Positions 1 through 64,000 of a stretch of DNA of 64,000 bases are shown piece after piece. Each line of letters opens with the position of its first letter. The stretch's first letter is position 1. The notes under the pieces were generated by a model. It did not search any database. It worked only from the letters and a program-made list of their open reading frames with translations, and was not told the origin of the DNA. The position numbers and the translations under genes were made by a program. Source of the stretch: an uncultured Sphingomonadales bacterium (lineage in GTDB: Bacteria; Pseudomonadota; Alphaproteobacteria; Sphingomonadales; Rhodothalassiaceae); contig CANMND010000002.1 of assembly GCA_947499155.1 (NCBI GenBank), positions 372,001-436,000 of the forward strand, given 5' to 3'.

Positions 1-75
1 CCTGCGACCAAAGAAGGACTGGGCACCCTGCCTGTTCAATGCGAAAAGGCAAAGTCAGCCCATACGGAGTTTTCC

Positions 76-1875
76 ATGAACCGAATTATCAATCGTCGCG
101 ACCTTGATTTTCAACTTTATGAACTTTTCGATTTGGAAGGCCTGTCCGCCTTTCCCCGCTTTCAGGACCATGACAAGGCAAGCTATCAGGCAGCGATTGA
201 TGCAGCGGAACGGCTGGCACTGGAAAAATTCCTGCCCCATGCCGCAAAAGCCGATGAAAACGAGCCGCAGATCAAGGATGGCAAGGTTAGCCTTATTCCT
301 GAGATCAAGGAGGCATTGGACGCCTATATAGCCGGCGGCTTTCATCTTGCACATGTGGACGAGGCTGAAGGCGGCATGCAGGTGCCTCATATGGTAAGCC
401 AAGCCATAGCCGCACTCTTTACCGGAGCAAACGCATCCACAGCCGCTTATGCATTTCTTAGCAATGCCGCTGCAAACCTTCTTGATGCCTATGGCAGGGA
501 TGACCAAAAAGAACGCTTCTTAAAGCCCATGCGGGAGGGGCGCTATTTTGGCACCATGTGCCTGTCTGAACCCCAGGCAGGATCGTCCTTGGCGGATATC
601 AAAACGACAGCGACAAAACAGCCGAACGGCAGTTATGCGATCCGTGGCACCAAAATGTGGATATCAGCGGGAGATCATGACCTCACGGACAATATCGTCC
701 ATCTGGTCCTTGCCCGATGCTCTGACGCGCCAAAAGGTGTGAAGGGCCTGTCCCTGTTCATCGTGCCCAAATTCAAAGTTTCGGCTAGTGGCGGTGAGGC
801 TGCAATCAATGATGTAAGCCTTGTGGGGCTGAACCATAAGATGGGCTATCGCGGCACGACCAATTGTGTCCTTAATTTTGGTGAAGCCGGATCATGTGAA
901 GGCAGTATCATCGGCGAGCCGGGACAAGGGCTGGCCATCATGTTCCACATGATGAATGAAGCACGTATCGGTGTTGGACTTGGGGCGACCATGCTTGGCA
1001 CACATGGTTATCTTTATTCTCTGCACTATGCAAAAGAACGCCTGCAGGGCCGCCCCACTGGTTCATCTGATCCTGATCAGTCTCCCGTCCCGATCATCGA
1101 GCATGCCGATGTCCGGCGCATGCTTCTCACTCAAAAGGCTTATGTGGAAGGGGCCTTGTCCTTATGCCTTTATTGCGCCCGCCTGCTTGACCTTTCCCAG
1201 AATTCCCCTGATCAGGCGGAAAAGGACCGGGCCTCAGCCCTTCTTGACGTTTTGACGCCAATCGCCAAGGCATGGCCGTCAGAATATGGCGTCAAAGCCA
1301 ATGACCTCGCCATTCAGATACTGGGTGGTTATGGCTATAGCCGTGAATATCCGGTGGAGCGGCTTTATCGCGACAACCGCCTGAATCCCATTCATGAAGG
1401 CACCAATGGCATCCAAAGCCTTGATCTTTTAGGACGCAAAGTCCTGCTCAATGAGGGCGCGTCTTTTCGTCTGATCATGGAAGAAATCGGCAAGGCCATT
1501 GGTGAAGCAATGGAGCACAAAATTTTGGCCGATCTGGGTGCAGCCATGCAAGGGGCCGTGGAATTGCTATCCCGCGTGACGGTCAGGCTTGTCACCACTG
1601 CACATGAAGGGGATCAGACGCGCTTTCTCGCCAACTCACACACCTATCTTCAGATGACAGGCCATATCGTCATTGCCCATTTGTGGTTACGACAGGCCAG
1701 CATAGCAGCCAAAAATCTTGAAACTGCAACAGGAGATGAGCTGGATTTTTATATGGGAAAGATCATGGCCGCACGGTTTTTCTTCACCAGTGAATTGCCA
1801 GCGACCGGGCCTATGGCATCGTTTCTCGCATCCCTTGATACCACTGTTCTGGACATACCGGACGCAGGCTTTTAA
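76..1875 (+). CDS. acyl-CoA dehydrogenase (FadE-like, long form)
   Basis: FAD-dependent flavoenzyme that oxidises an acyl-CoA to the 2-enoyl-CoA, the first step of fatty-acid beta-oxidation. The 599-residue protein is longer than classic ~380-residue members and fits the long type with a C-terminal extension. Visible motifs are the FAD/substrate signature MCLSEPQAGS near residues 161-170, TKMWISAGDH near 193-202, and the catalytic-base segment IHEGTNGIQ, where Glu441 is the likely base. The start ATG follows a GGAG-like ribosome-binding site. It stands alone on the plus strand and converges on ssb. Substrate chain length cannot be told from the sequence. Confidence 0.95.
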   Translation: MNRIINRRDLDFQLYELFDLEGLSAFPRFQDHDKASYQAAIDAAERLALEKFLPHAAKADENEPQIKDGKVSLIPEIKEALDAYIAGGFHLAHVDEAEGGMQVPHMVSQAIAALFTGANASTAAYAFLSNAAANLLDAYGRDDQKERFLKPMREGRYFGTMCLSEPQAGSSLADIKTTATKQPNGSYAIRGTKMWISAGDHDLTDNIVHLVLARCSDAPKGVKGLSLFIVPKFKVSASGGEAAINDVSLVGLNHKMGYRGTTNCVLNFGEAGSCEGSIIGEPGQGLAIMFHMMNEARIGVGLGATMLGTHGYLYSLHYAKERLQGRPTGSSDPDQSPVPIIEHADVRRMLLTQKAYVEGALSLCLYCARLLDLSQNSPDQAEKDRASALLDVLTPIAKAWPSEYGVKANDLAIQILGGYGYSREYPVERLYRDNRLNPIHEGTNGIQSLDLLGRKVLLNEGASFRLIMEEIGKAIGEAMEHKILADLGAAMQGAVELLSRVTVRLVTTAHEGDQTRFLANSHTYLQMTGHIVIAHLWLRQASIAAKNLETATGDELDFYMGKIMAARFFFTSELPATGPMASFLASLDTTVLDIPDAGF

Positions 1876-1898
1876 CAGACCATAAAACGCTCAGGCAT

Positions 1899-1938
1899 AA
1901 AAACAGGCCCCACATCCTTGACGCGGGTATGGGGCCTG
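1899..1938 (-). terminator. rho-independent terminator of ssb
   Basis: Perfect 9-bp inverted repeat (CAGGCCCCA at 1904-1912, TGGGGCCTG at 1930-1938). Read on the minus strand it is followed by five T at 1903-1899. It lies directly after the ssb stop and also separates ssb from the convergent acyl-CoA dehydrogenase gene. Confidence 0.8.
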
Positions 1939-1957
1939 ACACGTTCGCTGTGAATTC

Positions 1958-2461
1958 TCAGAACGGGATTTCGTCGTCCAGATCACCGGCAGGACCATCG
2001 CCTCCGCCATAGTCTCCGCCGCCACCCCTGCTGCCGCCCATATCATCGCCGCCATATGATCCAGCGCCATAATCACCGCCGGATGACCGACCGCCAGAAC
2101 CGCCTTCAGCGCGGGAATCCAGCATAACCAGTTCACCCCTGAATCGCTGGAGCACAATTTCGGTTGTGTATTTTTCAGCGCCACTTTGGTCTTGCCATTT
2201 ACGGGTCTGTAACTGGCCTTCCAGATAAACCTTGCTCCCCTTGCGCAGATAATTTTGAGCAACCCGCGCAAGATGTTCGTTAAAAATTACAACCCGGTGC
2301 CATTCGGTGCGTTCACGACGCTCACCTGTCTGGCGATCTTTCCAGCTTTCCGACGTTGCCACGGCCAGATTAACCACAGGAGATCCGTCATTGAGTGTAC
2401 GCACGTCCGGGTCTCGTCCGAGGTTTCCTATAATCGTGACCTTGTTCAAACTACCCGCCAT
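1958..2461 (-). CDS. ssb: single-stranded DNA-binding protein
   Basis: Binds single-stranded DNA in replication, repair and recombination, and recruits partner enzymes through its C-terminal tip. The N-terminal OB fold covers about residues 1-110, starting [20 protein letters not shown] glycine-rich linker follows, and the protein ends in the acidic tip DLDDEIPF. I chose the ATG at 2461 over an upstream in-frame ATG because GGGAGAG lies just before it and the product then begins as other SSBs do; this gives 167 residues. No recombination or uvrA gene is adjacent. The nearest gene upstream on the same strand is the tiny cytochrome oxidase subunit. Confidence 0.97.
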
Positions 2462-2508
2462 CCGACGCTCTCCCTTTATGTATCGCAATCAATCCTGAGC
2501 GTATAAGC

Positions 2509-2619
2509 CTAAAGCAGGAACAAAGCCATAGCTGCCAATATCAGAATCGAGCCAAAAAGCATCACCTTGCCAAAAAGCATGAACCCGCCAAAGGTCCGTT
2601 CTTGCTCTGAAACATCCAT
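2509..2619 (-). CDS. aa3-type cytochrome c oxidase subunit IV (36 aa)
   Basis: A 36-codon gene. The product begins MDVSEQERTFGGF, has one hydrophobic helix (about residues 18-36) and ends at TAG. The length, the short polar head with the pattern x-QE-x-TF-x-GF, and the single C-terminal helix match the bacterial aa3 cytochrome oxidase subunit IV family (COX4_pro_2), a one-helix companion of the terminal oxidase. GGAGA sits about seven bases before the ATG. No other cox gene is nearby, which I believe is common for this subunit. The family call is from memory of the pattern; the RBS and reading frame are seen directly. Confidence 0.8.
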   Translation of the reverse strand: MDVSEQERTFGGFMLFGKVMLFGSILILAAMALFLL

Positions 2620-2680
2620 GATTGTCTCCATCTTTTATTTCTGAAACCAAGCGGTCATGTCTGTAAGAATATTTGAGGTG

Positions 2681-2721
2681 ATAGCGGATCAAGGTAAGGC
2701 AGAACAAGCCCGATCCGCTAT
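2681..2721 (-). terminator. 10-bp inverted repeat after the autotransporter gene
   Basis: ATAGCGGATC at 2681-2690 is a perfect inverted match of GATCCGCTAT at 2712-2721, with a 21-base loop. It begins ten bases past the autotransporter stop. There is no T run after it on the minus strand, so it is either a hairpin that protects the mRNA 3' end or a weak terminator. Confidence 0.45.
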
Positions 2722-2730
2722 ACCTGATGG

Positions 2731-5700
2731 TTAAAAGCGAACACGAATACTTAACGAGCCGATATGAGAGGTGAAAGCCTTGCTGCGTTCCTGTTCGTAA
2801 CTGAAGGCAATATTCACATTATCGGTCAGGAAAGAAAGACCTACGCCACCCAGAAATGAATCATCAAGGGCAATGGGTGACGTGAGTTGGAAGGTGTCAC
2901 CCCCTGATTCAAATCTCACATCGGTTTTGATTTCATTGTCACTGAGCTCGGTCAGGTAACCGCCCCGCAACAAGGGACGAATCTTTATGTCATCACTTAT
3001 GGAGAACAGGGCATCAAATGTCAGGTTGGCACCAGCACGCAAGGACGTCGTATTGCGCTTTTCCACGATAAAGCCCGACCCGCTCGTTGCGACTTCCTGA
3101 TATTCCTTCTCAGAGAGCTTCACATAATTGATATTACCCGACGCTGTTAAGCCATAACGTCCCATGTCCAGACGATAGCCTGCCTGGGCACTGCCGCCAT
3201 ATTGTCTGGCATTCCAATCGCCCTCCACCCGACGACTGAAATCTTCAAAGTCAATCAGACGGGTTCGCTCGAAACTGAGGAAAGCATAGGTTCCCACAGC
3301 ATCAACAAAAAGCCCTCCGGCGGAATAACTGCCGTAGATATTGAGCTGTGTGGACAGGACATCAAAGTCATCCTTGCCGGCAAGATCATCACGATAATCG
3401 CCAATAGTCTGCATCACGCTGAGACCAATGGCATCAAGGCCGAAAGCCGGGACATCAACACCAGCAGCAAAACCTACGGCCTCGCCTTTAAATCCTATAA
3501 CATCACCCTTGGTGTCCCTGTTGGCTACATAGCCAATTTCCTGAAGCCAGGCGGTAACATTTCCCCGCGTCGCTTCCCGAACTCTCTCGGCCGCAGCCTG
3601 TGCCCGTGCAGAACGCGCTGAATTGATGAACTCCACCCCTGTGTTATCCCGCAAGGTGGAAAACCGCTGTGAGAGGACGCCAAGCGCCATGGTCTGATTG
3701 GTCAAAGCCGTGTAGCGGGGCATTTCACCTGTTTCCGGGGCAATCTGGTCAAGAGCGGCGGACAAGGAGCCAACACTGTCGATATTGGCAATGGCAGCGC
3801 CCAGCAGGTTATCGCCTTCCAGACCCGCGACTGATGCCTCATAAAACAGGCCGCGCCGCTCACTAAGACCGATCTCGTCGGCGGTACGTCTCCTCAAAGA
3901 CACCACAAGCTCTTCAGAATCGCCGAAACGCAAATCAAGTGATTGGTCAAAGATAATCGAAGACAGACCAATCTGAAGATTAAGGTCGGCCAGATCATCT
4001 TCCAGGATCAGGGAATCGGCGGATATCAGCACCAGTGGCTCTCCGGTGCCTGGAAATGAGAAGAACGTCGGATCGATCTTTGTGCCCGCGCCAATAAAAA
4101 CCGTATCAGATGCGATCAGGGCACCACTTTGATCAGCATCTCCCTGAATGGACAAGGAAAGAGTTGATGAATCTGTAAAAGTCGCATTGCGAACCAGCGT
4201 AGGTGTCGCAGTCGTCGTCCGAAAGGACGAATTGCTCACGGTCAAATCAATGACTTCACCAGATAACTGGCCACTGAAACTGGACTCTTCCTTAAGTGTC
4301 AGTGTGTTCGTTCCAGCGCCCAGATCCAGGGCCCCGGTCATGACCCCCTTGGTCATGGTTACCGTATTATTCCCACTACCCAGCAAGACATCACCAATGA
4401 TAGTGCCACTGTTGCGAACTGTCATATCAATGGCAGAACGAGAAAAGTCAGCGGCAATTCTTACGCCCGAAGTTGTATTCCTGAGATTAGCGCCAATAAC
4501 ACCGCTATTTTCAAACAGGTTGATATTTCCCGACCTGTCCACAATAGCGCGAGCGCTGCTTTGGCTTCCAGCGGCTACTGCGAGAATGGTTCCACTGTTA
4601 ATGATCGTATCGATCTGAACATTTTCTGCGATATCAATTGCCGTTGCATCACCGCCCGGACCAAAGGCATCGTCCGATGTATCAAGGCTGCTTTCACTTG
4701 ATGATCTGGTTGATTCAGCTGAAATAGTCCCGGCGTTTTTAATCACCGGCAGAACAACATGGTCACCGATACTGATGGCTGTAGCCGACCGATCTATCGA
4801 TTGAGCAGTGACAGTGCCGCTGGCACCATTGAGAAACCCACCCTCAATCGTGGTGAGAAAGGTATTATTATTCGAGCGCGAACCTTCAATGCGAATGCTG
4901 TTAACCGTAAATGTGCGTTCGGAACTTGTTGCCTGGATGCTGCCACGGTTAATGAAGCCGAATGCTTCGTCTCCGCTGCCAAACTCGCCCAGAGTCACGT
5001 TGTTCATGGAACCATCTGTCCGCACAGTGGAAATCAGGACAGCCCGTCCCTCCCCGCGTGAAGAAATACTCGCACCCGCACCTGGAACAGGGATAACAAA
5101 ACCATTCTCATCCCGTTCCGGCTCGTCCGGGATAACTGGCGGGCCGTTGACGAAACCCTTCGCTATATTACCGGAAATAAAGACACCCGGCCCGCCGGAT
5201 TCCTGCGGGATGACATTAAATTTACGGTCAAAGGTACGGTTTTTTCCTGTAACGATGCTGCCAAGGTTTAGCAAGCTTCCACCTACATCGCCTTCGATGA
5301 GCATCCCGGTTTCTCCACCGAATCTTACCCCGCGCAATGCTCCTGAGTTTTCCACATCGCCGCTGACATTTCCCCGGACTGCAATACCAATGGCGTCCTT
5401 GCCATTAAAATCCAGGATTCCGCCGTTATTTAAGGACCCTTCAAGATCTGTCCCGAGATCAATTCCAACAGAGTTCGTGCCAAATACACTGATCCCAGCA
5501 CTGGGTGTCGTGACGATATTGCCTGTAAATGCTCCATCACCAGCTATACGAATCGCGGTATTGGACTGGCCGACAATATCTTCCTTATCACCAAAATCCC
5601 CATCCAACCTGACTATGCCTGAAATCAGAAGATCGGAGTCGATTCCAGTCCCGGTCTTGATATCAATGCCAATCGCATTATTGCGGCCATCATTAACCAC

Positions 5701-5982
5701 ATCGCCCCTGATATCGACTTTGTTGTCACTGTCGATGACCAAAGCCGTTCCACTGGAGACAACAATACTGCCTTCTTCCAGAATCACGATATCCGCAGGA
5801 GCACCGTTACTGGCTGTCGAAGTACGGACTTCGCTGGTCCGTTCATCGGAAATTTCGACTTCCTGAGCATAGGCCGCTGCTGTCATTACCAGCGCCAAAG
5901 CGGTGGCAGTCAGAAAGAATACCTTTCTGTTGACTGAAGTCTGTGGCGTATGTGTCTCTGCCGGAATTTTGAAGACTGTCAC
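2731..5982 (-). CDS. type V autotransporter, beta-helix passenger with C-terminal barrel
   Basis: Predicted secreted surface protein of 1083 residues. A signal peptide with an extended N-region covers about residues 1-40, with likely cleavage after AAAYAQ. The passenger is rich in G, N, S and T and has repeated NSGTI/NSG-V turns (for example NSGTILAVAAG and NSGTIIGDVLLGSGNNT), as in stacked beta-helix autotransporters. About the last 270 residues, from near RGNVTAWLQEIGY, form the autotransporter barrel, and the protein ends in an aromatic residue (SIRVRF), the signal for outer-membrane insertion. No protease triad or known adhesin motif was recognised, so the passenger function is unknown. 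The gene is monocistronic. Confidence 0.9.
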   Translation of the reverse strand: MTVFKIPAETHTPQTSVNRKVFFLTATALALVMTAAAYAQEVEISDERTSEVRTSTASNGAPADIVILEEGSIVVSSGTALVIDSDNKVDIRGDVVNDGRNNAIGIDIKTGTGIDSDLLISGIVRLDGDFGDKEDIVGQSNTAIRIAGDGAFTGNIVTTPSAGISVFGTNSVGIDLGTDLEGSLNNGGILDFNGKDAIGIAVRGNVSGDVENSGALRGVRFGGETGMLIEGDVGGSLLNLGSIVTGKNRTFDRKFNVIPQESGGPGVFISGNIAKGFVNGPPVIPDEPERDENGFVIPVPGAGASISSRGEGRAVLISTVRTDGSMNNVTLGEFGSGDEAFGFINRGSIQATSSERTFTVNSIRIEGSRSNNNTFLTTIEGGFLNGASGTVTAQSIDRSATAISIGDHVVLPVIKNAGTISAESTRSSSESSLDTSDDAFGPGGDATAIDIAENVQIDTIINSGTILAVAAGSQSSARAIVDRSGNINLFENSGVIGANLRNTTSGVRIAADFSRSAIDMTVRNSGTIIGDVLLGSGNNTVTMTKGVMTGALDLGAGTNTLTLKEESSFSGQLSGEVIDLTVSNSSFRTTTATPTLVRNATFTDSSTLSLSIQGDADQSGALIASDTVFIGAGTKIDPTFFSFPGTGEPLVLISADSLILEDDLADLNLQIGLSSIIFDQSLDLRFGDSEELVVSLRRRTADEIGLSERRGLFYEASVAGLEGDNLLGAAIANIDSVGSLSAALDQIAPETGEMPRYTALTNQTMALGVLSQRFSTLRDNTGVEFINSARSARAQAAAERVREATRGNVTAWLQEIGYVANRDTKGDVIGFKGEAVGFAAGVDVPAFGLDAIGLSVMQTIGDYRDDLAGKDDFDVLSTQLNIYGSYSAGGLFVDAVGTYAFLSFERTRLIDFEDFSRRVEGDWNARQYGGSAQAGYRLDMGRYGLTASGNINYVKLSEKEYQEVATSGSGFIVEKRNTTSLRAGANLTFDALFSISDDIKIRPLLRGGYLTELSDNEIKTDVRFESGGDTFQLTSPIALDDSFLGGVGLSFLTDNVNIAFSYEQERSKAFTSHIGSLSIRVRF

Positions 5983-6092
5983 GAAAGCTGCTCCGCATTG
6001 ATTAAATCAGGGTGGCGCTGACATATATCTTGCCAAGACCATAGACCGCAAACCCTCTTAAGCGGCCCATGGCATTACGGCAAGAGTCGACT

Positions 6093-6353
6093 TCAGAGAT
6101 CCTTATTACGAAACGTACGACCAAACCACACCATAAAGCGTCGCCGCATCCGTCGAATAAAAGGAAAATCTACTGATAAGACTACAACTCCCAAGGGAAT
6201 CATCCAGAATCCCAATATAGGAAGAAAGCCTGCCAGGCCTCCCAGGATCAAGACAATACCCAAAGCGATCCGGGCAGGCCGATATGACGGTATCCTGCTG
6301 TGAATGCTGCGATTTACAGGCGTTTTTTTGTCCGGAGAGTTTTCGGACACCAT
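6093..6353 (-). CDS. small inner-membrane protein, PGPGW-like
   Basis: An 86-residue protein with two hydrophobic stretches separated by a short turn (LGIVLILGGLAGFLPILGFW then MIPLGVVVLSVDFPF), followed by a very basic tail rich in Arg. This resembles the small PGPGW-type putative transmembrane proteins, with a degenerate central motif. I chose the ATG at 6353 because AGGA lies about nine bases upstream. The open frame continues to a GTG at 6413 without a ribosome-binding site. Function is unknown. It stands between the autotransporter and an AT-rich gap. Confidence 0.6.
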   Translation of the reverse strand: MVSENSPDKKTPVNRSIHSRIPSYRPARIALGIVLILGGLAGFLPILGFWMIPLGVVVLSVDFPFIRRMRRRFMVWFGRTFRNKDL

Positions 6354-6414
6354 GGAGTCGATTCCTGTCATTTGCACGCAAAACCAGAAAAATATCCTGT
6401 GGGGGATAAGCACT

Positions 6415-6593
6415 TCAAATAATTATTACCAGAAAATTAATTATCCATGATATTGATATATATCATTTAATACCAATGCGTTAGCGAAGGAAAATATGAA
6501 TATACATTAAATTCTAGCTAATTATTAATTATAATCTGGTTGATATAACCACGAGAATACCTAACTTCAGGAACAAGTTAATCAGCTTCCTTG
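6415..6593 (+). other. AT-rich gap; possible small-RNA transcription unit
   Basis: This stretch is far richer in A and T than its surroundings and holds no open frame of useful length on either strand. A TATAAT-like hexamer occurs near 6530-6535 on the plus strand, with a poor -35 match. A plus-facing terminator follows at 6594-6632, although no plus-strand gene lies upstream, so a short plus-strand RNA is possible. It may also serve as the promoter region of the minus-strand membrane-protein gene. Confidence 0.3.
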
Positions 6594-6632
6594 GGCCCCG
6601 TCTTCTCCTGGTTGTAAGATGGGGCCTCTTTT
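6594..6632 (+). terminator. rho-independent terminator facing the plus strand
   Basis: GGCCCCGTCTT (6594-6604) pairs with AAGATGGGGCC (6616-6626) with one G-T mismatch position, and the plus strand continues TCTTTT. On the minus strand no T run follows, so the element points away from gyrA. No protein gene lies upstream on the plus strand. Confidence 0.65.
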
Positions 6633-6634
6633 AA

Positions 6635-6665
6635 TTAGTCAGGACTCCATTCGAATCCTGACTAA
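6635..6665 (-). terminator. inverted repeat downstream of gyrA
   Basis: TTAGTCAGGA (6635-6644) and TCCTGACTAA (6656-6665) form a perfect 10-bp stem 21 bases past the gyrA stop. Only a short AT stretch follows on the minus strand. It abuts the opposite-facing terminator, giving two hairpins back to back. Confidence 0.55.
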
Positions 6666-6686
6666 CAGCTCTCAGATTAACGTGAT

Positions 6687-9431
6687 TCACTCATTAATAT
6701 CTTCGCTGCCATCTGTATCTAACTCAATAGAATCATCAGATGCAGAGTTGTTGATATCAATGTCCTCTTCTTCGCTTTCGTCAGATTCCGGGACCTTGGC
6801 AACGCTTACCACCCGCTCGTCAGGATCAACCCTGAATAGCGTGACACCTTGCGTATTACGCCCTGCAACACGGATGTCGGCTACACCTATACGGATAATC
6901 TTACCGGCATTGGTCAGCAGCATGAGCTGGTCACCTTCCACAACCGGTCCAGATGAGACCACCTGGCCGTTACGCTCACTGGTGACAATATTCACAATCC
7001 CCTGACCACCACGTCCTGTGGTGCGGTACTCATAGGAACTGGTCCGCTTGCCATATCCGTTTTCAGTGATGGTCAGGATCAGCTGTTCGCGTTCAGCCAT
7101 TGCAGCCATGCGCTCTGCTGGAAGCTCCGGTTCAGATACTTCGCCGGTTTTCCAGGGCGCAGACCTCAGATAAGCCGTACGCTCTTCAACGGTTGCGTCC
7201 TGGCCATTCAGGATCGACATGGCCATGACCTGATCACCCTTGGTCAAGCGCATTCCTCGCACACCTGTCGCGGTGCGGCCCTTGAACAGGCGTACATCCG
7301 ACACCCTGAAACGTATACATTTACCAGATTCGGCCGCCAGCAGAACATCGTCATCCTCATGGGCGACGCGCACACCGACGAGCCTGTCATCTGACCCTTC
7401 TTCAAAACGGATCGCAATCTTGCCATTAGACGGAACATTCACAAAGTCTGACAGCAGATTCCGGCGGACATTGCCCCGGCGTGTCGCGAACATGACATTC
7501 AGTTCGCTCCAGCTCTCCTCATCTTCGGGCAGTGCCATAAGACGGGTGATGATCTCGCCCTCAGATAAGGGCAGAAGATTGACCAGTGCCTTGCCACGAC
7601 TTTGCGGCGTTCCGACTGGAAGCTTCCAGACCTTCAGCTTGTAGACCTGCCCGAAATTGGAGAAAAACAGCATGGGCTGGTGTGTATTTGCGACAAAAAC
7701 CGTAATCAGAACATCTTCATCACGGGTTGCCATGCCCGATCGCCCCTTGCCGCCCCGACGCTGCTCTCGATAACTGTCGAGCGGCACGCGCTTGATATAG
7801 CCGCCATGGGTAACAGTCACGACCATATCCTCACGGGCAATCAGATCTTCCTCATTAACGCCATGGGCTTCCAGCAGACTGATTTCCGTACGGCGAGGAT
7901 TGGCAAACTCTTCACGTACCGCCACCAGCTCTTCACGAAGGATTTCGTAAAGTCGCGCACGTGAGCGCAGAATCTCCAGATACCCTCGGATTCGTTCGGC
8001 CAGTTCTTCCAATTCCTTGCCGATTTCATCACGTCCAAGTGCCGTCAAGCGATGAAGACGAAGGTCCATGATCGCCTTTACCTGAATTTCAGACAGGCGA
8101 TAGACTGACCCGCCGCTTCCGGCCATTGGCGGCTCGCCGATCAGCTCCAGATAGGATCTGATATCAGCGGCATCCCACTCACGGGCTAATAGCACTTCTC
8201 GTGCGACCGCAGGGCTTGGCGCCCCACGGATAATAGCCACCACCTCGTCGATATTTCCGACCGCAACAACAAGACCAACGGCCAGATGCGCGCGATTACG
8301 GGCCTTTGCCAGTTCAAACTTGGTGCGTCTGGTGATGACCTCTTCACGAAACTCAATGAAGGCCTTCAGTATGTCTCGCAGGGAAAGCTGGTCCGGGCGC
8401 CCATGATCAAGCGCCAGCATATTGATGCCAAAGTATGTCTGCACAGGCGTATAGCGGAAAAGCTGATTAAGAACCACCTCAGCTACAGCATCGCGCCTTA
8501 ACTCAATCACAACCCGCACGCCATCGCGATCCGATTCGTCGCGCAAGTCAGAAATACCTTCTATTCGCTTGGTTTTGACCGCTTCTGCGATCTTTTCCAC
8601 CATGGACGCCTTGTTCACCTGATAGGGAACTTCGGTAATAACAATGGCTTCGCGTCCATGTACCTCTTCAAAATGGGTACGTGAACGAATGGTGATAGAC
8701 CCGCGCCCCGTTTCAAGTCCGGACCTGACACCGGCCCGCCCCATGATTATGCCACCTGTCGGAAAATCAGGGCCAAGCACATATTCGTGCAGGTCCAAAT
8801 TTGAGGCAGAGGGGTTCTCAATCAGCGCCAATGTCGCATCGATCACCTCACCCAGATTATGAGGAGGGATATTGGTTGCCATGCCAACGGCAATGCCGGC
8901 AGCCCCATTAACCAGCAAGTTGGGAAAGCGCGCCGGGAGAACCACTGGTTCACTCTCCGACCCGTCATAGTTATCGGCGTAATCGACTGTATCCTTGTCA
9001 ATATCCGTCAGAAGAACCGTGGATACCTTCCCCATGCGGGCTTCTGTATAGCGCATGGCTGCTGCTGGATCGCCATCCATGGAACCGAAGTTGCCCTGAC
9101 CATCCACCAATGGCAGCCGCATGGCAAAATCCTGCGCCATACGAACAAGGGCGTCATAGATCGCACTGTCACCGTGTGGATGATATTTACCCATAACATC
9201 ACCGACGATACGTGCCGATTTGCGGTAAGGCTTATTCCACTCATATCCGCTTTCATGCATTGCATATAAAATACGGCGATGAACGGGCTTCAAGCCGTCA
9301 CGAACATCCGGCAACGCCCTGCTCACGATCACGCTCATGGCGTAATCAAGATAAGAGGTCTTCATTTCCTCTTCGATGGCGATGGTTGAAAGCGGGCGGG
9401 CAGAACTGGAATTATCGATGGAATCGACCAC
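6687..9431 (-). CDS. gyrA: DNA gyrase subunit A
   Basis: Breakage-reunion subunit of the type II topoisomerase that adds negative supercoils. At 914 residues it is near the usual length. The catalytic tyrosine is Tyr128 in [11 protein letters not shown]. The quinolone-determining segment [17 protein letters not shown] has the susceptible-type Ser89 and Asp93. The GyrA box QRRGGKG lies near residue 560, between the coiled-coil/tower region and the C-terminal pinwheel, and the tail is Asp/Glu-rich. The start is the ATG at 9431 (MVDSIDN). The gene is transcribed alone. The upstream gap of about 270 bases separates it from a divergent PAS_5 gene. Confidence 0.98.
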
Positions 9432-9704
9432 AGGCGAAATACCTTATGTCAAAAAAAGAATCGCACTGCCCAACCTGCCACTTTCATCATGACCAGGCAG
9501 CAGCACGATATCCGAAGGCTGCATATGACTGGAATACCAATTGCCGCCATATGACGCAAGTATACGCGCACTCACTAGGGTAATTATCAATTTGCAAGAA
9601 TACCGCTTCATGGTACCCGTATGGTCATGTATGGTCTATACGCGAGATATTATTTGTGTATTTTCCTTCCTGATATCCATTTCCTTGCCATAAAGTTATC
9701 GACC

Positions 9705-10217
9705 ATGAATTCTCGCCCTAATCCGGATGCAGCGCCTCCGCATGAGAAAAAAAACAATAATCCGCCAATACGCGTCAGTACTGATTTGAAGCCTCAGTAT
9801 TCTGACCTGCAATTAGCCCTTAAATGGCTGAGAAACGCGGAAAATGGTCAGCCTTTGACCCGCTCCGATATTCGACCGGAAAAAATGATACCGCTGATCC
9901 GGATGATGTCTTTGTTCGATGTTATACGAAATGAGGACAACTCTCTTGCGGACCTTTATGTGCGGGTTTTTTCATCATCCATGACCGAGATCTATGGTGA
10001 GATAACCGGCCATCATACATCAGTAAAATTACCTTCATCAATTCAAGAGCGATTCCTTCACCATGTCCAAATTATGCTGGATACTGAAAAGCCAGTCTTC
10101 AGTCGGACCAAACTGACCTTTGAGGGCAAAACTTATATCACGGTTGAAGCTATCAGCGCCCCCGTTTGGAGTGGTGGCAACATCACCCAGTGTCTTAATT
10201 TTTTCAGTTATAAATAA
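9705..10217 (+). CDS. PAS_5 domain protein
   Basis: A 170-residue soluble protein that matches the alphaproteobacterial PAS_5 family by pattern: an early LALKWLRNA helix, the SDIRPEKMIPLIRMMSLFDV segment (about residues 55-75), then a PAS-like sheet region. There is no kinase, cyclase or DNA-binding domain, so it is a lone sensor-type domain of unknown ligand. I chose the ATG at 9705 (MNSRPNPD); the frame extends upstream to 9621, but that part looks non-native and hydrophobic. No strong ribosome-binding site supports either start. It converges on the DUF2336 gene with nine bases between stops. Confidence 0.7.
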   Translation: MNSRPNPDAAPPHEKKNNNPPIRVSTDLKPQYSDLQLALKWLRNAENGQPLTRSDIRPEKMIPLIRMMSLFDVIRNEDNSLADLYVRVFSSSMTEIYGEITGHHTSVKLPSSIQERFLHHVQIMLDTEKPVFSRTKLTFEGKTYITVEAISAPVWSGGNITQCLNFFSYK

Positions 10218-10226
10218 GAATTCGGT

Positions 10227-11336
10227 TTAGGCGGCCTTGCGGCCGAGCTTGGCAATCAGATAATCAAGATTTTCGCTATCCAGACGCTCATCAATCTGAG
10301 TCAAAACCCGTTCGATCATGATCGTACGAAATGCATTTCGATCATCACCACAGGTGAGCCGTGTTTCCTCAGCAGTATCCACACCGATTCGCGCAACATC
10401 CAGCAACGCTTTTGGCAAGCCCGCTCTATCAAACAGGCGCTGAAGACCAAGACTGCCTTTATCATGGATGAGTTGCCATGCATTGGTTACAGGGATGGCC
10501 GCTCGCCGTGCAAGTGCTGCCTCAAAAAAAGCCATATCTCCCATGCACAGGGCACGAATGATCAAAGTTGGTGTCAGGCGGTCATTTTCATGAAGCTGGC
10601 TCACCAGTTCCAACAGGTCGGGTGACTTTGCACCAGGCACCAGCAAGGTGACAGTCGCACGCTCCCTGCTTTCCAAAAGCAGATCTGCTGCAACGCCAGG
10701 TGACAATTCATGATGGGTCACCAGATGATCACGCAAAGTCTCTGTCACCATGGATACAAGACGTTCGGCAATGACCAAGGGGAGCTTCTCTCGCTTGACC
10801 AGTGGCTCCTTTATCTTGTCATTATCGGCAAACTTGTCGAGAACTCTGGAAAACGTGCTGTCGCTGATTTCGGCCCCTTCATTGCCGACCAAAGTGGACA
10901 CTACGGCTTCATCGCCTTGATCTACCAGCGCATCCGCAATCCCAGCAGAAATGACTGACCTTTTCGCTATCGCCAACTGGCGCTCAGAATCCTGGCTTGC
11001 GATAATGTCCAGCAGATCATCATCATCAAGGACTGTGGATGATGCGATCATCGGCAAGGAAACATCGTTCACATCTGCCGCCAAGGCGCGAGCAAGATCT
11101 CGTGGCAGATCAGGGCTTTCCTTCAAGGTATCGGACAGAGCCTTGCGAACACGGACTTCCGCATCTTTTACCAGGGCACGAAAGATATCTTCCGCAAGCG
11201 CGCGTTCGGCGCCAGTCGGAGTGTTCTGTACAAAATAATCGCCAACCTTGCGAGCTGCTTCAGCGCGATTTTCTGCCGACGGCTCGGATAAAAGTCGTAC
11301 GACATCGGTCTTTGACAAACCCTGTTCGCTGCTCAA
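10227..11336 (-). CDS. DUF2336 domain protein
   Basis: A helix-rich cytosolic protein of about 369 residues. The N-terminal pattern (KTDVVRLLSEPSAENRAEAARKVG) and the repeated short helices through the body match the alphaproteobacterial DUF2336 family, which looks HEAT-like and has no assigned biochemical role. I chose the TTG at 11336, which has AAGGA upstream and gives MSSEQGLSKTD, similar to family starts. A longer TTG start at 11378 is possible. It ends nine bases from the convergent PAS_5 gene. PAS_5 and DUF2336 genes both recur in this class, but a functional link is only inference. Confidence 0.75.
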   Translation of the reverse strand: MSSEQGLSKTDVVRLLSEPSAENRAEAARKVGDYFVQNTPTGAERALAEDIFRALVKDAEVRVRKALSDTLKESPDLPRDLARALAADVNDVSLPMIASSTVLDDDDLLDIIASQDSERQLAIAKRSVISAGIADALVDQGDEAVVSTLVGNEGAEISDSTFSRVLDKFADNDKIKEPLVKREKLPLVIAERLVSMVTETLRDHLVTHHELSPGVAADLLLESRERATVTLLVPGAKSPDLLELVSQLHENDRLTPTLIIRALCMGDMAFFEAALARRAAIPVTNAWQLIHDKGSLGLQRLFDRAGLPKALLDVARIGVDTAEETRLTCGDDRNAFRTIMIERVLTQIDERLDSENLDYLIAKLGRKAA

Positions 11337-11750
11337 CTCTTGACCATCCTTTGTGAAAGACTGACGGACTTCGCGCAATTAGTATGCGCATTCTGAGCTT
11401 GCGCCACTGCCCCGCAGAGCGCGTACATTAAGTCACACGATAACGGAGAAAAAGTTAAGCCCTCGTAAAGTCCTGCCAAGCGAGAGCATAGCTTCACAGT
11501 TAAAAATAAGGGTATATCGCTCCAAATTATTTAATTTGCAATCTATGGTACGCCATACGTACTGTCAATAAACGATCCGAATTGGACATCTTGGAAAATT
11601 TGTGATGTGTTCGCCAGCGCATTTCGTTGACTTCATATAACATATGCCTATTCTTGCGTCGCAAGCGAGGCAGGACAAGAGAATTAATGCCCGGCCTTTA
11701 AAGGCGCTACAATAAACGCCGCCCGGCAATTGCCATATTGACGAGTACAC
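11337..11750. other. 414-bp intergenic region upstream of rhlE
   Basis: No credible gene. It holds a perfect palindrome CTTGCG-T-CGCAAG (11653-11665), a small GGCG...CGCC hairpin (11703-11720), and two copies of GCCCGGC (11689-11695, 11721-11727) flanking that hairpin. The last ~100 bases are probably the 5' leader of the helicase gene. Confidence 0.5.
11627..11654 (+). promoter_or_regulatory. candidate rhlE promoter overlapped by a palindrome
   Basis: TTGACT (11627-11632), 16-base spacer, TATTCT (11649-11654). The 13-bp palindrome at 11653-11665 starts inside the -10 element, where a repressor would sit. The -10 match is only four of six. Confidence 0.35.
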
Positions 11751-13301
11751 ATGAGCTTTGAATATCTAGGTTTGAGCGACACCCTTTTAGAGGCTGTCAA
11801 GGAAGCAGGCTATAGCACGCCGACGCCGATTCAACGGCAGGCGATTCCTGCTGTTTTACAAGGGCGGGATGTTATCGGCATTGCCCAGACAGGTACTGGT
11901 AAAACAGCCAGCTTTACGCTTCCAATGATAGACATCCTGTCACAGGGGCGGGCAAAGGCCCGGATGCCGCGGACTCTGATCCTTGAACCCACTCGTGAAT
12001 TGGCAGCACAGGTGGCAGAGAATTTCGAGAATTATGGTAAGCATTCCAAGCTGTCCATGGCGCTGTTGATTGGTGGGGTGTCCTTTTCCGACCAGGAAGC
12101 AAAGCTAGAACGCGGTGTTGACGTGCTTATTGCAACGCCTGGCCGCCTGCTCGATCATTTCAGCCGTGGCAAACTTATGCTCAACGGTGTGCAAATTCTC
12201 GTGGTCGATGAATGCGACCGAATGCTTGACATGGGATTCATTCCCGATGTGGAAAGCATCTGTCAAAAAATGCCCCAATCGCACCAGACTCTGTTCTTTT
12301 CAGCCACGTTATCAAAAGAAATCAAACGTCTGACCGATCAATTTCTTAATGATCCCAAATTGATTGAAGTGGCACCGCCTGCCTCTACAGCAGCGAATGT
12401 CACACAAGGCGTTGTGGTTGTCGGCCCACGTGAAAAAAACAAAGCCCTTCGGTCTTTAATTTCTGCAGGTGACCTGGATAGCGCCATCGTTTTTTGTAAC
12501 CGCAAGGTAGATGTAAAGTCAGTCTACACTAGCCTTAGGCGTGCCAGCATTGCGGCCGGCCAACTCCATGGCGACATGACCCAGACCGATCGCATGGATA
12601 CTCTGGCCCGTTTCAAGGCCGGTGAAGTAAAGGTACTGGTAGCAAGTGATGTGGCCGCACGTGGCCTGGATATCCCGTCCGTCAGCCATGTGTTCAATTA
12701 CGATGTCCCTCACCATTCTGAAGATTATGTCCACCGAATTGGTCGGACAGGACGTGCCGGACGCTCAGGCAAGGCTATCATGCTCGCCCTTTCCAGCGAT
12801 GCCAAATTCATTTTTGAAATTGAAAAGCTGATTGGCCGTTCAATTGAACGTATCGAAGTCGATGGGATTAAAAGTCGCGCTCTTGAAGGTGATGACAACA
12901 CATCAGTTAAGAAAAAAGCCGAAACGTCCCAAAAATCCAACACGCCTTCTCGGTCGAAAATAGATACAGAAAAGACGAAGTCTGCCACAGAAGACAAACA
13001 ACAAACCAATAAGCAAGCCAAGGCACCTAAGGGAAAGTCCAAAAATCCCCAGCCCTCAACTCGTGATGGCAAAGGTACTGACAAAGGCAAAAGTGACGGC
13101 GGCCACCGCGAAGACAAGTCACCGCGACAGTCTGGAAAAGATACTCGCCCCGCAAAAGATAACCGACACGATAAAGACTCCAGAAACCGTGACCGCCATC
13201 AAGGCCGCACAAAGTCTGATCAACGCGATCAAGACGGCCCCGTTGTGGGTCTGGGTTCACATGTGCCGGCGTTCCTTATGCGTCCAGTTCCAAAGCGTTA
13301 A
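11751..13301 (+). CDS. rhlE: DEAD-box RNA helicase, RhlE-like, with DECD box and basic tail
   Basis: ATP-dependent RNA helicase of 516 residues, likely acting in ribosome assembly or RNA turnover. The Q motif precedes motif I AQTGTGKT (residues 45-52). Motif II reads VDECDRMLDMGF, so the box is Asp153-Glu-Cys-Asp rather than DEAD. Motif III is SAT in FFSATLSKE, and motif VI is HRIGRTGRAGRSG. From about residue 385 the protein is a low-complexity tail rich in Lys, Asp, Ser and Arg, a typical RNA-contact extension. The end, VPAFLMRPVPKR, is common in RhlE-like proteins. The start ATG has a modest GAG element upstream. Confidence 0.92.
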   Translation: MSFEYLGLSDTLLEAVKEAGYSTPTPIQRQAIPAVLQGRDVIGIAQTGTGKTASFTLPMIDILSQGRAKARMPRTLILEPTRELAAQVAENFENYGKHSKLSMALLIGGVSFSDQEAKLERGVDVLIATPGRLLDHFSRGKLMLNGVQILVVDECDRMLDMGFIPDVESICQKMPQSHQTLFFSATLSKEIKRLTDQFLNDPKLIEVAPPASTAANVTQGVVVVGPREKNKALRSLISAGDLDSAIVFCNRKVDVKSVYTSLRRASIAAGQLHGDMTQTDRMDTLARFKAGEVKVLVASDVAARGLDIPSVSHVFNYDVPHHSEDYVHRIGRTGRAGRSGKAIMLALSSDAKFIFEIEKLIGRSIERIEVDGIKSRALEGDDNTSVKKKAETSQKSNTPSRSKIDTEKTKSATEDKQQTNKQAKAPKGKSKNPQPSTRDGKGTDKGKSDGGHREDKSPRQSGKDTRPAKDNRHDKDSRNRDRHQGRTKSDQRDQDGPVVGLGSHVPAFLMRPVPKR

Positions 13302-13380
13302 AGCCAGATTTGTAATCGATAGCTAACGAAATACACAAACCGTCACCAATCTTCATCCATCACAGGGAACAGGAAAGTCT

Positions 13381-14169
13381 ATGTTCGAGCATCTGACTCT
13401 GACCGTGGACCACGGCATTGCTATCCTTACCCTGAATCGCCCCGACCGCCTTAACGCGCTTTCCATGGCGCTTTTGGAAGAAATGCAACAGGCCGTCGCA
13501 CAGATTTCCAAACCAGACAGTGGCGTTCGTTGCGTGCTTTTGACTGGTGCGGGACGCGGCTTTTCATCTGGTGCCGATTTGGCGGACAGGGACGTATCCG
13601 ACGACACGATGCCAGACCTTTCACAACGCCTGCGCCAGGGTTACAACCCGCTCATAAAAGCTCTTGTGGCACTCCCTGTTCCCATGGTTGCCGCCGTCAA
13701 TGGACCCGCTGCAGGTGCGGGCATGAGTCTTGCCCTTTGTGCCGATTTTATTCTGGCAGCACGGTCAGCTTATTTCCTGCAAGCCTTTGTCAATATTGGC
13801 CTTGCCCCTGATGCCGGATCGACATATTTCCTGCCGCGCCTTATCGGCCCTGCCCGCGCAGCCCGTCTTGCCATGCTGGGTGAAAAGCTTCCAGCCTCCA
13901 CTGCGGAAGACTGGGGACTCATTCATAAAGCTGTGGACGATAGCGATTTAATGGCAGAAGCGATGGCACTGGCCAAAAAGTTGGCAGAAGGCCCGACACG
14001 TGCACTGTCCAAAATCAGAACTCTTCTGCGTGAGAGCCTTGATAACAGTCTAGAAGACCAGCTTGAACAGGAAGCGGACGCCCAAAAATCCCTCGGTTAC
14101 AGCGAAGATTTCAAGGCCGGTATAATGGGTTTTCTCAGCAAGACGCCGCCCCGCTTTCAGGGTAAATAA
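13381..14169 (+). CDS. enoyl-CoA hydratase/isomerase family protein, PaaG-like
   Basis: Crotonase-fold enzyme of 262 residues acting on an acyl-CoA thioester. The oxyanion-hole and CoA-binding segments RGFSSGADL and NGPAAGAGMSLALCADF are present. GLAPDAGSTYFLPRLIG carries an Asp at the position used by PaaG-type isomerases instead of the hydratase Glu, so isomerisation of an enoyl-CoA is more likely than simple hydration. AGGAAAG lies upstream of the ATG. It is not in a phenylacetate cluster, so the exact substrate is open; general beta-oxidation of unsaturated acids also fits. It follows rhlE by 79 bases and converges on der. Confidence 0.85.
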   Translation: MFEHLTLTVDHGIAILTLNRPDRLNALSMALLEEMQQAVAQISKPDSGVRCVLLTGAGRGFSSGADLADRDVSDDTMPDLSQRLRQGYNPLIKALVALPVPMVAAVNGPAAGAGMSLALCADFILAARSAYFLQAFVNIGLAPDAGSTYFLPRLIGPARAARLAMLGEKLPASTAEDWGLIHKAVDDSDLMAEAMALAKKLAEGPTRALSKIRTLLRESLDNSLEDQLEQEADAQKSLGYSEDFKAGIMGFLSKTPPRFQGK

Positions 14170-14209
14170 TCACATCAGAATGCAGGCTGGCAAGGGTCAG
14201 GCGGACGTA

Positions 14210-15706
14210 TCAGCGTCCCCGCCTTTCCTTGCGTTCTGTCAGGCGTTGCTTTTTCGTCTTGCGCGCCGCCGCGTAAGGGTTTTTTGATGCGCGCAGATAT
14301 AGTCGCAAAGGGACGCCGCCAAGCTCGAAATCACGCCGCATCTCATTTTCCAGATAGCGCATATAGCTGTCCGGCACGCCCTTTGGGTGATTGGTGAAAA
14401 TCGTAAAGGTGGGTGGGCGCGCCTTTATCTGAGCACCATAGCGCATGCGTGTGGCGCGACCCTGGACTGCAGGCGGTGGGTGCGCTTCGGTCACTGCCGA
14501 AAGCCACCTGTTGAACTGCGCAGTGGGAATGCGGGAATTCCATAACTCATAGGCTTCAAGTGCAGCCGGCATCAGACGCGGCACCCCCTGCCCCGTTAGG
14601 GCCGACACAGGAACGGTGATCACGCCCTTCAACTGGGGTAGCGACCGGGTAAGAACGTCATTGACGGCGCGCTGGGTCTCAAGTCGATCTTCCACAATAT
14701 CCCATTTATTGAGGGCAATGATCAAAGCACGTCCCTCTTCAATCACCAGAGAAGCAATGCGGATATCCTGCCTGTCCAAGCCCTGCACCGCATCCAGCAT
14801 CAAAACGACAATTTCAGCAAAGCGAATGGCCCGCAGGCTGTCAGCGACAGAAAGCTTCTCCAGTTTTTCCGTCACATTGGCGCGGCGCCTCATACCGGCT
14901 GTATCAAAGAGACGGATCGGGACATCCTCAAAAGTCCAGTCGACCGAGATGGAATCCCGTGTCAGCCCGGCTTCCGGGCCTGTTATAAGGCGCTCCTCAC
15001 CAATCAAATGATTGATAAGGGTGGATTTTCCTGAATTCGGTCTTCCAACAACAGCCAGGCGAAGCGGACGGCTGTCACTGATGATACTTTCCTGCTCGTC
15101 TTCTTCATATTCATAATCAAGATCGCCCTCTTCTGGGCCGTCCTGATCTGCGTCTTCTTTATCGGTCTGAGTCTCTTTTTGGGCGCGCGGATCAATCTCC
15201 AGCTTCTCAGCCATATCTGCAATTGCCTGATAAAGATCGCCCAGCCCCTCTGCATGTTCAGCAGACAGTGCCACAGGATCACCAAAGCCAAGCCGATAGG
15301 CGTCGTAAGCCCCTTCCATACCCCGGACGCCTTCCGCCTTATTGGCAACCAGAATTACCGGAATCGTTCGCGAGCGCAGCCATTGGGCAAAGAATTCATC
15401 CATTGGCGTGACCCCGGCTCGGGAATCCACCATGAACAACACCATAGACACGTCGCCAAGGGCAGCCTCAGTTTGTGCCCGCATACGCATGGCAAGACTT
15501 CCCGACTCACCTTCTTCCAGTCCGGCTGTATCGACAATCTTAAAGCGCAGGTCACCAAGGCGAGCGTCAGCTTCGCGCCGGTCACGTGTAACGCCTGGCG
15601 TGTCGTCCACAAGCGCCAGCCGCTTGCCAGCAAGCCTGTTGAACAGGGTCGACTTACCCACATTGGGGCGTCCAATGATGGCAATCCTCAAAATATCAGA
15701 CGACAC
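14210..15706 (-). CDS. der: ribosome biogenesis GTPase Der (EngA)
   Basis: Tandem-domain GTPase needed for maturation of the 50S subunit. The first G domain starts with GRPNVGKST (residues 12-20) and the second, near residue 220, with GRPNSGKST. Between them is an acidic linker rich in Asp and Glu (roughly 180-208). The C-terminal KH-like domain includes GVPDSYMRYLENEMR and ends in a Lys/Arg-rich tail. At 498 residues it is a typical length. It starts 11 bases after bamB stops and is the last gene of the panB/yfgM/bamB/der run, a linkage that parallels yfgM-bamB-der in gammaproteobacteria. Confidence 0.98.
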   Translation of the reverse strand: MSSDILRIAIIGRPNVGKSTLFNRLAGKRLALVDDTPGVTRDRREADARLGDLRFKIVDTAGLEEGESGSLAMRMRAQTEAALGDVSMVLFMVDSRAGVTPMDEFFAQWLRSRTIPVILVANKAEGVRGMEGAYDAYRLGFGDPVALSAEHAEGLGDLYQAIADMAEKLEIDPRAQKETQTDKEDADQDGPEEGDLDYEYEEDEQESIISDSRPLRLAVVGRPNSGKSTLINHLIGEERLITGPEAGLTRDSISVDWTFEDVPIRLFDTAGMRRRANVTEKLEKLSVADSLRAIRFAEIVVLMLDAVQGLDRQDIRIASLVIEEGRALIIALNKWDIVEDRLETQRAVNDVLTRSLPQLKGVITVPVSALTGQGVPRLMPAALEAYELWNSRIPTAQFNRWLSAVTEAHPPPAVQGRATRMRYGAQIKARPPTFTIFTNHPKGVPDSYMRYLENEMRRDFELGGVPLRLYLRASKNPYAAARKTKKQRLTERKERRGR

Positions 15707-15717
15707 TGTTTATCCAA

Positions 15718-17055
15718 TCACCGATAGGCCAGAAGATTGGCATCTTCCGTCACAAAATAAAGTGTCCCATCCGCAACAACTGGCGATGCGATCACACCCG
15801 AGGGCAGCTTTTCAGCCCCAAGAAAGTCTCCGGTATATGGGGATACAGTCAGGACATAACCATGGGACGAAACAACAATCAGACGGTCACCTGCCAAAAT
15901 CGGTCCTGTCCAGACGATAGGCTTGTTCCTGTTGTCCGGATCCACAAATCGTTGAAGCCGGGTCACCCAGCGCACACGTCCGTCAGCTGCCGATATGGCA
16001 GTAAGCTCTGCATCGACGCTGACAAGATACAGATAATCTCCGGCGATCCACGGCGTATTAACGGACGGGACATTACTTTCCCACACTCGCTCTCCGCTCC
16101 GCATATCAATGGCCACCATGCGTCCGGCATGACCAACAGCGTACACCCGGTTGCGGTCGATAACAGGATTACCATCAATGTCAGCAAGAGTGGCAAGTGG
16201 CGTCAGGCGGCGCGTCCGTGACAGGGTATCCTGCCAGGCAAGCCGTCCATTTTCCACACGAAGGGCAAGCAATTCTCCGGAAGAAAGCGCGGCAATCACA
16301 GTATCCGTTCTAACGGCAGGTGACGCTGCACCTAAAAGCCCTGCATCTTCTGGCAGGCCCGATTGTGTCCAAGTCATAGTGCCGGATTTTGCATCAAGAG
16401 CAATAATCTGATTGTCCTGGGTGATGACGAAAACCCGTCCATCAGAAATGGATGGCGCACCTCGCATCGGGACCAGTCCGTCATAGCGCCAGATCTCGCG
16501 GCCTGTTTTAGTATCCAGCGCCGACAAAAATCCATAACCGGTCGCGGCGTAAAGAACGCCATTGGAAACGGCAAGTCCGCCACCAAAGGCAATAGCTCTC
16601 TTCTCGCCCTTCCTGTCTAGTCGGACCGTCCACAGCACGCGCCCACTATCTGCATCAACGGCAGACACTAGCCCACGGGTATCAATGGTAAAGACCTGGC
16701 CGTCTTCTATGACAGGCCCCATGGTCTGCCGGGTCATAATGTCAGACCCCCGTCCAACATTGGTCCGCCACACCCGTTTGATGGTGCCATCAAGTGCCAG
16801 ATGCTGAACCGCGTTGGATGCTGTTCCTCCATCTTGTGGCCAGTCACGATTGCGATAGGGTTGCGGCAAGATTACCCGCACATCAGCGATAGCCGGGTCC
16901 ACTTCCAGCTGCTGCTCGAATGTCAGGACTGAGATTCGTTCCTGGTTACTGTCACCGTATATGCCACCTGCATCCGGTTCGCTGATATCTTCGCCAGAAG
17001 CACATGCCGCAAGAAACAAGGTTGCTGCAGTTACCGCTTTTTTATGAAACTTCAC
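15718..17055 (-). CDS. bamB: outer-membrane assembly lipoprotein BamB
   Basis: Predicted beta-propeller lipoprotein of the BAM complex, which inserts beta-barrel proteins into the outer membrane. The lipobox LAAC gives lipidated Cys18. The body has repeated PQQ-like blades, each with a motif like (L/I)ALDAKSG or VDADSGRVLWT. At 445 residues it is somewhat longer than the E. coli protein. Its start overlaps the stop of the upstream TPR gene by four bases (ATGA), so the two are translationally coupled. The autotransporter in this window would be one natural client of the machinery. Confidence 0.95.
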   Translation of the reverse strand: MKFHKKAVTAATLFLAACASGEDISEPDAGGIYGDSNQERISVLTFEQQLEVDPAIADVRVILPQPYRNRDWPQDGGTASNAVQHLALDGTIKRVWRTNVGRGSDIMTRQTMGPVIEDGQVFTIDTRGLVSAVDADSGRVLWTVRLDRKGEKRAIAFGGGLAVSNGVLYAATGYGFLSALDTKTGREIWRYDGLVPMRGAPSISDGRVFVITQDNQIIALDAKSGTMTWTQSGLPEDAGLLGAASPAVRTDTVIAALSSGELLALRVENGRLAWQDTLSRTRRLTPLATLADIDGNPVIDRNRVYAVGHAGRMVAIDMRSGERVWESNVPSVNTPWIAGDYLYLVSVDAELTAISAADGRVRWVTRLQRFVDPDNRNKPIVWTGPILAGDRLIVVSSHGYVLTVSPYTGDFLGAEKLPSGVIASPVVADGTLYFVTEDANLLAYR

Positions 17056-17795
17056 TGTTGAGCGCCCTCTTCCTCGTGTTTTTCAGCGGCACTCTTGTCT
17101 TCAACATCTGTTGCCACTGGCTGAGTATTTGCTAGTTGGGCTTCCTGATCGAACAGGGCAATCATATCCTGGGCGCGAGCCATCATGCCACGTGGCGCAT
17201 TAGGGTCATCCAGAATTGCTTCAAATTCTGCACGGGCCGATTCCCTGTCACCACTGGCGGCATGCAGTGCAGCCAAAAGTTCCATGGCATTATACTGCAT
17301 GGGCGCACCGGGAACAGACAGGGCCTGCAACCTGGCAATAGCAGCGTCATTCAACCCCGCAGCAGATTCGGCAGAGGCTGCCATATACGCTGCAAAAGCC
17401 ATAATCCGCCGATCTCCAGCAAGCTGTGCCACTTGATCATATATCTGGATCGCTTTTTCATGGTCACCCGCATTCATCAAAGCGCCCGCTTCATGAAGGC
17501 CGGCCAGTACACGGTAGCTGCCCTCCATTTCCGCAAAGCCATCTCCGTAAATGCGAGAGGCATCAGCAGCGGATGCAGTGGACACCCGGTCTTCCATGAC
17601 CACATAGGCTTCCGCATTATCGCGCAGTTTGCCTTCTTTCCAGCCGGACCAAAGCTGCCAGGCCACTACCAGCACGATAACAAGAGCCGTTGCAGAGACA
17701 AAGGATGCACCATAGCGCTTCCACAGGGCCATCATCTGGTCGCGGCGGAACTCTTCATCCACTTCGCGAATAATACTATCGGAATTATCGGACAC
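17052..17795 (-). CDS. YfgM-like membrane-anchored TPR protein
   Basis: A 247-residue single-pass protein: a short cytosolic head, one helix at about residues 31-51 (ATALVIVLVVAWQLW), and a periplasmic part of short helical repeats. The order TPR protein, BamB, Der matches YfgM, which is thought to work with envelope chaperones. I chose the GTG at 17795 (MSDNSDSIIREVDEEFRR) because GGGAGAGG is well placed before it; an earlier GTG at 17819 sits on that same element. The last ~25 residues are Glu/Lys-rich. It overlaps bamB by four bases. Confidence 0.85.
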   Translation of the reverse strand: MSDNSDSIIREVDEEFRRDQMMALWKRYGASFVSATALVIVLVVAWQLWSGWKEGKLRDNAEAYVVMEDRVSTASAADASRIYGDGFAEMEGSYRVLAGLHEAGALMNAGDHEKAIQIYDQVAQLAGDRRIMAFAAYMAASAESAAGLNDAAIARLQALSVPGAPMQYNAMELLAALHAASGDRESARAEFEAILDDPNAPRGMMARAQDMIALFDQEAQLANTQPVATDVEDKSAAEKHEEEGAQQ

Positions 17796-17931
17796 TGTTG
17801 TGGTCCTCTCCCTCTTCACACCGGCATTTAAACAAAGGCGTCACGTCTGACCTGAAAGTACAGACAATTACAGTTGGGCGCTAGCACACTGGCATAACAC
17901 TCGCCAGAGAAAAAGCCCGCAAATGTATCAT

Positions 17932-18792
17932 TCAGCTCTTCTTGGCCAGCATTTTGTATGTTTCTTTATCTGTGGGGAAGCGTCTTGCGCGGACATCTGC
18001 TGCATACCCTGCAACGGCATTCGTTATGGTCGGCCCCAGTGATGCATAGCGTTTGACAAAGCGTGGCGACCATTCAAACAGCCCCAGCATGTCTTCTGTC
18101 ACCAGAATTTGCCCATCGCATGCAGCTGATGCGCCAATACCAATAATAACATTGTCGGTCTTGCGCGTGATCTCAGCAGCAAGTGGCTCTGCAACTCCTT
18201 CTACAACTGTTGCAAAGGCCCCGGCATTCGCAATTGCCCTTGCGTCATCAAGAATCGGCTTCCAGGAATCTTCGTCGCGACCTTGTGCCTTATAGCCGCC
18301 CATGACGTTTACCGACTGTGGACGCAGGCCCACATGACCAACAACAGGAATGCCGCGTTCCACCAGAAACCTGACGGTTGGAGCCATCGTCACTCCACCC
18401 TCGATCTTGACCGCCTGCGCACCGGTTTCAGCCAGCAAGCGCGAGGCATTGGCAAATGCAATCTCGGGCGATGCCTCAAAACTGCCAAAGGGCATATCAA
18501 GCGCCACCAGCGCATGGCTCGATCCACGAACCACGGCCCGCCCATGATTGATGATCATGTCCACCGTCACGCCAAGTGTGGAGTCCATGCCGTAAAGCAC
18601 CATGCCCAGGCTGTCTCCTACCAAAAGCATGTCACAGTGAGGGTCCATTAGCCCCGCCATAGGCGCTGTATAAGCTGTAAGCGACACAAGAGGCGTATCG
18701 CTGCCCTTCATAGCTATCAGATCGGGCACTGTGAGGCGACGCCTGGGGGCTTTATCCTTTTCCTTAGAAACAGGACTATTTTGCATACTCAT
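17932..18792 (-). CDS. panB: 3-methyl-2-oxobutanoate hydroxymethyltransferase
   Basis: Transfers a hydroxymethyl group from methylene-tetrahydrofolate to 2-oxoisovalerate, giving ketopantoate, the first committed step to pantothenate and CoA. The 286-residue protein has the family landmarks [27 protein letters not shown] (metal and substrate site), VKIEGG, and [17 protein letters not shown]. It carries about 25 extra polar residues at the N terminus. It follows guaA by 46 bases on the same strand. panC is not in the window; coaD, the fourth step of CoA synthesis, is at 39 kb. Confidence 0.97.
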
Positions 18793-18838
18793 CTTACTAC
18801 ATCCTTCCCGGATTCCCGACAGTGGATGCTTTGGGCCG

Positions 18839-20386
18839 TCATTCCCACTCGATCGTGCCGGGGGGTTTGGAGGTTACATCATAGACGACGCGGTTGATGC
18901 CGCGGACCTCATTAATAATACGGGTGGCAACGTGTGACAGAAAGCTGTGATCAAAAGGATAGCTGTCCGCCGTCATGCCATCAACCGAAGTGACAGCCCG
19001 CAAGGCCAGAACATGATCATAGGTTCGGGCATCTCCCATGACTCCGACAGTTTTCACCGGCAACAAAACAGCGAATGCTTGCCAGATACTGTCATAAAGA
19101 CCGGCATTGCGGATCTCTTCCAGATAGATCGCATCCGCCTTGCGCAGGATATCTGCCTTTTCCTTCGTGATATCGCCCGGTATGCGTATGGCAAGGCCCG
19201 GTCCTGGAAAGGGATGGCGTTTAACGAAGGCTTCATCCAGTCCCAGCTCACGCCCCAATGCCCTCACCTCATCCTTGAACAGATCACGCAAAGGCTCGAC
19301 AAGCTTCAGGTTCATCGTCTCAGGCAAGCCCCCTACATTGTGGTGAGACTTGATGGTGACAGACGGACCACCAGAATACGATACGCTTTCAATGACATCA
19401 GGATAAAGCGTGCCCTGGGCGAGGAATTCAGCATCACCCACCCTGCCCGCTTCTTCCTGAAACACATCGATAAACAGACCCCCGATGATTTTGCGCTTTT
19501 CTTCCGGGTCTGAAATACCCTGCAGTGCGGTCATGAAAAGCTCAGAAGCATCCTGGTGTATCAGCGGAATATTATAGTGATCGCGGAACAGCTCCACTAC
19601 CTGTTGCGCCTCATTCAGTCGCAAAAGGCCCGTGTCGACAAAGACGCAGGTCAGTTGATCGCCTATGGCCTCATGCAGCAGAACAGCAACGACCGAGCTG
19701 TCTACACCACCTGACAGGCCGCAGATGACTTTTCCGTCTCCTACCTGCTCGCGGATAGCGGCGATTTTGGCCTCGCGGAAGGCTGCCATGGACCAATCGG
19801 CTTTGGCATCGCACACACCAATAACAAAATTACGGATCAAATGCCCGCCGTGGGGGGTGTGCACCACTTCCGGGTGAAACTGGACACCGTAAAACCGGCG
19901 CACATCATCAGCTATGACGGCAAAGGGCGCACCATCAGATGTAGCGACAACAGAAAACCCGTCCGGCAAAGAGACGACTCTGTCCCCGTGGCTCATCCAC
20001 ACCTGCTCACGCGTACCAGCCTGCCAGACACCTTCAAACAGTCGACAGTCTGTTTTGAGGTCAATGAATGCACGACCGAATTCCTGATGGTCTGACGTCT
20101 GAACGGTACCGCCAAGCTGTTTAACCATAGCTTGTTGGCCGTAACATATACCAAGAATTGGAACACCCGCCTGAAAAACACATTCAGGCACCAGGGGTGC
20201 ATCATCCCAAGTGACAGACGCCGGTCCACCAGACAGAATTATGCCCGCGGGCACGGCATCTGCAAGGGCTGCCTCCGCCTTGTTATAGGGGATGATTTCG
20301 CAATAAACGCCAACCTCACGCACACGCCGTGCGATCAGTTGTGTGACCTGGCTACCGAAGTCCAGAATAAGAATATGATCTGACAT
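18839..20386 (-). CDS. guaA: GMP synthase (glutamine-hydrolysing)
   Basis: Converts XMP to GMP using glutamine nitrogen and ATP. The N-terminal class I amidotransferase domain has the nucleophile Cys81 in GICYGQQ, with [10 protein letters not shown] providing His and Glu. The ATP-pyrophosphatase domain has the loop LSGGVDSSV near residue 227. The C-terminal dimerisation domain ends in PPGTIEWE, the usual terminus. The length (515) is standard. guaB, which makes XMP, lies 2 kb upstream on the same strand with rsmB and a TPR lipoprotein between. Confidence 0.98.
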
Positions 20387-20439
20387 GATGCGCTTTTAGC
20401 GAGGCCGCACGGGCCTGTCCATGGGTGAGAATACTTAAA

Positions 20440-20964
20440 TCAGCTTTTATCCTGATCATTTGTAGCACTGGAAGCTGATTCTTCTATGTGGCTCGCCTTA
20501 TATGCGTCAATTGCTGATTCCACTTCCCGCAGTTCAAGGCATCCCTGATTGCCACAAAGGCGCTTTAGGCGATCCCGGTTTTGCTCTGCCTTGACCAAAC
20601 CGTCATCAGCAAGAAAGGCCAGAGATTCAGCGGCAAGAGCTGCACGGCTTTCAGGTTCAATAACCAAAGCACGACGATAATAACCTAAGCCTGTGCTTCT
20701 TTGCCCCATTGCTTCATGAACCTGACCGATTGCCACAAGCGCTTGCACATTCCCAGGATCGGCTACAAGCGCTGATTCAAACAGTGACAAGGCATTCTTA
20801 TAGTCTTTTTCTTCCAACGCCTTATGGCCATTATTCAGCAAAGTGTGTGAAGCTTCACGGTAAATTACTGCCGTGCCTTCCACCGCCTGCGCAGACGGTT
20901 CAAATGCACAAGAGACGATGGTGAAACAGGCAAGCGCCATTATCAGTGTACGAGAATAAGTCAT
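20440..20964 (-). CDS. TPR-repeat lipoprotein
   Basis: About 174 residues with a signal sequence and lipobox IVSC (lipidated Cys19 counting from the chosen start). Two or more tetratricopeptide repeats follow (GHKALEEKDYKNALSLFESAL and the next repeat around VQALVAIGQVHEAMG). Two cysteines in CGNQGC near the C-terminal third could form a disulfide. It lies between rsmB and guaA in the same orientation, with short gaps. The start could also be an ATG 15 bases upstream; neither has a strong ribosome-binding site. Its function is not known; a periplasmic scaffold role is inference. Confidence 0.75.
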   Translation of the reverse strand: MTYSRTLIMALACFTIVSCAFEPSAQAVEGTAVIYREASHTLLNNGHKALEEKDYKNALSLFESALVADPGNVQALVAIGQVHEAMGQRSTGLGYYRRALVIEPESRAALAAESLAFLADDGLVKAEQNRDRLKRLCGNQGCLELREVESAIDAYKASHIEESASSATNDQDKS

Positions 20965-21041
20965 CAAAGATGATCCCATAAAATGTATATCTGTCCTCAG
21001 TACCCCGTGATTGGATGTATCGGCAAGACCGGCTTTCTACC

Positions 21042-22358
21042 TTATTCTGCCAATCTGTTCAAAAGCGCCAGAAAAAAACCATCTGTACCGTGACGGGCGG
21101 GTGTCAATAACAGCATCTCCGGCGCATTTGATGCGCTTTGGGGAAGATTTGTCAAACCTGCATCATCCAGAATCCGATGATAATCGGTTAGTGCCCAGTC
21201 GTATCGTCTTCCAAGTACATAATCGACGATGCCCTCATTTTCCATCTCAAGCACAGAACAGGTCATATAGGCGACCCGTCCGCCCGGCTTGACAAGGTCC
21301 ATCGCTTCAAGAAGCAAGCTGCGCTGCGTGGCAACCAATTCTTCCATATCATCTTCTTCAAGACGCCAACGCAATTCAGGGCTGCGACGCCAGATGCCAC
21401 TGCCTGAACAGGGAGCGTCAACGACGACCATGTCCATACTGTTTGCAAAACGCTGGAGTTGCTCTGCGCGTTTTGGCTCACCACTGGTCAGGCGATGAAT
21501 TTGTATATTGGTAAGACCAGCCCGGTCGGTTCTGATTTTTAGTGTCTCCAACCGTTTTTTATCAGTATCCATCGCATAGATCTGGCCGCTGTTATTCATC
21601 ATGGCCCCAAGTGCTAGAGCCTTGCCGCCTGCCCCTGCACACAGATCCACAACCTGTTCTTTTTCCTTGGCACCAGTTATGAGCGAAGCGATCTGGGATG
21701 CCTCCCCCTGCACTTCAAGTTTACCCTCACGAAATCCGGGCAACTCATTTACAGGAATGGGCTTTCCCAGCCTTATTCCAAGAGGTGAAAAGGGTGTGAC
21801 CTCAGCTTCTATTCCCGCTTTTTCCAATGCGGCCATGACGGTGTCACGGTCAGCTTTCAGGCTGTTCACCCGCAAGTCAACTGACGCGCGCCCGGAAAGA
21901 GCTTCCACCTCTGTCATGACATCTTCGCCAAAGCGGGAGTCCAGATGATCAGCAAGCCAGTCAGGTACATTCAACAGTGCCTGTGGCGGTGGATCAGTCA
22001 GATTTACGGCCCGCTCAAGACGTTCAAGACGATCGGCATCAGGTTCTTCCTGCGCATAGGGGCCTTCAAACAACTCCGGCCCAAGGGCATCATTTTTGAA
22101 ACGAAGCGCCAACAGGGCCATGTCGCTGACTGTAATCGGTAGGCCTGCCGACATCAGGCGCCATGAATATTCCCCACGATTCCTGATCACATCATAGACA
22201 AGGTCAATGACAGCGCTCCTGTCTGACGACCCCGCATAACGGCGCTTGCGAAAATAATGTCTGACCAGAACATCAGCCGCCTGCCCTTTGCGCGCAAGGG
22301 AGGATTCAATCTCTTCAAGCAGTTCAATGGCAGCACTGAGGCGTGCGGAAGGGGTCAT
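21042..22358 (-). CDS. rsmB: 16S rRNA (cytosine-C5) methyltransferase, RsmB/NOP family
   Basis: SAM-dependent methyltransferase of 438 residues. The N-terminal third is a NusB-like RNA-binding domain. The catalytic domain has the SAM loop DLCAGAGGKALALG, the Asp-Ala-Pro-Cys motif in DAPCSGSGIWRR, and the catalytic cysteine segment MTCSVLEMENEG. Both conserved cysteines of the m5C family are present. Position 967 of 16S rRNA is the target of E. coli RsmB; the exact base here is inferred. It is placed after guaB. Confidence 0.93.
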   Translation of the reverse strand: MTPSARLSAAIELLEEIESSLARKGQAADVLVRHYFRKRRYAGSSDRSAVIDLVYDVIRNRGEYSWRLMSAGLPITVSDMALLALRFKNDALGPELFEGPYAQEEPDADRLERLERAVNLTDPPPQALLNVPDWLADHLDSRFGEDVMTEVEALSGRASVDLRVNSLKADRDTVMAALEKAGIEAEVTPFSPLGIRLGKPIPVNELPGFREGKLEVQGEASQIASLITGAKEKEQVVDLCAGAGGKALALGAMMNNSGQIYAMDTDKKRLETLKIRTDRAGLTNIQIHRLTSGEPKRAEQLQRFANSMDMVVVDAPCSGSGIWRRSPELRWRLEEDDMEELVATQRSLLLEAMDLVKPGGRVAYMTCSVLEMENEGIVDYVLGRRYDWALTDYHRILDDAGLTNLPQSASNAPEMLLLTPARHGTDGFFLALLNRLAE

Positions 22359-22431
22359 AGTCTCCTCTTCTCGGTAATCTGTTTACATCGGCACAAGGCT
22401 TAAAGCAGGCACGCCAGCCATCATACATGAG

Positions 22432-23904
22432 TCAGTTTGATGGATAATTGGGGGATTCCCGAGTGATGGTCACATCATGAACATGACTTTCACGCAAACC
22501 GGAATTTGTAATCTGTATGAATTGCGCCCGTTTGTGCAATTCCGGGATGGTCGCAGCACCGCTATAGCCCATGCCTGCCCGCAAGCCACCCACAAGCTGA
22601 TGGAGAACATTCTTCACAGGCCCCTTGTAAGGCACCTGACCTTCCACCCCCTCTGGCACAAGCTTCAAAGCATCCTTGATATCTTCCTGAAAATAACGAT
22701 CCGCAGATCCGCGTGCCATGGCACCGACCGATCCCATGCCGCGATAAGCCTTGTACGAGCGACCCTGATACAAAAACACATCGCCCGGAGCTTCTTGCGT
22801 TCCTGCCAGAAGTGATCCCACCATACAGGCGCTTGAACCCGCAGCAATGGCTTTTGCAATATCACCGGACGTCCGAATTCCACCATCGGCGATGACAGGA
22901 ATTCCTGATTTGGCTGCCACCTCCACCACATCCATTATAGCCGTGAGCTGAGGGACTCCCACACCTGCTACCACCCGTGTGGTGCAGATAGAGCCGGGAC
23001 CAATACCAACTTTGATCGCATCGGCACCTGCATCAATCAGGGCTTTTGCAGCCTCTGCCGTTGCAACATTTCCGGCTGCAAGCTGAACATCACCTGATAT
23101 TCTGCGAATTCGGCGTACCGCGTCAATGACCCGTGCAGAGTGCCCATGCGCGGTATCAAGCACGACCAGATCGCATTCTGCGTCAATCAGGGCCTCGGTT
23201 CGTGCAAATCCTGCATCACCGACCGTTGTCGCAGCAGCGACCCGCAGCCGTCCGATTGCATCCTTGGCAGCATGAGGATAGGCAACGGCCTTTTCCATAT
23301 CCTTAACGGTAATTAGACCGATACAGTGGAAATTCTCATCCACGACCACCAGTTTTTCTATCCGGTGGCGATGAAAAAGACGCTTTGCTTCTTCGCGCGC
23401 AACGCCAGGATGAACCGTCACCAGCCCTTCGCGAGTCATCAGTTCTGATACCGGTTGAGTGGCGTTTGTGGCAAATCGGACATCACGGTTGGTTACGATG
23501 CCCACGAGACGGCTTGGCCCCACGCCTTCTTTTCGTTCGACAACCGGTATACCGGAAATCTGATGTCGCGCCATAAGATCAAGCGCATCGGCAAGCGTGT
23601 CATCCGGGTTCATGGTCACCGGGTTAACCACCATGCCTGCTTCAAATTTTTTGACCTGCCGCACCATGTGGGCCTGTTCTTCAATCGTATTATTACGATG
23701 AATAACACCAATACCGCCAGCTTGTGCCATGGCAATGGCAAGGTCGGTTTCGGTAACGGTATCCATAGCTGCAGATACAAGTGGCATGGTGAGTCGAATG
23801 GATTTCGTAATCTGCGTCCCCACATCCACACCGGTCGGCATCACATCAGATGCACCTGGGACCAGCAGCACATCGTCAAACGTAAGGCCCAATCGGATAG
23901 TCAT
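22432..23904 (-). CDS. guaB: inosine-5'-monophosphate dehydrogenase
   Basis: Oxidises IMP to XMP with NAD, the committed step of guanine nucleotide synthesis. I chose the ATG at 23904 ([17 protein letters not shown]) because GAAGGGA precedes it; this gives the usual ~490 residues. Two CBS domains occupy about residues 95-210 within the barrel. The catalytic Cys is in [13 protein letters not shown], and the flap segment includes [13 protein letters not shown]. Read with guaA it completes the XMP/GMP branch. It starts about 130 bases after rlmE on the same strand. Confidence 0.98.
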
Positions 23905-24032
23905 GTGCGGGTTCCCTTCTTTATGACTGTGCATCAAGCCCGGAAGCACGATCACTCCGGGTTGGCGCCTATATGCCATTCAGACGACCTGTGTCCAATG
24001 GCTTTTATATGAGAAGGGCTAAAAACACACGT

Positions 24033-24755
24033 TCAGCCCTCATTTGATCGGCTTTGACCTGTAAAGCCTCTGGCAACCACATACCATTCCACCGACTCAG
24101 GCCGACTGGCAGGCGGCTTGGCATGCTTGACCGTAGCAAAATTCTGCTTCATCCGGGTCAGCAGCTCAGATTCCGTTCCTCCTCGAAGGACCTTTGCAAC
24201 CATAGAGCCACCTGGTGCAAGAACGTCCATGGCAAAGTCGAGAGAGGCTTCACACAAGGCCATGGTCCGAAGATGATCAGTTTGCTTGTGTCCGGTTGTG
24301 GGTGCCGCCATATCCGACAAGACCAGATCCGCCTTGCCCTTCAACATTTCCTTCAAAAGTTCAGGCGCTTTGACGTCCAGAAAATCCATCTGCACAAGAT
24401 CTGCACCCGCTATAGGCTCCATTTCCAAAATGTCGATACCCACAATCCGCGCATCAGAAGGAAGGCGTGCAACCATAACCTGAGTCCATCCCCCAGGGGC
24501 GGCGCCCAGATCGGCAACGCGTTTCACACCCCGCAGCAGATCATATTGATCATCCAGCTCAATCAGCTTGTAGGCCGCGCGGGATCGGTAACCATCGCGC
24601 CGCGCCGCCTCAACATAGGGATCATTCAACTGTCTTTGCAGCCAGCGTGTAGACGACAATTTACGCCCACGGGCCGTGCGCACACGGACTTTAAGACCGC
24701 TTCTTGCACCAGTACCTCTGGAGCCGGATCCACTTTTGCCAGGGCGACGCGCCAT
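24033..24755 (-). CDS. rlmE: 23S rRNA 2'-O-ribose methyltransferase
   Basis: FtsJ-family enzyme that methylates the 2'-O of a uridine in the 23S peptidyl-transferase loop (U2552 in E. coli). The SAM-binding loop [12 protein letters not shown], the catalytic Asp in [10 protein letters not shown] and the Lys in VAKVLRGG are visible. The N terminus has an added Arg/Lys/Gly-rich stretch (first ~30 residues), so the protein is 240 residues rather than the ~209 of E. coli. It follows the Ppx/GppA gene by 29 bases and is probably cotranscribed. Confidence 0.95.
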
Positions 24756-24784
24756 AATCTTGTAATCCTTGTAGTCAGTATTTT

Positions 24785-25852
24785 TCAGTCTTGTAACAGA
24801 TTAAGACTGATCGACGTACCCACTCCCATCAGGCCGCGCAGAACGCCCTCACGAATGCCCCTGTCGGCCACTCTTAGTCTGTCGAATGACCAACGGGAAA
24901 GGATAGTTTCCAGAATACCACAGCCTGCGACGACATAATCGGCGCGATCGGCTCCGATGCATGGCTGCTTAAGGCGCTCCTCATAACGCATCAGGGCGAC
25001 ATCGCGGGCGAGTCCCTGAATAACGCTTGAGTCAAACCATGCGCCATCCACTTTGTTGCGATCGTAGCGCACAAGACCAAGCTGAACACTGGCAAGAGTA
25101 GTGACAGTGCCTGATGTGCCTAGCAATTGCACACGCGATCCCTGAAGAATATTCTGGACTTGGCTATTTTTGTCCAGGTTTGCAAGGGACAAGCCGACCA
25201 GCTCCTGCAAGGCAGCATAACGTGTAGCGTCCATATCCGCGCAACCAAACCGTTCAGCGAGATTGACAACACCATAAGGAATGGATGACCAGGCAAGAAT
25301 GCGCAGGCGTTGATCGCCCTTTGCCTCCACCAGAATCAATTCCGTGCTACCGCCACCAATATCAAAGACGAGCGCATGATCATAGGAAGGGTCAAGGAGA
25401 CTTTGGCAGCCTGCCACAGCAAGGCGTGCCTCTTCCGCAGACGAGATCACATCAATATTAAGCTCGGTCTCTTCCTTGACAAGCGCCACGAAATCATCGC
25501 AGTTCTCAGCCGTCCGGCAGGCCTCTGTTGCAACGGAGCGCATACAGGTGACGCGACGCTTCTTGATTTTGCGTGCACAGATTTTTAAAGCATCAACGGC
25601 TCGCTCCATCGCCTCGTCCGATAAGCGACCAGACGACCCCAGGCCTTCGCCCAGACGTACAATCCTGGAAAAGGCGTCAATAACCTTAAAACCACCCCGC
25701 CCCGGTCGTGCGATCAACAGCCTGCAATTATTCGTGCCAAGATCTATCGCGCTGTAAACAGCGCGACTCCTCGCCGGGCGTGGTGCACCACGTCTTTGTT
25801 TTTTACCGACGCCAGTTTTAACACCCGGAACTCGGCTTTCAACGAACGTCAT
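24785..25852 (-). CDS. Ppx/GppA family phosphatase (short form)
   Basis: Sugar-kinase/Hsp70-fold phosphohydrolase of 355 residues that would act on polyphosphate or pppGpp. The first phosphate loop is [15 protein letters not shown] and the second is [15 protein letters not shown]. It lacks the C-terminal HD-like domain present in the second copy at 60.7 kb. It directly precedes rlmE, a linkage often seen in alphaproteobacteria. Which substrate it prefers cannot be told from sequence. The N-terminal ~25 residues are basic and not part of the fold. Confidence 0.9.
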
Positions 25853-26014
25853 AATTCAAAGCTACTCAAAAGAACTGTTCATATGGGTGAGAGCATCATT
25901 TGCCTCACGGTCTGACCTCCATCTAACACCATCCATCGCGCCCCTGCCAGTACGCAGTTCATAACAACATGCAAAAGCGGGCTGTCACCAGCATCCTGTA
26001 TATTTAACTCAGCA

Positions 26015-26044
26015 TTGACAGATGCACGAGCCGCGCCCTATAAG
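26015..26044 (+). promoter_or_regulatory. promoter of the tRNA-Gln gene
   Basis: TTGACA (26015-26020), an 18-base spacer, then TATAAG (26039-26044), 19 bases before the mature tRNA start. The -35 is a perfect consensus match. Confidence 0.7.
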
Positions 26045-26062
26045 CCTCGCCGACCCAGCCAT

Positions 26063-26136
26063 TGCCCCGTCGTCTAATGGTAGGACAGCGGATTCTGATT
26101 CCGCTGGTGGGGGTTCGAGTCCTCCCGGGGCATCCA
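26063..26136 (+). tRNA. tRNA-Gln (anticodon CTG)
   Basis: A 74-base cloverleaf with an encoded CCA end. The acceptor arms are TGCCCCG and CGGGGCA. The anticodon stem GCGGA/TCCGC encloses the loop TTCTGAT, so the anticodon is CTG, reading CAG. The T loop is TTCGAGT. One T-stem pair is G-T. No other tRNA lies next to it. Confidence 0.95.
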
Positions 26137-26307
26137 TCTGCATAAAGATTGCCGTATAATTAAAAGACCGTGCATGCCCTTTTCCAAGAGTGCTGCACGG
26201 CCAAGGGTTCTCCTGCCACATCGAACACTCAAGTTCCACTTTTGTTCTTGACGAGCTTCTGTGTGTTTGTAATTATGGAACATATCAAGAACACTGTGGA
26301 GAGCGCT

Positions 26308-26562
26308 ATGTTCGGGCATATTGTAATTTCTGGATTTTTTCTGATGGTCGGCGCATGGACCATTTATGGTTTCGCTGATTGCCTTGTTCTTTTTAACAAG
26401 CGCCTCAAAGCAACCTGGCCAATAAAACCTATTGATCTCAGGTCCTTGTCGTCTCTGCACCGCGCATCCAGATCCGTGCGCTTTATGCAAGGGGGACAGA
26501 AAATTCAGACGGACTTTGGATTTTCAATGCAAAAAGAAGGTGCGCCACGCCAGCTTGTCTGA
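26308..26562 (+). CDS. hypothetical small membrane protein
   Basis: An 84-residue frame with a good ribosome-binding site (GGAG six bases before the ATG). Residues 1-30 form one hydrophobic segment (ISGFFLMVGAWTIYGFADCLVLF), followed by a basic tail with many Arg, Lys and Gln. I do not recognise a family. It lies between the tRNA gene and a convergent SPOR lipoprotein gene. The frame is open further upstream, but the stronger start is here. It could still be a chance frame. Confidence 0.4.
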   Translation: MFGHIVISGFFLMVGAWTIYGFADCLVLFNKRLKATWPIKPIDLRSLSSLHRASRSVRFMQGGQKIQTDFGFSMQKEGAPRQLV

Positions 26563-26747
26563 GTTATCCGCTATGTCACGGATGGCCTTTGCCAGGTTGG
26601 GAGTCCCGTTGAGGATCTGTCACTTGGCAAGACACTCAGACCTGACGCGACGCACCTGCCGAAACGGGGCCCCCTCCCGGATCGGCAATTTCGATTGTTC
26701 CAGCATGCTTTCCTGATGCTGCATCGAGCGCGCTACATTCCAACTGT

Positions 26748-27518
26748 TCAATGAAGAGCATCTCCACTGAAAAGGGAAAGCTGACAGAACATATCCATAT
26801 GCTTTAGTTTATCGCAAAGAGTGCGAGCAGGTGGTATATCTTCAAAGGGACCTGCCAGAAGACGCAGGTAGGACCCTCCTGCATTTGCAAGATCCAAGGG
26901 GGCAAGACGCGCGGACAGTCCACCTAAAAGCGCGGGGTAACGGGCCTGCAAATCTTTCCACCCCTCCAGTGCCTTTGCACCTGATCGATAAGATGCCAGA
27001 TGTACGGCATAAACCTGACCGTCACCAACATGCAGTTCATGTCCGCCTTCATCAAGAGTGTCTAATTCTTTTTGATTGATCAGGTTTCTGACTTTTGATG
27101 TTTGCGCCACACTTTCTGAAACAGACTGCCCCATCCTGTCCAGACTAGCAGAAAGGGACTGGATGGATGCCTCAAGTTCGCTAATCCGTATATTCAGAGC
27201 TGAGATTTCATCGCTTAATGTGGAATTTGCAGTGCGCAGTGCCGCAATCTCAACTGCCGGTTCTGCCCCCTGCCCGCCAAGCCTTGCATTAACCCCTACA
27301 AGCGCTTCGTCAAGGGCCGCTATGCGTACCGCATTGCGTGCGGCAAGGGCTGTGGTCTGCGCCACCTCGCCAGAAGAGGTATTCTGGCTGACAGAGGGGA
27401 GATAAAGTGTAGACTTGGGCGGATCACCTGGCCAGGCCCCTTCACACGCCACTAGAGCCAGGCTCAAGCAAACAGCCAAGGCCACACGGCCACTTTTGGA
27501 AAAAGAAGCTAAATCCAT
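26748..27518 (-). CDS. SPOR-domain lipoprotein
   Basis: A 256-residue envelope protein. A signal peptide ends in the lipobox LVAC (Cys25). A coiled-coil stretch of heptads spans about residues 85-145 (IAALRTANSTLSDEISALN). The C-terminal ~80 residues (VYAVHLASYRSGAKALEGW to FCQL) match a SPOR domain, which binds denuded peptidoglycan at the division site. It is transcribed alone, divergent from padR. A role at the septum is inferred from the SPOR domain only. Confidence 0.8.
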   Translation of the reverse strand: MDLASFSKSGRVALAVCLSLALVACEGAWPGDPPKSTLYLPSVSQNTSSGEVAQTTALAARNAVRIAALDEALVGVNARLGGQGAEPAVEIAALRTANSTLSDEISALNIRISELEASIQSLSASLDRMGQSVSESVAQTSKVRNLINQKELDTLDEGGHELHVGDGQVYAVHLASYRSGAKALEGWKDLQARYPALLGGLSARLAPLDLANAGGSYLRLLAGPFEDIPPARTLCDKLKHMDMFCQLSLFSGDALH

Positions 27519-27623
27519 TTATCACCCATTAAAGCGCATGTACCCTTCATTCACGCACCCTAACAGCGGGCTGTTATATAATAGTAAATTTCATCAAGGT
27601 CACCTAAGCCTTTACAAAAGTCA

Positions 27624-27654
27624 TTCACATGTTCATCTCTATATCAATATGATA
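27624..27654 (+). promoter_or_regulatory. padR promoter with overlapping inverted repeat
   Basis: TTCACA (27624-27629), 18-base spacer, TATGAT (27648-27653). The perfect inverted repeat TATCA-ATA-TGATA (27642-27654) covers the -10 element, the place where a PadR dimer could repress its own gene. Confidence 0.45.
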
Positions 27655-27713
27655 GTATCGATTTTGAGCGACAAGGATCAAGTGGCGCCCTTATTGAGTG
27701 GAGTAAACTGACT

Positions 27714-28259
27714 ATGGATGTACGGACATTGTGCCTGGGAATTCTCTCGCTTGGTGATGCAAGCGGATATGAGATCAGAAAGATGGTCGCTGAAGGCAGT
27801 TTCAGCTTTTTCAGTGAGGCAAGCTATGGATCCATCTACCCGGCGCTTACAAAACTGACATCAGATGGCCTGGTAACATGTGAGGAATTGTCACAAGACA
27901 AGAGGCCGGATAAAAAAGTATACAGCCTTACAGATCAAGGTCGAAACGTCTTGACGGAAAAGCTTAGTCAAGGGGCAGGTCCTGACAAGCACAGGTCTGC
28001 ATTTTTGGCCGCCCTGCTCTTTGCTGAAGCCGTCTCACCCGAACGTGTACGCAGCCTGATCGAAGAACGAATAAAGCAACATGTCAGCAAGATAGAACGC
28101 CTGAACGGGTTGCTGGAAGAAGAGATGTCCCCCGTTTCACATTTTGTAATTTCTTATGGCCTTGCCATGCAAAATGCAGCCCTGGACTATTTGGAGGCCA
28201 ATTACAGCACATTGATACAAGACACTCCTGCCGTATTAGAGAGGGCTGACCAGACTTAA
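27714..28259 (+). CDS. PadR family transcriptional regulator
   Basis: Winged-helix regulator of 181 residues. The PadR N-terminal domain covers about residues 1-90: MDVRTLCLGILSLGDASGYEI, then FSEASYGSIYPALTKLTSDGLV as the recognition region, then the wing KVYSLTDQGR. The C-terminal helices (ERVRSLIEERIKQHVSKIERL) would form the dimer. A GGAG element precedes the ATG. It is followed on the same strand by the RND adaptor and pump genes. PadR proteins commonly repress adjacent efflux genes and respond to a pump substrate, so control of this operon is likely. Confidence 0.88.
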   Translation: MDVRTLCLGILSLGDASGYEIRKMVAEGSFSFFSEASYGSIYPALTKLTSDGLVTCEELSQDKRPDKKVYSLTDQGRNVLTEKLSQGAGPDKHRSAFLAALLFAEAVSPERVRSLIEERIKQHVSKIERLNGLLEEEMSPVSHFVISYGLAMQNAALDYLEANYSTLIQDTPAVLERADQT

Positions 28260-28389
28260 ATGACTTTCTCATATAAAAAACAGCCCTGCCACACTATGAA
28301 CGAAAAGCAGAGATAGGCGGAGTAAAACTGTTTAACACGACATGCAAACAGGGACATGTTGGGAATTATAAACCCGGCCAGCAAACATT

Positions 28390-29466
28390 ATGAACAAGTC
28401 AATCCTTATAGCCATTATTGTGACTTTTGTCCTTGCCGCCTGGGTCCTGTCCGGCATCTTGTTCAATGGTAGCACGCCTGTATCCGATGCCAGCACCATA
28501 ACTCAAAAAGATGCCGTTTTCTCAGTACTGGTACGCGAAGTGACCACCAGTGACTATACACGGTCATTAAGCATCCGTGGTCGGACCGAAGCCATTCGCA
28601 CGGTCGTGCTGAAATCTGAAGTAGAAGGACAGGTCATTGAAACGCCAGTGGAAAAAGGTGAACGTGTAGAAAAGGGGACGCTCATATGTCAGATTGCTCC
28701 CAATGAACGTATTGCCAATCTTGAAGAGGCACGCGCTCTGATGGAGCAGAGACGTCTGGAATATGATGCAGCGCGTGAGCTTTCAGAAAAAGGCCATCGT
28801 TCAGCGACCCAGGTTGCCCAGTCCAAAGCCCAATTCGAAGCAGCACAGGCCCGCATGAAGATGATGCAGGTGGCTTTGGACAACACATCAATCCGCGCAC
28901 CTTTTGATGGTCTGGTGGATGATCGTCCAGCAGACGTCGGCGATTTCTTGCAGATTGGCGGGTCATGTGCCCAGATTATGCAGGAGAATCCGTTTCTGGT
29001 TGTGGGTGAAGTATCAGAACGCGACGTCAACAGCCTGATATTGGGCTCAGATGCCACAATATTCATTGCCCCTGAATTTCGTCGTAAAGGTCGTATCCGC
29101 TATATTTCTTCCACAGCTGCTGAACGAACCCGCACCTTTCGCGTTGAAGTCGTTGTTCCAAACCCCGATCATATCCTCAGGGACGGTCGAACAGCAGAAA
29201 TTCACGTACCAGTAGAAACAATCCGCGCACACAATCTTTCACCTTCCATTCTGGTCCTGGATACTGATGGGCGCCTTGGAGTCCGCGCTGTCAATGACAA
29301 AAATCATGTCGAATTCCATCCCGTCACCATTGTTTCTGAGAGCGGAAACAGCCTTTGGGTGACCGGCCCGCCTGACACGATGCACGTCATCGTTTCCGGC
29401 CAGGAGTTCGTTACTTCCGGTCAGGAAGTGCATCCCGTAATCGAACAAGAGGGTGCGGACACATGA
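28390..29466 (+). CDS. RND efflux periplasmic adaptor (membrane fusion protein)
   Basis: Links the RND pump to an outer-membrane channel. An N-terminal membrane anchor covers about residues 5-25 (ILIAIIVTFVLAAWVLSG) and has no lipobox. The barrel-sandwich half-motifs (VLKSEVEGQVIETPVEKGERVEKG and IRAPFDGLVDDRPADVGDF) flank a helical hairpin of about 75 residues. A beta-barrel and membrane-proximal domain follow. The gene starts 130 bases after padR and overlaps the pump gene by four bases (ATGA), so the two are coupled. Confidence 0.92.
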   Translation: MNKSILIAIIVTFVLAAWVLSGILFNGSTPVSDASTITQKDAVFSVLVREVTTSDYTRSLSIRGRTEAIRTVVLKSEVEGQVIETPVEKGERVEKGTLICQIAPNERIANLEEARALMEQRRLEYDAARELSEKGHRSATQVAQSKAQFEAAQARMKMMQVALDNTSIRAPFDGLVDDRPADVGDFLQIGGSCAQIMQENPFLVVGEVSERDVNSLILGSDATIFIAPEFRRKGRIRYISSTAAERTRTFRVEVVVPNPDHILRDGRTAEIHVPVETIRAHNLSPSILVLDTDGRLGVRAVNDKNHVEFHPVTIVSESGNSLWVTGPPDTMHVIVSGQEFVTSGQEVHPVIEQEGADT

Positions 29467-32400
29467 TGGACGCACTGATCAGGGCTGCCATCGAACATAA
29501 AAGACTGGTCTTGTCATTATTGGCCCTGATTCTGCTGGCAGGATCCTATGCCTATGTGAAAATTCCCAAAGAAAACAACCCCGATATCCAATTCCCTTTC
29601 TTTTCCGTTAGCCTGAGCCATGACGGCATTTCACCCGAAGATGCCGAACGCATGATCATCAAACCACTTGAACGCCATCTCAAGACGATTGAAGGCGTAA
29701 AGGAAATGAGGGCCACCGGTTTTGAAGGGGGCGCGTCTATTGTTCTCGAATTCCTGAATGATGTAAATCCCGACCGCGCCCTGCAGGATGTCCGTGAAGC
29801 GGTGGACATGGGCAAGGCGGATTTGCCCTCTGAGACCGACGAACCGATCGTGCAAGAATATTCCGCTGGAAAAGACCCAATTCTAACAATTGTTCTTTAT
29901 GGTGATGCGCCCGAACGCACAATGGTACGCTTGGCCGAAGACTTAAAAGACAGACTTGAATCCATTCCATCGGTTTTGGAAGCCCAACTTGGTGGTAAAC
30001 GGGAAGAAGTCCTGGAGGTAATCGTCGACCCCACCAAAATTGAAACCTATGATGTTTCTCTTAGTGAATTACTATCCGTTGTCCAAAATAACAATCGGCT
30101 GATTGCAGCCGGTGCACTTCAGACTGGGGATGGCCGCTTTTCCGTCAAGGTTCCCGGCCTTTTTGAAGATGCCCGCGATGTTATAAGTCTCCCCGTCAAA
30201 GCGACACGCGATGGTGTGGTCACTCTCGGTGACCTTGGAGATGCCCGCCGCACATTCAAGGATGCCACCTCGCTTGCCCATTTCAATGGCCGCCCGGCCA
30301 TAAGCGTGGAGGTTATCAAAAGGGTCGCGACCAATACGGTGGAAACCGCCGAAGCGGCAAAAGCTGTTACACGCATGCTCTCCGAAAACTGGCCAAACAG
30401 CGTTCAATATGAATTTCTTGGCGATAATTCCGTATATGTCAGCGAATTTCTTGGCACCTTGCGCAACTCGGTTTTATCAGCAGTTGCCCTTGTAGCGATT
30501 GTGATAGTTGCAGCTCTTGGCTGGCGATCTGCCACACTTGTCGGCATAACCATCCCTGGTGCCTTTTTGTGTGGCATTCTTGCCCTTTACGCTCTTGGCT
30601 ATACCATCAACACGGTGGTTTTGTTTGGCCTGATCCTCGCTGTGGGTCTGCTTGTTGACGGTGCCATCGTTGTATCGGAATTGGCTGATCGAAAAATGCT
30701 GGAAGGATTCTCCAGTAAAGATGCCTTCAGAATCGCGGCACAGCGCATGGCATGGCCGATTATTGCATCCACAGTCACCACATTATTGGCATTTACGCCC
30801 CTGCTATTCTGGCCCGGTATTCTTGGCGACTTCATGAGCTATCTGCCGCTCACACTAATTTTCACGCTCACCGGCTCTTTATTGATGGCCTTGATATTCC
30901 TGCCGACACTGGGTGCACTGATCGGGAAGCCGGGTGAAGGTGATCCTGACCTGATGGAACATCTGGCAGGTGATCAGGAATTCAGGCCTCAGGACCTGAA
31001 AGGCATCACTGGATGGTATGCCCGCTCTCTGGCGATAGCTATTCGCTATCCCGGCAGGATCATGGCGTTAACATTTCTAGCCCTTATCGGTGCATGGACC
31101 CTGTTTATTACTGATAATAATGGTCAGATACTGTTTCCTTCCAGCGAGCCAAACAGCGCACGGGTTCTTGTTCACGCCCGCGGCAACTTCTCCATCACTC
31201 AGATGAACAAGCTGGTATCCGACGTGGAGAACCGGCTTATGGACATTGAAGGTGTGGAAAACCGTTATACCCGCATTGGTGCCGGATCAGGTCAAGCAGA
31301 AGACGTTATTGGGCGCATCACATTGCTGCTGGCCGACTGGGACAAGCGCCGTCCGGCAAGAGAAATTGAAATGGATATCCGACAGCGTGTGGCGAACATC
31401 CCTGGTATCAGGATAGAATTTCTCGAAGAACAGCAAGGACCTGTCCAAGGCAAGTCCATTCAGATCGAGGTGACAAGCGACGTCCCAGCCCTGCTCACCC
31501 CTGCTATCGCAAAAATTCGGGATCATCTGGACAGCATGCCGGGTCTGGTTGATCAAGAAGACAGCCGCCCTGTGCCAGGTATTGAATGGCGCCTGGATGT
31601 GGATCGGTCAGAAGCAGGCCGCTATGAAACCAATGTCACCACAATTGGCAGCTTTATCCAACTTGTAACCAATGGCGCACTTGTCGGCCATTATCGTCCC
31701 GATGAGGCAGAAGACGAAGTGGATATCCGCGTTCGCTTTCCATATGAGGACCGGGGCATTATGGCCCTTGATACCTTGCGGATACCGACGCCTCTGGGCT
31801 CGGTGCCTATCAGTAATTTTGTCACCAGAACGCCGCACCAGCAAACTGGCACAATTGACCGGCTGGATGGTGCGCGCGTCATGAGTGTTGCAACTGATGT
31901 ATTGCCTGGCGTTCAACCGGCTCAAAAAGTGAGCGAGATACGGTCATGGATCGCCGATCAAAATTTTGATCCGCGCCTCAAAGTCAGTTTTGCTGGCGAG
32001 GACGAAATACAGCAGGAATCAGGGTCCTTCCTGATAGGAGCATTTTTTATTGCCCTCTTTGGTATGGGTGTGGTGCTGCTTGCCCAGTTCAACAGCTTTT
32101 ACAATGCAGGACTTGTTCTAACCTCTGTCGTACTTTCCACCGTCGGCGCAGTTTTTGGATTATGGCTGCTGGACAGGCCATTTGTGATTGTCATGACTGG
32201 CGTTGGCATCATCGCGCTTGCCGGCATTGTCGTGAACAACAATATCGTTTTGATTGATACCTATGACCGCCTGGTCAAATCCGGGATCAAGCCGATGGAG
32301 GCCATTGTCCGAACCGGAACCCAGCGTCTGCGACCAGTCATGCTCACCACTATCACCACCGTCATTGGGCTTTTGCCCATGGTGTTTCAGTTTAATATCG

Positions 32401-32624
32401 ACTTTTTCACGCGCAGCCTTGAAATCGGCTCACCCACAAGCTTCGTCTGGGTAGATCTGGCTCTGGCAATCGTATTCGGGCTGAGCTTCGCAACCATCCT
32501 CACCCTGGTCATCACGCCAAGTCTTTTGGCATGGCGCATCATTCACAGCCAAAAACGGGCTGCCAAGAAAGCCAACAAACTCGGGAAAAAAGAACAAGTT
32601 TTCCTTCCAAGGGCTGCTGAGTAA
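29463..32624 (+). CDS. RND efflux permease (HAE-1 type)
   Basis: A 1053-residue proton-driven exporter of twelve helices and two large periplasmic loops. The N terminus IKRAAIE-like segment is followed by IPKENNPDIQFPFFSV. At the TM4 proton site AcrB has two adjacent Asp; here the motif is GLLVDGAIVVSE, with only Asp399. At the TM10 Lys site the sequence is GIVVNNNIVLID, with Asn925. Both replacements are seen in other RND branches, so they suggest a subfamily rather than a dead pump. No outer-membrane channel gene is adjacent, so a shared TolC would be needed. The substrate is unknown. Confidence 0.93.
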   Translation: MMDALIRAAIEHKRLVLSLLALILLAGSYAYVKIPKENNPDIQFPFFSVSLSHDGISPEDAERMIIKPLERHLKTIEGVKEMRATGFEGGASIVLEFLNDVNPDRALQDVREAVDMGKADLPSETDEPIVQEYSAGKDPILTIVLYGDAPERTMVRLAEDLKDRLESIPSVLEAQLGGKREEVLEVIVDPTKIETYDVSLSELLSVVQNNNRLIAAGALQTGDGRFSVKVPGLFEDARDVISLPVKATRDGVVTLGDLGDARRTFKDATSLAHFNGRPAISVEVIKRVATNTVETAEAAKAVTRMLSENWPNSVQYEFLGDNSVYVSEFLGTLRNSVLSAVALVAIVIVAALGWRSATLVGITIPGAFLCGILALYALGYTINTVVLFGLILAVGLLVDGAIVVSELADRKMLEGFSSKDAFRIAAQRMAWPIIASTVTTLLAFTPLLFWPGILGDFMSYLPLTLIFTLTGSLLMALIFLPTLGALIGKPGEGDPDLMEHLAGDQEFRPQDLKGITGWYARSLAIAIRYPGRIMALTFLALIGAWTLFITDNNGQILFPSSEPNSARVLVHARGNFSITQMNKLVSDVENRLMDIEGVENRYTRIGAGSGQAEDVIGRITLLLADWDKRRPAREIEMDIRQRVANIPGIRIEFLEEQQGPVQGKSIQIEVTSDVPALLTPAIAKIRDHLDSMPGLVDQEDSRPVPGIEWRLDVDRSEAGRYETNVTTIGSFIQLVTNGALVGHYRPDEAEDEVDIRVRFPYEDRGIMALDTLRIPTPLGSVPISNFVTRTPHQQTGTIDRLDGARVMSVATDVLPGVQPAQKVSEIRSWIADQNFDPRLKVSFAGEDEIQQESGSFLIGAFFIALFGMGVVLLAQFNSFYNAGLVLTSVVLSTVGAVFGLWLLDRPFVIVMTGVGIIALAGIVVNNNIVLIDTYDRLVKSGIKPMEAIVRTGTQRLRPVMLTTITTVIGLLPMVFQFNIDFFTRSLEIGSPTSFVWVDLALAIVFGLSFATILTLVITPSLLAWRIIHSQKRAAKKANKLGKKEQVFLPRAAE

Positions 32625-32635
32625 ACAAAGCTGTC

Positions 32636-33406
32636 TCAGCTGTCCTGCTGACGTTTCAATTTGCGATATATCAGATAGGCAAAAGGAACGGAGCCAAGAT
32701 AAACCAATGAGACCACAGCCAGTGCACCCCAGCGATAAACCGTGACTGACGCCACAAACAAGGCAATGAAAAATAGACTTGGTACCATGGCCTCGCGCTT
32801 GATCCTGAGTTGCTTCAATGAAAATGTTGGCACACGAGACACAACAAGACCCGCAATTAGGGCTACATAGCCAATCAGTATGAACGAGCGCTGGAACAAG
32901 GCTGATTCAAAGGCGAAGTCCAAAAGCATTGGCAGCAAGACCAGCAAAGCACCGGCTGGTGCCGGGACTCCTGTGAAAAACCCAAGTGGCTTATAGGGAT
33001 CGTCCTTGTTTTCGAGAGTCGCATTATAGCGGGCAAGGCGCAAAGCCACGGCCACACCATAAGCAAGGGTAACAACCCAGCCATTCCGGCCCAGATCAGC
33101 CAATCCCCAATTATACAGCAAGAAAGCCGGTGCCACACCGAATGCGACTACATCAGAAAGAGAATCGAGTTCGGCACCAAAGCGGCTGGTGCTTCTCAAT
33201 AGACGAGCAATTGCGCCATCCATGGCATCGAGAACGCCTGCCGCCAGTATAAAAACCACAGCAAGCTGATAGCGTCCCTCAATGGCAAAACGAATGGCAG
33301 TCATACCTGAACAAAGTGCCAGTGTTGTAACCACATTGGCTGCCATCATGCGGGCCGTGAAGGTGCCTGCCAGTCGTTTCTTCGGTGGTTTTTTGCCGTT
33401 CATCAA
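32636..33406 (-). CDS. pssA: CDP-diacylglycerol-serine O-phosphatidyltransferase
   Basis: Makes phosphatidylserine from CDP-diacylglycerol and serine in the inner membrane. The CDP-alcohol transferase signature DG-x2-AR-x8-G-x3-D-x3-D is complete in DAMDGAIARLL...FGAELDSLSD. The 256-residue protein has about six to eight hydrophobic segments and a basic N terminus. Its start overlaps the psd stop by four bases, so both enzymes of phosphatidylethanolamine synthesis are coupled. It converges on the RND gene with only 11 bases between stops. Confidence 0.95.
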   Translation of the reverse strand: MMNGKKPPKKRLAGTFTARMMAANVVTTLALCSGMTAIRFAIEGRYQLAVVFILAAGVLDAMDGAIARLLRSTSRFGAELDSLSDVVAFGVAPAFLLYNWGLADLGRNGWVVTLAYGVAVALRLARYNATLENKDDPYKPLGFFTGVPAPAGALLVLLPMLLDFAFESALFQRSFILIGYVALIAGLVVSRVPTFSLKQLRIKREAMVPSLFFIALFVASVTVYRWGALAVVSLVYLGSVPFAYLIYRKLKRQQDS

Positions 33407-34101
33407 GAAGACCGTGTCTCTGGTTCACCAAATGTGAAGTCCAAATCATTGGCAATGATCGTTTCACCACCGATGACCGCCTGCCCTTCGGCAATTGCAG
33501 GCACCATGCCTTCTGGACAATAGACATCCATCCGGCTGCCAAATCGGATGATGCCGAAACGCTCACCGCCTTCTACCTTCTGGCCGTTGGAAAGAGTGCA
33601 AACAATACGCCGGGCAATCAGGCCAGCAATCTGGACAAATGCAAGAGACCGGCCATCAGCACGTTCAAGCCGTACTAATTGGCGTTCATTTTCATCACTG
33701 GACTTATCAAGGGTCGCGTTCAGGAATTTTCCCGGTACATAAACCAGCTTGCCAACGGTCCCATCACAGGGCACGCGATTGACATGGACATTGAGTACCG
33801 ACAGAAAAATCGAAATCCGCACTCTTTTGTCATCGCCCATTTCAAGCTCGGCCGGGGGCACGGCGTCTTCGATCTTTGACACAATTCCATCAGCCGGACT
33901 GATGAGTGCATTATCCAATACAGGGGTAACCCGGACCGGATCTCTAAAGAAATAAACGACATAAAGGCCCACAACTATCAGTATCCAACCCAATGTGCTG
34001 GAAATCAAAATCATGGAAAGCACCGCAAGACCGAACGCAATAAGGACAAAGGGAATGCCTTCCTTGTGGACGCGGTTGAATACGGAACGAAACGGATCCA
34101 T
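33403..34101 (-). CDS. psd: phosphatidylserine decarboxylase
   Basis: Converts phosphatidylserine to phosphatidylethanolamine. This is the short form (232 residues) with a pyruvoyl prosthetic group produced by self-cleavage, here probably at the Gly-Ser in IRFGSRMDVYCPEG near the C terminus. Two hydrophobic segments near residues 17-52 anchor it to the membrane. SPADGIVSKIEDA and LSVLNVHVNRVPCDG are the conserved catalytic-site blocks. It overlaps pssA by four bases. Confidence 0.95.
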   Translation of the reverse strand: MDPFRSVFNRVHKEGIPFVLIAFGLAVLSMILISSTLGWILIVVGLYVVYFFRDPVRVTPVLDNALISPADGIVSKIEDAVPPAELEMGDDKRVRISIFLSVLNVHVNRVPCDGTVGKLVYVPGKFLNATLDKSSDENERQLVRLERADGRSLAFVQIAGLIARRIVCTLSNGQKVEGGERFGIIRFGSRMDVYCPEGMVPAIAEGQAVIGGETIIANDLDFTFGEPETRSS

Positions 34102-34196
34102 AGGTCAGTGGCCTTTCAATTAACGCAGCCAGCCTAACCATAATGGCGCTGGCAAGTCGGATTCGATGCAGACATTGACCAAAATTTGTCTGAAGG

Positions 34197-36038
34197 TCAA
34201 AGCCTTGATGACGAAAGGACGTCGATCTCGTCCTCATTGTCGTTTTCCTGCTGCCGCATCCACATCGCAGCGTAAAGTCCATCGGCGCTTAACAGCGCCT
34301 CATGGCGCCCTCTTTCCCTGATAACTCCACCCTCAAGCACCAGAATCTCATCGGCATTCACCACAGTGGACAAGCGATGGGCAATCATCAGTGTCGTTCT
34401 GTCGCGCGCAACTCCGTCCAGGGCTGATTTGATCTCTTGCTCGGTCTTGCTGTCGAGAGCACTTGTCGCTTCATCCAGAAGCAAAATTGCCGGATTTTTC
34501 AGAATTGTACGTGCGATGGCAACTCTTTGCTTTTCACCGCCTGACAATTTAAGGCCCCGCTCACCAACCAGTGTCTCATAGCCATCGGGCAGGCTGGCGA
34601 TAAAGCTGGAAATAGCCGCAAGACCCGCTGCTCGTCTCACGTCATCGTCTGATGCATCAGGGCGTCCATAATGGATATTGTAACCGATTGTGTCATTGAA
34701 CAAAACCGTGTCCTGGGGGACGATGCCAATCGCCTGTCTCAGACTTTTCTGGCTGACCTCACGAATATCCTGCCCGTCAATCAAAACACGGCCCGCCGAA
34801 ATATCGTAAAACCGGAACAAGATGCGCGACAAGGTGGACTTGCCCGCCCCACTTGGCCCCACAATCGCGGTGGTTTTCCCCGCGGGCACAACAAACGATA
34901 TATTTTTCAGTATCTGGCGCCGTTCATCATAGGCAAAGGACACATCCTCGAACCTAATCTCAGCGCCGGATAATACAAGTGGCTGGGCATTCGGTCTGTC
35001 CGGCACTTCTCTTGACTGGTCCAACAGGCCGAAAAGATGCTCCATATCAATCAGGGACTGCCGGATTTCGCGATATACAAACCCCAATAAATTCAGTGGC
35101 ACAAAAAGCTGTATCAGCAAGGAATTGGCAAGAACCACGTCACCAAGGGTGAGCTTGCCATCCAGATGGGCCATGGCGGCCATAACCATCATGCCGGCCA
35201 ATGTTATATTGACGATCAACGCCTGCCCTGCGTTCAGCAAGGACAAGGAAGTCTGACTTTTAATGGCTGAGGCCTGATAACCGGCAAGTGCTCTGTCATA
35301 ACGAGCCGCTTCATGCGCCTCATTACCAAAATATTTGACCGTTTCATAATTAAGAAGACTGTCCACAGCACGTGCATTTGCCTTGCTGTCCGCTGCGTTC
35401 ATGCTACGCCTGAAATGTGTGCGCCATTCCGTCACGCTTACGGAAAAACTGATATAGGCAATGACAGCTATCAGCAGCCCCACCATGTAGCTCCAGCCGA
35501 AATGAACCCAAAAAATCCCGGTTACCAGCAATAATTCAAAAATAGTCGGGACAATATTGAAGATCATGAAACGCAGCAGGAAATCGATGCCTCTCGTCCC
35601 TCTCTCGATCACTCGCGACAGATTCCCCGTACGACGTTCCAGATGAAAGCGCATGGACAAACTATGCAGATGTTCAAATGTCTTAAGGGCAACCGAACGC
35701 AAAGCATTCTGTGAGACTCTGGAAAATAGCCCATCCCGGATTTGCGCCAAAGCAACACTGGAAAAGCGGGCCACGCCATAAGCCGCCAGCATGAACAAGG
35801 GAACCGAGACCACCTGTGCGGCAGATGAATCCATCATGTCCACTGCGTTTTTATAAAAGAACGGCGTATAGACGGTTATCAGTTTTGCCCCGACAAGAAG
35901 GACGAGTGAGACAGCCACCCTCCATTTCAGGTCATAACGACCCTCAGGCCACAGATAAGGCGCAAGATCACGCAAGACCTGCCAATGCCCGGCGGTGGCG
36001 GGGTCGTTACCGGACGCTTTATCTGTTCCTTGGCTCAC
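34197..36038 (-). CDS. ABC exporter, Atm1/HMT1 type (fused membrane and ATPase domains)
   Basis: Half-transporter of 613 residues that would act as a homodimer. The six-helix membrane domain is about residues 35-330 and includes ERRTGNLSRVIERGTRGIDFL, a stretch typical of the Atm1 family. The ATPase domain has Walker A GPSGAGKST, signature LSGGEKQR and Walker B ILLLDEATSALD. Atm1-type exporters move glutathione-related or metal-thiol compounds; that role is inferred from similarity. It is transcribed alone, 95 bases before psd on the same strand. Confidence 0.9.
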   Translation of the reverse strand: MSQGTDKASGNDPATAGHWQVLRDLAPYLWPEGRYDLKWRVAVSLVLLVGAKLITVYTPFFYKNAVDMMDSSAAQVVSVPLFMLAAYGVARFSSVALAQIRDGLFSRVSQNALRSVALKTFEHLHSLSMRFHLERRTGNLSRVIERGTRGIDFLLRFMIFNIVPTIFELLLVTGIFWVHFGWSYMVGLLIAVIAYISFSVSVTEWRTHFRRSMNAADSKANARAVDSLLNYETVKYFGNEAHEAARYDRALAGYQASAIKSQTSLSLLNAGQALIVNITLAGMMVMAAMAHLDGKLTLGDVVLANSLLIQLFVPLNLLGFVYREIRQSLIDMEHLFGLLDQSREVPDRPNAQPLVLSGAEIRFEDVSFAYDERRQILKNISFVVPAGKTTAIVGPSGAGKSTLSRILFRFYDISAGRVLIDGQDIREVSQKSLRQAIGIVPQDTVLFNDTIGYNIHYGRPDASDDDVRRAAGLAAISSFIASLPDGYETLVGERGLKLSGGEKQRVAIARTILKNPAILLLDEATSALDSKTEQEIKSALDGVARDRTTLMIAHRLSTVVNADEILVLEGGVIRERGRHEALLSADGLYAAMWMRQQENDNEDEIDVLSSSRL

Positions 36039-36221
36039 ATCAGCCTTTCATTAATTGAAGTCATGTAATCTGATAATATTCATACTTTACGCTTCTTTAA
36101 GGCAGAACACTCATGTTCAGGCCAAGGCACCTTAGCAGGCCGCACTCACAATCATTCGATATTGTTACATGACTGGGCTGTTCCAGACACATGACCATGA
36201 TACACATTCAGGATAAACAAG

Positions 36222-36659
36222 ATGTTCTCGGACATGGATACGCACGTGTCTGACTTTGGCCAACTTCTGTCACAGGCACAACAGGTTCTGGAAGATCGTA
36301 TCCTGAAACTGCCTCTAAATAGCCATGTCATATGCAATGACATCAGGTTTCAGCTTCATTTGGACTCATATTCTCACAGTGAATGCCTGCTGACTGTTTC
36401 GTCATGCCTGGGACGGCTGCCCTTCACAGCTGAAAGTGCAAGCCAAAGGCAGGCCTGTCTCAAACAGTATCATCAAATACGAAAAAGTAAGCAGACATGT
36501 CTTCATATTAAGGACAACGCACTTATTCACTATCAGGAACAAACCCTGATCCCGATCCCCGCTGGCAGAAACGATCTGATCGCTTCTTTGGCAATTATTC
36601 TTCTCGCCCTTAGGCCTGTCCAAAAGCTTGCACAATCCCTTGCATCCGCCACACAGTAA
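36222..36659 (+). CDS. hypothetical protein of 145 residues
   Basis: I do not recognise a family. The frame opens after AGGA eight bases upstream of ATG. The predicted protein has an amphipathic N-terminal helix, then alternating strands (VICNDIRFQLHLD, CLLTVSSCLG) and a C-terminal helix (DLIASLAIILLALRPVQKLAQSL). This alpha-beta-alpha layout resembles small secretion-chaperone folds, but that is only a shape impression. It lies between the divergent ABC exporter gene and hspQ; the short gap to hspQ suggests cotranscription. It has four Cys and no signal peptide. Confidence 0.5.
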   Translation: MFSDMDTHVSDFGQLLSQAQQVLEDRILKLPLNSHVICNDIRFQLHLDSYSHSECLLTVSSCLGRLPFTAESASQRQACLKQYHQIRKSKQTCLHIKDNALIHYQEQTLIPIPAGRNDLIASLAIILLALRPVQKLAQSLASATQ

Positions 36660-36703
36660 TTTAAGATGCTAATCTGGAACAATAATAAGACTGTGCGTTT
36701 CCA

Positions 36704-37033
36704 GTGTTTAAAGAAGCAGAAGGACATTTTTTCATTGGCCAGGTGGTTCGCCATCGGCTCTATCCTTTTCGGGGAGTCATCGTCGACGTGGATCCCGAAT
36801 TCGATAATGATGAAAACTGGTGGAATTCCATACCGGAAGATGTTCGCCCCCCAAAAGAGCAGCCATATTATCATCTTCTTGCAGAAAATGACTCATCCAC
36901 TTATTTTGCTTATGTAAGCCAGCAGAATCTTCTGCCCGACAGTACCGGCCCCTGCCGTCATCCTGATATTGATGAGTATTTCGGACCATATCTTGGTGGC
37001 TGTTACGAATTAAAGTCTCTCAGTACTCATTAG
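36704..37033 (+). CDS. hspQ: HspQ / hemimethylated-DNA-binding (YccV) domain protein
   Basis: A 109-residue protein matching the YccV-like domain: FFIGQVVRHRLYPFRGVIVDVDPEFDN, then QPYYHLLAEN and TYFAYVSQQNLLPD. In E. coli HspQ binds hemimethylated oriC DNA and also acts as a specificity enhancer for Lon protease. The only possible start in the frame is the GTG at 36704, as a stop lies just upstream; there is no clear ribosome-binding site, so expression may depend on the upstream gene. The inserted DNDENWWNSIPE segment is like other alphaproteobacterial copies. Confidence 0.9.
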   Translation: MFKEAEGHFFIGQVVRHRLYPFRGVIVDVDPEFDNDENWWNSIPEDVRPPKEQPYYHLLAENDSSTYFAYVSQQNLLPDSTGPCRHPDIDEYFGPYLGGCYELKSLSTH

Positions 37034-37153
37034 TCACTACCAACCCATTTCATTGGCCTCCAGGCTTTGCTCTTGCAAGGTCATGGCGTATTTGAAATAG
37101 ACTGGTGTCAGACCGCAGAACGGTTTGGTTTTCTTTAAATGACAGGACAGAAC

Positions 37154-38494
37154 ATGACCCAGCCCGTGCACATCATTGGTGGCGGCCTTGCAGGATCGGA
37201 AGCGGCCTGGCAACTCGTACAATCAGGCGTCCCGGTCGTCATCCACGAAATGCGCCCCACACGCAAAACGCCGGTTCACCACACAGATGGTCTGGCCGAA
37301 CTGGTCTGTTCCAATTCATTTCGGTCCGATGACGCCCAAAATAATGCTGTCGGCCTCTTGCATGAGGAAATGCGACAGCTTTCTTCCCTGATCATGAAGG
37401 CAGGGGAAGAAGCGCGCGTACCAGCAGGATCTGCCATGGCTGTAGACCGGGTTGTCTTCTCGCAAGCCGTGACCAAAGCCCTGTCTGAACATCCCCTGGT
37501 TACAATCGAACGCGATTGCATTGATGGCCTGCCACCTGCCGACTGGAAGCAAGTCATCATCGCAACCGGGCCCTTGACCTCTGAAGGCCTGAGCAGCGCC
37601 ATCCTTGAACTGACAGGGGAAGACAGCCTCGCCTTTTTTGACGCTATTGCACCCATTGTCTACAAGGACAGCATTAATTTCGATATTGCGTGGTTTCAGT
37701 CCCGCTATGACAAGGGCGAAGGAGCGGATTATATCAACTGCCCCCTGGATGAAGCCCAGTATGAAGCATTCATCACCGCCCTTCTTGAAGGCGAAAAAAC
37801 CGAGTTTAAAGAATGGGAAGAGAGCACGCCTTACTTTGAAGGCTGTATGCCGGTTGAGGTTATGGCGTCACGTGGTCGGGAATCCTTGCGTTTTGGACCG
37901 ATGAAACCGGTTGGCCTGACCGATCCCAACACCGGGAAACAGGCTCATGCCGTCGTACAGTTACGCCAGGATAATCTTCTGGGCACGCTTTATAATATTG
38001 TCGGGTTTCAGACCAAGCTGAAATATGGTGCCCAGACAGAAATCTTCCGCATGATTCCCGGCCTGGAAAATGCCCGGTTCGCGCGTCTTGGTGGCCTTCA
38101 CCGCAATACCTTCATCAATTCGCCACGGCTTCTTGACCCTTATTTAAGACTGAAGGCCGACCCGCGCCTGCGCTTTGCAGGACAGATCACAGGTGTTGAG
38201 GGTTATGTGGAATCTGCGGCCATAGGCCTTATCGCTGGCCGATTCGCAGCAGCAGAGGCTTTGGGTCAAAGCATCTCTCCACCTCCGCCAACCACAGCTT
38301 TTGGTTCCTTGCTCAGCCATATCACCGGGGGAGCGCGGCCGGAAAGCTTCCAGCCGATGAACATCAATTTTGGCTTGTTCCCGCCGTTTGAACAACGCGT
38401 GAAGAAAAAAGAGCGCAGACCCATGATGAGTGCCCGCGCTCTTTCTGATCTTGGTACCTGGATCGGCAGAAAAAGCCAATCAGCGGCAGAATAA
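37154..38494 (+). CDS. trmFO: folate/FAD-dependent tRNA (uracil-54-C5)-methyltransferase
   Basis: Makes ribothymidine 54 in the T loop of tRNA, using methylene-tetrahydrofolate and FADH2 rather than SAM. The FAD-binding loop is [14 protein letters not shown] at the N terminus. The conserved [12 protein letters not shown] block follows near residue 50, and [12 protein letters not shown] and [12 protein letters not shown] are further family landmarks. I chose the ATG at 37154 (AGGACAG upstream), giving 446 residues; an ATG 15 bases earlier has no ribosome-binding site. Confidence 0.97.
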
Positions 38495-38501
38495 CAAAGG
38501 C

Positions 38502-38539
38502 TTTGACCGCCGGGTTACGCTCTGCGGCCAAACTCTGTT
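38502..38539 (+). terminator. candidate terminator of trmFO
   Basis: TTTGACCGC (38502-38510) pairs with GCGGCCAAA (38524-38532) with one mismatch, followed by CTCTGTTTT. The convergent cyclophilin gene ends at 38540. Confidence 0.4.
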
Positions 38540-39085
38540 TTAGTCAGTCTCATCAACGGCCAGTGTCATCTTTACAATGGGTGTAGGCTCCATTGGCGGC
38601 TCACCGCGATTGATCTGGTCTACATGCTCCATACCGTCTGTGACCCGACCCCATACGGTATATTGCCCATCCAGAGTCGACATGCGGCTAAACATAATAA
38701 AGAATTGACTGTTTGCTGAATCAGGATCATTGGTGCGAGCCATTGAGACTGTTCCGCGCAGATGTGGCAGATTATTGAACTCTGCTTTTAGGTCAGGCAG
38801 GTCCGATCCACCTGCACCGGTACCTTCCGGGTCGCCGGTCTGGGCCATAAACCCTTCAATCACCCGGTGGAAGACAAGCCCGTCATAAAAATTGCGGCGC
38901 ACAAGCTCCTTAACTCGTGCCACATGACCTGGTGCCACGTCCGGGCGCATCTGCACAGTGACACGGCCTGTAGGCAAGTCGATGTAAAGAGTGTTTTCAG
39001 GGTCAGCGGGATCAAGAGACTGCGCCGACGCTGCAGAACTAAATAAACCCAAGGCAAGAACTCCGGCTAATAGCTTCTTAAGCAT
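38540..39085 (-). CDS. periplasmic peptidyl-prolyl cis-trans isomerase (cyclophilin type)
   Basis: Cyclophilin of 181 residues with a cleavable signal peptide (residues 1-21, cleavage after ASA). The active-site landmarks FHRVIEGFMAQTGDPEGTG and SANSQFFIM are present. It catalyses proline isomerisation during protein folding in the periplasm, so it may assist outer-membrane proteins. AAGGA precedes the ATG. It is 20 bases downstream of coaD and likely cotranscribed. Confidence 0.95.
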   Translation of the reverse strand: MLKKLLAGVLALGLFSSAASAQSLDPADPENTLYIDLPTGRVTVQMRPDVAPGHVARVKELVRRNFYDGLVFHRVIEGFMAQTGDPEGTGAGGSDLPDLKAEFNNLPHLRGTVSMARTNDPDSANSQFFIMFSRMSTLDGQYTVWGRVTDGMEHVDQINRGEPPMEPTPIVKMTLAVDETD

Positions 39086-39105
39086 GAAATGTTTCGTCCT
39101 TTCGC

Positions 39106-39636
39106 CTAGTTTTTCCCAGGCTTTTTGGCTTTTCCATGTGCGATTTGCGCACGGACCGCATTGGCTATCCGAGGGGGTATGAAACTGTCGATCCGGCCAT
39201 CATAACGGGCAATTTCCTTGACCAGTCTTGAGGCAATGGGCTGATATTTGGCATCTGCCATCAGGAAAACAGTCTCAACATCTGGGTTGAGATAGACGTT
39301 CATGCCTGCCATCTGAAATTCATATTCAAAATCAGAGACTGCCCGTAAGCCCCGTATGATGATGGATGCCCCCACTTTGGCGGCAAAGTTCATCAAAAGC
39401 TCATCAAAGGGCAAGACAGTAATCTGCACATTATGGTCTTCAGAAAGATCGCGGGTCTCGACCTCAACCATCTTTACCCGTTCGTCCAGCGAAAACAGTG
39501 GATCTTTCGACGGATTCGTCGCTACGCCGATCACCAGCCTGTCCACAAGTTTCAACCCTCGACGAATAATATCCAGGTGCCCGTAGGTGATGGGGTCAAA
39601 AGTGCCAGGATAAAGTCCGATCCGCTCCAAAGCCAC
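39106..39636 (-). CDS. coaD: phosphopantetheine adenylyltransferase
   Basis: Joins 4'-phosphopantetheine and ATP to give dephospho-CoA, the penultimate step of CoA synthesis. GLYPGTFDPITYGHLDII contains the nucleotidyltransferase T-x-G-H motif (His20), and RLVKEIARYDG is the second site. The true start is the GTG at 39636, with GGAGG five bases before it, giving 176 residues; a longer open frame to 39717 lacks support. It precedes the cyclophilin gene on the same strand. Confidence 0.96.
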   Translation of the reverse strand: MALERIGLYPGTFDPITYGHLDIIRRGLKLVDRLVIGVATNPSKDPLFSLDERVKMVEVETRDLSEDHNVQITVLPFDELLMNFAAKVGASIIIRGLRAVSDFEYEFQMAGMNVYLNPDVETVFLMADAKYQPIASRLVKEIARYDGRIDSFIPPRIANAVRAQIAHGKAKKPGKN

Positions 39637-39859
39637 AAGGCCCTCCAGTCGCAAATCCGCGTTTAATAAACAGGCGCACAGGAATAATGGGCGGCAATCA
39701 TAAACGCAAGTAAACACGTCATATAGTCATTTTGTGTCCGGTTTAAAAAATCGCGGCTCAAGCCTCTTGCAGAAGTTGTCACGCCCGGCAAAGATGTGAT
39801 GGCATTTATCCTCTACTTAATATCATGAACAATATCGTATCACCCATAAGGCTTGTACC

Positions 39860-40615
39860 ATGAACCGACCCCGTTCTGTACTCATCACCGGTGGCTCCAG
39901 CGGCATTGGTGCGGCTTTAGCGCTCCATTATGCGATGCCTGGCGCTTTCATTGCGTTATCAGGCCGTAATGCCGAACGACTTGATGCGGTTGCCAAAATG
40001 CTTGAGGACAAAGGAGCCGAAGTGGACGCTCGCGTAATTGATGTTGGTGATGAGGCTGACATGGCAAACTGGATCAATGACTGCGATGATCGCCGATCAC
40101 TTGATCTGGTCATTGCCAATGCAGGCATCGGCTTGGCTACCGACAAGGGCAACACTCTTCATGAATGCACAAAGCAGACATTTGCCACCAATGTCACTGG
40201 AGTTTTTAATACCATCCATCCCGCGCTGACCCGAATGCGGGATCGCAAAAATGGGCAAATTGCCATCATGGCGTCTATAGCAGGCTTTAGGGGCATGCCT
40301 GGGGCTGCGTCATATTCCGCGAGCAAGGTAGCTGTAAAAGCCTATGGTGACGCCCTGCGTGGAGCTTATTGGGGACGGGTGAAGATCAATGTCATTTGTC
40401 CGGGATTTGTGGAAAGCCGCATGACGGCAAACAATCGTTTCCCCATGCCATTCTTAATGACCGCGGAAAAAGCTACCCGAATTATCGTTCGTGGACTTGA
40501 ACGGAACAAGGGGGTCATTGCTTTCCCCTTTCCAACTGCAACAACTATGCGTTTTTTGACCCTGCTTCCGCAGCCGATTAGCGATGCCCTGTTACGCAGG
40601 CTCCCCATGAAATAA
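39860..40615 (+). CDS. short-chain dehydrogenase/reductase
   Basis: NAD(P)-dependent oxidoreductase of 251 residues with a Rossmann fold. The cofactor loop is TGGSSGIG (residues 11-18), NAG is in VIANAGIG, and the catalytic residues are Ser in MASIAGF and Tyr-x3-Lys in YSASK. The C-terminal ~35 residues (FPFPTATTMRFLTLLPQ) are hydrophobic and may contact the membrane. The substrate is unknown. It is not part of the fatty-acid cluster that follows, which runs on the other strand. Confidence 0.88.
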   Translation: MNRPRSVLITGGSSGIGAALALHYAMPGAFIALSGRNAERLDAVAKMLEDKGAEVDARVIDVGDEADMANWINDCDDRRSLDLVIANAGIGLATDKGNTLHECTKQTFATNVTGVFNTIHPALTRMRDRKNGQIAIMASIAGFRGMPGAASYSASKVAVKAYGDALRGAYWGRVKINVICPGFVESRMTANNRFPMPFLMTAEKATRIIVRGLERNKGVIAFPFPTATTMRFLTLLPQPISDALLRRLPMK

Positions 40616-40632
40616 ATGAGCTGCGACAGCGA

Positions 40633-41607
40633 TCATTCTCTGTTCAAAGCCCGCCAACGTGCCACATTGCGATTATGTTCCGCCAATGTTCGGGCGAAAG
40701 CATGCCCGCCAGACCCATCGGCAACAAAATAGAAATAATCCGTCTGTGGTGGATTAAGCACGGCCTTGATTGCATCAATGCCCGGATTGGCAATAGGCGT
40801 TGGCGGAAGGCCATCAATTTTATACGTATTGAACGGCGTTTCTTGTGCCAGTTCACTTTTTCTTATCGGCCGACCAAGGGGCACACCGCCACCTATGCCA
40901 TAAATGATTGTGGGATCAGACTGCAGCCTCATGCCGTTTTTAAGACGATTGATAAACACACTGGCAACCAAAGGCCTCTCTTCAGCCAGCCCCGTCTCTT
41001 TTTCAACGATCGACGCCAGAATGATGGCTTCTTTAATATCCATCAAGGGGAGATCATCGGCTCGGTCATCCCACAATCGGGCAAGAATGTCCTTCTGGCT
41101 TTGCCGCATCCTTTGCAATAGCCCCTCTCGGCTATCGCCATAACTGAAATAATACGTTTCAGGTAGCAGGCTGCCTTCATCTGGAATACTTGTCACAGTT
41201 CCTGCCAGACCGTCGGTCGCGGCCAATAATGTAACGATATCAGCGCTACTCAGTCCCTCAGCCACAGTCACTCGTCGCAGAACAGGGGCACCATGGCGTA
41301 ACTCATTCAGAATTTCGCGAATGCTGGCTTTGGGGGGGATGGCAAACTCACCTGCCCGCAAGCCCCGGTCAACGCGCAAAAGGCGGCTGGCAAGCTTAAA
41401 CACACGCTTGTCTACAATCAGCCCCTGATCTTCGAGCACCGTCGCAATCTGCCCCGGCCCCGCCCCGCGTGTGATGATAACTGTCTGGGGCGCCGTATCT
41501 GGGCCCGCACGAGTCAACAAGTAATAAAACGTACCCGCCGCAATGCTGCAGATAATCAGCAGAGAAGTAACGGAGCCGATTATCAGATGCAATGAGCGAC
41601 GGGTCAT
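40633..41607 (-). CDS. mltG: endolytic murein transglycosylase MltG
   Basis: Cuts nascent glycan strands and is thought to end their elongation. One membrane helix at about residues 9-32 anchors a periplasmic YceG domain. The catalytic Glu is in ASIVEKETG, followed by FINRLKNGMRLQSDPTIIYG. NPPQTDYFYFVADGSGGHAF near the C terminus is the usual end block. It follows fabF by 23 bases on the same strand, a placement common in this class. Confidence 0.97.
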   Translation of the reverse strand: MTRRSLHLIIGSVTSLLIICSIAAGTFYYLLTRAGPDTAPQTVIITRGAGPGQIATVLEDQGLIVDKRVFKLASRLLRVDRGLRAGEFAIPPKASIREILNELRHGAPVLRRVTVAEGLSSADIVTLLAATDGLAGTVTSIPDEGSLLPETYYFSYGDSREGLLQRMRQSQKDILARLWDDRADDLPLMDIKEAIILASIVEKETGLAEERPLVASVFINRLKNGMRLQSDPTIIYGIGGGVPLGRPIRKSELAQETPFNTYKIDGLPPTPIANPGIDAIKAVLNPPQTDYFYFVADGSGGHAFARTLAEHNRNVARWRALNRE

Positions 41608-41630
41608 TGGCTATCCCCGAATCCTCGCCA

Positions 41631-42899
41631 TCAGTCCTTGAATTTTTTCATGATCAGCGAAGCGTTAGTCCCACCGAACCCGAACGAGTTGCTCAAGAAC
41701 ACATCTACATTTCGTTCCTTTGCCTTCAGGGGCACCAGATCTATCCCCGTGCAACTTGGGCTTGGATTTTCCAGATTGAGGGTTGGTGGCACGATACTGT
41801 CACGCATGGCAAGGATCGAGAAGATTGCCTCTACCGCACCCGCAGCACCAAGAAGATGTCCGATCGAGGATTTGGTCGAGGACATGCAAAGACCATTGAC
41901 TGCATCCCCAAACAGGCGCTTCACAGCACCCAGCTCAATCTCGTCACCCAATGGGGTAGATGTGCCATGGGCGTTAATATAGTCGATATCCGATGGGTCC
42001 ATGCCAGCCCGCTTCAATGCGGCACGCATGGCGCGAAAGGCACCGTCTCCGTCAGGAGCGGGTGCCGTGACATGATAGGCGTCACCGGACATGCCATAGC
42101 CTACGATCTCGGCATAGATTTTCGCGCCGCGTTTTTTGGCATGTTCCAGTTCTTCCAAAACGACAATGCCTGCGCCCTCTCCCATAACAAAGCCATCCCG
42201 GCCTTCATCCCAGGGACGGGATGCCTTTTCGGGCGTATCGTTATAATGGGTGGACAAAGCCTTGGCCTGCGCAAAGCCGGCAACACCTACAGGGCAGATT
42301 GCAGCCTCCGCACCACCAGCGACCATCACATCTGCATCATCAAGCATAATGAGACGCGCTGCATCACCAATGGCATGTGCACCGGTTGAGCAGGCTGTAA
42401 CTACAGCGTGGTTTGGACCTTTCAGGCCATAGCGGATAGATACCTGGCCAGATACAAGATTGATAAGACGGCCAGGAATGAAATGTGGTGATACCCGGCG
42501 CGGTCCGCGTTCGTGCATGACGACAGAGGCATCTTCTATACCCGGAAGTCCACCAATGCCCGAACCGATCATAACACCGGAACGTTCGCCTTCTTCCCCT
42601 TGCGGATTGGTCCAGCCTGCATCTTCCAGTGCCTGTTGAGCGGCAGCAACGCCATAGACGATAAAATCGTCCACTCTCCGTCTGTCTTTGGGCTCGATAT
42701 AGTGGTCGGCATTAAAGGTGCCGTCACTGCCGTCGCCCAATGGAACTTCACAAACGACACGAGCGACACTGTCGGACGCATCGAAGCGAGTAATCGGGCC
42801 TGCGCCAGATTTCCCTTTCAAAAGCCGCGACCAGCTTGTTTCAGGGCCATCACCCAAAGGCGTGACCATTCCCAGTCCGGTAATTACAACACGTCTCAT
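41631..42899 (-). CDS. fabF: beta-ketoacyl-ACP synthase II
   Basis: Condenses malonyl-ACP with acyl-ACP in fatty-acid elongation. The triad is Cys in TACSTGAHAIG, His in NAHGTSTPLGD and His in SSIGHLLGAAG. The C-terminal SFGFGGTNASL block is present. At 422 residues it is a normal length. I chose the ATG at 42899 (MRRVVITG), the usual start; another ATG 12 bases earlier exists. It lies after acpP with a strong hairpin between the two. Confidence 0.97.
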   Translation of the reverse strand: MRRVVITGLGMVTPLGDGPETSWSRLLKGKSGAGPITRFDASDSVARVVCEVPLGDGSDGTFNADHYIEPKDRRRVDDFIVYGVAAAQQALEDAGWTNPQGEEGERSGVMIGSGIGGLPGIEDASVVMHERGPRRVSPHFIPGRLINLVSGQVSIRYGLKGPNHAVVTACSTGAHAIGDAARLIMLDDADVMVAGGAEAAICPVGVAGFAQAKALSTHYNDTPEKASRPWDEGRDGFVMGEGAGIVVLEELEHAKKRGAKIYAEIVGYGMSGDAYHVTAPAPDGDGAFRAMRAALKRAGMDPSDIDYINAHGTSTPLGDEIELGAVKRLFGDAVNGLCMSSTKSSIGHLLGAAGAVEAIFSILAMRDSIVPPTLNLENPSPSCTGIDLVPLKAKERNVDVFLSNSFGFGGTNASLIMKKFKD

Positions 42900-42940
42900 A
42901 TCAGGATCCATCCATTTCAGTACCGCCTATAAATACATAA

Positions 42941-42971
42941 GGCGACGAGGGTTACAAATAACCCCGTCGCC
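42941..42971 (-). terminator. hairpin between acpP and fabF
   Basis: GGCGACG (42941-42947) and GGGTTA (42949-42954) pair with TAACCC (42959-42964) and CGTCGCC (42965-42971), giving 13 pairs with one bulged A. On the minus strand TTATGTATTTAT follows. It probably ends most acpP transcripts and lets a fraction read into fabF. Confidence 0.65.
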
Positions 42972-43003
42972 ATATGATTCATTCTGACCTCAACGATCAC
43001 GTG

Positions 43004-43237
43004 TCAGCTATTGGAGTCAATAAAGCTGATGGCGTCTTTTACCGTCTGAATCTTTTCTGCTGCGTCATCGGGAATCTCGACGCCGAATTCTTCTTCGAAA
43101 GCCATAACAAGCTCGACGGTGTCAAGGCTATCTGCCCCAAGATCATCAATAAAGCTGGCATTTTCAGTTACCTTGGCATCTTCGACGCCGAGATGTTCGA
43201 CAACGATTTTCTTAACGCGTTCGGCAGTATCGCTCAT
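43004..43237 (-). CDS. acpP: acyl carrier protein
   Basis: Carries acyl chains on a 4'-phosphopantetheine arm. At 77 residues it is standard. The arm attaches to Ser37 in [12 protein letters not shown]. The protein is strongly acidic, as is usual. The true start is the ATG at 43237 with AAGGA about eight bases before; the open frame continues about 46 codons upstream without meaning. It lies after fabG with a 200-base gap and is likely transcribed from its own promoter as well. Confidence 0.98.
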
Positions 43238-43437
43238 TCCCGTTTTCCTTATGCTGTGGGTTTGATCCCATGGACCCGGGCGTCCTACCCTGTCTTGTCC
43301 ATTCTGGCAATGCGCACGTGACTGTACTTTGTTCAAACGTGCCCTTGCCGTTGAAATGCGGCACGGCTCTATCACAGTTTTTTTGTATTTAAAAGCCGCC
43401 GCTTCTTAATCTGTCCTCTAAACCATGTGTGGGAGGT

Positions 43438-44175
43438 CTATATCATCGCCATTCCGCCATTTACATGCAAGGTTTGCCCTGTCACATATCCAGCTTCCGC
43501 ACTTGCAAGATAAAGTACTGCAGAAGCTATATCTTCTCCAAGACCAAATCTTCCAGCCGGAATGCTTCCTAGCAGCCCTGTCCGCTGATCATCGGTCAAG
43601 GCATCAGTCATGGGAGATGTGATAAAGCCTGGTGCCACGCAATTGACGGTAATCCCACGGGATGCCACTTCCTGCGCAAGGGCTTTGGAAAATCCGATCA
43701 TGGCTGCCTTCGATGCCGCATAGTTTGTCTGGCCCGCATTTCCTGTCACGCCCACAACGCTAGTGATTGAGACGATCCGTCCATATCTCGCCTTCATCAT
43801 GGAACGGAGAACAGCCCGCGACAAGCGGAATGCAGACTCCATATTCACCCGCATCACATCAGACCAATCGTCGTCTTTCATGCGCATCAACAGCTGATCA
43901 CGGGTTATTCCTGCATTGTTAATCAGAATATCGATCCCGCCCATGGCTTCTGCTGCCTGTTTGGGCAGGGCTTCGACACTTTCAGAATCAGACAGATCAG
44001 CGCAGACTGTGTGGGTCCGGTCACCAAGCTCCTCGCCAAGCTGATCCAGTGCCTCGCGCCTTGTTCCAGACAAGGCAACAGTCGCGCCTTGTGCATGAAG
44101 AGCCCGTGCAATGGCGCCCCCGATACCACCGGACGCTCCAGTCACCAAAGCGCGTTTCCCAGTCAGATCAAACAT
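43438..44175 (-). CDS. fabG: 3-oxoacyl-ACP reductase
   Basis: NADPH-dependent reduction of beta-ketoacyl-ACP. The cofactor loop is TGASGGIGG (12-20). The catalytic residues are Ser139, Tyr152 and Lys156 in NYAASKAAMIGFSKA. The C-terminal YVTGQTLHVNGGMAMI is typical of FabG. The length is 245 residues. It follows fabD by 49 bases in the same direction. Confidence 0.97.
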   Translation of the reverse strand: MFDLTGKRALVTGASGGIGGAIARALHAQGATVALSGTRREALDQLGEELGDRTHTVCADLSDSESVEALPKQAAEAMGGIDILINNAGITRDQLLMRMKDDDWSDVMRVNMESAFRLSRAVLRSMMKARYGRIVSITSVVGVTGNAGQTNYAASKAAMIGFSKALAQEVASRGITVNCVAPGFITSPMTDALTDDQRTGLLGSIPAGRFGLGEDIASAVLYLASAEAGYVTGQTLHVNGGMAMI

Positions 44176-44224
44176 AAGATGTCCCTTGTTCGAAAAAATA
44201 GTCAGTTCAACGTCGCCCGTCGAC

Positions 44225-45166
44225 TCAAAGGTTTGCGTTGAACGCTTCTATATCGGCAGGATTTTCCAAATTGGAATTATCAAGTGACCGGTCTATGCGT
44301 CTGACCAGACCAGACAGAACCTTGCCCGCTCCAATTTCAACAGTCTGGTCAATTCCCAGTTCTGCAAATCCCGCAACGCTTTCTCGCCACCGCACACGGC
44401 CTGTTACCTGCTCTACCAACAATCGCCGCAACGTCTCTGGATCATCCACAGGGGCAGCCGTCACATTGGCGATAACTGGCACAAGGGGGCTTGCAAGAGC
44501 AGCTTCATCCAACGCTGTTTTCATGGCGTCGGCAGCCGGTGCCATAAGGCTACAATGAAAAGGCGCTGATACAGGAAGCAGCAAGCCGCGCTTTGCGCCC
44601 TTTTCCTTGGCAAAAAAGATAGCACGTTCGACTGCTGCCTTATGGCCAGACACCACAGCCTGGCCCGGTGCATTGTCATTGGCAAGCTCACAAACCTGGC
44701 CATTGGATCGCGCTTCCCCGGCAATTTCTTCAACCACATCGCAATCCAGGCCAAGGATCGCAGCCATTGCGCCCTCGCCCACCGGAACGGCCTTTTGCAT
44801 GGCTTTGCCGCGTAACTTCAAAAGCCGCGCTGTATCCGTGACCGACAGCGCCTTGGCTGCACAAAGGGCCGTATATTCACCTAGTGAGTGACCAGCCACA
44901 TGGCTGGCAAGGCCTGCAACTGTCTTTCCGTCCGACTCAAGAACCCTGATAATCGCCATTGACACAGCCATTAACGCCGGCTGGGCATTTTCCGTTAGAC
45001 GCAGATCTTCTTCTGGCCCCTCAAACATCAGTTGCGTCAGATGCTGCGACAGTGCGTCATCCACTTCCTGGAATAACTCACGCGCGGGCCTGAAGGCGTC
45101 GGCCAGATTCTTGCCCATGCCGACGAATTGGCTGCCCTGTCCCGGAAACAGCAAAATCCGTGTCAT
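44225..45166 (-). CDS. fabD: malonyl-CoA:ACP transacylase
   Basis: Loads malonyl groups onto acyl carrier protein. The serine nucleophile is Ser94 in AGHSLGEYTAL, and the catalytic His is in VSAPFHCSLM. The N terminus ILLFPGQGSQ is the usual family opening. The length is 313 residues. It is the first gene of the fabD-fabG-acpP-fabF-mltG series and diverges from rpsF. Confidence 0.97.
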   Translation of the reverse strand: MTRILLFPGQGSQFVGMGKNLADAFRPARELFQEVDDALSQHLTQLMFEGPEEDLRLTENAQPALMAVSMAIIRVLESDGKTVAGLASHVAGHSLGEYTALCAAKALSVTDTARLLKLRGKAMQKAVPVGEGAMAAILGLDCDVVEEIAGEARSNGQVCELANDNAPGQAVVSGHKAAVERAIFFAKEKGAKRGLLLPVSAPFHCSLMAPAADAMKTALDEAALASPLVPVIANVTAAPVDDPETLRRLLVEQVTGRVRWRESVAGFAELGIDQTVEIGAGKVLSGLVRRIDRSLDNSNLENPADIEAFNANL

Positions 45167-45314
45167 AAAACCTCACTTCCTCGCCATACTTTCGACTATC
45201 CAAAGCCGATCCCTTAGCTGAGGAGATACCGTGTCACCGTCTTTGTGGCAAGGCAGAGTGCGACGAAATCAAGCATTAATGCAGAGTTCGTATCATCGAT
45301 GAATGCCGTTCTTT

Positions 45315-45343
45315 CTTGCACCACCCTCATGACCACGCTATAT
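45315..45343 (+). promoter_or_regulatory. promoter of the rpsF-rpsR-rplI operon
   Basis: CTTGCA (45315-45320), exactly 17 bases, then CTATAT (45338-45343). Both match the alphaproteobacterial housekeeping pattern. The leader to the rpsF ATG is about 95 bases. Confidence 0.7.
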
Positions 45344-45403
45344 GCGCGCTTGGTGAGGTGCGGGAAAACCTGCGTTTCACATAGTAAGAAAGCTGGAGGC
45401 GTC

Positions 45404-45424
45404 GGCGCATTGGGCCCGACGTAC
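45404..45424 (+). promoter_or_regulatory. possible S6:S18 leader hairpin
   Basis: GTCGG pairs with CCGAC around a short loop, about 20 bases before the rpsF start and within the operon leader. Bacterial rpsF leaders often carry a hairpin bound by S6 and S18 for feedback control. I cannot confirm the full motif, so this is only a candidate. Confidence 0.3.
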
Positions 45425-45443
45425 AATCAGCAAGGAGCAATTA

Positions 45444-45896
45444 ATGCCAATCTACGAGCATATCTTTATTGCCCGGCAGGATGTGAGCACGGCCCAGGTT
45501 GAAGAACTGACCAATGCGCTCACACAGATTGTCGAGGACAATGGCGGCCGTGTCGCCAAGAATGAATATTGGGGCCTGCGCCAGCTTGCCTACAAGATCA
45601 AGAAAAACCGCAAGGGCCATTATGTTCTTTTGAATATCGATGCGCCATACCCTGCTCTGGCCGAAATGGAACGCCAGGCTGGTCTTAATGAAGACATCAT
45701 CCGCTTCATGACCATTCGTGTCGAAGAGCTGGAAGAAGGGCCATCGATTTTCCTGCGGTCCAAGCCGGATCGTCCCGATCGCCGGGGTGGTCGCCGTGAA
45801 GGTGGCCGTGACGGTGGTCGCGAGGGCGGCCGTGACGCTAATCGTGATGGTGGTGGCCGCGATGGCGGACGCCCACCTCGTGAACGGAAGGATTGA
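45444..45896 (+). CDS. rpsF: 30S ribosomal protein S6 with RGG-like tail
   Basis: Binds 16S rRNA together with S18 in the small-subunit platform. Residues 1-105 are the S6 fold ([15 protein letters not shown], then [20 protein letters not shown]). The last ~40 residues are a charged repeat of RGG, RDGG and REGG units. E. coli S6 has a short acidic tail instead. AAGGAG lies seven bases before the ATG. It is first in an operon with rpsR and rplI. Confidence 0.97.
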
Positions 45897-45898
45897 TC

Positions 45899-46144
45899 AT
45901 GGCAAGTCGCGCACCTAGCACACGTCGTCCGTTTTTTCGTCGTCGGAAAAGCTGTCCCTTCTCCGGACCGGACGCACCAAAGATCGATTATAAGGATACG
46001 AAGCTTTTAACGCGCTTCATTTCCGAGCGGGGCAAGATCGTGCCCAGCCGTATCACTGCCGTTTCGGCAAAAAAGCAACGTGAACTGGCCCGCGCTATCA
46101 AGCGTGCCCGTAACATCGCGCTTTTGCCGTTCGTAATGGAATAG
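45899..46144 (+). CDS. rpsR: 30S ribosomal protein S18
   Basis: Binds 16S rRNA beside S6. It has 81 residues, with a basic N-terminal arm ([15 protein letters not shown]), the conserved [24 protein letters not shown] block and a C-terminal LPFVME. The ATG at 45899 has GGAAGGA upstream. It lies two bases from the end of rpsF, so translation is coupled. Confidence 0.98.
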
Positions 46145-46154
46145 GAGGCGATCG

Positions 46155-46799
46155 ATGAAAGTTATACTTCTCGAACGCGTTCCCAATCTGGGCCAGATGG
46201 GTGATGAAGTTACCGTAAAGCCCGGCTTTGCCCGCAATTTCCTGCTGCCTCGCAGCAAGGCATTACGTGCAACGGACGCCAACAGAAAAGCATTCGAAGC
46301 CCAACGCAAGGACATCGAAGCACAAAACCTGAAAAGGCGCGAAGAAGCCGAAGCTATTGCCGCCAAGATGGAAGGCGCCAGATTTGTGCTTGTCCGTCAG
46401 GCAGGTGAGGCAGGCCAACTCTATGGTTCTGTGACAGCACGTGATGTGGCCGAAGCCCTTGCAGGCGTCGGATTCAAGATCACAAGATCACAGGTCGAAC
46501 TTACCCGGCCGATCAAGGAAATCGGAATACACAGCATTCTGATTCTTCTTCATCCGGAAGTTTCTGTGGATGTCAAAGCCAACGTCGCCCGCTCCGAAGC
46601 TGAAGCTGAGCAGCAGTGGGAAATCGGCGGTGCACTTCTTCGGGAAGATGCCCGTGAGGACGACTTAGAGGAAACAGCTGAGGGCGAAGGCGAGACTGAG
46701 GAAGCCGAGCCAGAAATTGATACTGAACAACTGGTTCAGGATCTGCTTGATGAAGAAGCCCGTGCCTCTGCAGATACCGAAAAAGGCGGCGATAACTGA
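46155..46799 (+). CDS. rplI: 50S ribosomal protein L9 with acidic extension
   Basis: Binds 23S rRNA and projects from the base of the L1 stalk. The N-terminal domain has MKVILLERVPNLGQMGDEV and the KPGFARNFLLPRSKA block. A long helix leads to the C-terminal domain. The protein is 214 residues against ~149 in E. coli; the extra ~60 are very acidic (many Glu and Asp) and probably disordered. GGAGG precedes the start. It ends the operon. Confidence 0.97.
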   Translation: MKVILLERVPNLGQMGDEVTVKPGFARNFLLPRSKALRATDANRKAFEAQRKDIEAQNLKRREEAEAIAAKMEGARFVLVRQAGEAGQLYGSVTARDVAEALAGVGFKITRSQVELTRPIKEIGIHSILILLHPEVSVDVKANVARSEAEAEQQWEIGGALLREDAREDDLEETAEGEGETEEAEPEIDTEQLVQDLLDEEARASADTEKGGDN

Positions 46800-46831
46800 G
46801 TCTGATCAGTTAATCCCGACTAAAAAATAAA

Positions 46832-46861
46832 GGCGGCCCCGGAATGGGCCGTCTTTTTTTG
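46832..46861 (+). terminator. rho-independent terminator after rplI
   Basis: GGCGGCCC (46832-46839) pairs with GGGCCGTC (46846-46853) over a 6-base loop, followed by a run of seven T. It ends the rpsF-rpsR-rplI operon. Confidence 0.9.
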
Positions 46862-46961
46862 TACATTTGACATAATCCCCACTTTGGTTCTTCATTTTAC
46901 CAGAATGTCGAACATGTTTCTTTGCAATGGCTCTGGATTATCGAAGCATAGGGGAAAGATA

Positions 46962-48206
46962 ATGATGGATGCGCTGTTCCAAAAAGTTGTGCAAACCGGC
47001 AATCTGACACTGCAAGTCGGACAAGGCCCCGTCAGATCTTTTGGTGATGGCACAGGCCCTGCGGTTTCAGTCCATATCAAAAGCCGATACACGGCTTTGC
47101 GCATTGCTCTCAATCCATACCGCATGCTGGGTGAAGCATTTATGGATGGTGACCTTGTCATCGCAAAAGGCGGTGACCTCTACACCTTCCTTGAGATCCT
47201 GACCAAAAATCTGGGCCGTGACCATAGACAGGATCCGGCCCTCATCCGCTTCAGACATAGCCTGCGCCATCTGATAAGGCGCTTTTTGCAATATAATCTC
47301 ATGCGACGCTCCAAACGTAATGTGGCGCATCATTATGATTTGTCCGGTGAGCTCTACAGGCTGTTTCTTGACAGTGGCCTTAATTATTCCTGCGCCTATT
47401 TTAAAAGTCCTGATGATGACCTTGAAACAGCGCAAAACAACAAACTGGCCCTGATTGCCAAAAAGCTCCGAACAGCCCCTGGCATGCATGTACTCGATAT
47501 CGGCTGTGGCTGGGGCAGCATGGCGCTATGGCTGGCTCAGCATCATGGCGTACAGGTCACGGGCGTTACCCTGTCGGAAGAACAGGCGCATGTGGCAAAG
47601 GAGCGTGTGAAAAAAGCCGGGCTGTCACACAAAGTCGATATTCTCCTTAAGGACTATCGCGAAGTCGAAGGGCAGTTTGACCGGATTGTCTCCATTGGCA
47701 TGTTTGAACATGTGGGCCTGCCCTTTTATCACCAGTTCTTTGAAACCATGGCGGCGCGCCTAAAGCCAGATGGTGTCGCCCTGCTTCATCATATCACACG
47801 GTCCAGTGGCCCCAGCGTTACCAACTCCTGGCTCAACAAATATATCTTCCCCGGCGGTTATTCCCCAGCCCTGTCCGAAGTTATGCCCCATATTGAACGC
47901 TCAGGCCTTGTTCTAACCGATGCTGAACTCCTGCGGCTTCATTATGCGCAAACCCTAAAACTCTGGCGCACGCGCTTCATGAAAAACCGTGAGAAAGCAG
48001 CAGCGCTTTATGACGACCGCTTTTGCCGGATGTGGGAATTTTATCTGGCGGGATCTGAATTGTCTTTACGCTATGGCGGGCATCTGGTGGTGCAATGGCA
48101 GCTTGCCCACGATCAGGAAGCAGTACCTCTAACCCGAGACTACCTGTACCAGGATGAATTGTCGACTAACGCAAACAAAGCAGAGCAGTTACACGCCAAA
48201 GTATAA
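46962..48206 (+). CDS. cfa: cyclopropane-fatty-acyl-phospholipid synthase family protein
   Basis: SAM-dependent enzyme that adds a methylene bridge to unsaturated acyl chains of membrane lipids. The SAM loop is VLDIGCGWGSMALWLAQ and the YDLSGELYRLFLDSGLNYS block precedes it. EHVGLPFYHQFFE and PDGVALLHHITR follow. I chose the ATG at 46962 with GGGGAAAG upstream (414 residues); the frame is open to 46884. It has no partner gene and converges on a thioredoxin-fold gene. Confidence 0.9.
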   Translation: MMDALFQKVVQTGNLTLQVGQGPVRSFGDGTGPAVSVHIKSRYTALRIALNPYRMLGEAFMDGDLVIAKGGDLYTFLEILTKNLGRDHRQDPALIRFRHSLRHLIRRFLQYNLMRRSKRNVAHHYDLSGELYRLFLDSGLNYSCAYFKSPDDDLETAQNNKLALIAKKLRTAPGMHVLDIGCGWGSMALWLAQHHGVQVTGVTLSEEQAHVAKERVKKAGLSHKVDILLKDYREVEGQFDRIVSIGMFEHVGLPFYHQFFETMAARLKPDGVALLHHITRSSGPSVTNSWLNKYIFPGGYSPALSEVMPHIERSGLVLTDAELLRLHYAQTLKLWRTRFMKNREKAAALYDDRFCRMWEFYLAGSELSLRYGGHLVVQWQLAHDQEAVPLTRDYLYQDELSTNANKAEQLHAKV

Positions 48207-48219
48207 CAAGCAATACAGA

Positions 48220-48699
48220 TCAGGCGTGCGTGTCTGCCGGCTCTGCCATAAGCGTCGCGATTTCAGCTCCGACGCGCATATTGCTGATCTGTCCGAAGTG
48301 CTGTGCACGCCGCCTGCCCTGACGATCCACAAGGATAAGGGTCGGTGTGCCCTGCATCGCATAAGCTGCCATGGTTTTCGGGATAGCACCCTTGCCTTTC
48401 TCATCAACAGCGACCGGGAACAATATGCGGTATTCCTTCAGAAATGCAGCCAGTGATGCTGGCCCCATAGCCTCGTGATGTTCAAATACCGTATGAATGC
48501 CGATCACCACGACCTGGTCGCGGGGAAAGGTGTCATAAATTTCCTGTGTTTGTGGAATGGCATATTCCACGCATCCAGGGCACAGCATTTGAAATGCTGA
48601 AAGCACAACCACTTTGCCTGCAAGCCCAGTCAGACTGACAGGAGCTTTTGTATTGAACCACATGGATGTGACAAGCTCAGGCGCTGGACTTAACGTCAT
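48220..48699 (-). CDS. thioredoxin-fold redox protein (AhpC/TlpA-like)
   Basis: A 159-residue cytosolic protein with the redoxin fold. The active site is the CxxC motif in LCPGCVEYAIPQ near residue 40. VVVLSAFQ and the cis-proline segment MQGTPTLILVDRQGR are present. There is no signal peptide, unlike typical TlpA. The gene ends 13 bases from the convergent cfa stop and is 25 bases downstream of the DUF4139 gene on the same strand, so cotranscription is likely. Substrate unknown. Confidence 0.85.
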   Translation of the reverse strand: MTLSPAPELVTSMWFNTKAPVSLTGLAGKVVVLSAFQMLCPGCVEYAIPQTQEIYDTFPRDQVVVIGIHTVFEHHEAMGPASLAAFLKEYRILFPVAVDEKGKGAIPKTMAAYAMQGTPTLILVDRQGRRRAQHFGQISNMRVGAEIATLMAEPADTHA

Positions 48700-48724
48700 G
48701 ATTGCCCCCTGTTTTTGAGTTCAA

Positions 48725-50134
48725 TCAACTGGTTGTTCGGACAGAAAACTCAAGCATAACAGAGCCTTTTGCCGGGACCTTCATGTTCCATGTTATGCTG
48801 CTTGCGTCCATGTCGGAATGAGCGATGCTCTCATCAAGTAATTCCCAACCTGTATTGTAAACAGATTGCACTAAAGAGAAGGTCACCGCTTCACTTTGTG
48901 TGCTTTCAACAAGGTAACGCTGTGTAATATCCGTTACCTGTTTGTCTCTCGACTTTTCTACTACTGTCCTCACCACACTTGTGGGTGTCACAGTAACATC
49001 GAAGGCCCGGCCAATCACCATATTCACGCGCTGGCCCTCAGCTATATGCTGGATGACATCTTCACCAACGAACTGGAGACGCCCAGCACTATCGGCCAGA
49101 TATAACCGGACTGTTCCTCCGGGCAGCGGCACGCCAGGGCCAGTTTTACTATCATTTTGAAAATGGATGTAAACGTCCGCGGGCACTGGATTTTCCAAGG
49201 ACGAGAACTGCGCAGTTTCATAGCGGTAGCGCTGCTCCACCTTAACTTTTGGCGCATCCATGAAATGCACCTGCTTGGTCTGGCGGTCTGCAATATCGGT
49301 GCGATTGGGGAGGGAATACAAATGGTAAGCCATCAGGCTTTCCTGAGCCACGGCATCACTTGCCATCTCGGCATAAGCTACGCCGCGAGCCTTGAACTGA
49401 TTCGACATGATACGCGGACGGTTTCTGTTCACATCACCAGCAACAAGTTGGGTGTCCACATCGGAAAAATCCGTGCCACTGCGATTGGTCAGCGTCACCC
49501 AGCCGGTCAGGTCCATCCGGTCGCGCTGACTTGATAGTACCCCCACATAGTCAGCCTGCCACGACAGGCCGCCAGTAAAATAAGTAAGGTCAACATCCCT
49601 GGTGCCCGGCTTCTCCACGTCAACCAGCATGGAAAGTGCAGGATCTATGCGCAGCCCTTGTGGCAGACTGTCAAAAACGATCCGGCCCGGCAAAGCCCCC
49701 AATGTTTCAATTCGTCCATCAATTTCAAGGACAACTCCGCTGTTCGTGGCCAGAACTTTTGCCTCTTCGGCCCTGTCTTCACCAGTCTGAGGATGAGTGC
49801 GGTAAATATGAACTGTTTGTCCGACAGCGCGTTCAAGAATGGACTGGGGCGTCAGAAGATCAAAATCGAAATTCCGCTCTATTACCTTTATATCTTTAGC
49901 TGCAAGGACAAAGGTTTCAGGCTCTAACAGTTTTGGCAAACCGGACAATTCCAAACGTTGCTGGCCAGTCTTAAACGCGATCTGTCGACTGTCACGCACC
50001 AGCGCCATGTCATTATTGTAGATCGTTAGGGAAAGATTCGTACGGGTATCTGCGCCCGCATACAGTGTTTCCTGCGCCGTGGCATGACCCCCCGCAAAAA
50101 CTGCCAGTCCTGCTGCCAATAACCCGTATCTCAT
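48725..50134 (-). CDS. DUF4139 domain protein, exported
   Basis: A 469-residue periplasmic or secreted protein with a signal peptide (residues 1-20, cleavage after ATAQ). LYAGADTRTNLSLTIYNNDMALVRDSR is the characteristic N-terminal strand region, and the DUF4139 core covers most of the rest (LTYFTGGLSWQADYVGVL is a typical segment). Its biochemical role is unknown. It sits between a thioredoxin-fold gene and a TPR-SPOR gene. Confidence 0.8.
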   Translation of the reverse strand: MRYGLLAAGLAVFAGGHATAQETLYAGADTRTNLSLTIYNNDMALVRDSRQIAFKTGQQRLELSGLPKLLEPETFVLAAKDIKVIERNFDFDLLTPQSILERAVGQTVHIYRTHPQTGEDRAEEAKVLATNSGVVLEIDGRIETLGALPGRIVFDSLPQGLRIDPALSMLVDVEKPGTRDVDLTYFTGGLSWQADYVGVLSSQRDRMDLTGWVTLTNRSGTDFSDVDTQLVAGDVNRNRPRIMSNQFKARGVAYAEMASDAVAQESLMAYHLYSLPNRTDIADRQTKQVHFMDAPKVKVEQRYRYETAQFSSLENPVPADVYIHFQNDSKTGPGVPLPGGTVRLYLADSAGRLQFVGEDVIQHIAEGQRVNMVIGRAFDVTVTPTSVVRTVVEKSRDKQVTDITQRYLVESTQSEAVTFSLVQSVYNTGWELLDESIAHSDMDASSITWNMKVPAKGSVMLEFSVRTTS

Positions 50135-50276
50135 AAGTCTCTCCCTGCTTGGTCACCCGTGGCTAAGCAGGGGCAACTTTCAGGCAAATGTGCCTGCATT
50201 CAACCTTCCACATCATTATCCGCAGGATATGAGCAAAATCATGACCAATTCAGGCACTGGCCCATGATGTAGCCCG

Positions 50277-51590
50277 TTAGAAGGCTTTAGGTTCAAGCAG
50301 TATAACATCCGTCCGTTGGGGCAAAATTACACAGCCTGCCGTTTTGCGTTCCGCAATCAAAGACTCACAGATTGCCTTTGCGGCACTGTATCCCCGGAAC
50401 GGGCCGACCAAAAGGCGCAAGGTCGGATCATTCTCGGTACTTTGTGCTTTTTCATAATAAGGTGAAAAACCTTCAAGAGCAGACATGTCTTTCAGTTCGT
50501 TCCATCCCCGTATCAGGCGTTGGGGACTGTTGAACGAACCTAGCTGCAGATGATAAGAGGGAATGGCATCAGCAACTGCCTCGGCTACATTGGATACAGG
50601 GGCATTTTCCGCTTCTGCATCGGGGACTACTTCTTCGCCCGGATTCTCCTCATCAATATCCTGAATTCCTCCGGCGTCATCGACCGGGTCCAGATTATCC
50701 GCCAAATCAAAAGCTGCCTCTTCTGTTCCACCGCCAGAAGGGGCGTCTGCGATTATGGGTGGCAGATGGCCAAGAAAGATTGCTTGTGCCCTGTCTGTTG
50801 GAGTAATCGTGGCCAACCGCTCATAAAACTCCCTGTTGGCATGGGCCAACTCAGGATCCATGTGTTTGACAGCGATCATCATGGCATCTTCTGGCTGTCC
50901 AGCCATAGCAGTAATCAAGGCCAGATTTTCGTAAGCAAACGAGCTATCAGATTCTTTTTCCGCCAATTCCTCCAACATATCCCGCGCAGCAGAAAACTCT
51001 CCAGCTATAGCCATGGAAAGCGCCATATTGCTCATAATATAAGCATCATCGGGCGCCATCTGCAGGGCTTTGGCATAAACACGACGGGCATTAAATGACC
51101 GCCCCAGAAGGTCAAGCGCCACAGCCTGAAGGTTAAGGCTATAGGTTGTTCCCTTGTCATGGTCATGCAGGTCCGCCAGAAGGCTATTGGCTTTTTGCGC
51201 ATTCCCATCACTGATATAAAGTCCCGCAAGACGAGTCACAGCGCGCGCTTCAAGTGGCTCTATCGCCAGGGCACGTTCAAAATGTGTCTGAGCTTTTGCA
51301 CGCTCTCCCAGTGCCAGATTAAGCTCACCCGCCTCCACATGAAGCCGTGCGTTATCCGGTTCACGCTGAAGGGCTTCCATATAAAATTTCAGGGCAGTCA
51401 ATGGCTCGCCCGCTTCTTTGAAGCGGGTGGCTATACGCTCAAGTCCACTGGTCTCCATCCTGTCGAGTGGAATAGCACCACTTCGTCCTTCATCGGGTGG
51501 CGATGATGAACAGGCCGCAATGCCGATCATCACAAGACTTATTACAAAAGGCTTCAAAACATGCCGGGACACCGTCTTGATCCTCGTCAT
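50277..51590 (-). CDS. TPR and SPOR domain lipoprotein
   Basis: A 437-residue envelope protein. The lipobox IAAC places the lipid on Cys28. At least four TPR units cover about residues 50-260 (LTALKFYMEALQREPDNARLH, then ALAIEPLEARAVTRLAGL). A Glu/Asp-rich linker leads to a C-terminal SPOR domain (YHLQLGSFNSPQRLIRGW to TAGCVILPQ). This mix would bind peptidoglycan and a protein partner; the latter is unknown. The gene starts 140 bases before the DUF4139 gene. Confidence 0.82.
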   Translation of the reverse strand: MTRIKTVSRHVLKPFVISLVMIGIAACSSSPPDEGRSGAIPLDRMETSGLERIATRFKEAGEPLTALKFYMEALQREPDNARLHVEAGELNLALGERAKAQTHFERALAIEPLEARAVTRLAGLYISDGNAQKANSLLADLHDHDKGTTYSLNLQAVALDLLGRSFNARRVYAKALQMAPDDAYIMSNMALSMAIAGEFSAARDMLEELAEKESDSSFAYENLALITAMAGQPEDAMMIAVKHMDPELAHANREFYERLATITPTDRAQAIFLGHLPPIIADAPSGGGTEEAAFDLADNLDPVDDAGGIQDIDEENPGEEVVPDAEAENAPVSNVAEAVADAIPSYHLQLGSFNSPQRLIRGWNELKDMSALEGFSPYYEKAQSTENDPTLRLLVGPFRGYSAAKAICESLIAERKTAGCVILPQRTDVILLEPKAF

Positions 51591-51675
51591 GTTTTATTCC
51601 TCTCACTCATCATGATGACCACATCTTTGCACCATACTTAGCCACGAATAGCATTCTGAAGCCAGCATTCAAAGT

Positions 51676-52833
51676 TTATGGCTTAACAGGGACAAGCAAA
51701 GAAATTTCTTCCTCGCTGAAACCGAACTCAGCCAGTATTTCAGTACTGTGTTCACCAGGTTCTGGCGGTGGCCTTGTGACGGCCCCAGGTGTGCCAGACA
51801 GACGTGGTGCCGGAGAGGGCTGTTCCACACCGTCTACGGTCTCAAAGGTACCACGTGCTTTTATGTGGTGAGCCTTTCTTGCTTCACGATAATCCAGAAC
51901 CGGCGTGAAACAGGCGTCACCCCCTTCCATAATCTGGCACCACTCATCAGACGTTTTCTCTTTTATTCGTGTTTTTATAGCAAGCCGCATGTCCGACCAT
52001 GTTCTGATGTCATACTGGTTCTGGCAGGCAGGGTCATTTTGAAGACCTGCTTGCTCCAGAAATATCTGAAAGAACTGCGGTTCAAGGGCGCCCAAGGCCA
52101 TAAACCGACCATCACGTGTTTCATAGCTGTCATAAAATGGCGCGCCACCATCAAGCAGGTTCTGATTTCTGGAAGGCTGCCACAAGCCCATGCCATCAAG
52201 GCTGTGGATCACGGTCATCAAACTTGTGACACCATCCACCATGGCTGCATCTACCACCTGCCCCTTGCCAGTTTTATAAGCAGACAAAAGAGCGCACAAC
52301 ATTCCAAAAGCAAGATACAGCGCTCCGCCACCAAAATCGCCGATAAGATTAAGAGGAACGGCAGGTTTCTCCCCGGCATTCCCGATTGCGGCCAGAGCCC
52401 CGGACAGTGCGATATAGTTGATATCATGGCCCGCGCGTTCAGCCAGAGGCCCTGTCTGCCCCCATCCAGTCATGCGGCCATAAACAAGGCGCGGATTATG
52501 AGAAAGACAGATGTCCGGCCCCATTCCCATGCGTTCCATCACTCCGGGACGGAATCCTTCAATCAGTCCGTCAGCCTTGCCGATCAGTCGCAACAAGGCT
52601 GCGCGGCCCTGTTCGGATTTAAGATCAAGAAGAAGTGATCGGCGCCCCCGATTCATCAGATCGCGCTTTGGGTCACCGGGACGCAAGCCCCGGTTTCCGG
52701 GGCGTTCAACCCTTATGACACTGGCGCCATGATCCGCCATCAGCATGGCAGCAAAGGGTGCAGGCCCGATGCCCGCCAATTCAATGATCGTAATGCCTTT
52801 CAAAGCGCCCATATGAAATCTCACCCCGGCCAT
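51676..52833 (-). CDS. CaiB/BaiF family CoA-transferase (alpha-methylacyl-CoA racemase-like)
   Basis: Type III CoA-transferase-fold enzyme of about 385 residues. The N-terminal pattern IIELAGIGPAPFAAMLMADHGA and the catalytic Asp in HDINYIALSGAL match the alpha-methylacyl-CoA racemase branch. I chose the ATG at 52833 (AAGGGA upstream); an ATG 21 bases downstream with GGGGTGAG is also good, and an open frame to 53052 is not supported. It diverges from the hydrolase-OsmC gene with 117 bases between starts. Substrate unknown. Confidence 0.85.
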   Translation of the reverse strand: MAGVRFHMGALKGITIIELAGIGPAPFAAMLMADHGASVIRVERPGNRGLRPGDPKRDLMNRGRRSLLLDLKSEQGRAALLRLIGKADGLIEGFRPGVMERMGMGPDICLSHNPRLVYGRMTGWGQTGPLAERAGHDINYIALSGALAAIGNAGEKPAVPLNLIGDFGGGALYLAFGMLCALLSAYKTGKGQVVDAAMVDGVTSLMTVIHSLDGMGLWQPSRNQNLLDGGAPFYDSYETRDGRFMALGALEPQFFQIFLEQAGLQNDPACQNQYDIRTWSDMRLAIKTRIKEKTSDEWCQIMEGGDACFTPVLDYREARKAHHIKARGTFETVDGVEQPSPAPRLSGTPGAVTRPPPEPGEHSTEILAEFGFSEEEISLLVPVKP

Positions 52834-52950
52834 CAGTCTTTCCCTTACAAGTCTGATGGTCAATATCTTTGCCTGATGATCCAGCCATGACATGCTGGAT
52901 AAGGGCACGCACCTGCCGGATTCGGTGTTCTGTAGGAACAGGAGAGAAAT

Positions 52951-54177
52951 ATGCGCAGCGAAAAGATCACCTTTGATGGAACACAAGGCACGCTGGCTGC
53001 CCGCCTTGATCTGCCGAATGGCAAACCGAAAGCCTACGCACTGTTTGCCCATTGCTTTACATGTTCCAAGGATGTGTTTGCCGCAACACGTATAGCGTCA
53101 GGCCTTGCTGATCTGGGTATTGCGACCTTGCGCTTTGATTTCACCGGCCTTGGTGCCAGCGATGGCGACTTTGCCAACAGCAATTTCTCGTCCAATATTC
53201 AAGACCTGCTAAAAGCGGTTGATTACATGAAAGACGAGCATGAAGCCCCGGCCATTCTGATTGGTCACAGTCTTGGTGGCGCTGCGATTTTGGCGGCAGC
53301 CGGAGATATTCCCGATGCAAAAGCCCTGGTGACAGTTGGTGCGCCCAGCGATCCCGGCCATATCAAGCATCATTTCCATGACAAGCTTGAAGACATCAGA
53401 AAAAATGGCGAAGCTGAAATAACCATTGTCGGGCGCAGTTTTCGCGTGAAGCAGCAGTTTGTTGAGGATATCGAGGGGCGGCATCTGGCAGACCAGGTGG
53501 CAAAGCTCAAAAGACCGATTCTGATCCTTCATTCACCCTTGGACAATATCGTCGGCATTGAGAATGCCGGAGAGATATTCGCCGCCGCCAAACACCCAAA
53601 AAGCTTTGTCTCTCTGGATCAGGCAGACCATCTGCTGTCGAGGCGTGAAGATGCAACTTATGTCGCAAATATTATTGCAACATGGGCCGAACGTTATGTG
53701 GAGACCCTTGCATCTCCACAGATGAAAAGCAGCTTTAAACCCAGCCCGGACCGTACAATCGTGTCAGAAATCGATGCGGCGGCCTTTACCCAGGCCATCA
53801 ACAGCGCAGGCCACGGGTTGATCGCAGACGAGCCATTGTCTTTTGGTGGTAGCAATCTGGGACCCTCTCCTTATGATCTGCTTATATCCGGGCTTGGTGC
53901 CTGCACTGCCATGACCATTCGCATGTATGCACGACACAAAAAATGGCCCCTCGCTCATGTCGCGGTACAATTGAAGCACGACAAGGTGCACGCAAAAGAC
54001 TGTGAGGACTGTGAGACAAAAGATGGCAAGATCGACACCATCACCCGCGAAGTGGAATTGACAGGTGATCTGACCGAAGAACAGCGCAAACGTCTGCTTG
54101 AAATCGCAGACAAGTGCCCCGTTCATCGCACCTTGCAATCCGAAATCAGGATCCACACCAGCCTTAAAGACTCATAA
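52951..54177 (+). CDS. alpha/beta hydrolase fused to OsmC domain
   Basis: A 408-residue two-domain protein. Residues 1-250 are an alpha/beta hydrolase with the nucleophile Ser107 in IGHSLGGAA. Residues ~270-405 are an OsmC-type peroxide-reductase domain with the cysteines in GLGACTAMTIRMYARHK and DKCPVHRTLQSE. In OsmC two such cysteines reduce organic peroxides. Fused hydrolase-OsmC proteins are known; together they may remove oxidised lipid esters, which is inference. AGGAGAGA lies before the ATG. Confidence 0.9.
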   Translation: MRSEKITFDGTQGTLAARLDLPNGKPKAYALFAHCFTCSKDVFAATRIASGLADLGIATLRFDFTGLGASDGDFANSNFSSNIQDLLKAVDYMKDEHEAPAILIGHSLGGAAILAAAGDIPDAKALVTVGAPSDPGHIKHHFHDKLEDIRKNGEAEITIVGRSFRVKQQFVEDIEGRHLADQVAKLKRPILILHSPLDNIVGIENAGEIFAAAKHPKSFVSLDQADHLLSRREDATYVANIIATWAERYVETLASPQMKSSFKPSPDRTIVSEIDAAAFTQAINSAGHGLIADEPLSFGGSNLGPSPYDLLISGLGACTAMTIRMYARHKKWPLAHVAVQLKHDKVHAKDCEDCETKDGKIDTITREVELTGDLTEEQRKRLLEIADKCPVHRTLQSEIRIHTSLKDS

Positions 54178-54185
54178 GACCATAG

Positions 54186-54226
54186 AAAAAATCCCCGCCA
54201 TGGCTTTGGTCATGGCGGGGATTTTT
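54186..54226. terminator. bidirectional terminator between the OsmC fusion and aspS
   Basis: ATCCCCGCCATG (54191-54202) and CATGGCGGGGAT (54211-54222) form a perfect 12-bp stem with an 8-base loop. Runs of A on the left and T on the right make it a terminator for both convergent genes. Confidence 0.9.
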
Positions 54227-54241
54227 AGGTGCCGGGTTTTA

Positions 54242-56050
54242 TCAGCCCTGCTTTTTCGGTGGCTCCACCACGCGGATGTGAAGCTCACGCAACTGTTTTG
54301 CGTCCACGTGCCCCGGTGCCCCCATCATCAGGTCCTGTGCCCTTTGGTTCATCGGGAACAAGATCACCTCGCGGATATTGGGTTCTTCCGCCAAGAGCAT
54401 CACGATCCGGTCCACACCTGGCGCCAACCCACCATGGGGCGGTGCGCCATATTTGAACGCGTTGAGCATGCCTGAGAATTTTTCCTCCAAGTCAGTCTTG
54501 CTATAGCCGGCAATTTCAAAAGCCTTCAACATGATATCAGGGCGGTGGTTCCGAATTGCGCCAGAGCTAAGCTCAACACCATTGCAGACGATGTCATACT
54601 GATAGGCAAGGATATCCAGCGGATCCTTTGTCTCCAGGTCCTCAAGCCCGCCTTGTGGCATCGAGAACGGATTATGGGAAAAGTCGATCCGCTTTTCATC
54701 CTCGTCATATTCAAACATCGGGTAATCAACGATCCAGCAAAAATCGAAACGGTCTTTTGCAATCAGATCAAGCTCTTCTCCGATGCGGGTACGGGCAAGC
54801 CCTGCAAGACGTGCAGCCTGTAACGCACTGCCTGCAGCAAAGAACACACCGTCATTTTCCTCAAGGCCCAGATCAGCCAGCAACTGCGCCGTCTTTTCCT
54901 CGCCCAGATTTTTGGCAATCGGGCCACCGGGCACACCGTCCTTGATATTGATATAACCAAGACCAGCATAGCCTTCGCCACGCGCCCAATCGTTCATCTT
55001 GTCAAAGAATGCCCGCGGCCTGCTGCCAGCACCCGGTGCAGGAATGGCGCGAACGACATTGCCCGCCTCGATCAGCTTGGCAAAAAGCCCAAACCCACCG
55101 CCCCGGAACTGCTCTGTCACATCAGCAATCTCGATCGGATTGCGCAGATCGGGTTTGTCAGAGCCATATTTCAGCATGGAGTCCCGATAGGTAATACGTG
55201 GGAATGGTGGCTTGGTCACCGGCTTTGTGGTGAATTCCTCAAACAGGCCATGAAGCACTGGCTCTATGGCATTGAACACATCATCCTGGGTGACAAAGCT
55301 CATTTCCACATCAAGCTGATAGAATTCACCGGGGCTTCTGTCAGCGCGGGCGTCTTCATCGCGAAAGCATGGCGCAATCTGGAAATAGCGGTCAAAGCCC
55401 GCCATCATGATCAACTGCTTGAACTGCTGCGGTGCTTGCGGCAGAGCATAAAACTGGCCAGGGTGCAGGCGTGATGGCACCAGAAAATCCCGCGCGCCTT
55501 CTGGAGATGAGGCGGTGAGAATCGGTGTCTGAAATTCCATGAACCCTTCATCGGTCATGCGGCGGCGCAAGGAACTGATGATATTGGAGCGCAAGGCGAT
55601 ATTGCGGTGCATGTTTTCGCGCCGAAGATCAAGAAAACGGTATTTCAGCCGGATATCTTCGGGGTATTCCTGTTCGCCGAACACGGGCATTGGCAACTCT
55701 TCCGCCGCAGACAGGACCTCGATATGAGTTGCGTAAACTTCGATCTCACCAGTTAAAAGGTCTGGATTGACCGTTTCAGGACCACGCTTCACAACGCGAC
55801 CATCAATCGTAATGACTGATTCTGCTCGCAGATGCTCCGCCGTGGAAAACGCTTTGCTGTCTGTGTCCATCACGATCTGGGTAATGCCATAATGGTCCCG
55901 AAGATCGATAAATAACAAATTACCGTGATCACGCTTTCTGTGGACGAAACCTGACAAGCGCACAGTTTCGCCAACATGACTAAGGCGTAAATCGTGGCAG
56001 CGGTGGCTGCGATAAGGATGAGTATGACTGCTGGTCTCTGGCTTCGACAT
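54242..56050 (-). CDS. aspS: aspartyl-tRNA synthetase
   Basis: Class IIb synthetase of 602 residues. The N-terminal OB fold binds the anticodon. Motif 2 is [21 protein letters not shown], shortened here to its core [10 protein letters not shown], and motif 3 is [17 protein letters not shown]-type insertion is present in the middle as in bacterial enzymes. Alphaproteobacterial copies are often non-discriminating and also charge tRNA-Asn when GatCAB is present; I cannot tell here. I chose the ATG at 56050; a GTG at 56059 is possible. Confidence 0.97.
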
Positions 56051-56281
56051 AATTATCACTCAGGCTCGGTCATCAAGAGTACGGGGCTGGTTTAAAGGCT
56101 ATATAGACGAGGGTAAAGCGCATGGATCGTAGGGCCTTGTCAAGCGCACCCTTGGGCATGAATCCCGCATTCATCTTGAATGAGCGTACATTCCGGTCCA
56201 AATAATTTACTTGCGCCTGCATATGACTTGGCCGCAAAGATGTGTATAACTCCGCCTTTCACTATATCAAGCAAATATCCC

Positions 56282-57439
56282 ATGACCCTGATTGCCGATA
56301 CCGACCAACTGAACACTTTGGTGAAGCGCCTGAAGCAGGCTCCCTATGTCACAGTTGATACTGAATTCATGCGTGACAGCAGCTATTACTCCAAGCTGTG
56401 TCTGGTGCAGATTGCAGACCAGAACGATGCATGGGCCATCGACCCGCTCGCAGATGGACTGGATCTTGGCCCCTTTTATGACCTGATGAACAGCACGGAT
56501 GTGCTGAAGGTCTTTCACGCCTGTCGTCAGGACCTGGAAATATTTTTTCAGGCAACCGGTGATCTGCCAACACCTATTTTCGATACACAGGTGGCGGCAA
56601 TGGTCTGTGGCTTTGGTGAATCTGCGGGCTACGAAACACTGGTGAGCCAGATTGCCGGACAAAAGCTCGATAAATCTGCCCGCTTTACCGATTGGGCCCG
56701 TCGCCCGCTGACCGACCGGCAGCTTCACTATGCGCTTGGGGATGTGACACATCTGCGCGTCATTTATGAAACTCTGTCCAGACAACTTGAAAAAACTGGA
56801 CGTTCCCCATGGGTTGCTGAGGAAATGGATATCCTCACCAGCGCCGAGACATATAAACTGGAACCGGAAGACGCGTGGAAGCGAATCAAGATCCGTTCCG
56901 CCACACCCCGCTTTCTGGCCCGCCTGCAAGCCATTGCCCGCTGGCGCGAGGAATTGGCCCAATCACGCGATGTGCCACGCAACCGCATCGTCAAGGATGA
57001 TGTGATTTTGGAAATTTGCGGCCAGCCGCCGCGCACGCCACAAGCGCTTGACCATATCCGTGGCCTGTCCAAGGGTTTCCACGCCAGTAGCGCCGGACGC
57101 AGCCTTTGGACCTGCCTTGAAGAAGCCGAAGCCATACCAGATCAGGCGCTTCCGGTTCTGGAACGGGCACCTCGCAGCAGGCAGAAAACACCGCCGGTCA
57201 CCGAACTGTTGAAAGTTCTGCTGAAAAGTCGTTGCCAGGATGTGGGAGTTGCGCCCAAACTCGTGGCCAGCAGCGCCGATATTGAGGCAATTGCCCGTGA
57301 CGACAAAGCGCCTGTTCCTGCTCTTAAAGGCTGGCGTTATGAGCTGTTTGGCCGTGATGCGCTTGACGTCAAGCACGGCAGGCTGGCCATGACCGCATCT
57401 GGCTCTGATATCGAGATCGTCGAAATAGAAAGTGCCTGA
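56282..57439 (+). CDS. rnd: ribonuclease D
   Basis: 3'-5' exonuclease acting in tRNA 3' processing. The DEDD residues begin with Asp26 and Glu28 in VDTEFMR, then an Asp in HACRQDLEIF and an Asp in YALGDVTHL. An HRDC domain follows near residue 210. The chosen ATG at 56282 gives 385 residues, the usual length; the open frame extends to 56180 with no support. It is divergent from aspS and converges on dksA. Confidence 0.95.
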   Translation: MTLIADTDQLNTLVKRLKQAPYVTVDTEFMRDSSYYSKLCLVQIADQNDAWAIDPLADGLDLGPFYDLMNSTDVLKVFHACRQDLEIFFQATGDLPTPIFDTQVAAMVCGFGESAGYETLVSQIAGQKLDKSARFTDWARRPLTDRQLHYALGDVTHLRVIYETLSRQLEKTGRSPWVAEEMDILTSAETYKLEPEDAWKRIKIRSATPRFLARLQAIARWREELAQSRDVPRNRIVKDDVILEICGQPPRTPQALDHIRGLSKGFHASSAGRSLWTCLEEAEAIPDQALPVLERAPRSRQKTPPVTELLKVLLKSRCQDVGVAPKLVASSADIEAIARDDKAPVPALKGWRYELFGRDALDVKHGRLAMTASGSDIEIVEIESA

Positions 57440-57508
57440 CGAAACAACCTGCCTGGACCATGCCGTCAGGCCTGGATGTGTAGTCACATTAAACAGATAA
57501 AGCTCTGC

Positions 57509-57925
57509 CTACTCGTCGCGGTGCACTTTCTCCATCTTCTCATGCTGCTCTTGCGCTTCGAGTGTCATGGTCGCAATGGGACGAGCATCAAGCCGCTGAA
57601 GGCTGATCGGCTCGCCGCTCACTTCACAATAGCCATATTCCCCCTGAACAAGCCGCCGCAAAGCCGCGTCAATCTTGGCAATCAGTTTACGCTGACGGTC
57701 ACGGGTCCTCAGGTGAATAGACCAATCAGTCTCAGATGATGCACGATCTGCAATATCAGGTTCTTTTAAGCTGTCTTGCTGAAGTGTCGCCAATGTTTCC
57801 CGTGATTCTTGCAGAATTTCTTCACGCCACGCCAACAGTTTTCTACGAAAATATTCCTGCTGCCGCTCATTCATGAACTCTTCGTCCACACTGGGGCGAT
57901 AGTCAGATGTCACGTCATTGCTCAT
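57509..57925 (-). CDS. dksA: RNA polymerase-binding transcription factor DksA, low-cysteine type
   Basis: Binds the secondary channel of RNA polymerase and helps ppGpp change transcription of rRNA and amino-acid genes. The coiled-coil (about residues 30-85) carries the DIADRASSETDW tip with its two Asp residues. The zinc-finger region has only one Cys (YGYCEVSGEPISLQRLDARPI) in place of four, a state known in this class. I chose the ATG at 57925 (138 residues). It lies downstream of fliX. Confidence 0.93.
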   Translation of the reverse strand: MSNDVTSDYRPSVDEEFMNERQQEYFRRKLLAWREEILQESRETLATLQQDSLKEPDIADRASSETDWSIHLRTRDRQRKLIAKIDAALRRLVQGEYGYCEVSGEPISLQRLDARPIATMTLEAQEQHEKMEKVHRDE

Positions 57926-58074
57926 GTCGTGTGTCCGTCCCTGTTTTACGGGGAGTGCGAAAAACCAGCACCTCAAGAGCATTCATGGCCCATGTGCGTC
58001 CAGGCGCTATCAAAACCCGCATTCCCGACATATTCAGTCCAATCCGGTCAAAGACCTGATACAACGCCGGGGCT

Positions 58075-58102
58075 TTATAATGATATAAGTAGAAGGCGGC
58101 AA
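58075..58102 (-). promoter_or_regulatory. candidate dksA promoter
   Basis: On the minus strand TTGCCG (58102-58097), 16 bases, TTATAA (58080-58075), about 150 bases upstream of the dksA ATG and just past the fliX stop. Only a sequence match. Confidence 0.3.
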
Positions 58103-58115
58103 GTACGAAGCTCAA

Positions 58116-58547
58116 CTACTCTTGGTGGTCGAGCTTTGCCAGTTCCACTGCGGCCCGAAGCTCAATGTCGGAAAGAATGTCCTTAAGAGCCGGATCTTCA
58201 AAGCCGGTTTTACCCCGATTAACCAACTCTGCCAAACGCTCCAGCCTTGATCTGGGTATAGCGCCCAACAGCAGGCCTTTGCGTACATCGTCCAACAAAC
58301 TTAGCATATCATGTGCACGGGAAAGTCCTTTGGATCGCGCCCCTGCCCCGTCCGGCGCTTCTTGCAAGGACAACAATGCATCAACAGACGCAACGACACC
58401 CGTAGAGGCGACTTGTACGGGGCCAGATACTCCCGTTTCTGGCTGGTTCACTGCACTGGCAAAAGACGATGCTTTTCCCTTATCCGTTTTTTTGTCGGAT
58501 TTTCTCGTGGCAGATGGTGAACTGTTACCTGTACCGTATATACGCAT
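58116..58547 (-). CDS. fliX: flagellar assembly regulator FliX
   Basis: A 143-residue protein that in Caulobacter couples flagellum assembly to the activator FlbD. The N terminus MRIYGTGNSS and the conserved C-terminal half (RAHDMLSLLDDVRKGLLLG, then LERLAELVNRG) match the family. The start at 58547 has AAGGTG upstream. It is divergent from flgI, as in other alphaproteobacteria. Two tandem repeat sites lie between its start and the flgI promoter. Confidence 0.88.
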   Translation of the reverse strand: MRIYGTGNSSPSATRKSDKKTDKGKASSFASAVNQPETGVSGPVQVASTGVVASVDALLSLQEAPDGAGARSKGLSRAHDMLSLLDDVRKGLLLGAIPRSRLERLAELVNRGKTGFEDPALKDILSDIELRAAVELAKLDHQE

Positions 58548-58559
58548 AGTCGTGCACCT

Positions 58560-58600
58560 TACAGGATTTGCCCCCAAGACGTACAGGACTTGCCCCCCAA
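58560..58600. repeat. tandem sites upstream of fliX
   Basis: TACAGGATTTGCCCCCAA (58560-58577) and TACAGGACTTGCCCCCCAA (58582-58600) differ by one substitution and one added C. Their starts are 22 bp apart, two helical turns. They end about 80 bases before the sigma-54 promoter of flgI and begin 13 bases upstream of the fliX ATG. The spacing fits a pair of enhancer-binding-protein sites. Confidence 0.65.
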
Positions 58601-58681
58601 CTAGGAAAAATACTCCGAGTCAAAGACAATCCCTTGTCCCTGTATCCGTGAGATAGCCTGTGAAATCAAGTGTCTTGGTAT

Positions 58682-58698
58682 CTGGCATGTGGTTTGCA
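58682..58698 (+). promoter_or_regulatory. sigma-54 promoter of flgI
   Basis: CTGGCATG (58682-58689), four bases, TTGCA (58694-58698). GG at 58684-58685 and GC at 58696-58697 are separated by exactly ten bases, the rule for sigma-54. It lies about 70 bases before the flgI start. Confidence 0.75.
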
Positions 58699-58767
58699 TC
58701 GTAATTTGCAGTTCATGCTGCGAGTATAACCTGCACATGTCTGATGATGCTGATGAAAGTGGACGAC

Positions 58768-59925
58768 ATGCAAGACTTTGCCTTAGACGCCTTCCGATTT
58801 CGTATAAGTTCCAGACTGTTTGTGTTTGGACTTTTGGTGGTGGTCTTGTGCTTTATTACCACCCAGCCTGCCATGTCCAATTCCCGGCTAAAGGACCTGG
58901 TCAATGTGGAAGGCGTGCGGGAAAATCAGCTTGTCGGCTACGGCCTGGTCGTTGGTTTGAACGGAACGGGTGATACCCTGCGGAATGCACCTTTCACCCA
59001 GCAAAGCCTTCAGGCCATGCTTGAGCGTCTTGGCGTCAATACCCGCGATGCCCGCAATATCAAAACCGATAATATCGCTGCTGTGATTGTTACTGCCGAT
59101 CTTCCTGCTTTCGCGCGTCAGGGAAACAGGATTGATATTCAGGTCAGCACCATGGGCGATGCCAAAGACCTGCGAGGCGGTGTCTTGATGGTAACGCCGC
59201 TTCTTGGTGCTGATGGCGAAGTCTATGCCGTCGCACAAGGTCCCATTGCGGTCGCAGGTTTTGCCGCATCCGGCTCGGCGGCCAGTATTACAAGAGGTGT
59301 ACCGACCGCTGGCCGCATTGCCAATGGTGCCATCGTTGAACGCGAAGTGCCCTTCACCTTCGCCTCGATGGATGAAGTTCATCTGTCCTTAAAGAACCCT
59401 GACTTTACAACGGCGCACCGGATTGCCAATGCCATCAACAATGCGGTTCCGGGTAATGTTGCACAGATGATTGATCCATCAACTGTGCTGATGAGACGTC
59501 CCGCAGGCTATGAAAAATCACTGCTTACCATGGTGACGTCCATCGAACACCTGATGGTCACCCCCGACTATCCTGCAAAGGTCGTGATTGACGATCGGTC
59601 CGGTATCATTGTCATGGGGGCCAATGTCAGGGTCAGCACTGTTGCCATCGCCCAGGGAAATCTGACCATCAGGATCAGCGAAACCCCCATGGTCTCGCAG
59701 CCATCACCTTTCTCTGACCAGGGCGAAACCGTCGTCGTTCCCCGTACCGATATTGAAGTGGATACAGATGACCAGAACCGCCTCGCCATTGTCCAGGATA
59801 GTGTCACGCTTCAGGATCTTGTGGATGGCCTCAACGCACTTGGCGTTGGTCCAAGGGACATGATTTCAATTCTTCAGGCTATCAAGGCTGCCGGTGCCTT
59901 GCAGGCTGAGATAGAGGTGATGTAA
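58768..59925 (+). CDS. flgI: flagellar P-ring protein FlgI
   Basis: Forms the periplasmic ring around the flagellar rod. A signal peptide covers about the first 37 residues (FVFGLLVVVLCFITTQPAMS), then RLKDLVNVEGVRENQLVGYGLVVGLNGTGD, the family opening block; RGGVLMVTPL and the C-terminal DLVDGLNALGVGPRDMISILQAI are typical. At 385 residues from the chosen ATG it is a usual length; ATGs 12 and 24 bases earlier are possible. It is first in a flgI-flgJ'-flgN-like operon and likely driven by sigma-54. Confidence 0.96.
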   Translation: MQDFALDAFRFRISSRLFVFGLLVVVLCFITTQPAMSNSRLKDLVNVEGVRENQLVGYGLVVGLNGTGDTLRNAPFTQQSLQAMLERLGVNTRDARNIKTDNIAAVIVTADLPAFARQGNRIDIQVSTMGDAKDLRGGVLMVTPLLGADGEVYAVAQGPIAVAGFAASGSAASITRGVPTAGRIANGAIVEREVPFTFASMDEVHLSLKNPDFTTAHRIANAINNAVPGNVAQMIDPSTVLMRRPAGYEKSLLTMVTSIEHLMVTPDYPAKVVIDDRSGIIVMGANVRVSTVAIAQGNLTIRISETPMVSQPSPFSDQGETVVVPRTDIEVDTDDQNRLAIVQDSVTLQDLVDGLNALGVGPRDMISILQAIKAAGALQAEIEVM

Positions 59926-60278
59926 TGCCCGCCATAACAGGACAAATCGGGGTTGACATGGCTGATTTCAGGAACGCGAGCGTTTCTGCCGCCACTAACC
60001 GCCTTGAATCCGCCCGCCAAGGAATACTCGCAAGCCGGACCGGAGAAGATCGCGCAACCAGAGAAGCCGCCGAAAGCTTCGAAGCCGTATTTCTTGGTCA
60101 GATGCTGGCACCAATGTTTGAAGGCATTGCTACTGACGGCCCTTTTGGTGGTGGTCATGCGGAAGAAATATATCGCTCCATGATGGTGGACGAATTGGGA
60201 TCAACGATTGCCAAAAATGGTGGCGTTGGCATTGCCGACGCCATCTATGATCATCTTCTCAGACTCCAGGAGATTTAG
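59925..60278 (+). CDS. rod-binding protein (FlgJ N-terminal type, CheL-like)
   Basis: A 117-residue protein equal to the rod-capping N-terminal domain of FlgJ, without the muramidase domain. AAESFEAVFLGQMLAPMFE and EEIYRSMMVDELGSTIAKNGGVGIADAI are the family core. It starts in the stop of flgI (TAATG overlap), so translation is coupled. In Caulobacter a gene of this type in this position is called cheL. A separate enzyme must cut peptidoglycan for rod passage. Confidence 0.9.
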   Translation: MPAITGQIGVDMADFRNASVSAATNRLESARQGILASRTGEDRATREAAESFEAVFLGQMLAPMFEGIATDGPFGGGHAEEIYRSMMVDELGSTIAKNGGVGIADAIYDHLLRLQEI

Positions 60279-60281
60279 GCC

Positions 60282-60737
60282 ATGACTACAGCACAAATAA
60301 CAACAGCCATGCCGCCGCCAGTACAGACGTTTCTGGACCTGACACGAGCGCTTACATCCTTGTTGTCGGAAGAAAATCAACTTTTAAAAAATCGGAGACC
60401 AGCCGAGACATCTGCCCTTGCAAGGGAAAAAGTACGCCTGACGAACGAATACCGACAGGCCCTTGAAACATTAAAGGCGGATGAGGAGACCTTACTAGGT
60501 GCGCGAGATTCCGATCTCAGAAAGACAGTACACGAAACCACAGAACTATTTCGGCTGGAACTTGCCCATCACGCAAAGCTCGTAATCCGACTGAAAACAA
60601 TCACTGAAGGTGTGGTAAAATCCATATCCGACGAAGTGGCTCGCCAGCGCAATCCCATGCAGCATTACAGCCACACCGGCCAGATGGCGACAAAAGGGGC
60701 GCAACCCGCAACATTAAGTTTTGATCAAATGATCTGA
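60282..60737 (+). CDS. FlgN-like flagellar chaperone (FlbY-like)
   Basis: A 151-residue helical protein three bases after the FlgJ-like gene. A long coiled-coil (about residues 15-115) contains FLDLTRALTSLLSEENQLLKNR, as in FlgN-type export chaperones, which hold hook-filament junction proteins. In Caulobacter the third gene of this operon is flbY, and I infer equivalence from position. Its last 24 bases overlap the convergent ppx gene. Confidence 0.75.
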   Translation: MTTAQITTAMPPPVQTFLDLTRALTSLLSEENQLLKNRRPAETSALAREKVRLTNEYRQALETLKADEETLLGARDSDLRKTVHETTELFRLELAHHAKLVIRLKTITEGVVKSISDEVARQRNPMQHYSHTGQMATKGAQPATLSFDQMI

Positions 60738-62246
60738 TTTTCCGACCACCTCGATTTTTGGCTTAAGTCTTAAGCTTTCAGCGAGGGTTTTCATGCGACG
60801 CTCAACCACGTCATTAATCAGGGTTTCATACCCTTCATCCACATGCAAAACGATATGTCTGGACCCACGCTGAAGATGCGCCCTTTTTAAAAGGGAGGCT
60901 GTTCCACCTGATATGCGCTGTCCCAGTCGCAAAGCCGCCCCCAGTACCGTTGCATCCCTGATTTCATTCTGATTGAGGAGGGCACGGCAAAGACTTGAAA
61001 GTGCTCCACTTTTAGACCCGCCATAGAGCTGGTTAAGCGCCAGTCCCAAAAACGCCCGCCCCTTGTGATCAATTCCGACGAAGCGCCCATAAAGCGCTTC
61101 CATCACAGCTCGTTCGGACCGGAAATCAGGATGTCCGCGCCAGGCAATATCAGCCATCAGGCATGCGCCATATCTAAGACGATTATGCTGGGCTGATTCC
61201 GTACTGGTGCTAAAAATCGGGTCGATCCACTGCATCAACCGATCCCCATGTTCCGGGAACCGGTTCGATATCAGTCCCAGCTCGCGGACAGCGGCGATAA
61301 ACGGATCAGAGCTGCGGCATATTTCATCCAGGTGTGAATAAACCACCCCTTCCCGCAGGCCAAAGGATGAACTGACAACACGCTTTGGCTTCATTCTCCC
61401 AAGGATATGCTGCAAAATCAGGGCTGCGGTCGGCATATCTTCGGCTCTGCTCGCCGACACGCCGCGGATCTGCGCCAGACTGACCGGATCCTGACGTGCA
61501 ATCAGTTTCGCAAGGCTGCGAGCCTCACCCCCTGGCAGGGAAAAGCCATGAAGGATTGGGAGAAGTGCGTTTTTCTGAACCATATTGACCCGGCTGATCG
61601 CTCGCCAGGCGCCACCCACCACATAAAAATCCCGGACGATCCTTCCTTCAATCCATGGGACGGACTTGAGCGCCGCTTTCACATCGCGCAATATCGGCAA
61701 AGCGGCGTTATCATACTGACCACGCAGACGGACCGGTCCAATCGGTAGCGTCGCACGATTTAGAACTTCACCTGCTTTAACCTCAATCAGTTCAAGGCTG
61801 CCGCCACCCAGGTCACCAACGATCCCGTCAGCATCCGGCATCCCGGAGATGACTCCCTTGGCCGACAAACATGCCTCTTCCTTGCCTGAAATGATGCGCA
61901 CCTTGATCCCCGTCTCTTTTAGGATTCGGGCTACAAAGGCCTTGCCATTGCCGGCGTCACGAACAGCCGCAGTCGCTATGGCTTGATAACGGACAACATT
62001 CATAGTCTTTAATAGCAGGTGAAAACGACCAAGCGTGCGAATGGCGTGATCCATCGCGGCAGCGTCCATATCGCCAGTCAGCCCCACAGTGCGACCCAGA
62101 CCGCACATAATCTTTTCATTGAACAACACTTGCGGGTAACGAAACAGCCCATTGAACACAACCAGCCGAACAGAGTTCGACCCGATATCGATCACAGCAA
62201 ACTCAGTTCCGTCATGTTCGCTTATTTTGGAATATTTATCAGTCAC
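60714..62246 (-). CDS. ppx: exopolyphosphatase (Ppx/GppA, long form)
   Basis: Processively releases phosphate from polyphosphate chains. The first phosphate loop is IDIGSNSVRLVVFNG and the second GDLGGGSLELIEV. After the two sugar-kinase domains (to about residue 310) an HD-like helical domain covers the rest, giving 510 residues against 355 in the copy at 24.8 kb. It lies next to ppk, so polyphosphate turnover is its likely role. Its 3' end overlaps the flgN-like gene by 24 bases on the other strand. Confidence 0.93.
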   Translation of the reverse strand: MTDKYSKISEHDGTEFAVIDIGSNSVRLVVFNGLFRYPQVLFNEKIMCGLGRTVGLTGDMDAAAMDHAIRTLGRFHLLLKTMNVVRYQAIATAAVRDAGNGKAFVARILKETGIKVRIISGKEEACLSAKGVISGMPDADGIVGDLGGGSLELIEVKAGEVLNRATLPIGPVRLRGQYDNAALPILRDVKAALKSVPWIEGRIVRDFYVVGGAWRAISRVNMVQKNALLPILHGFSLPGGEARSLAKLIARQDPVSLAQIRGVSASRAEDMPTAALILQHILGRMKPKRVVSSSFGLREGVVYSHLDEICRSSDPFIAAVRELGLISNRFPEHGDRLMQWIDPIFSTSTESAQHNRLRYGACLMADIAWRGHPDFRSERAVMEALYGRFVGIDHKGRAFLGLALNQLYGGSKSGALSSLCRALLNQNEIRDATVLGAALRLGQRISGGTASLLKRAHLQRGSRHIVLHVDEGYETLINDVVERRMKTLAESLRLKPKIEVVGKSDHLIKT

Positions 62247-62333
62247 AGGCCCCAGCCATCCCAGGCTATCATCGCATACAGTCCTTCATATCACTGCTTC
62301 AAAGCCTTGCGCCGTCTGAACGCACCATAACCG

Positions 62334-64000
62334 TCAGGATCGCGATTGCTCTGCCAAATTTGAACCGTCAATTCTGGTGCCACCACTATTGGGAAAATGG
62401 CGTTCCATCTCAAGTTTTCCTGGCCGGGTCCGCTCCAGCGCCTTGCCACGGCCAGACAAGCTCGGATTGTTCATGAAATAGACATGAGCTGAAAACCTTT
62501 CACTCTCAGAATCGGCCTTAATCCTCGTATAGGCGCCTTCTGCATCAAGAACCCAGCTTTGCATATCATCTTTCAGGTTAGCCATCATCACCTGTCCCAT
62601 GATCTGTTCATGAACAGTGGGGTTTTCGATTGGAACCAGGGTTTCCACCCGTCGGTCGAAATTGCGCGGCATCCAGTCAGCTGAAGAAATAAACACCTTC
62701 GCCTCCCGCGAGGGCATCTCATGGCCATTCCCGAAACACAAAATCCGCGAATGCTCCAGAAAGCGGCCGACAATGCTTTTCACCCGGATATTGCTGGACA
62801 GGTCCGGCAGTCCTGGGCGCAGGCAACAGATACCGCGTACCACGAGTTCAATCTCAACGCCCGCCATGGACGCTTCATAGAGCTTGTCGATCATTTTCGG
62901 ATCAACCAACGAATTGAGTTTCGCCCAGATCGTTGCCGGACGCCCAGCTCGTGCATGAGCAATTTCTGCATCCATCAAATCCATAAGCTGGCCACGTACA
63001 AAAAATGGCGAAATTGATAGCTTTTCCAATTCCTTTGGGCGGGCGTAACCGGTGACATAATTAAATAGCCGAGCAGCATCGCGGCCCAGTTCCGGGCTCG
63101 CGGTGAAAAAGCTCAAATCCGTATAAATCCGGGCCGTTACCGGATGATAATTTCCGGTGCCATAATGGACATATGTCTGCAATTTGCCCGCTTCCCGACG
63201 CACCACCATTGAGACCTTGGCATGGGTTTTAAGGTCAAGAAAGCCAAACACCACCTGAACGCCAGAGCGCTCCAGATCCCGTGCCCATTTGATATTCTGC
63301 TCCTCATCAAATCTGGCTTTCAGCTCGACAAGTGCCGTTACAGACTTGCCTGCTTCTGAAGCTTCTTTAAGCGCATCGATAATTTCAGACTGAGATCCAG
63401 CGCGATAAAGTGTTTGCTTGATTGCCACCACATCAGGGTCGCGGGCAGCTTGCCTTAGGAAAGCATGAACCACGTCAAAGGATTCATATGGATGATGAAC
63501 AACAAAATCCTTCGTCCGAATGGCCCTGAAGATATCTCCACCATGATCGCGCACCCGTTCCGGATAGCGCGGATTATAGGGTGTAAATTTCAAGGCAGGC
63601 AGGTCATCAATAATCAGTTTATCAGTTTCACTGAGCCCTAAAATGCCATCCACATAAGTGACTGAATTGGGATCCACGTCCAGTTGGTCTATGACCATGG
63701 CCGCCAAATCTGCCGGCATGGCGTGATCGATCTTCAAACGAATAACGCGGCCACGACGACGGCGCTTCAAGGCAGTTTCAAACAGACGTATCAGGTCTTC
63801 TGCCTCTTCTTCGATTTCCATATCGCTGTCACGGATAATGCGGAATACCCCACTTCCATCAACCCTGTAGCCAGGAAAAAGCTGATCCAGAAACAAAGAG
63901 ATCAATGTTTCAAGCGGAACGAAGCGGACCTTTTCACCTGGCAAGCGAATAAAGCGGTCTACCTGATCAGGAATTGGCAAAAGTGCGTTGATTTCCTTGC
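62334..64000 (-). CDS. ppk: polyphosphate kinase 1 (partial, 5' end beyond the window)
   Basis: Makes polyphosphate from ATP. The 5' part lies outside the window; the visible 555 codons cover the middle and C-terminal catalytic domains. The phospho-His segment is [20 protein letters not shown] and the second His is in [34 protein letters not shown]-type residues near the C terminus are also family marks. The frame remains open to the last base, so the TTG at 63980 is not the start. It is cotranscribed with ppx, 87 bases downstream. Confidence 0.95.

Follow-up and report, generated by a model that had tools for sequence, protein, structure and literature searches.

The locus examined here lies in a 64 kb stretch of DNA, referred to as the window, from a relative of Iodidimonas whose 2.8 Mb genome is assembled in 25 contigs. 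An intergenic region separates the divergently oriented flagellar genes fliX and flgI, and carries a sigma-54 promoter element facing flgI together with three palindromic sites closer to fliX (Table 1). The fliX start was placed at the ATG at position 58547 on the minus strand, where an N-terminal M-R/K-I motif conserved in 26 aligned homologues opens; since the motif begins there, a TTG at 58577 was rejected as the start codon. For flgI, an ATG at 58768 provides an alternative start. The flgJ-like gene is probably co-transcribed with flgI. It is followed by a small ORF on the forward strand (60282-60737), which occupies the position of a FlgN-like chaperone gene and has no Pfam or NCBIfam match.

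Table 1. Genes and candidate regulatory features of the fliX-flgI region, in window coordinates.
Feature	Position	Strand	Details
fliX	58116..58547 (stop codon included)	-	Flagellar assembly regulator, partner of FlbD; PF10768, 112.7 bits (cut-off 25)
FlbD-like site 1, TTACAGGATTTGCCC	58559..58573		Matrix score 5.7, p=1.0e-3 per position
FlbD-like site 2, GTACAGGACTTGCCC	58581..58595		Matrix score 7.8, p=4.0e-4
FlbD-like site 3, AGGAAAAATACTCCG	58603..58617		Matrix score 6.5, p=7.5e-4
Sigma-54 (-24/-12) promoter of flgI, TGGCATGTGGTTTGCA	58683..58698	+	11/12 consensus positions
flgI	58744..59925	+	P-ring protein; PF02119, 470.2 bits
flgJ-like	59925..60278	+	Rod-binding; PF10135, 54.7 bits; overlaps flgI stop

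The promoter element, TGGCATGTGGTTTGCA, reads TGGCATG-N4-TTGCA, with the GG (58684-58685) and GC (58696-58697) dinucleotides separated by N10. It is the best sigma-54 element in the 64 kb window and the only one of 11/12 quality on either strand. Searches with a FliX protein alignment as query identified 110 fliX loci, of which 96 possess a divergent flgI, representing 82 distinct regions. A sigma-54 element matching at least 9/12 positions was present in all 82 of these, and one matching at least 10/12 in 79, a level reached by 0.8% of shuffled sequences. The first-pass annotation had proposed a sigma-54 promoter with exact GG-N10-GC spacing facing flgI, and both the quality of the match and its universal occurrence across the 82 regions bear this out. 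An exact-match search of the intergenic region for the IHF consensus WATCAANNNNTTR, which does not reach degenerate sites, returned no match; an IHF site between enhancer and promoter is not required by every promoter of this type.

Upstream of the promoter, two nearly identical tandem sites 22 bp apart had been described as abutting the fliX start. This pair is real: the repeats TACAGGATTTGCCCCC (58560-58575) and TACAGGACTTGCCCCC (58582-58597) are 94% identical and lie 22 bp apart start to start, while the best pair of 19-mers in the intergenic region, identical at 16/19 positions, was matched by none of 300 shuffles. Both repeats correspond to diverged copies of the palindrome CGGCAA-N3-TTGCCG, the final consensus of a palindromic 15-bp matrix seeded with GGCAA-N3-TTGCC (spotted by eye in relatives) and refined on relatives' regions with the window excluded from training. 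The palindrome is one derived from relatives' regions, and not from a FlbD footprint or the Caulobacter ftr consensus. Scoring the window's intergenic region with this matrix placed the three top positions at 58559, 58581 and 58603, in exact steps of 22 bp and with the fourth far lower, adding to the pair a third, more diverged site (58603-58617) that had been overlooked. None of 50,000 shuffles produced an equally spaced triple, and nowhere else in the window does one occur. Individually the sites are weak, as matches scoring 5.7 occur approximately twice per kb, and their scores of 5.7-7.8 compare with at least 17 at the flagellin gene; the left arms of the repeats (TACAGG) also depart from the consensus CGGCAA. 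With respect to fliX, the array adjoins the start region, but its first site begins 12 bp from the ATG, beside a likely Shine-Dalgarno sequence (AAGG).

Of the 80 regions scanned, 63 contained at least two sites at p<0.002 per position. For 43 of 56 relatives the best site pair had a spacing of 20-24 bp, and in relatives the tandem palindromes precede the sigma-54 element by a median of 81 bp. In position, sites 2 and 3 of the window match the site pair of Iodidimonas muriae and of many Kordiimonas, site 2 corresponding to the fliX-proximal and site 3 to the promoter-proximal member; site 1, adjoining the fliX start, is extra relative to this arrangement. Lack of conservation of the repeats had been named beforehand as an outcome that would count against the proposal. 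This did not hold, as the class of palindrome has been kept in position and spacing, with the window copies having drifted.

The genome also encodes the expected regulators, including RpoN and a FlbD that scores 795.8 bits against the NF050807 equivalog model (cut-off 750), with flbD neighbours read by eye as fliN, a motA-like gene and flhA. FliX is present in 40 of 60 relatives, and by hand count it co-occurs with FlbD (38 genomes with both, 18 with neither, and 2 + 2 mixed; Fisher p=3.6e-11, a value that is indicative only because related genomes are not independent). One complete relative (G024; L153, G024:C1:1022899-1026315) retains fliX, a divergent flgI, the sigma-54 element and the FlbD-like sites, while a FlbD above the curated cut-off is absent (best match 343 bits vs 750). 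Given that the sites are kept there without an over-threshold FlbD, a different activator may have taken over in this species.

Other sigma-54 elements of the genome were located by pattern, and the palindrome matrix was applied at these. Three palindromes scoring 17.3-17.6 were found at the sigma-54 promoter of the flagellin gene, and one scoring 17.4 at that of a flgF-type gene. At flgK (L122, G000:C1:89903 region), two sites (12.7 and 11.1) lie downstream of the sigma-54 element and before the start codon. When one mismatch was allowed, single genome-wide matches to the palindrome fell mostly within genes, and these were not counted as targets. The occurrence of the palindrome at the flagellin, flgF and flgK promoters ties it to the flagellar sigma-54 regulon and, by association, would assign the sites to FlbD.

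We also examined how fliX itself may be transcribed. In 22 of the 82 regions, the fliX strand carries a TTGC(T/C)-type -35, a spacer of 17 or 18 bp and a TA...T -10 located 6 or 7 bp from the ATG, a count that compares with a null mean of 1.1 and a maximum of 4. These 22 regions belong to Kordiimonadales or Iodidimonas relatives, and include two near-duplicates (L021 and L022). In most of them the -35 forms one arm of a FlbD palindrome, e.g. CGGCAAGTCTTGCTC. With the -35 positioned within the palindrome and the -10 only 6-7 bp from the ATG, fliX transcripts in these regions are probably leaderless, and competition between FlbD and polymerase is predicted; the overlap favours FlbD acting there as a repressor of fliX. 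In the window, a fliX promoter of the Kordiimonas type is not recognisable (score 2.0 vs a shuffled mean of 2.2, and 13.5-22.7 in three relatives), nor was a generic sigma-70 promoter seen for fliX or a sigma-54 element found for it on the minus strand. A CtrA box (TTAA-N7-TTAA) is likewise missing from the window's intergenic region even at two mismatches; boxes with at most one mismatch occur in 30 of 80 regions, against a null of 9.8.

Taken together, the sigma-54 element, the phased palindromes, the presence of genes for RpoN, FliX and FlbD, and the recurrence of the palindrome at other flagellar promoters point to a FlbD enhancer cluster that drives flgI as the most likely identity of the fliX-flgI region. 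In Caulobacter, FlbD acts on class III flagellar genes as an activator and on those of class II as a repressor, under the control of FliX, which contacts it directly (PMC3096577, PMC3930126); FlgI is also listed among the proteins dependent on RpoN and FlbD (PMC6180460). In the scheme proposed here, FliX would switch FlbD depending on whether an early basal body is in place, and FlbD would bind two to three palindromes of the CGGCAA-N3-TTGCCG type, two helical turns apart. The resulting oligomer would contact RpoN polymerase at the -24/-12 element, approximately 73 bp from the nearest site centre, and so start transcription of flgI and the genes behind it. Less certainly, because the sites cover the fliX start region, bound FlbD might also lower transcription of fliX. 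We place the probability of this explanation as a whole, with FliX-switched activation of flgI and a less secure lowering of fliX, at roughly 80%.

The two halves of the explanation differ in their footing. The first-pass annotation envisaged a single regulator activating flgI and repressing fliX. Its activating half agrees with the universal sigma-54 element, the tandem palindromes and the encoded FlbD, RpoN and FliX. Its repressing half finds a counterpart in the 22 relatives' regions with a palindrome over the -35, but not in the window, where the fliX promoter is not recognised. The architecture thus argues well for a joint activate-and-repress arrangement in relatives and weakly in the window. 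As the window's fliX promoter is unrecognisable, repression of fliX by FlbD in this species is a conjecture, and with an extra site in the promoter's place, any repressive contact that has been kept must differ from that of its relatives. A more specific scenario, which we advance tentatively and consider on balance doubtful, is that in Kordiimonadales and Iodidimonas relatives one palindrome serves as both flgI enhancer and leaderless fliX -35, such that FlbD shuts off its own partner on turning on flgI, and that in the window species this shared element has been broken and replaced by a third FlbD site, rewiring the loop.

A simpler possibility is that the cluster activates flgI only, its nearness to fliX being incidental and fliX being constitutive or under another regulator. 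Consistent with this, the window shows no fliX promoter overlapping the sites, and many more distant genomes have theirs at least 100 bp from fliX. Such a view leaves unaccommodated the fliX -35 located inside a site in 22 relatives' regions, as well as the repression of early genes by FlbD in Caulobacter (PMC3096577); we judge its chances to be only somewhat short of even. The array might instead be decaying in this lineage, comprising weakened ancestral sites and a chance tandem duplication with reduced control of flgI. Site 2 scores 7.8 where its Iodidimonas muriae counterpart, the fliX-proximal site, reaches 16.2, and a recognisable fliX -35/-10 has been lost, as decay would have it; set against these are an intact sigma-54 element (11/12) and three sites, not two, in perfect 22-bp phase, making this reading unlikely. 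Still less probable is that the repeats bind another enhancer-binding protein or a repressor: the TACAGG left arms differ from the consensus and the genome encodes seven strong sigma-54 activation domains, with at least six sigma-54 activators besides FlbD, but sites 2 and 3 occupy the positions of full consensus palindromes in relatives, and the same consensus marks the genome's flagellin and flgF promoters.

A FlbD cluster at this locus would represent an expected instance of a known Caulobacter-type switch, locally rearranged; the refinements added here are a third site, a spacing rule and, for relatives, the -35 overlap. Caulobacter crescentus has its own divergent fliX-flgI region among the class III promoters controlled by FlbD and FliX through ftr elements. 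Reportedly, a 1998 study described this divergent region and the CtrA dependence of fliX, and Caulobacter fliX is counted among the CtrA-dependent class II genes. The window shares with the C. crescentus class III system the RpoN promoter, encoded FlbD and FliX and tandem upstream sites, as well as the divergent fliX-flgI order and the placement of the P-ring gene in the FlbD/RpoN class. Unlike C. crescentus, it has three sites, phased at exactly 22 bp and degenerate in their left arms, and its intergenic region lacks the CtrA box searched for, whereas Caulobacter class II genes are CtrA-dependent. A further likeness exists with fliF, an early Caulobacter gene repressed by FlbD from the ftr4 site at its promoter, in that relatives carry a palindrome over an early-gene (fliX) promoter; here, however, the target would be FlbD's own partner, and the overlap is not recognisable in the window. 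Divergent fla2 regions of Rhodobacter sphaeroides also serve two flagellar units from one short region, but are CtrA-controlled, and those species reportedly lack FlbD (PMC6180460).

Most work on the FlbD/FliX assembly checkpoint has been done in Caulobacter; these findings would extend it, together with an explicit model of the sites, to Iodidimonas and Kordiimonas relatives. If correct, the same base pairs would serve both to activate a later gene and to repress the partner of its activator, providing a testable case, with the window species as a natural variant in which this sharing is no longer recognisable.

The survey of sigma-54 elements yielded further observations. At the flagellin gene (L126, G000:C2:244518 region), the near-consensus palindromes start at -156, -123 and -105 from the -24 element, i.e. 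upstream. Another element (L130, G000:C4:231629) separates a sigma-54 activator gene from one that by eye resembles pspA, an arrangement like that of a phage-shock operon. Also identified was a small diguanylate cyclase gene (L134, G000:C6:190341 region; GGDEF, 133.6 bits) with a sigma-54 element and upstream palindromes scoring 12.0 and 10.7. The homologues of four same-family relatives (L163, L164, L165 and L166) likewise combine a sigma-54 element (10/12) with upstream FlbD-like sites; in three of these four, a pair of good sites is spaced at 19-21 bp. The pattern points to FlbD control of a c-di-GMP enzyme in Iodidimonadaceae.
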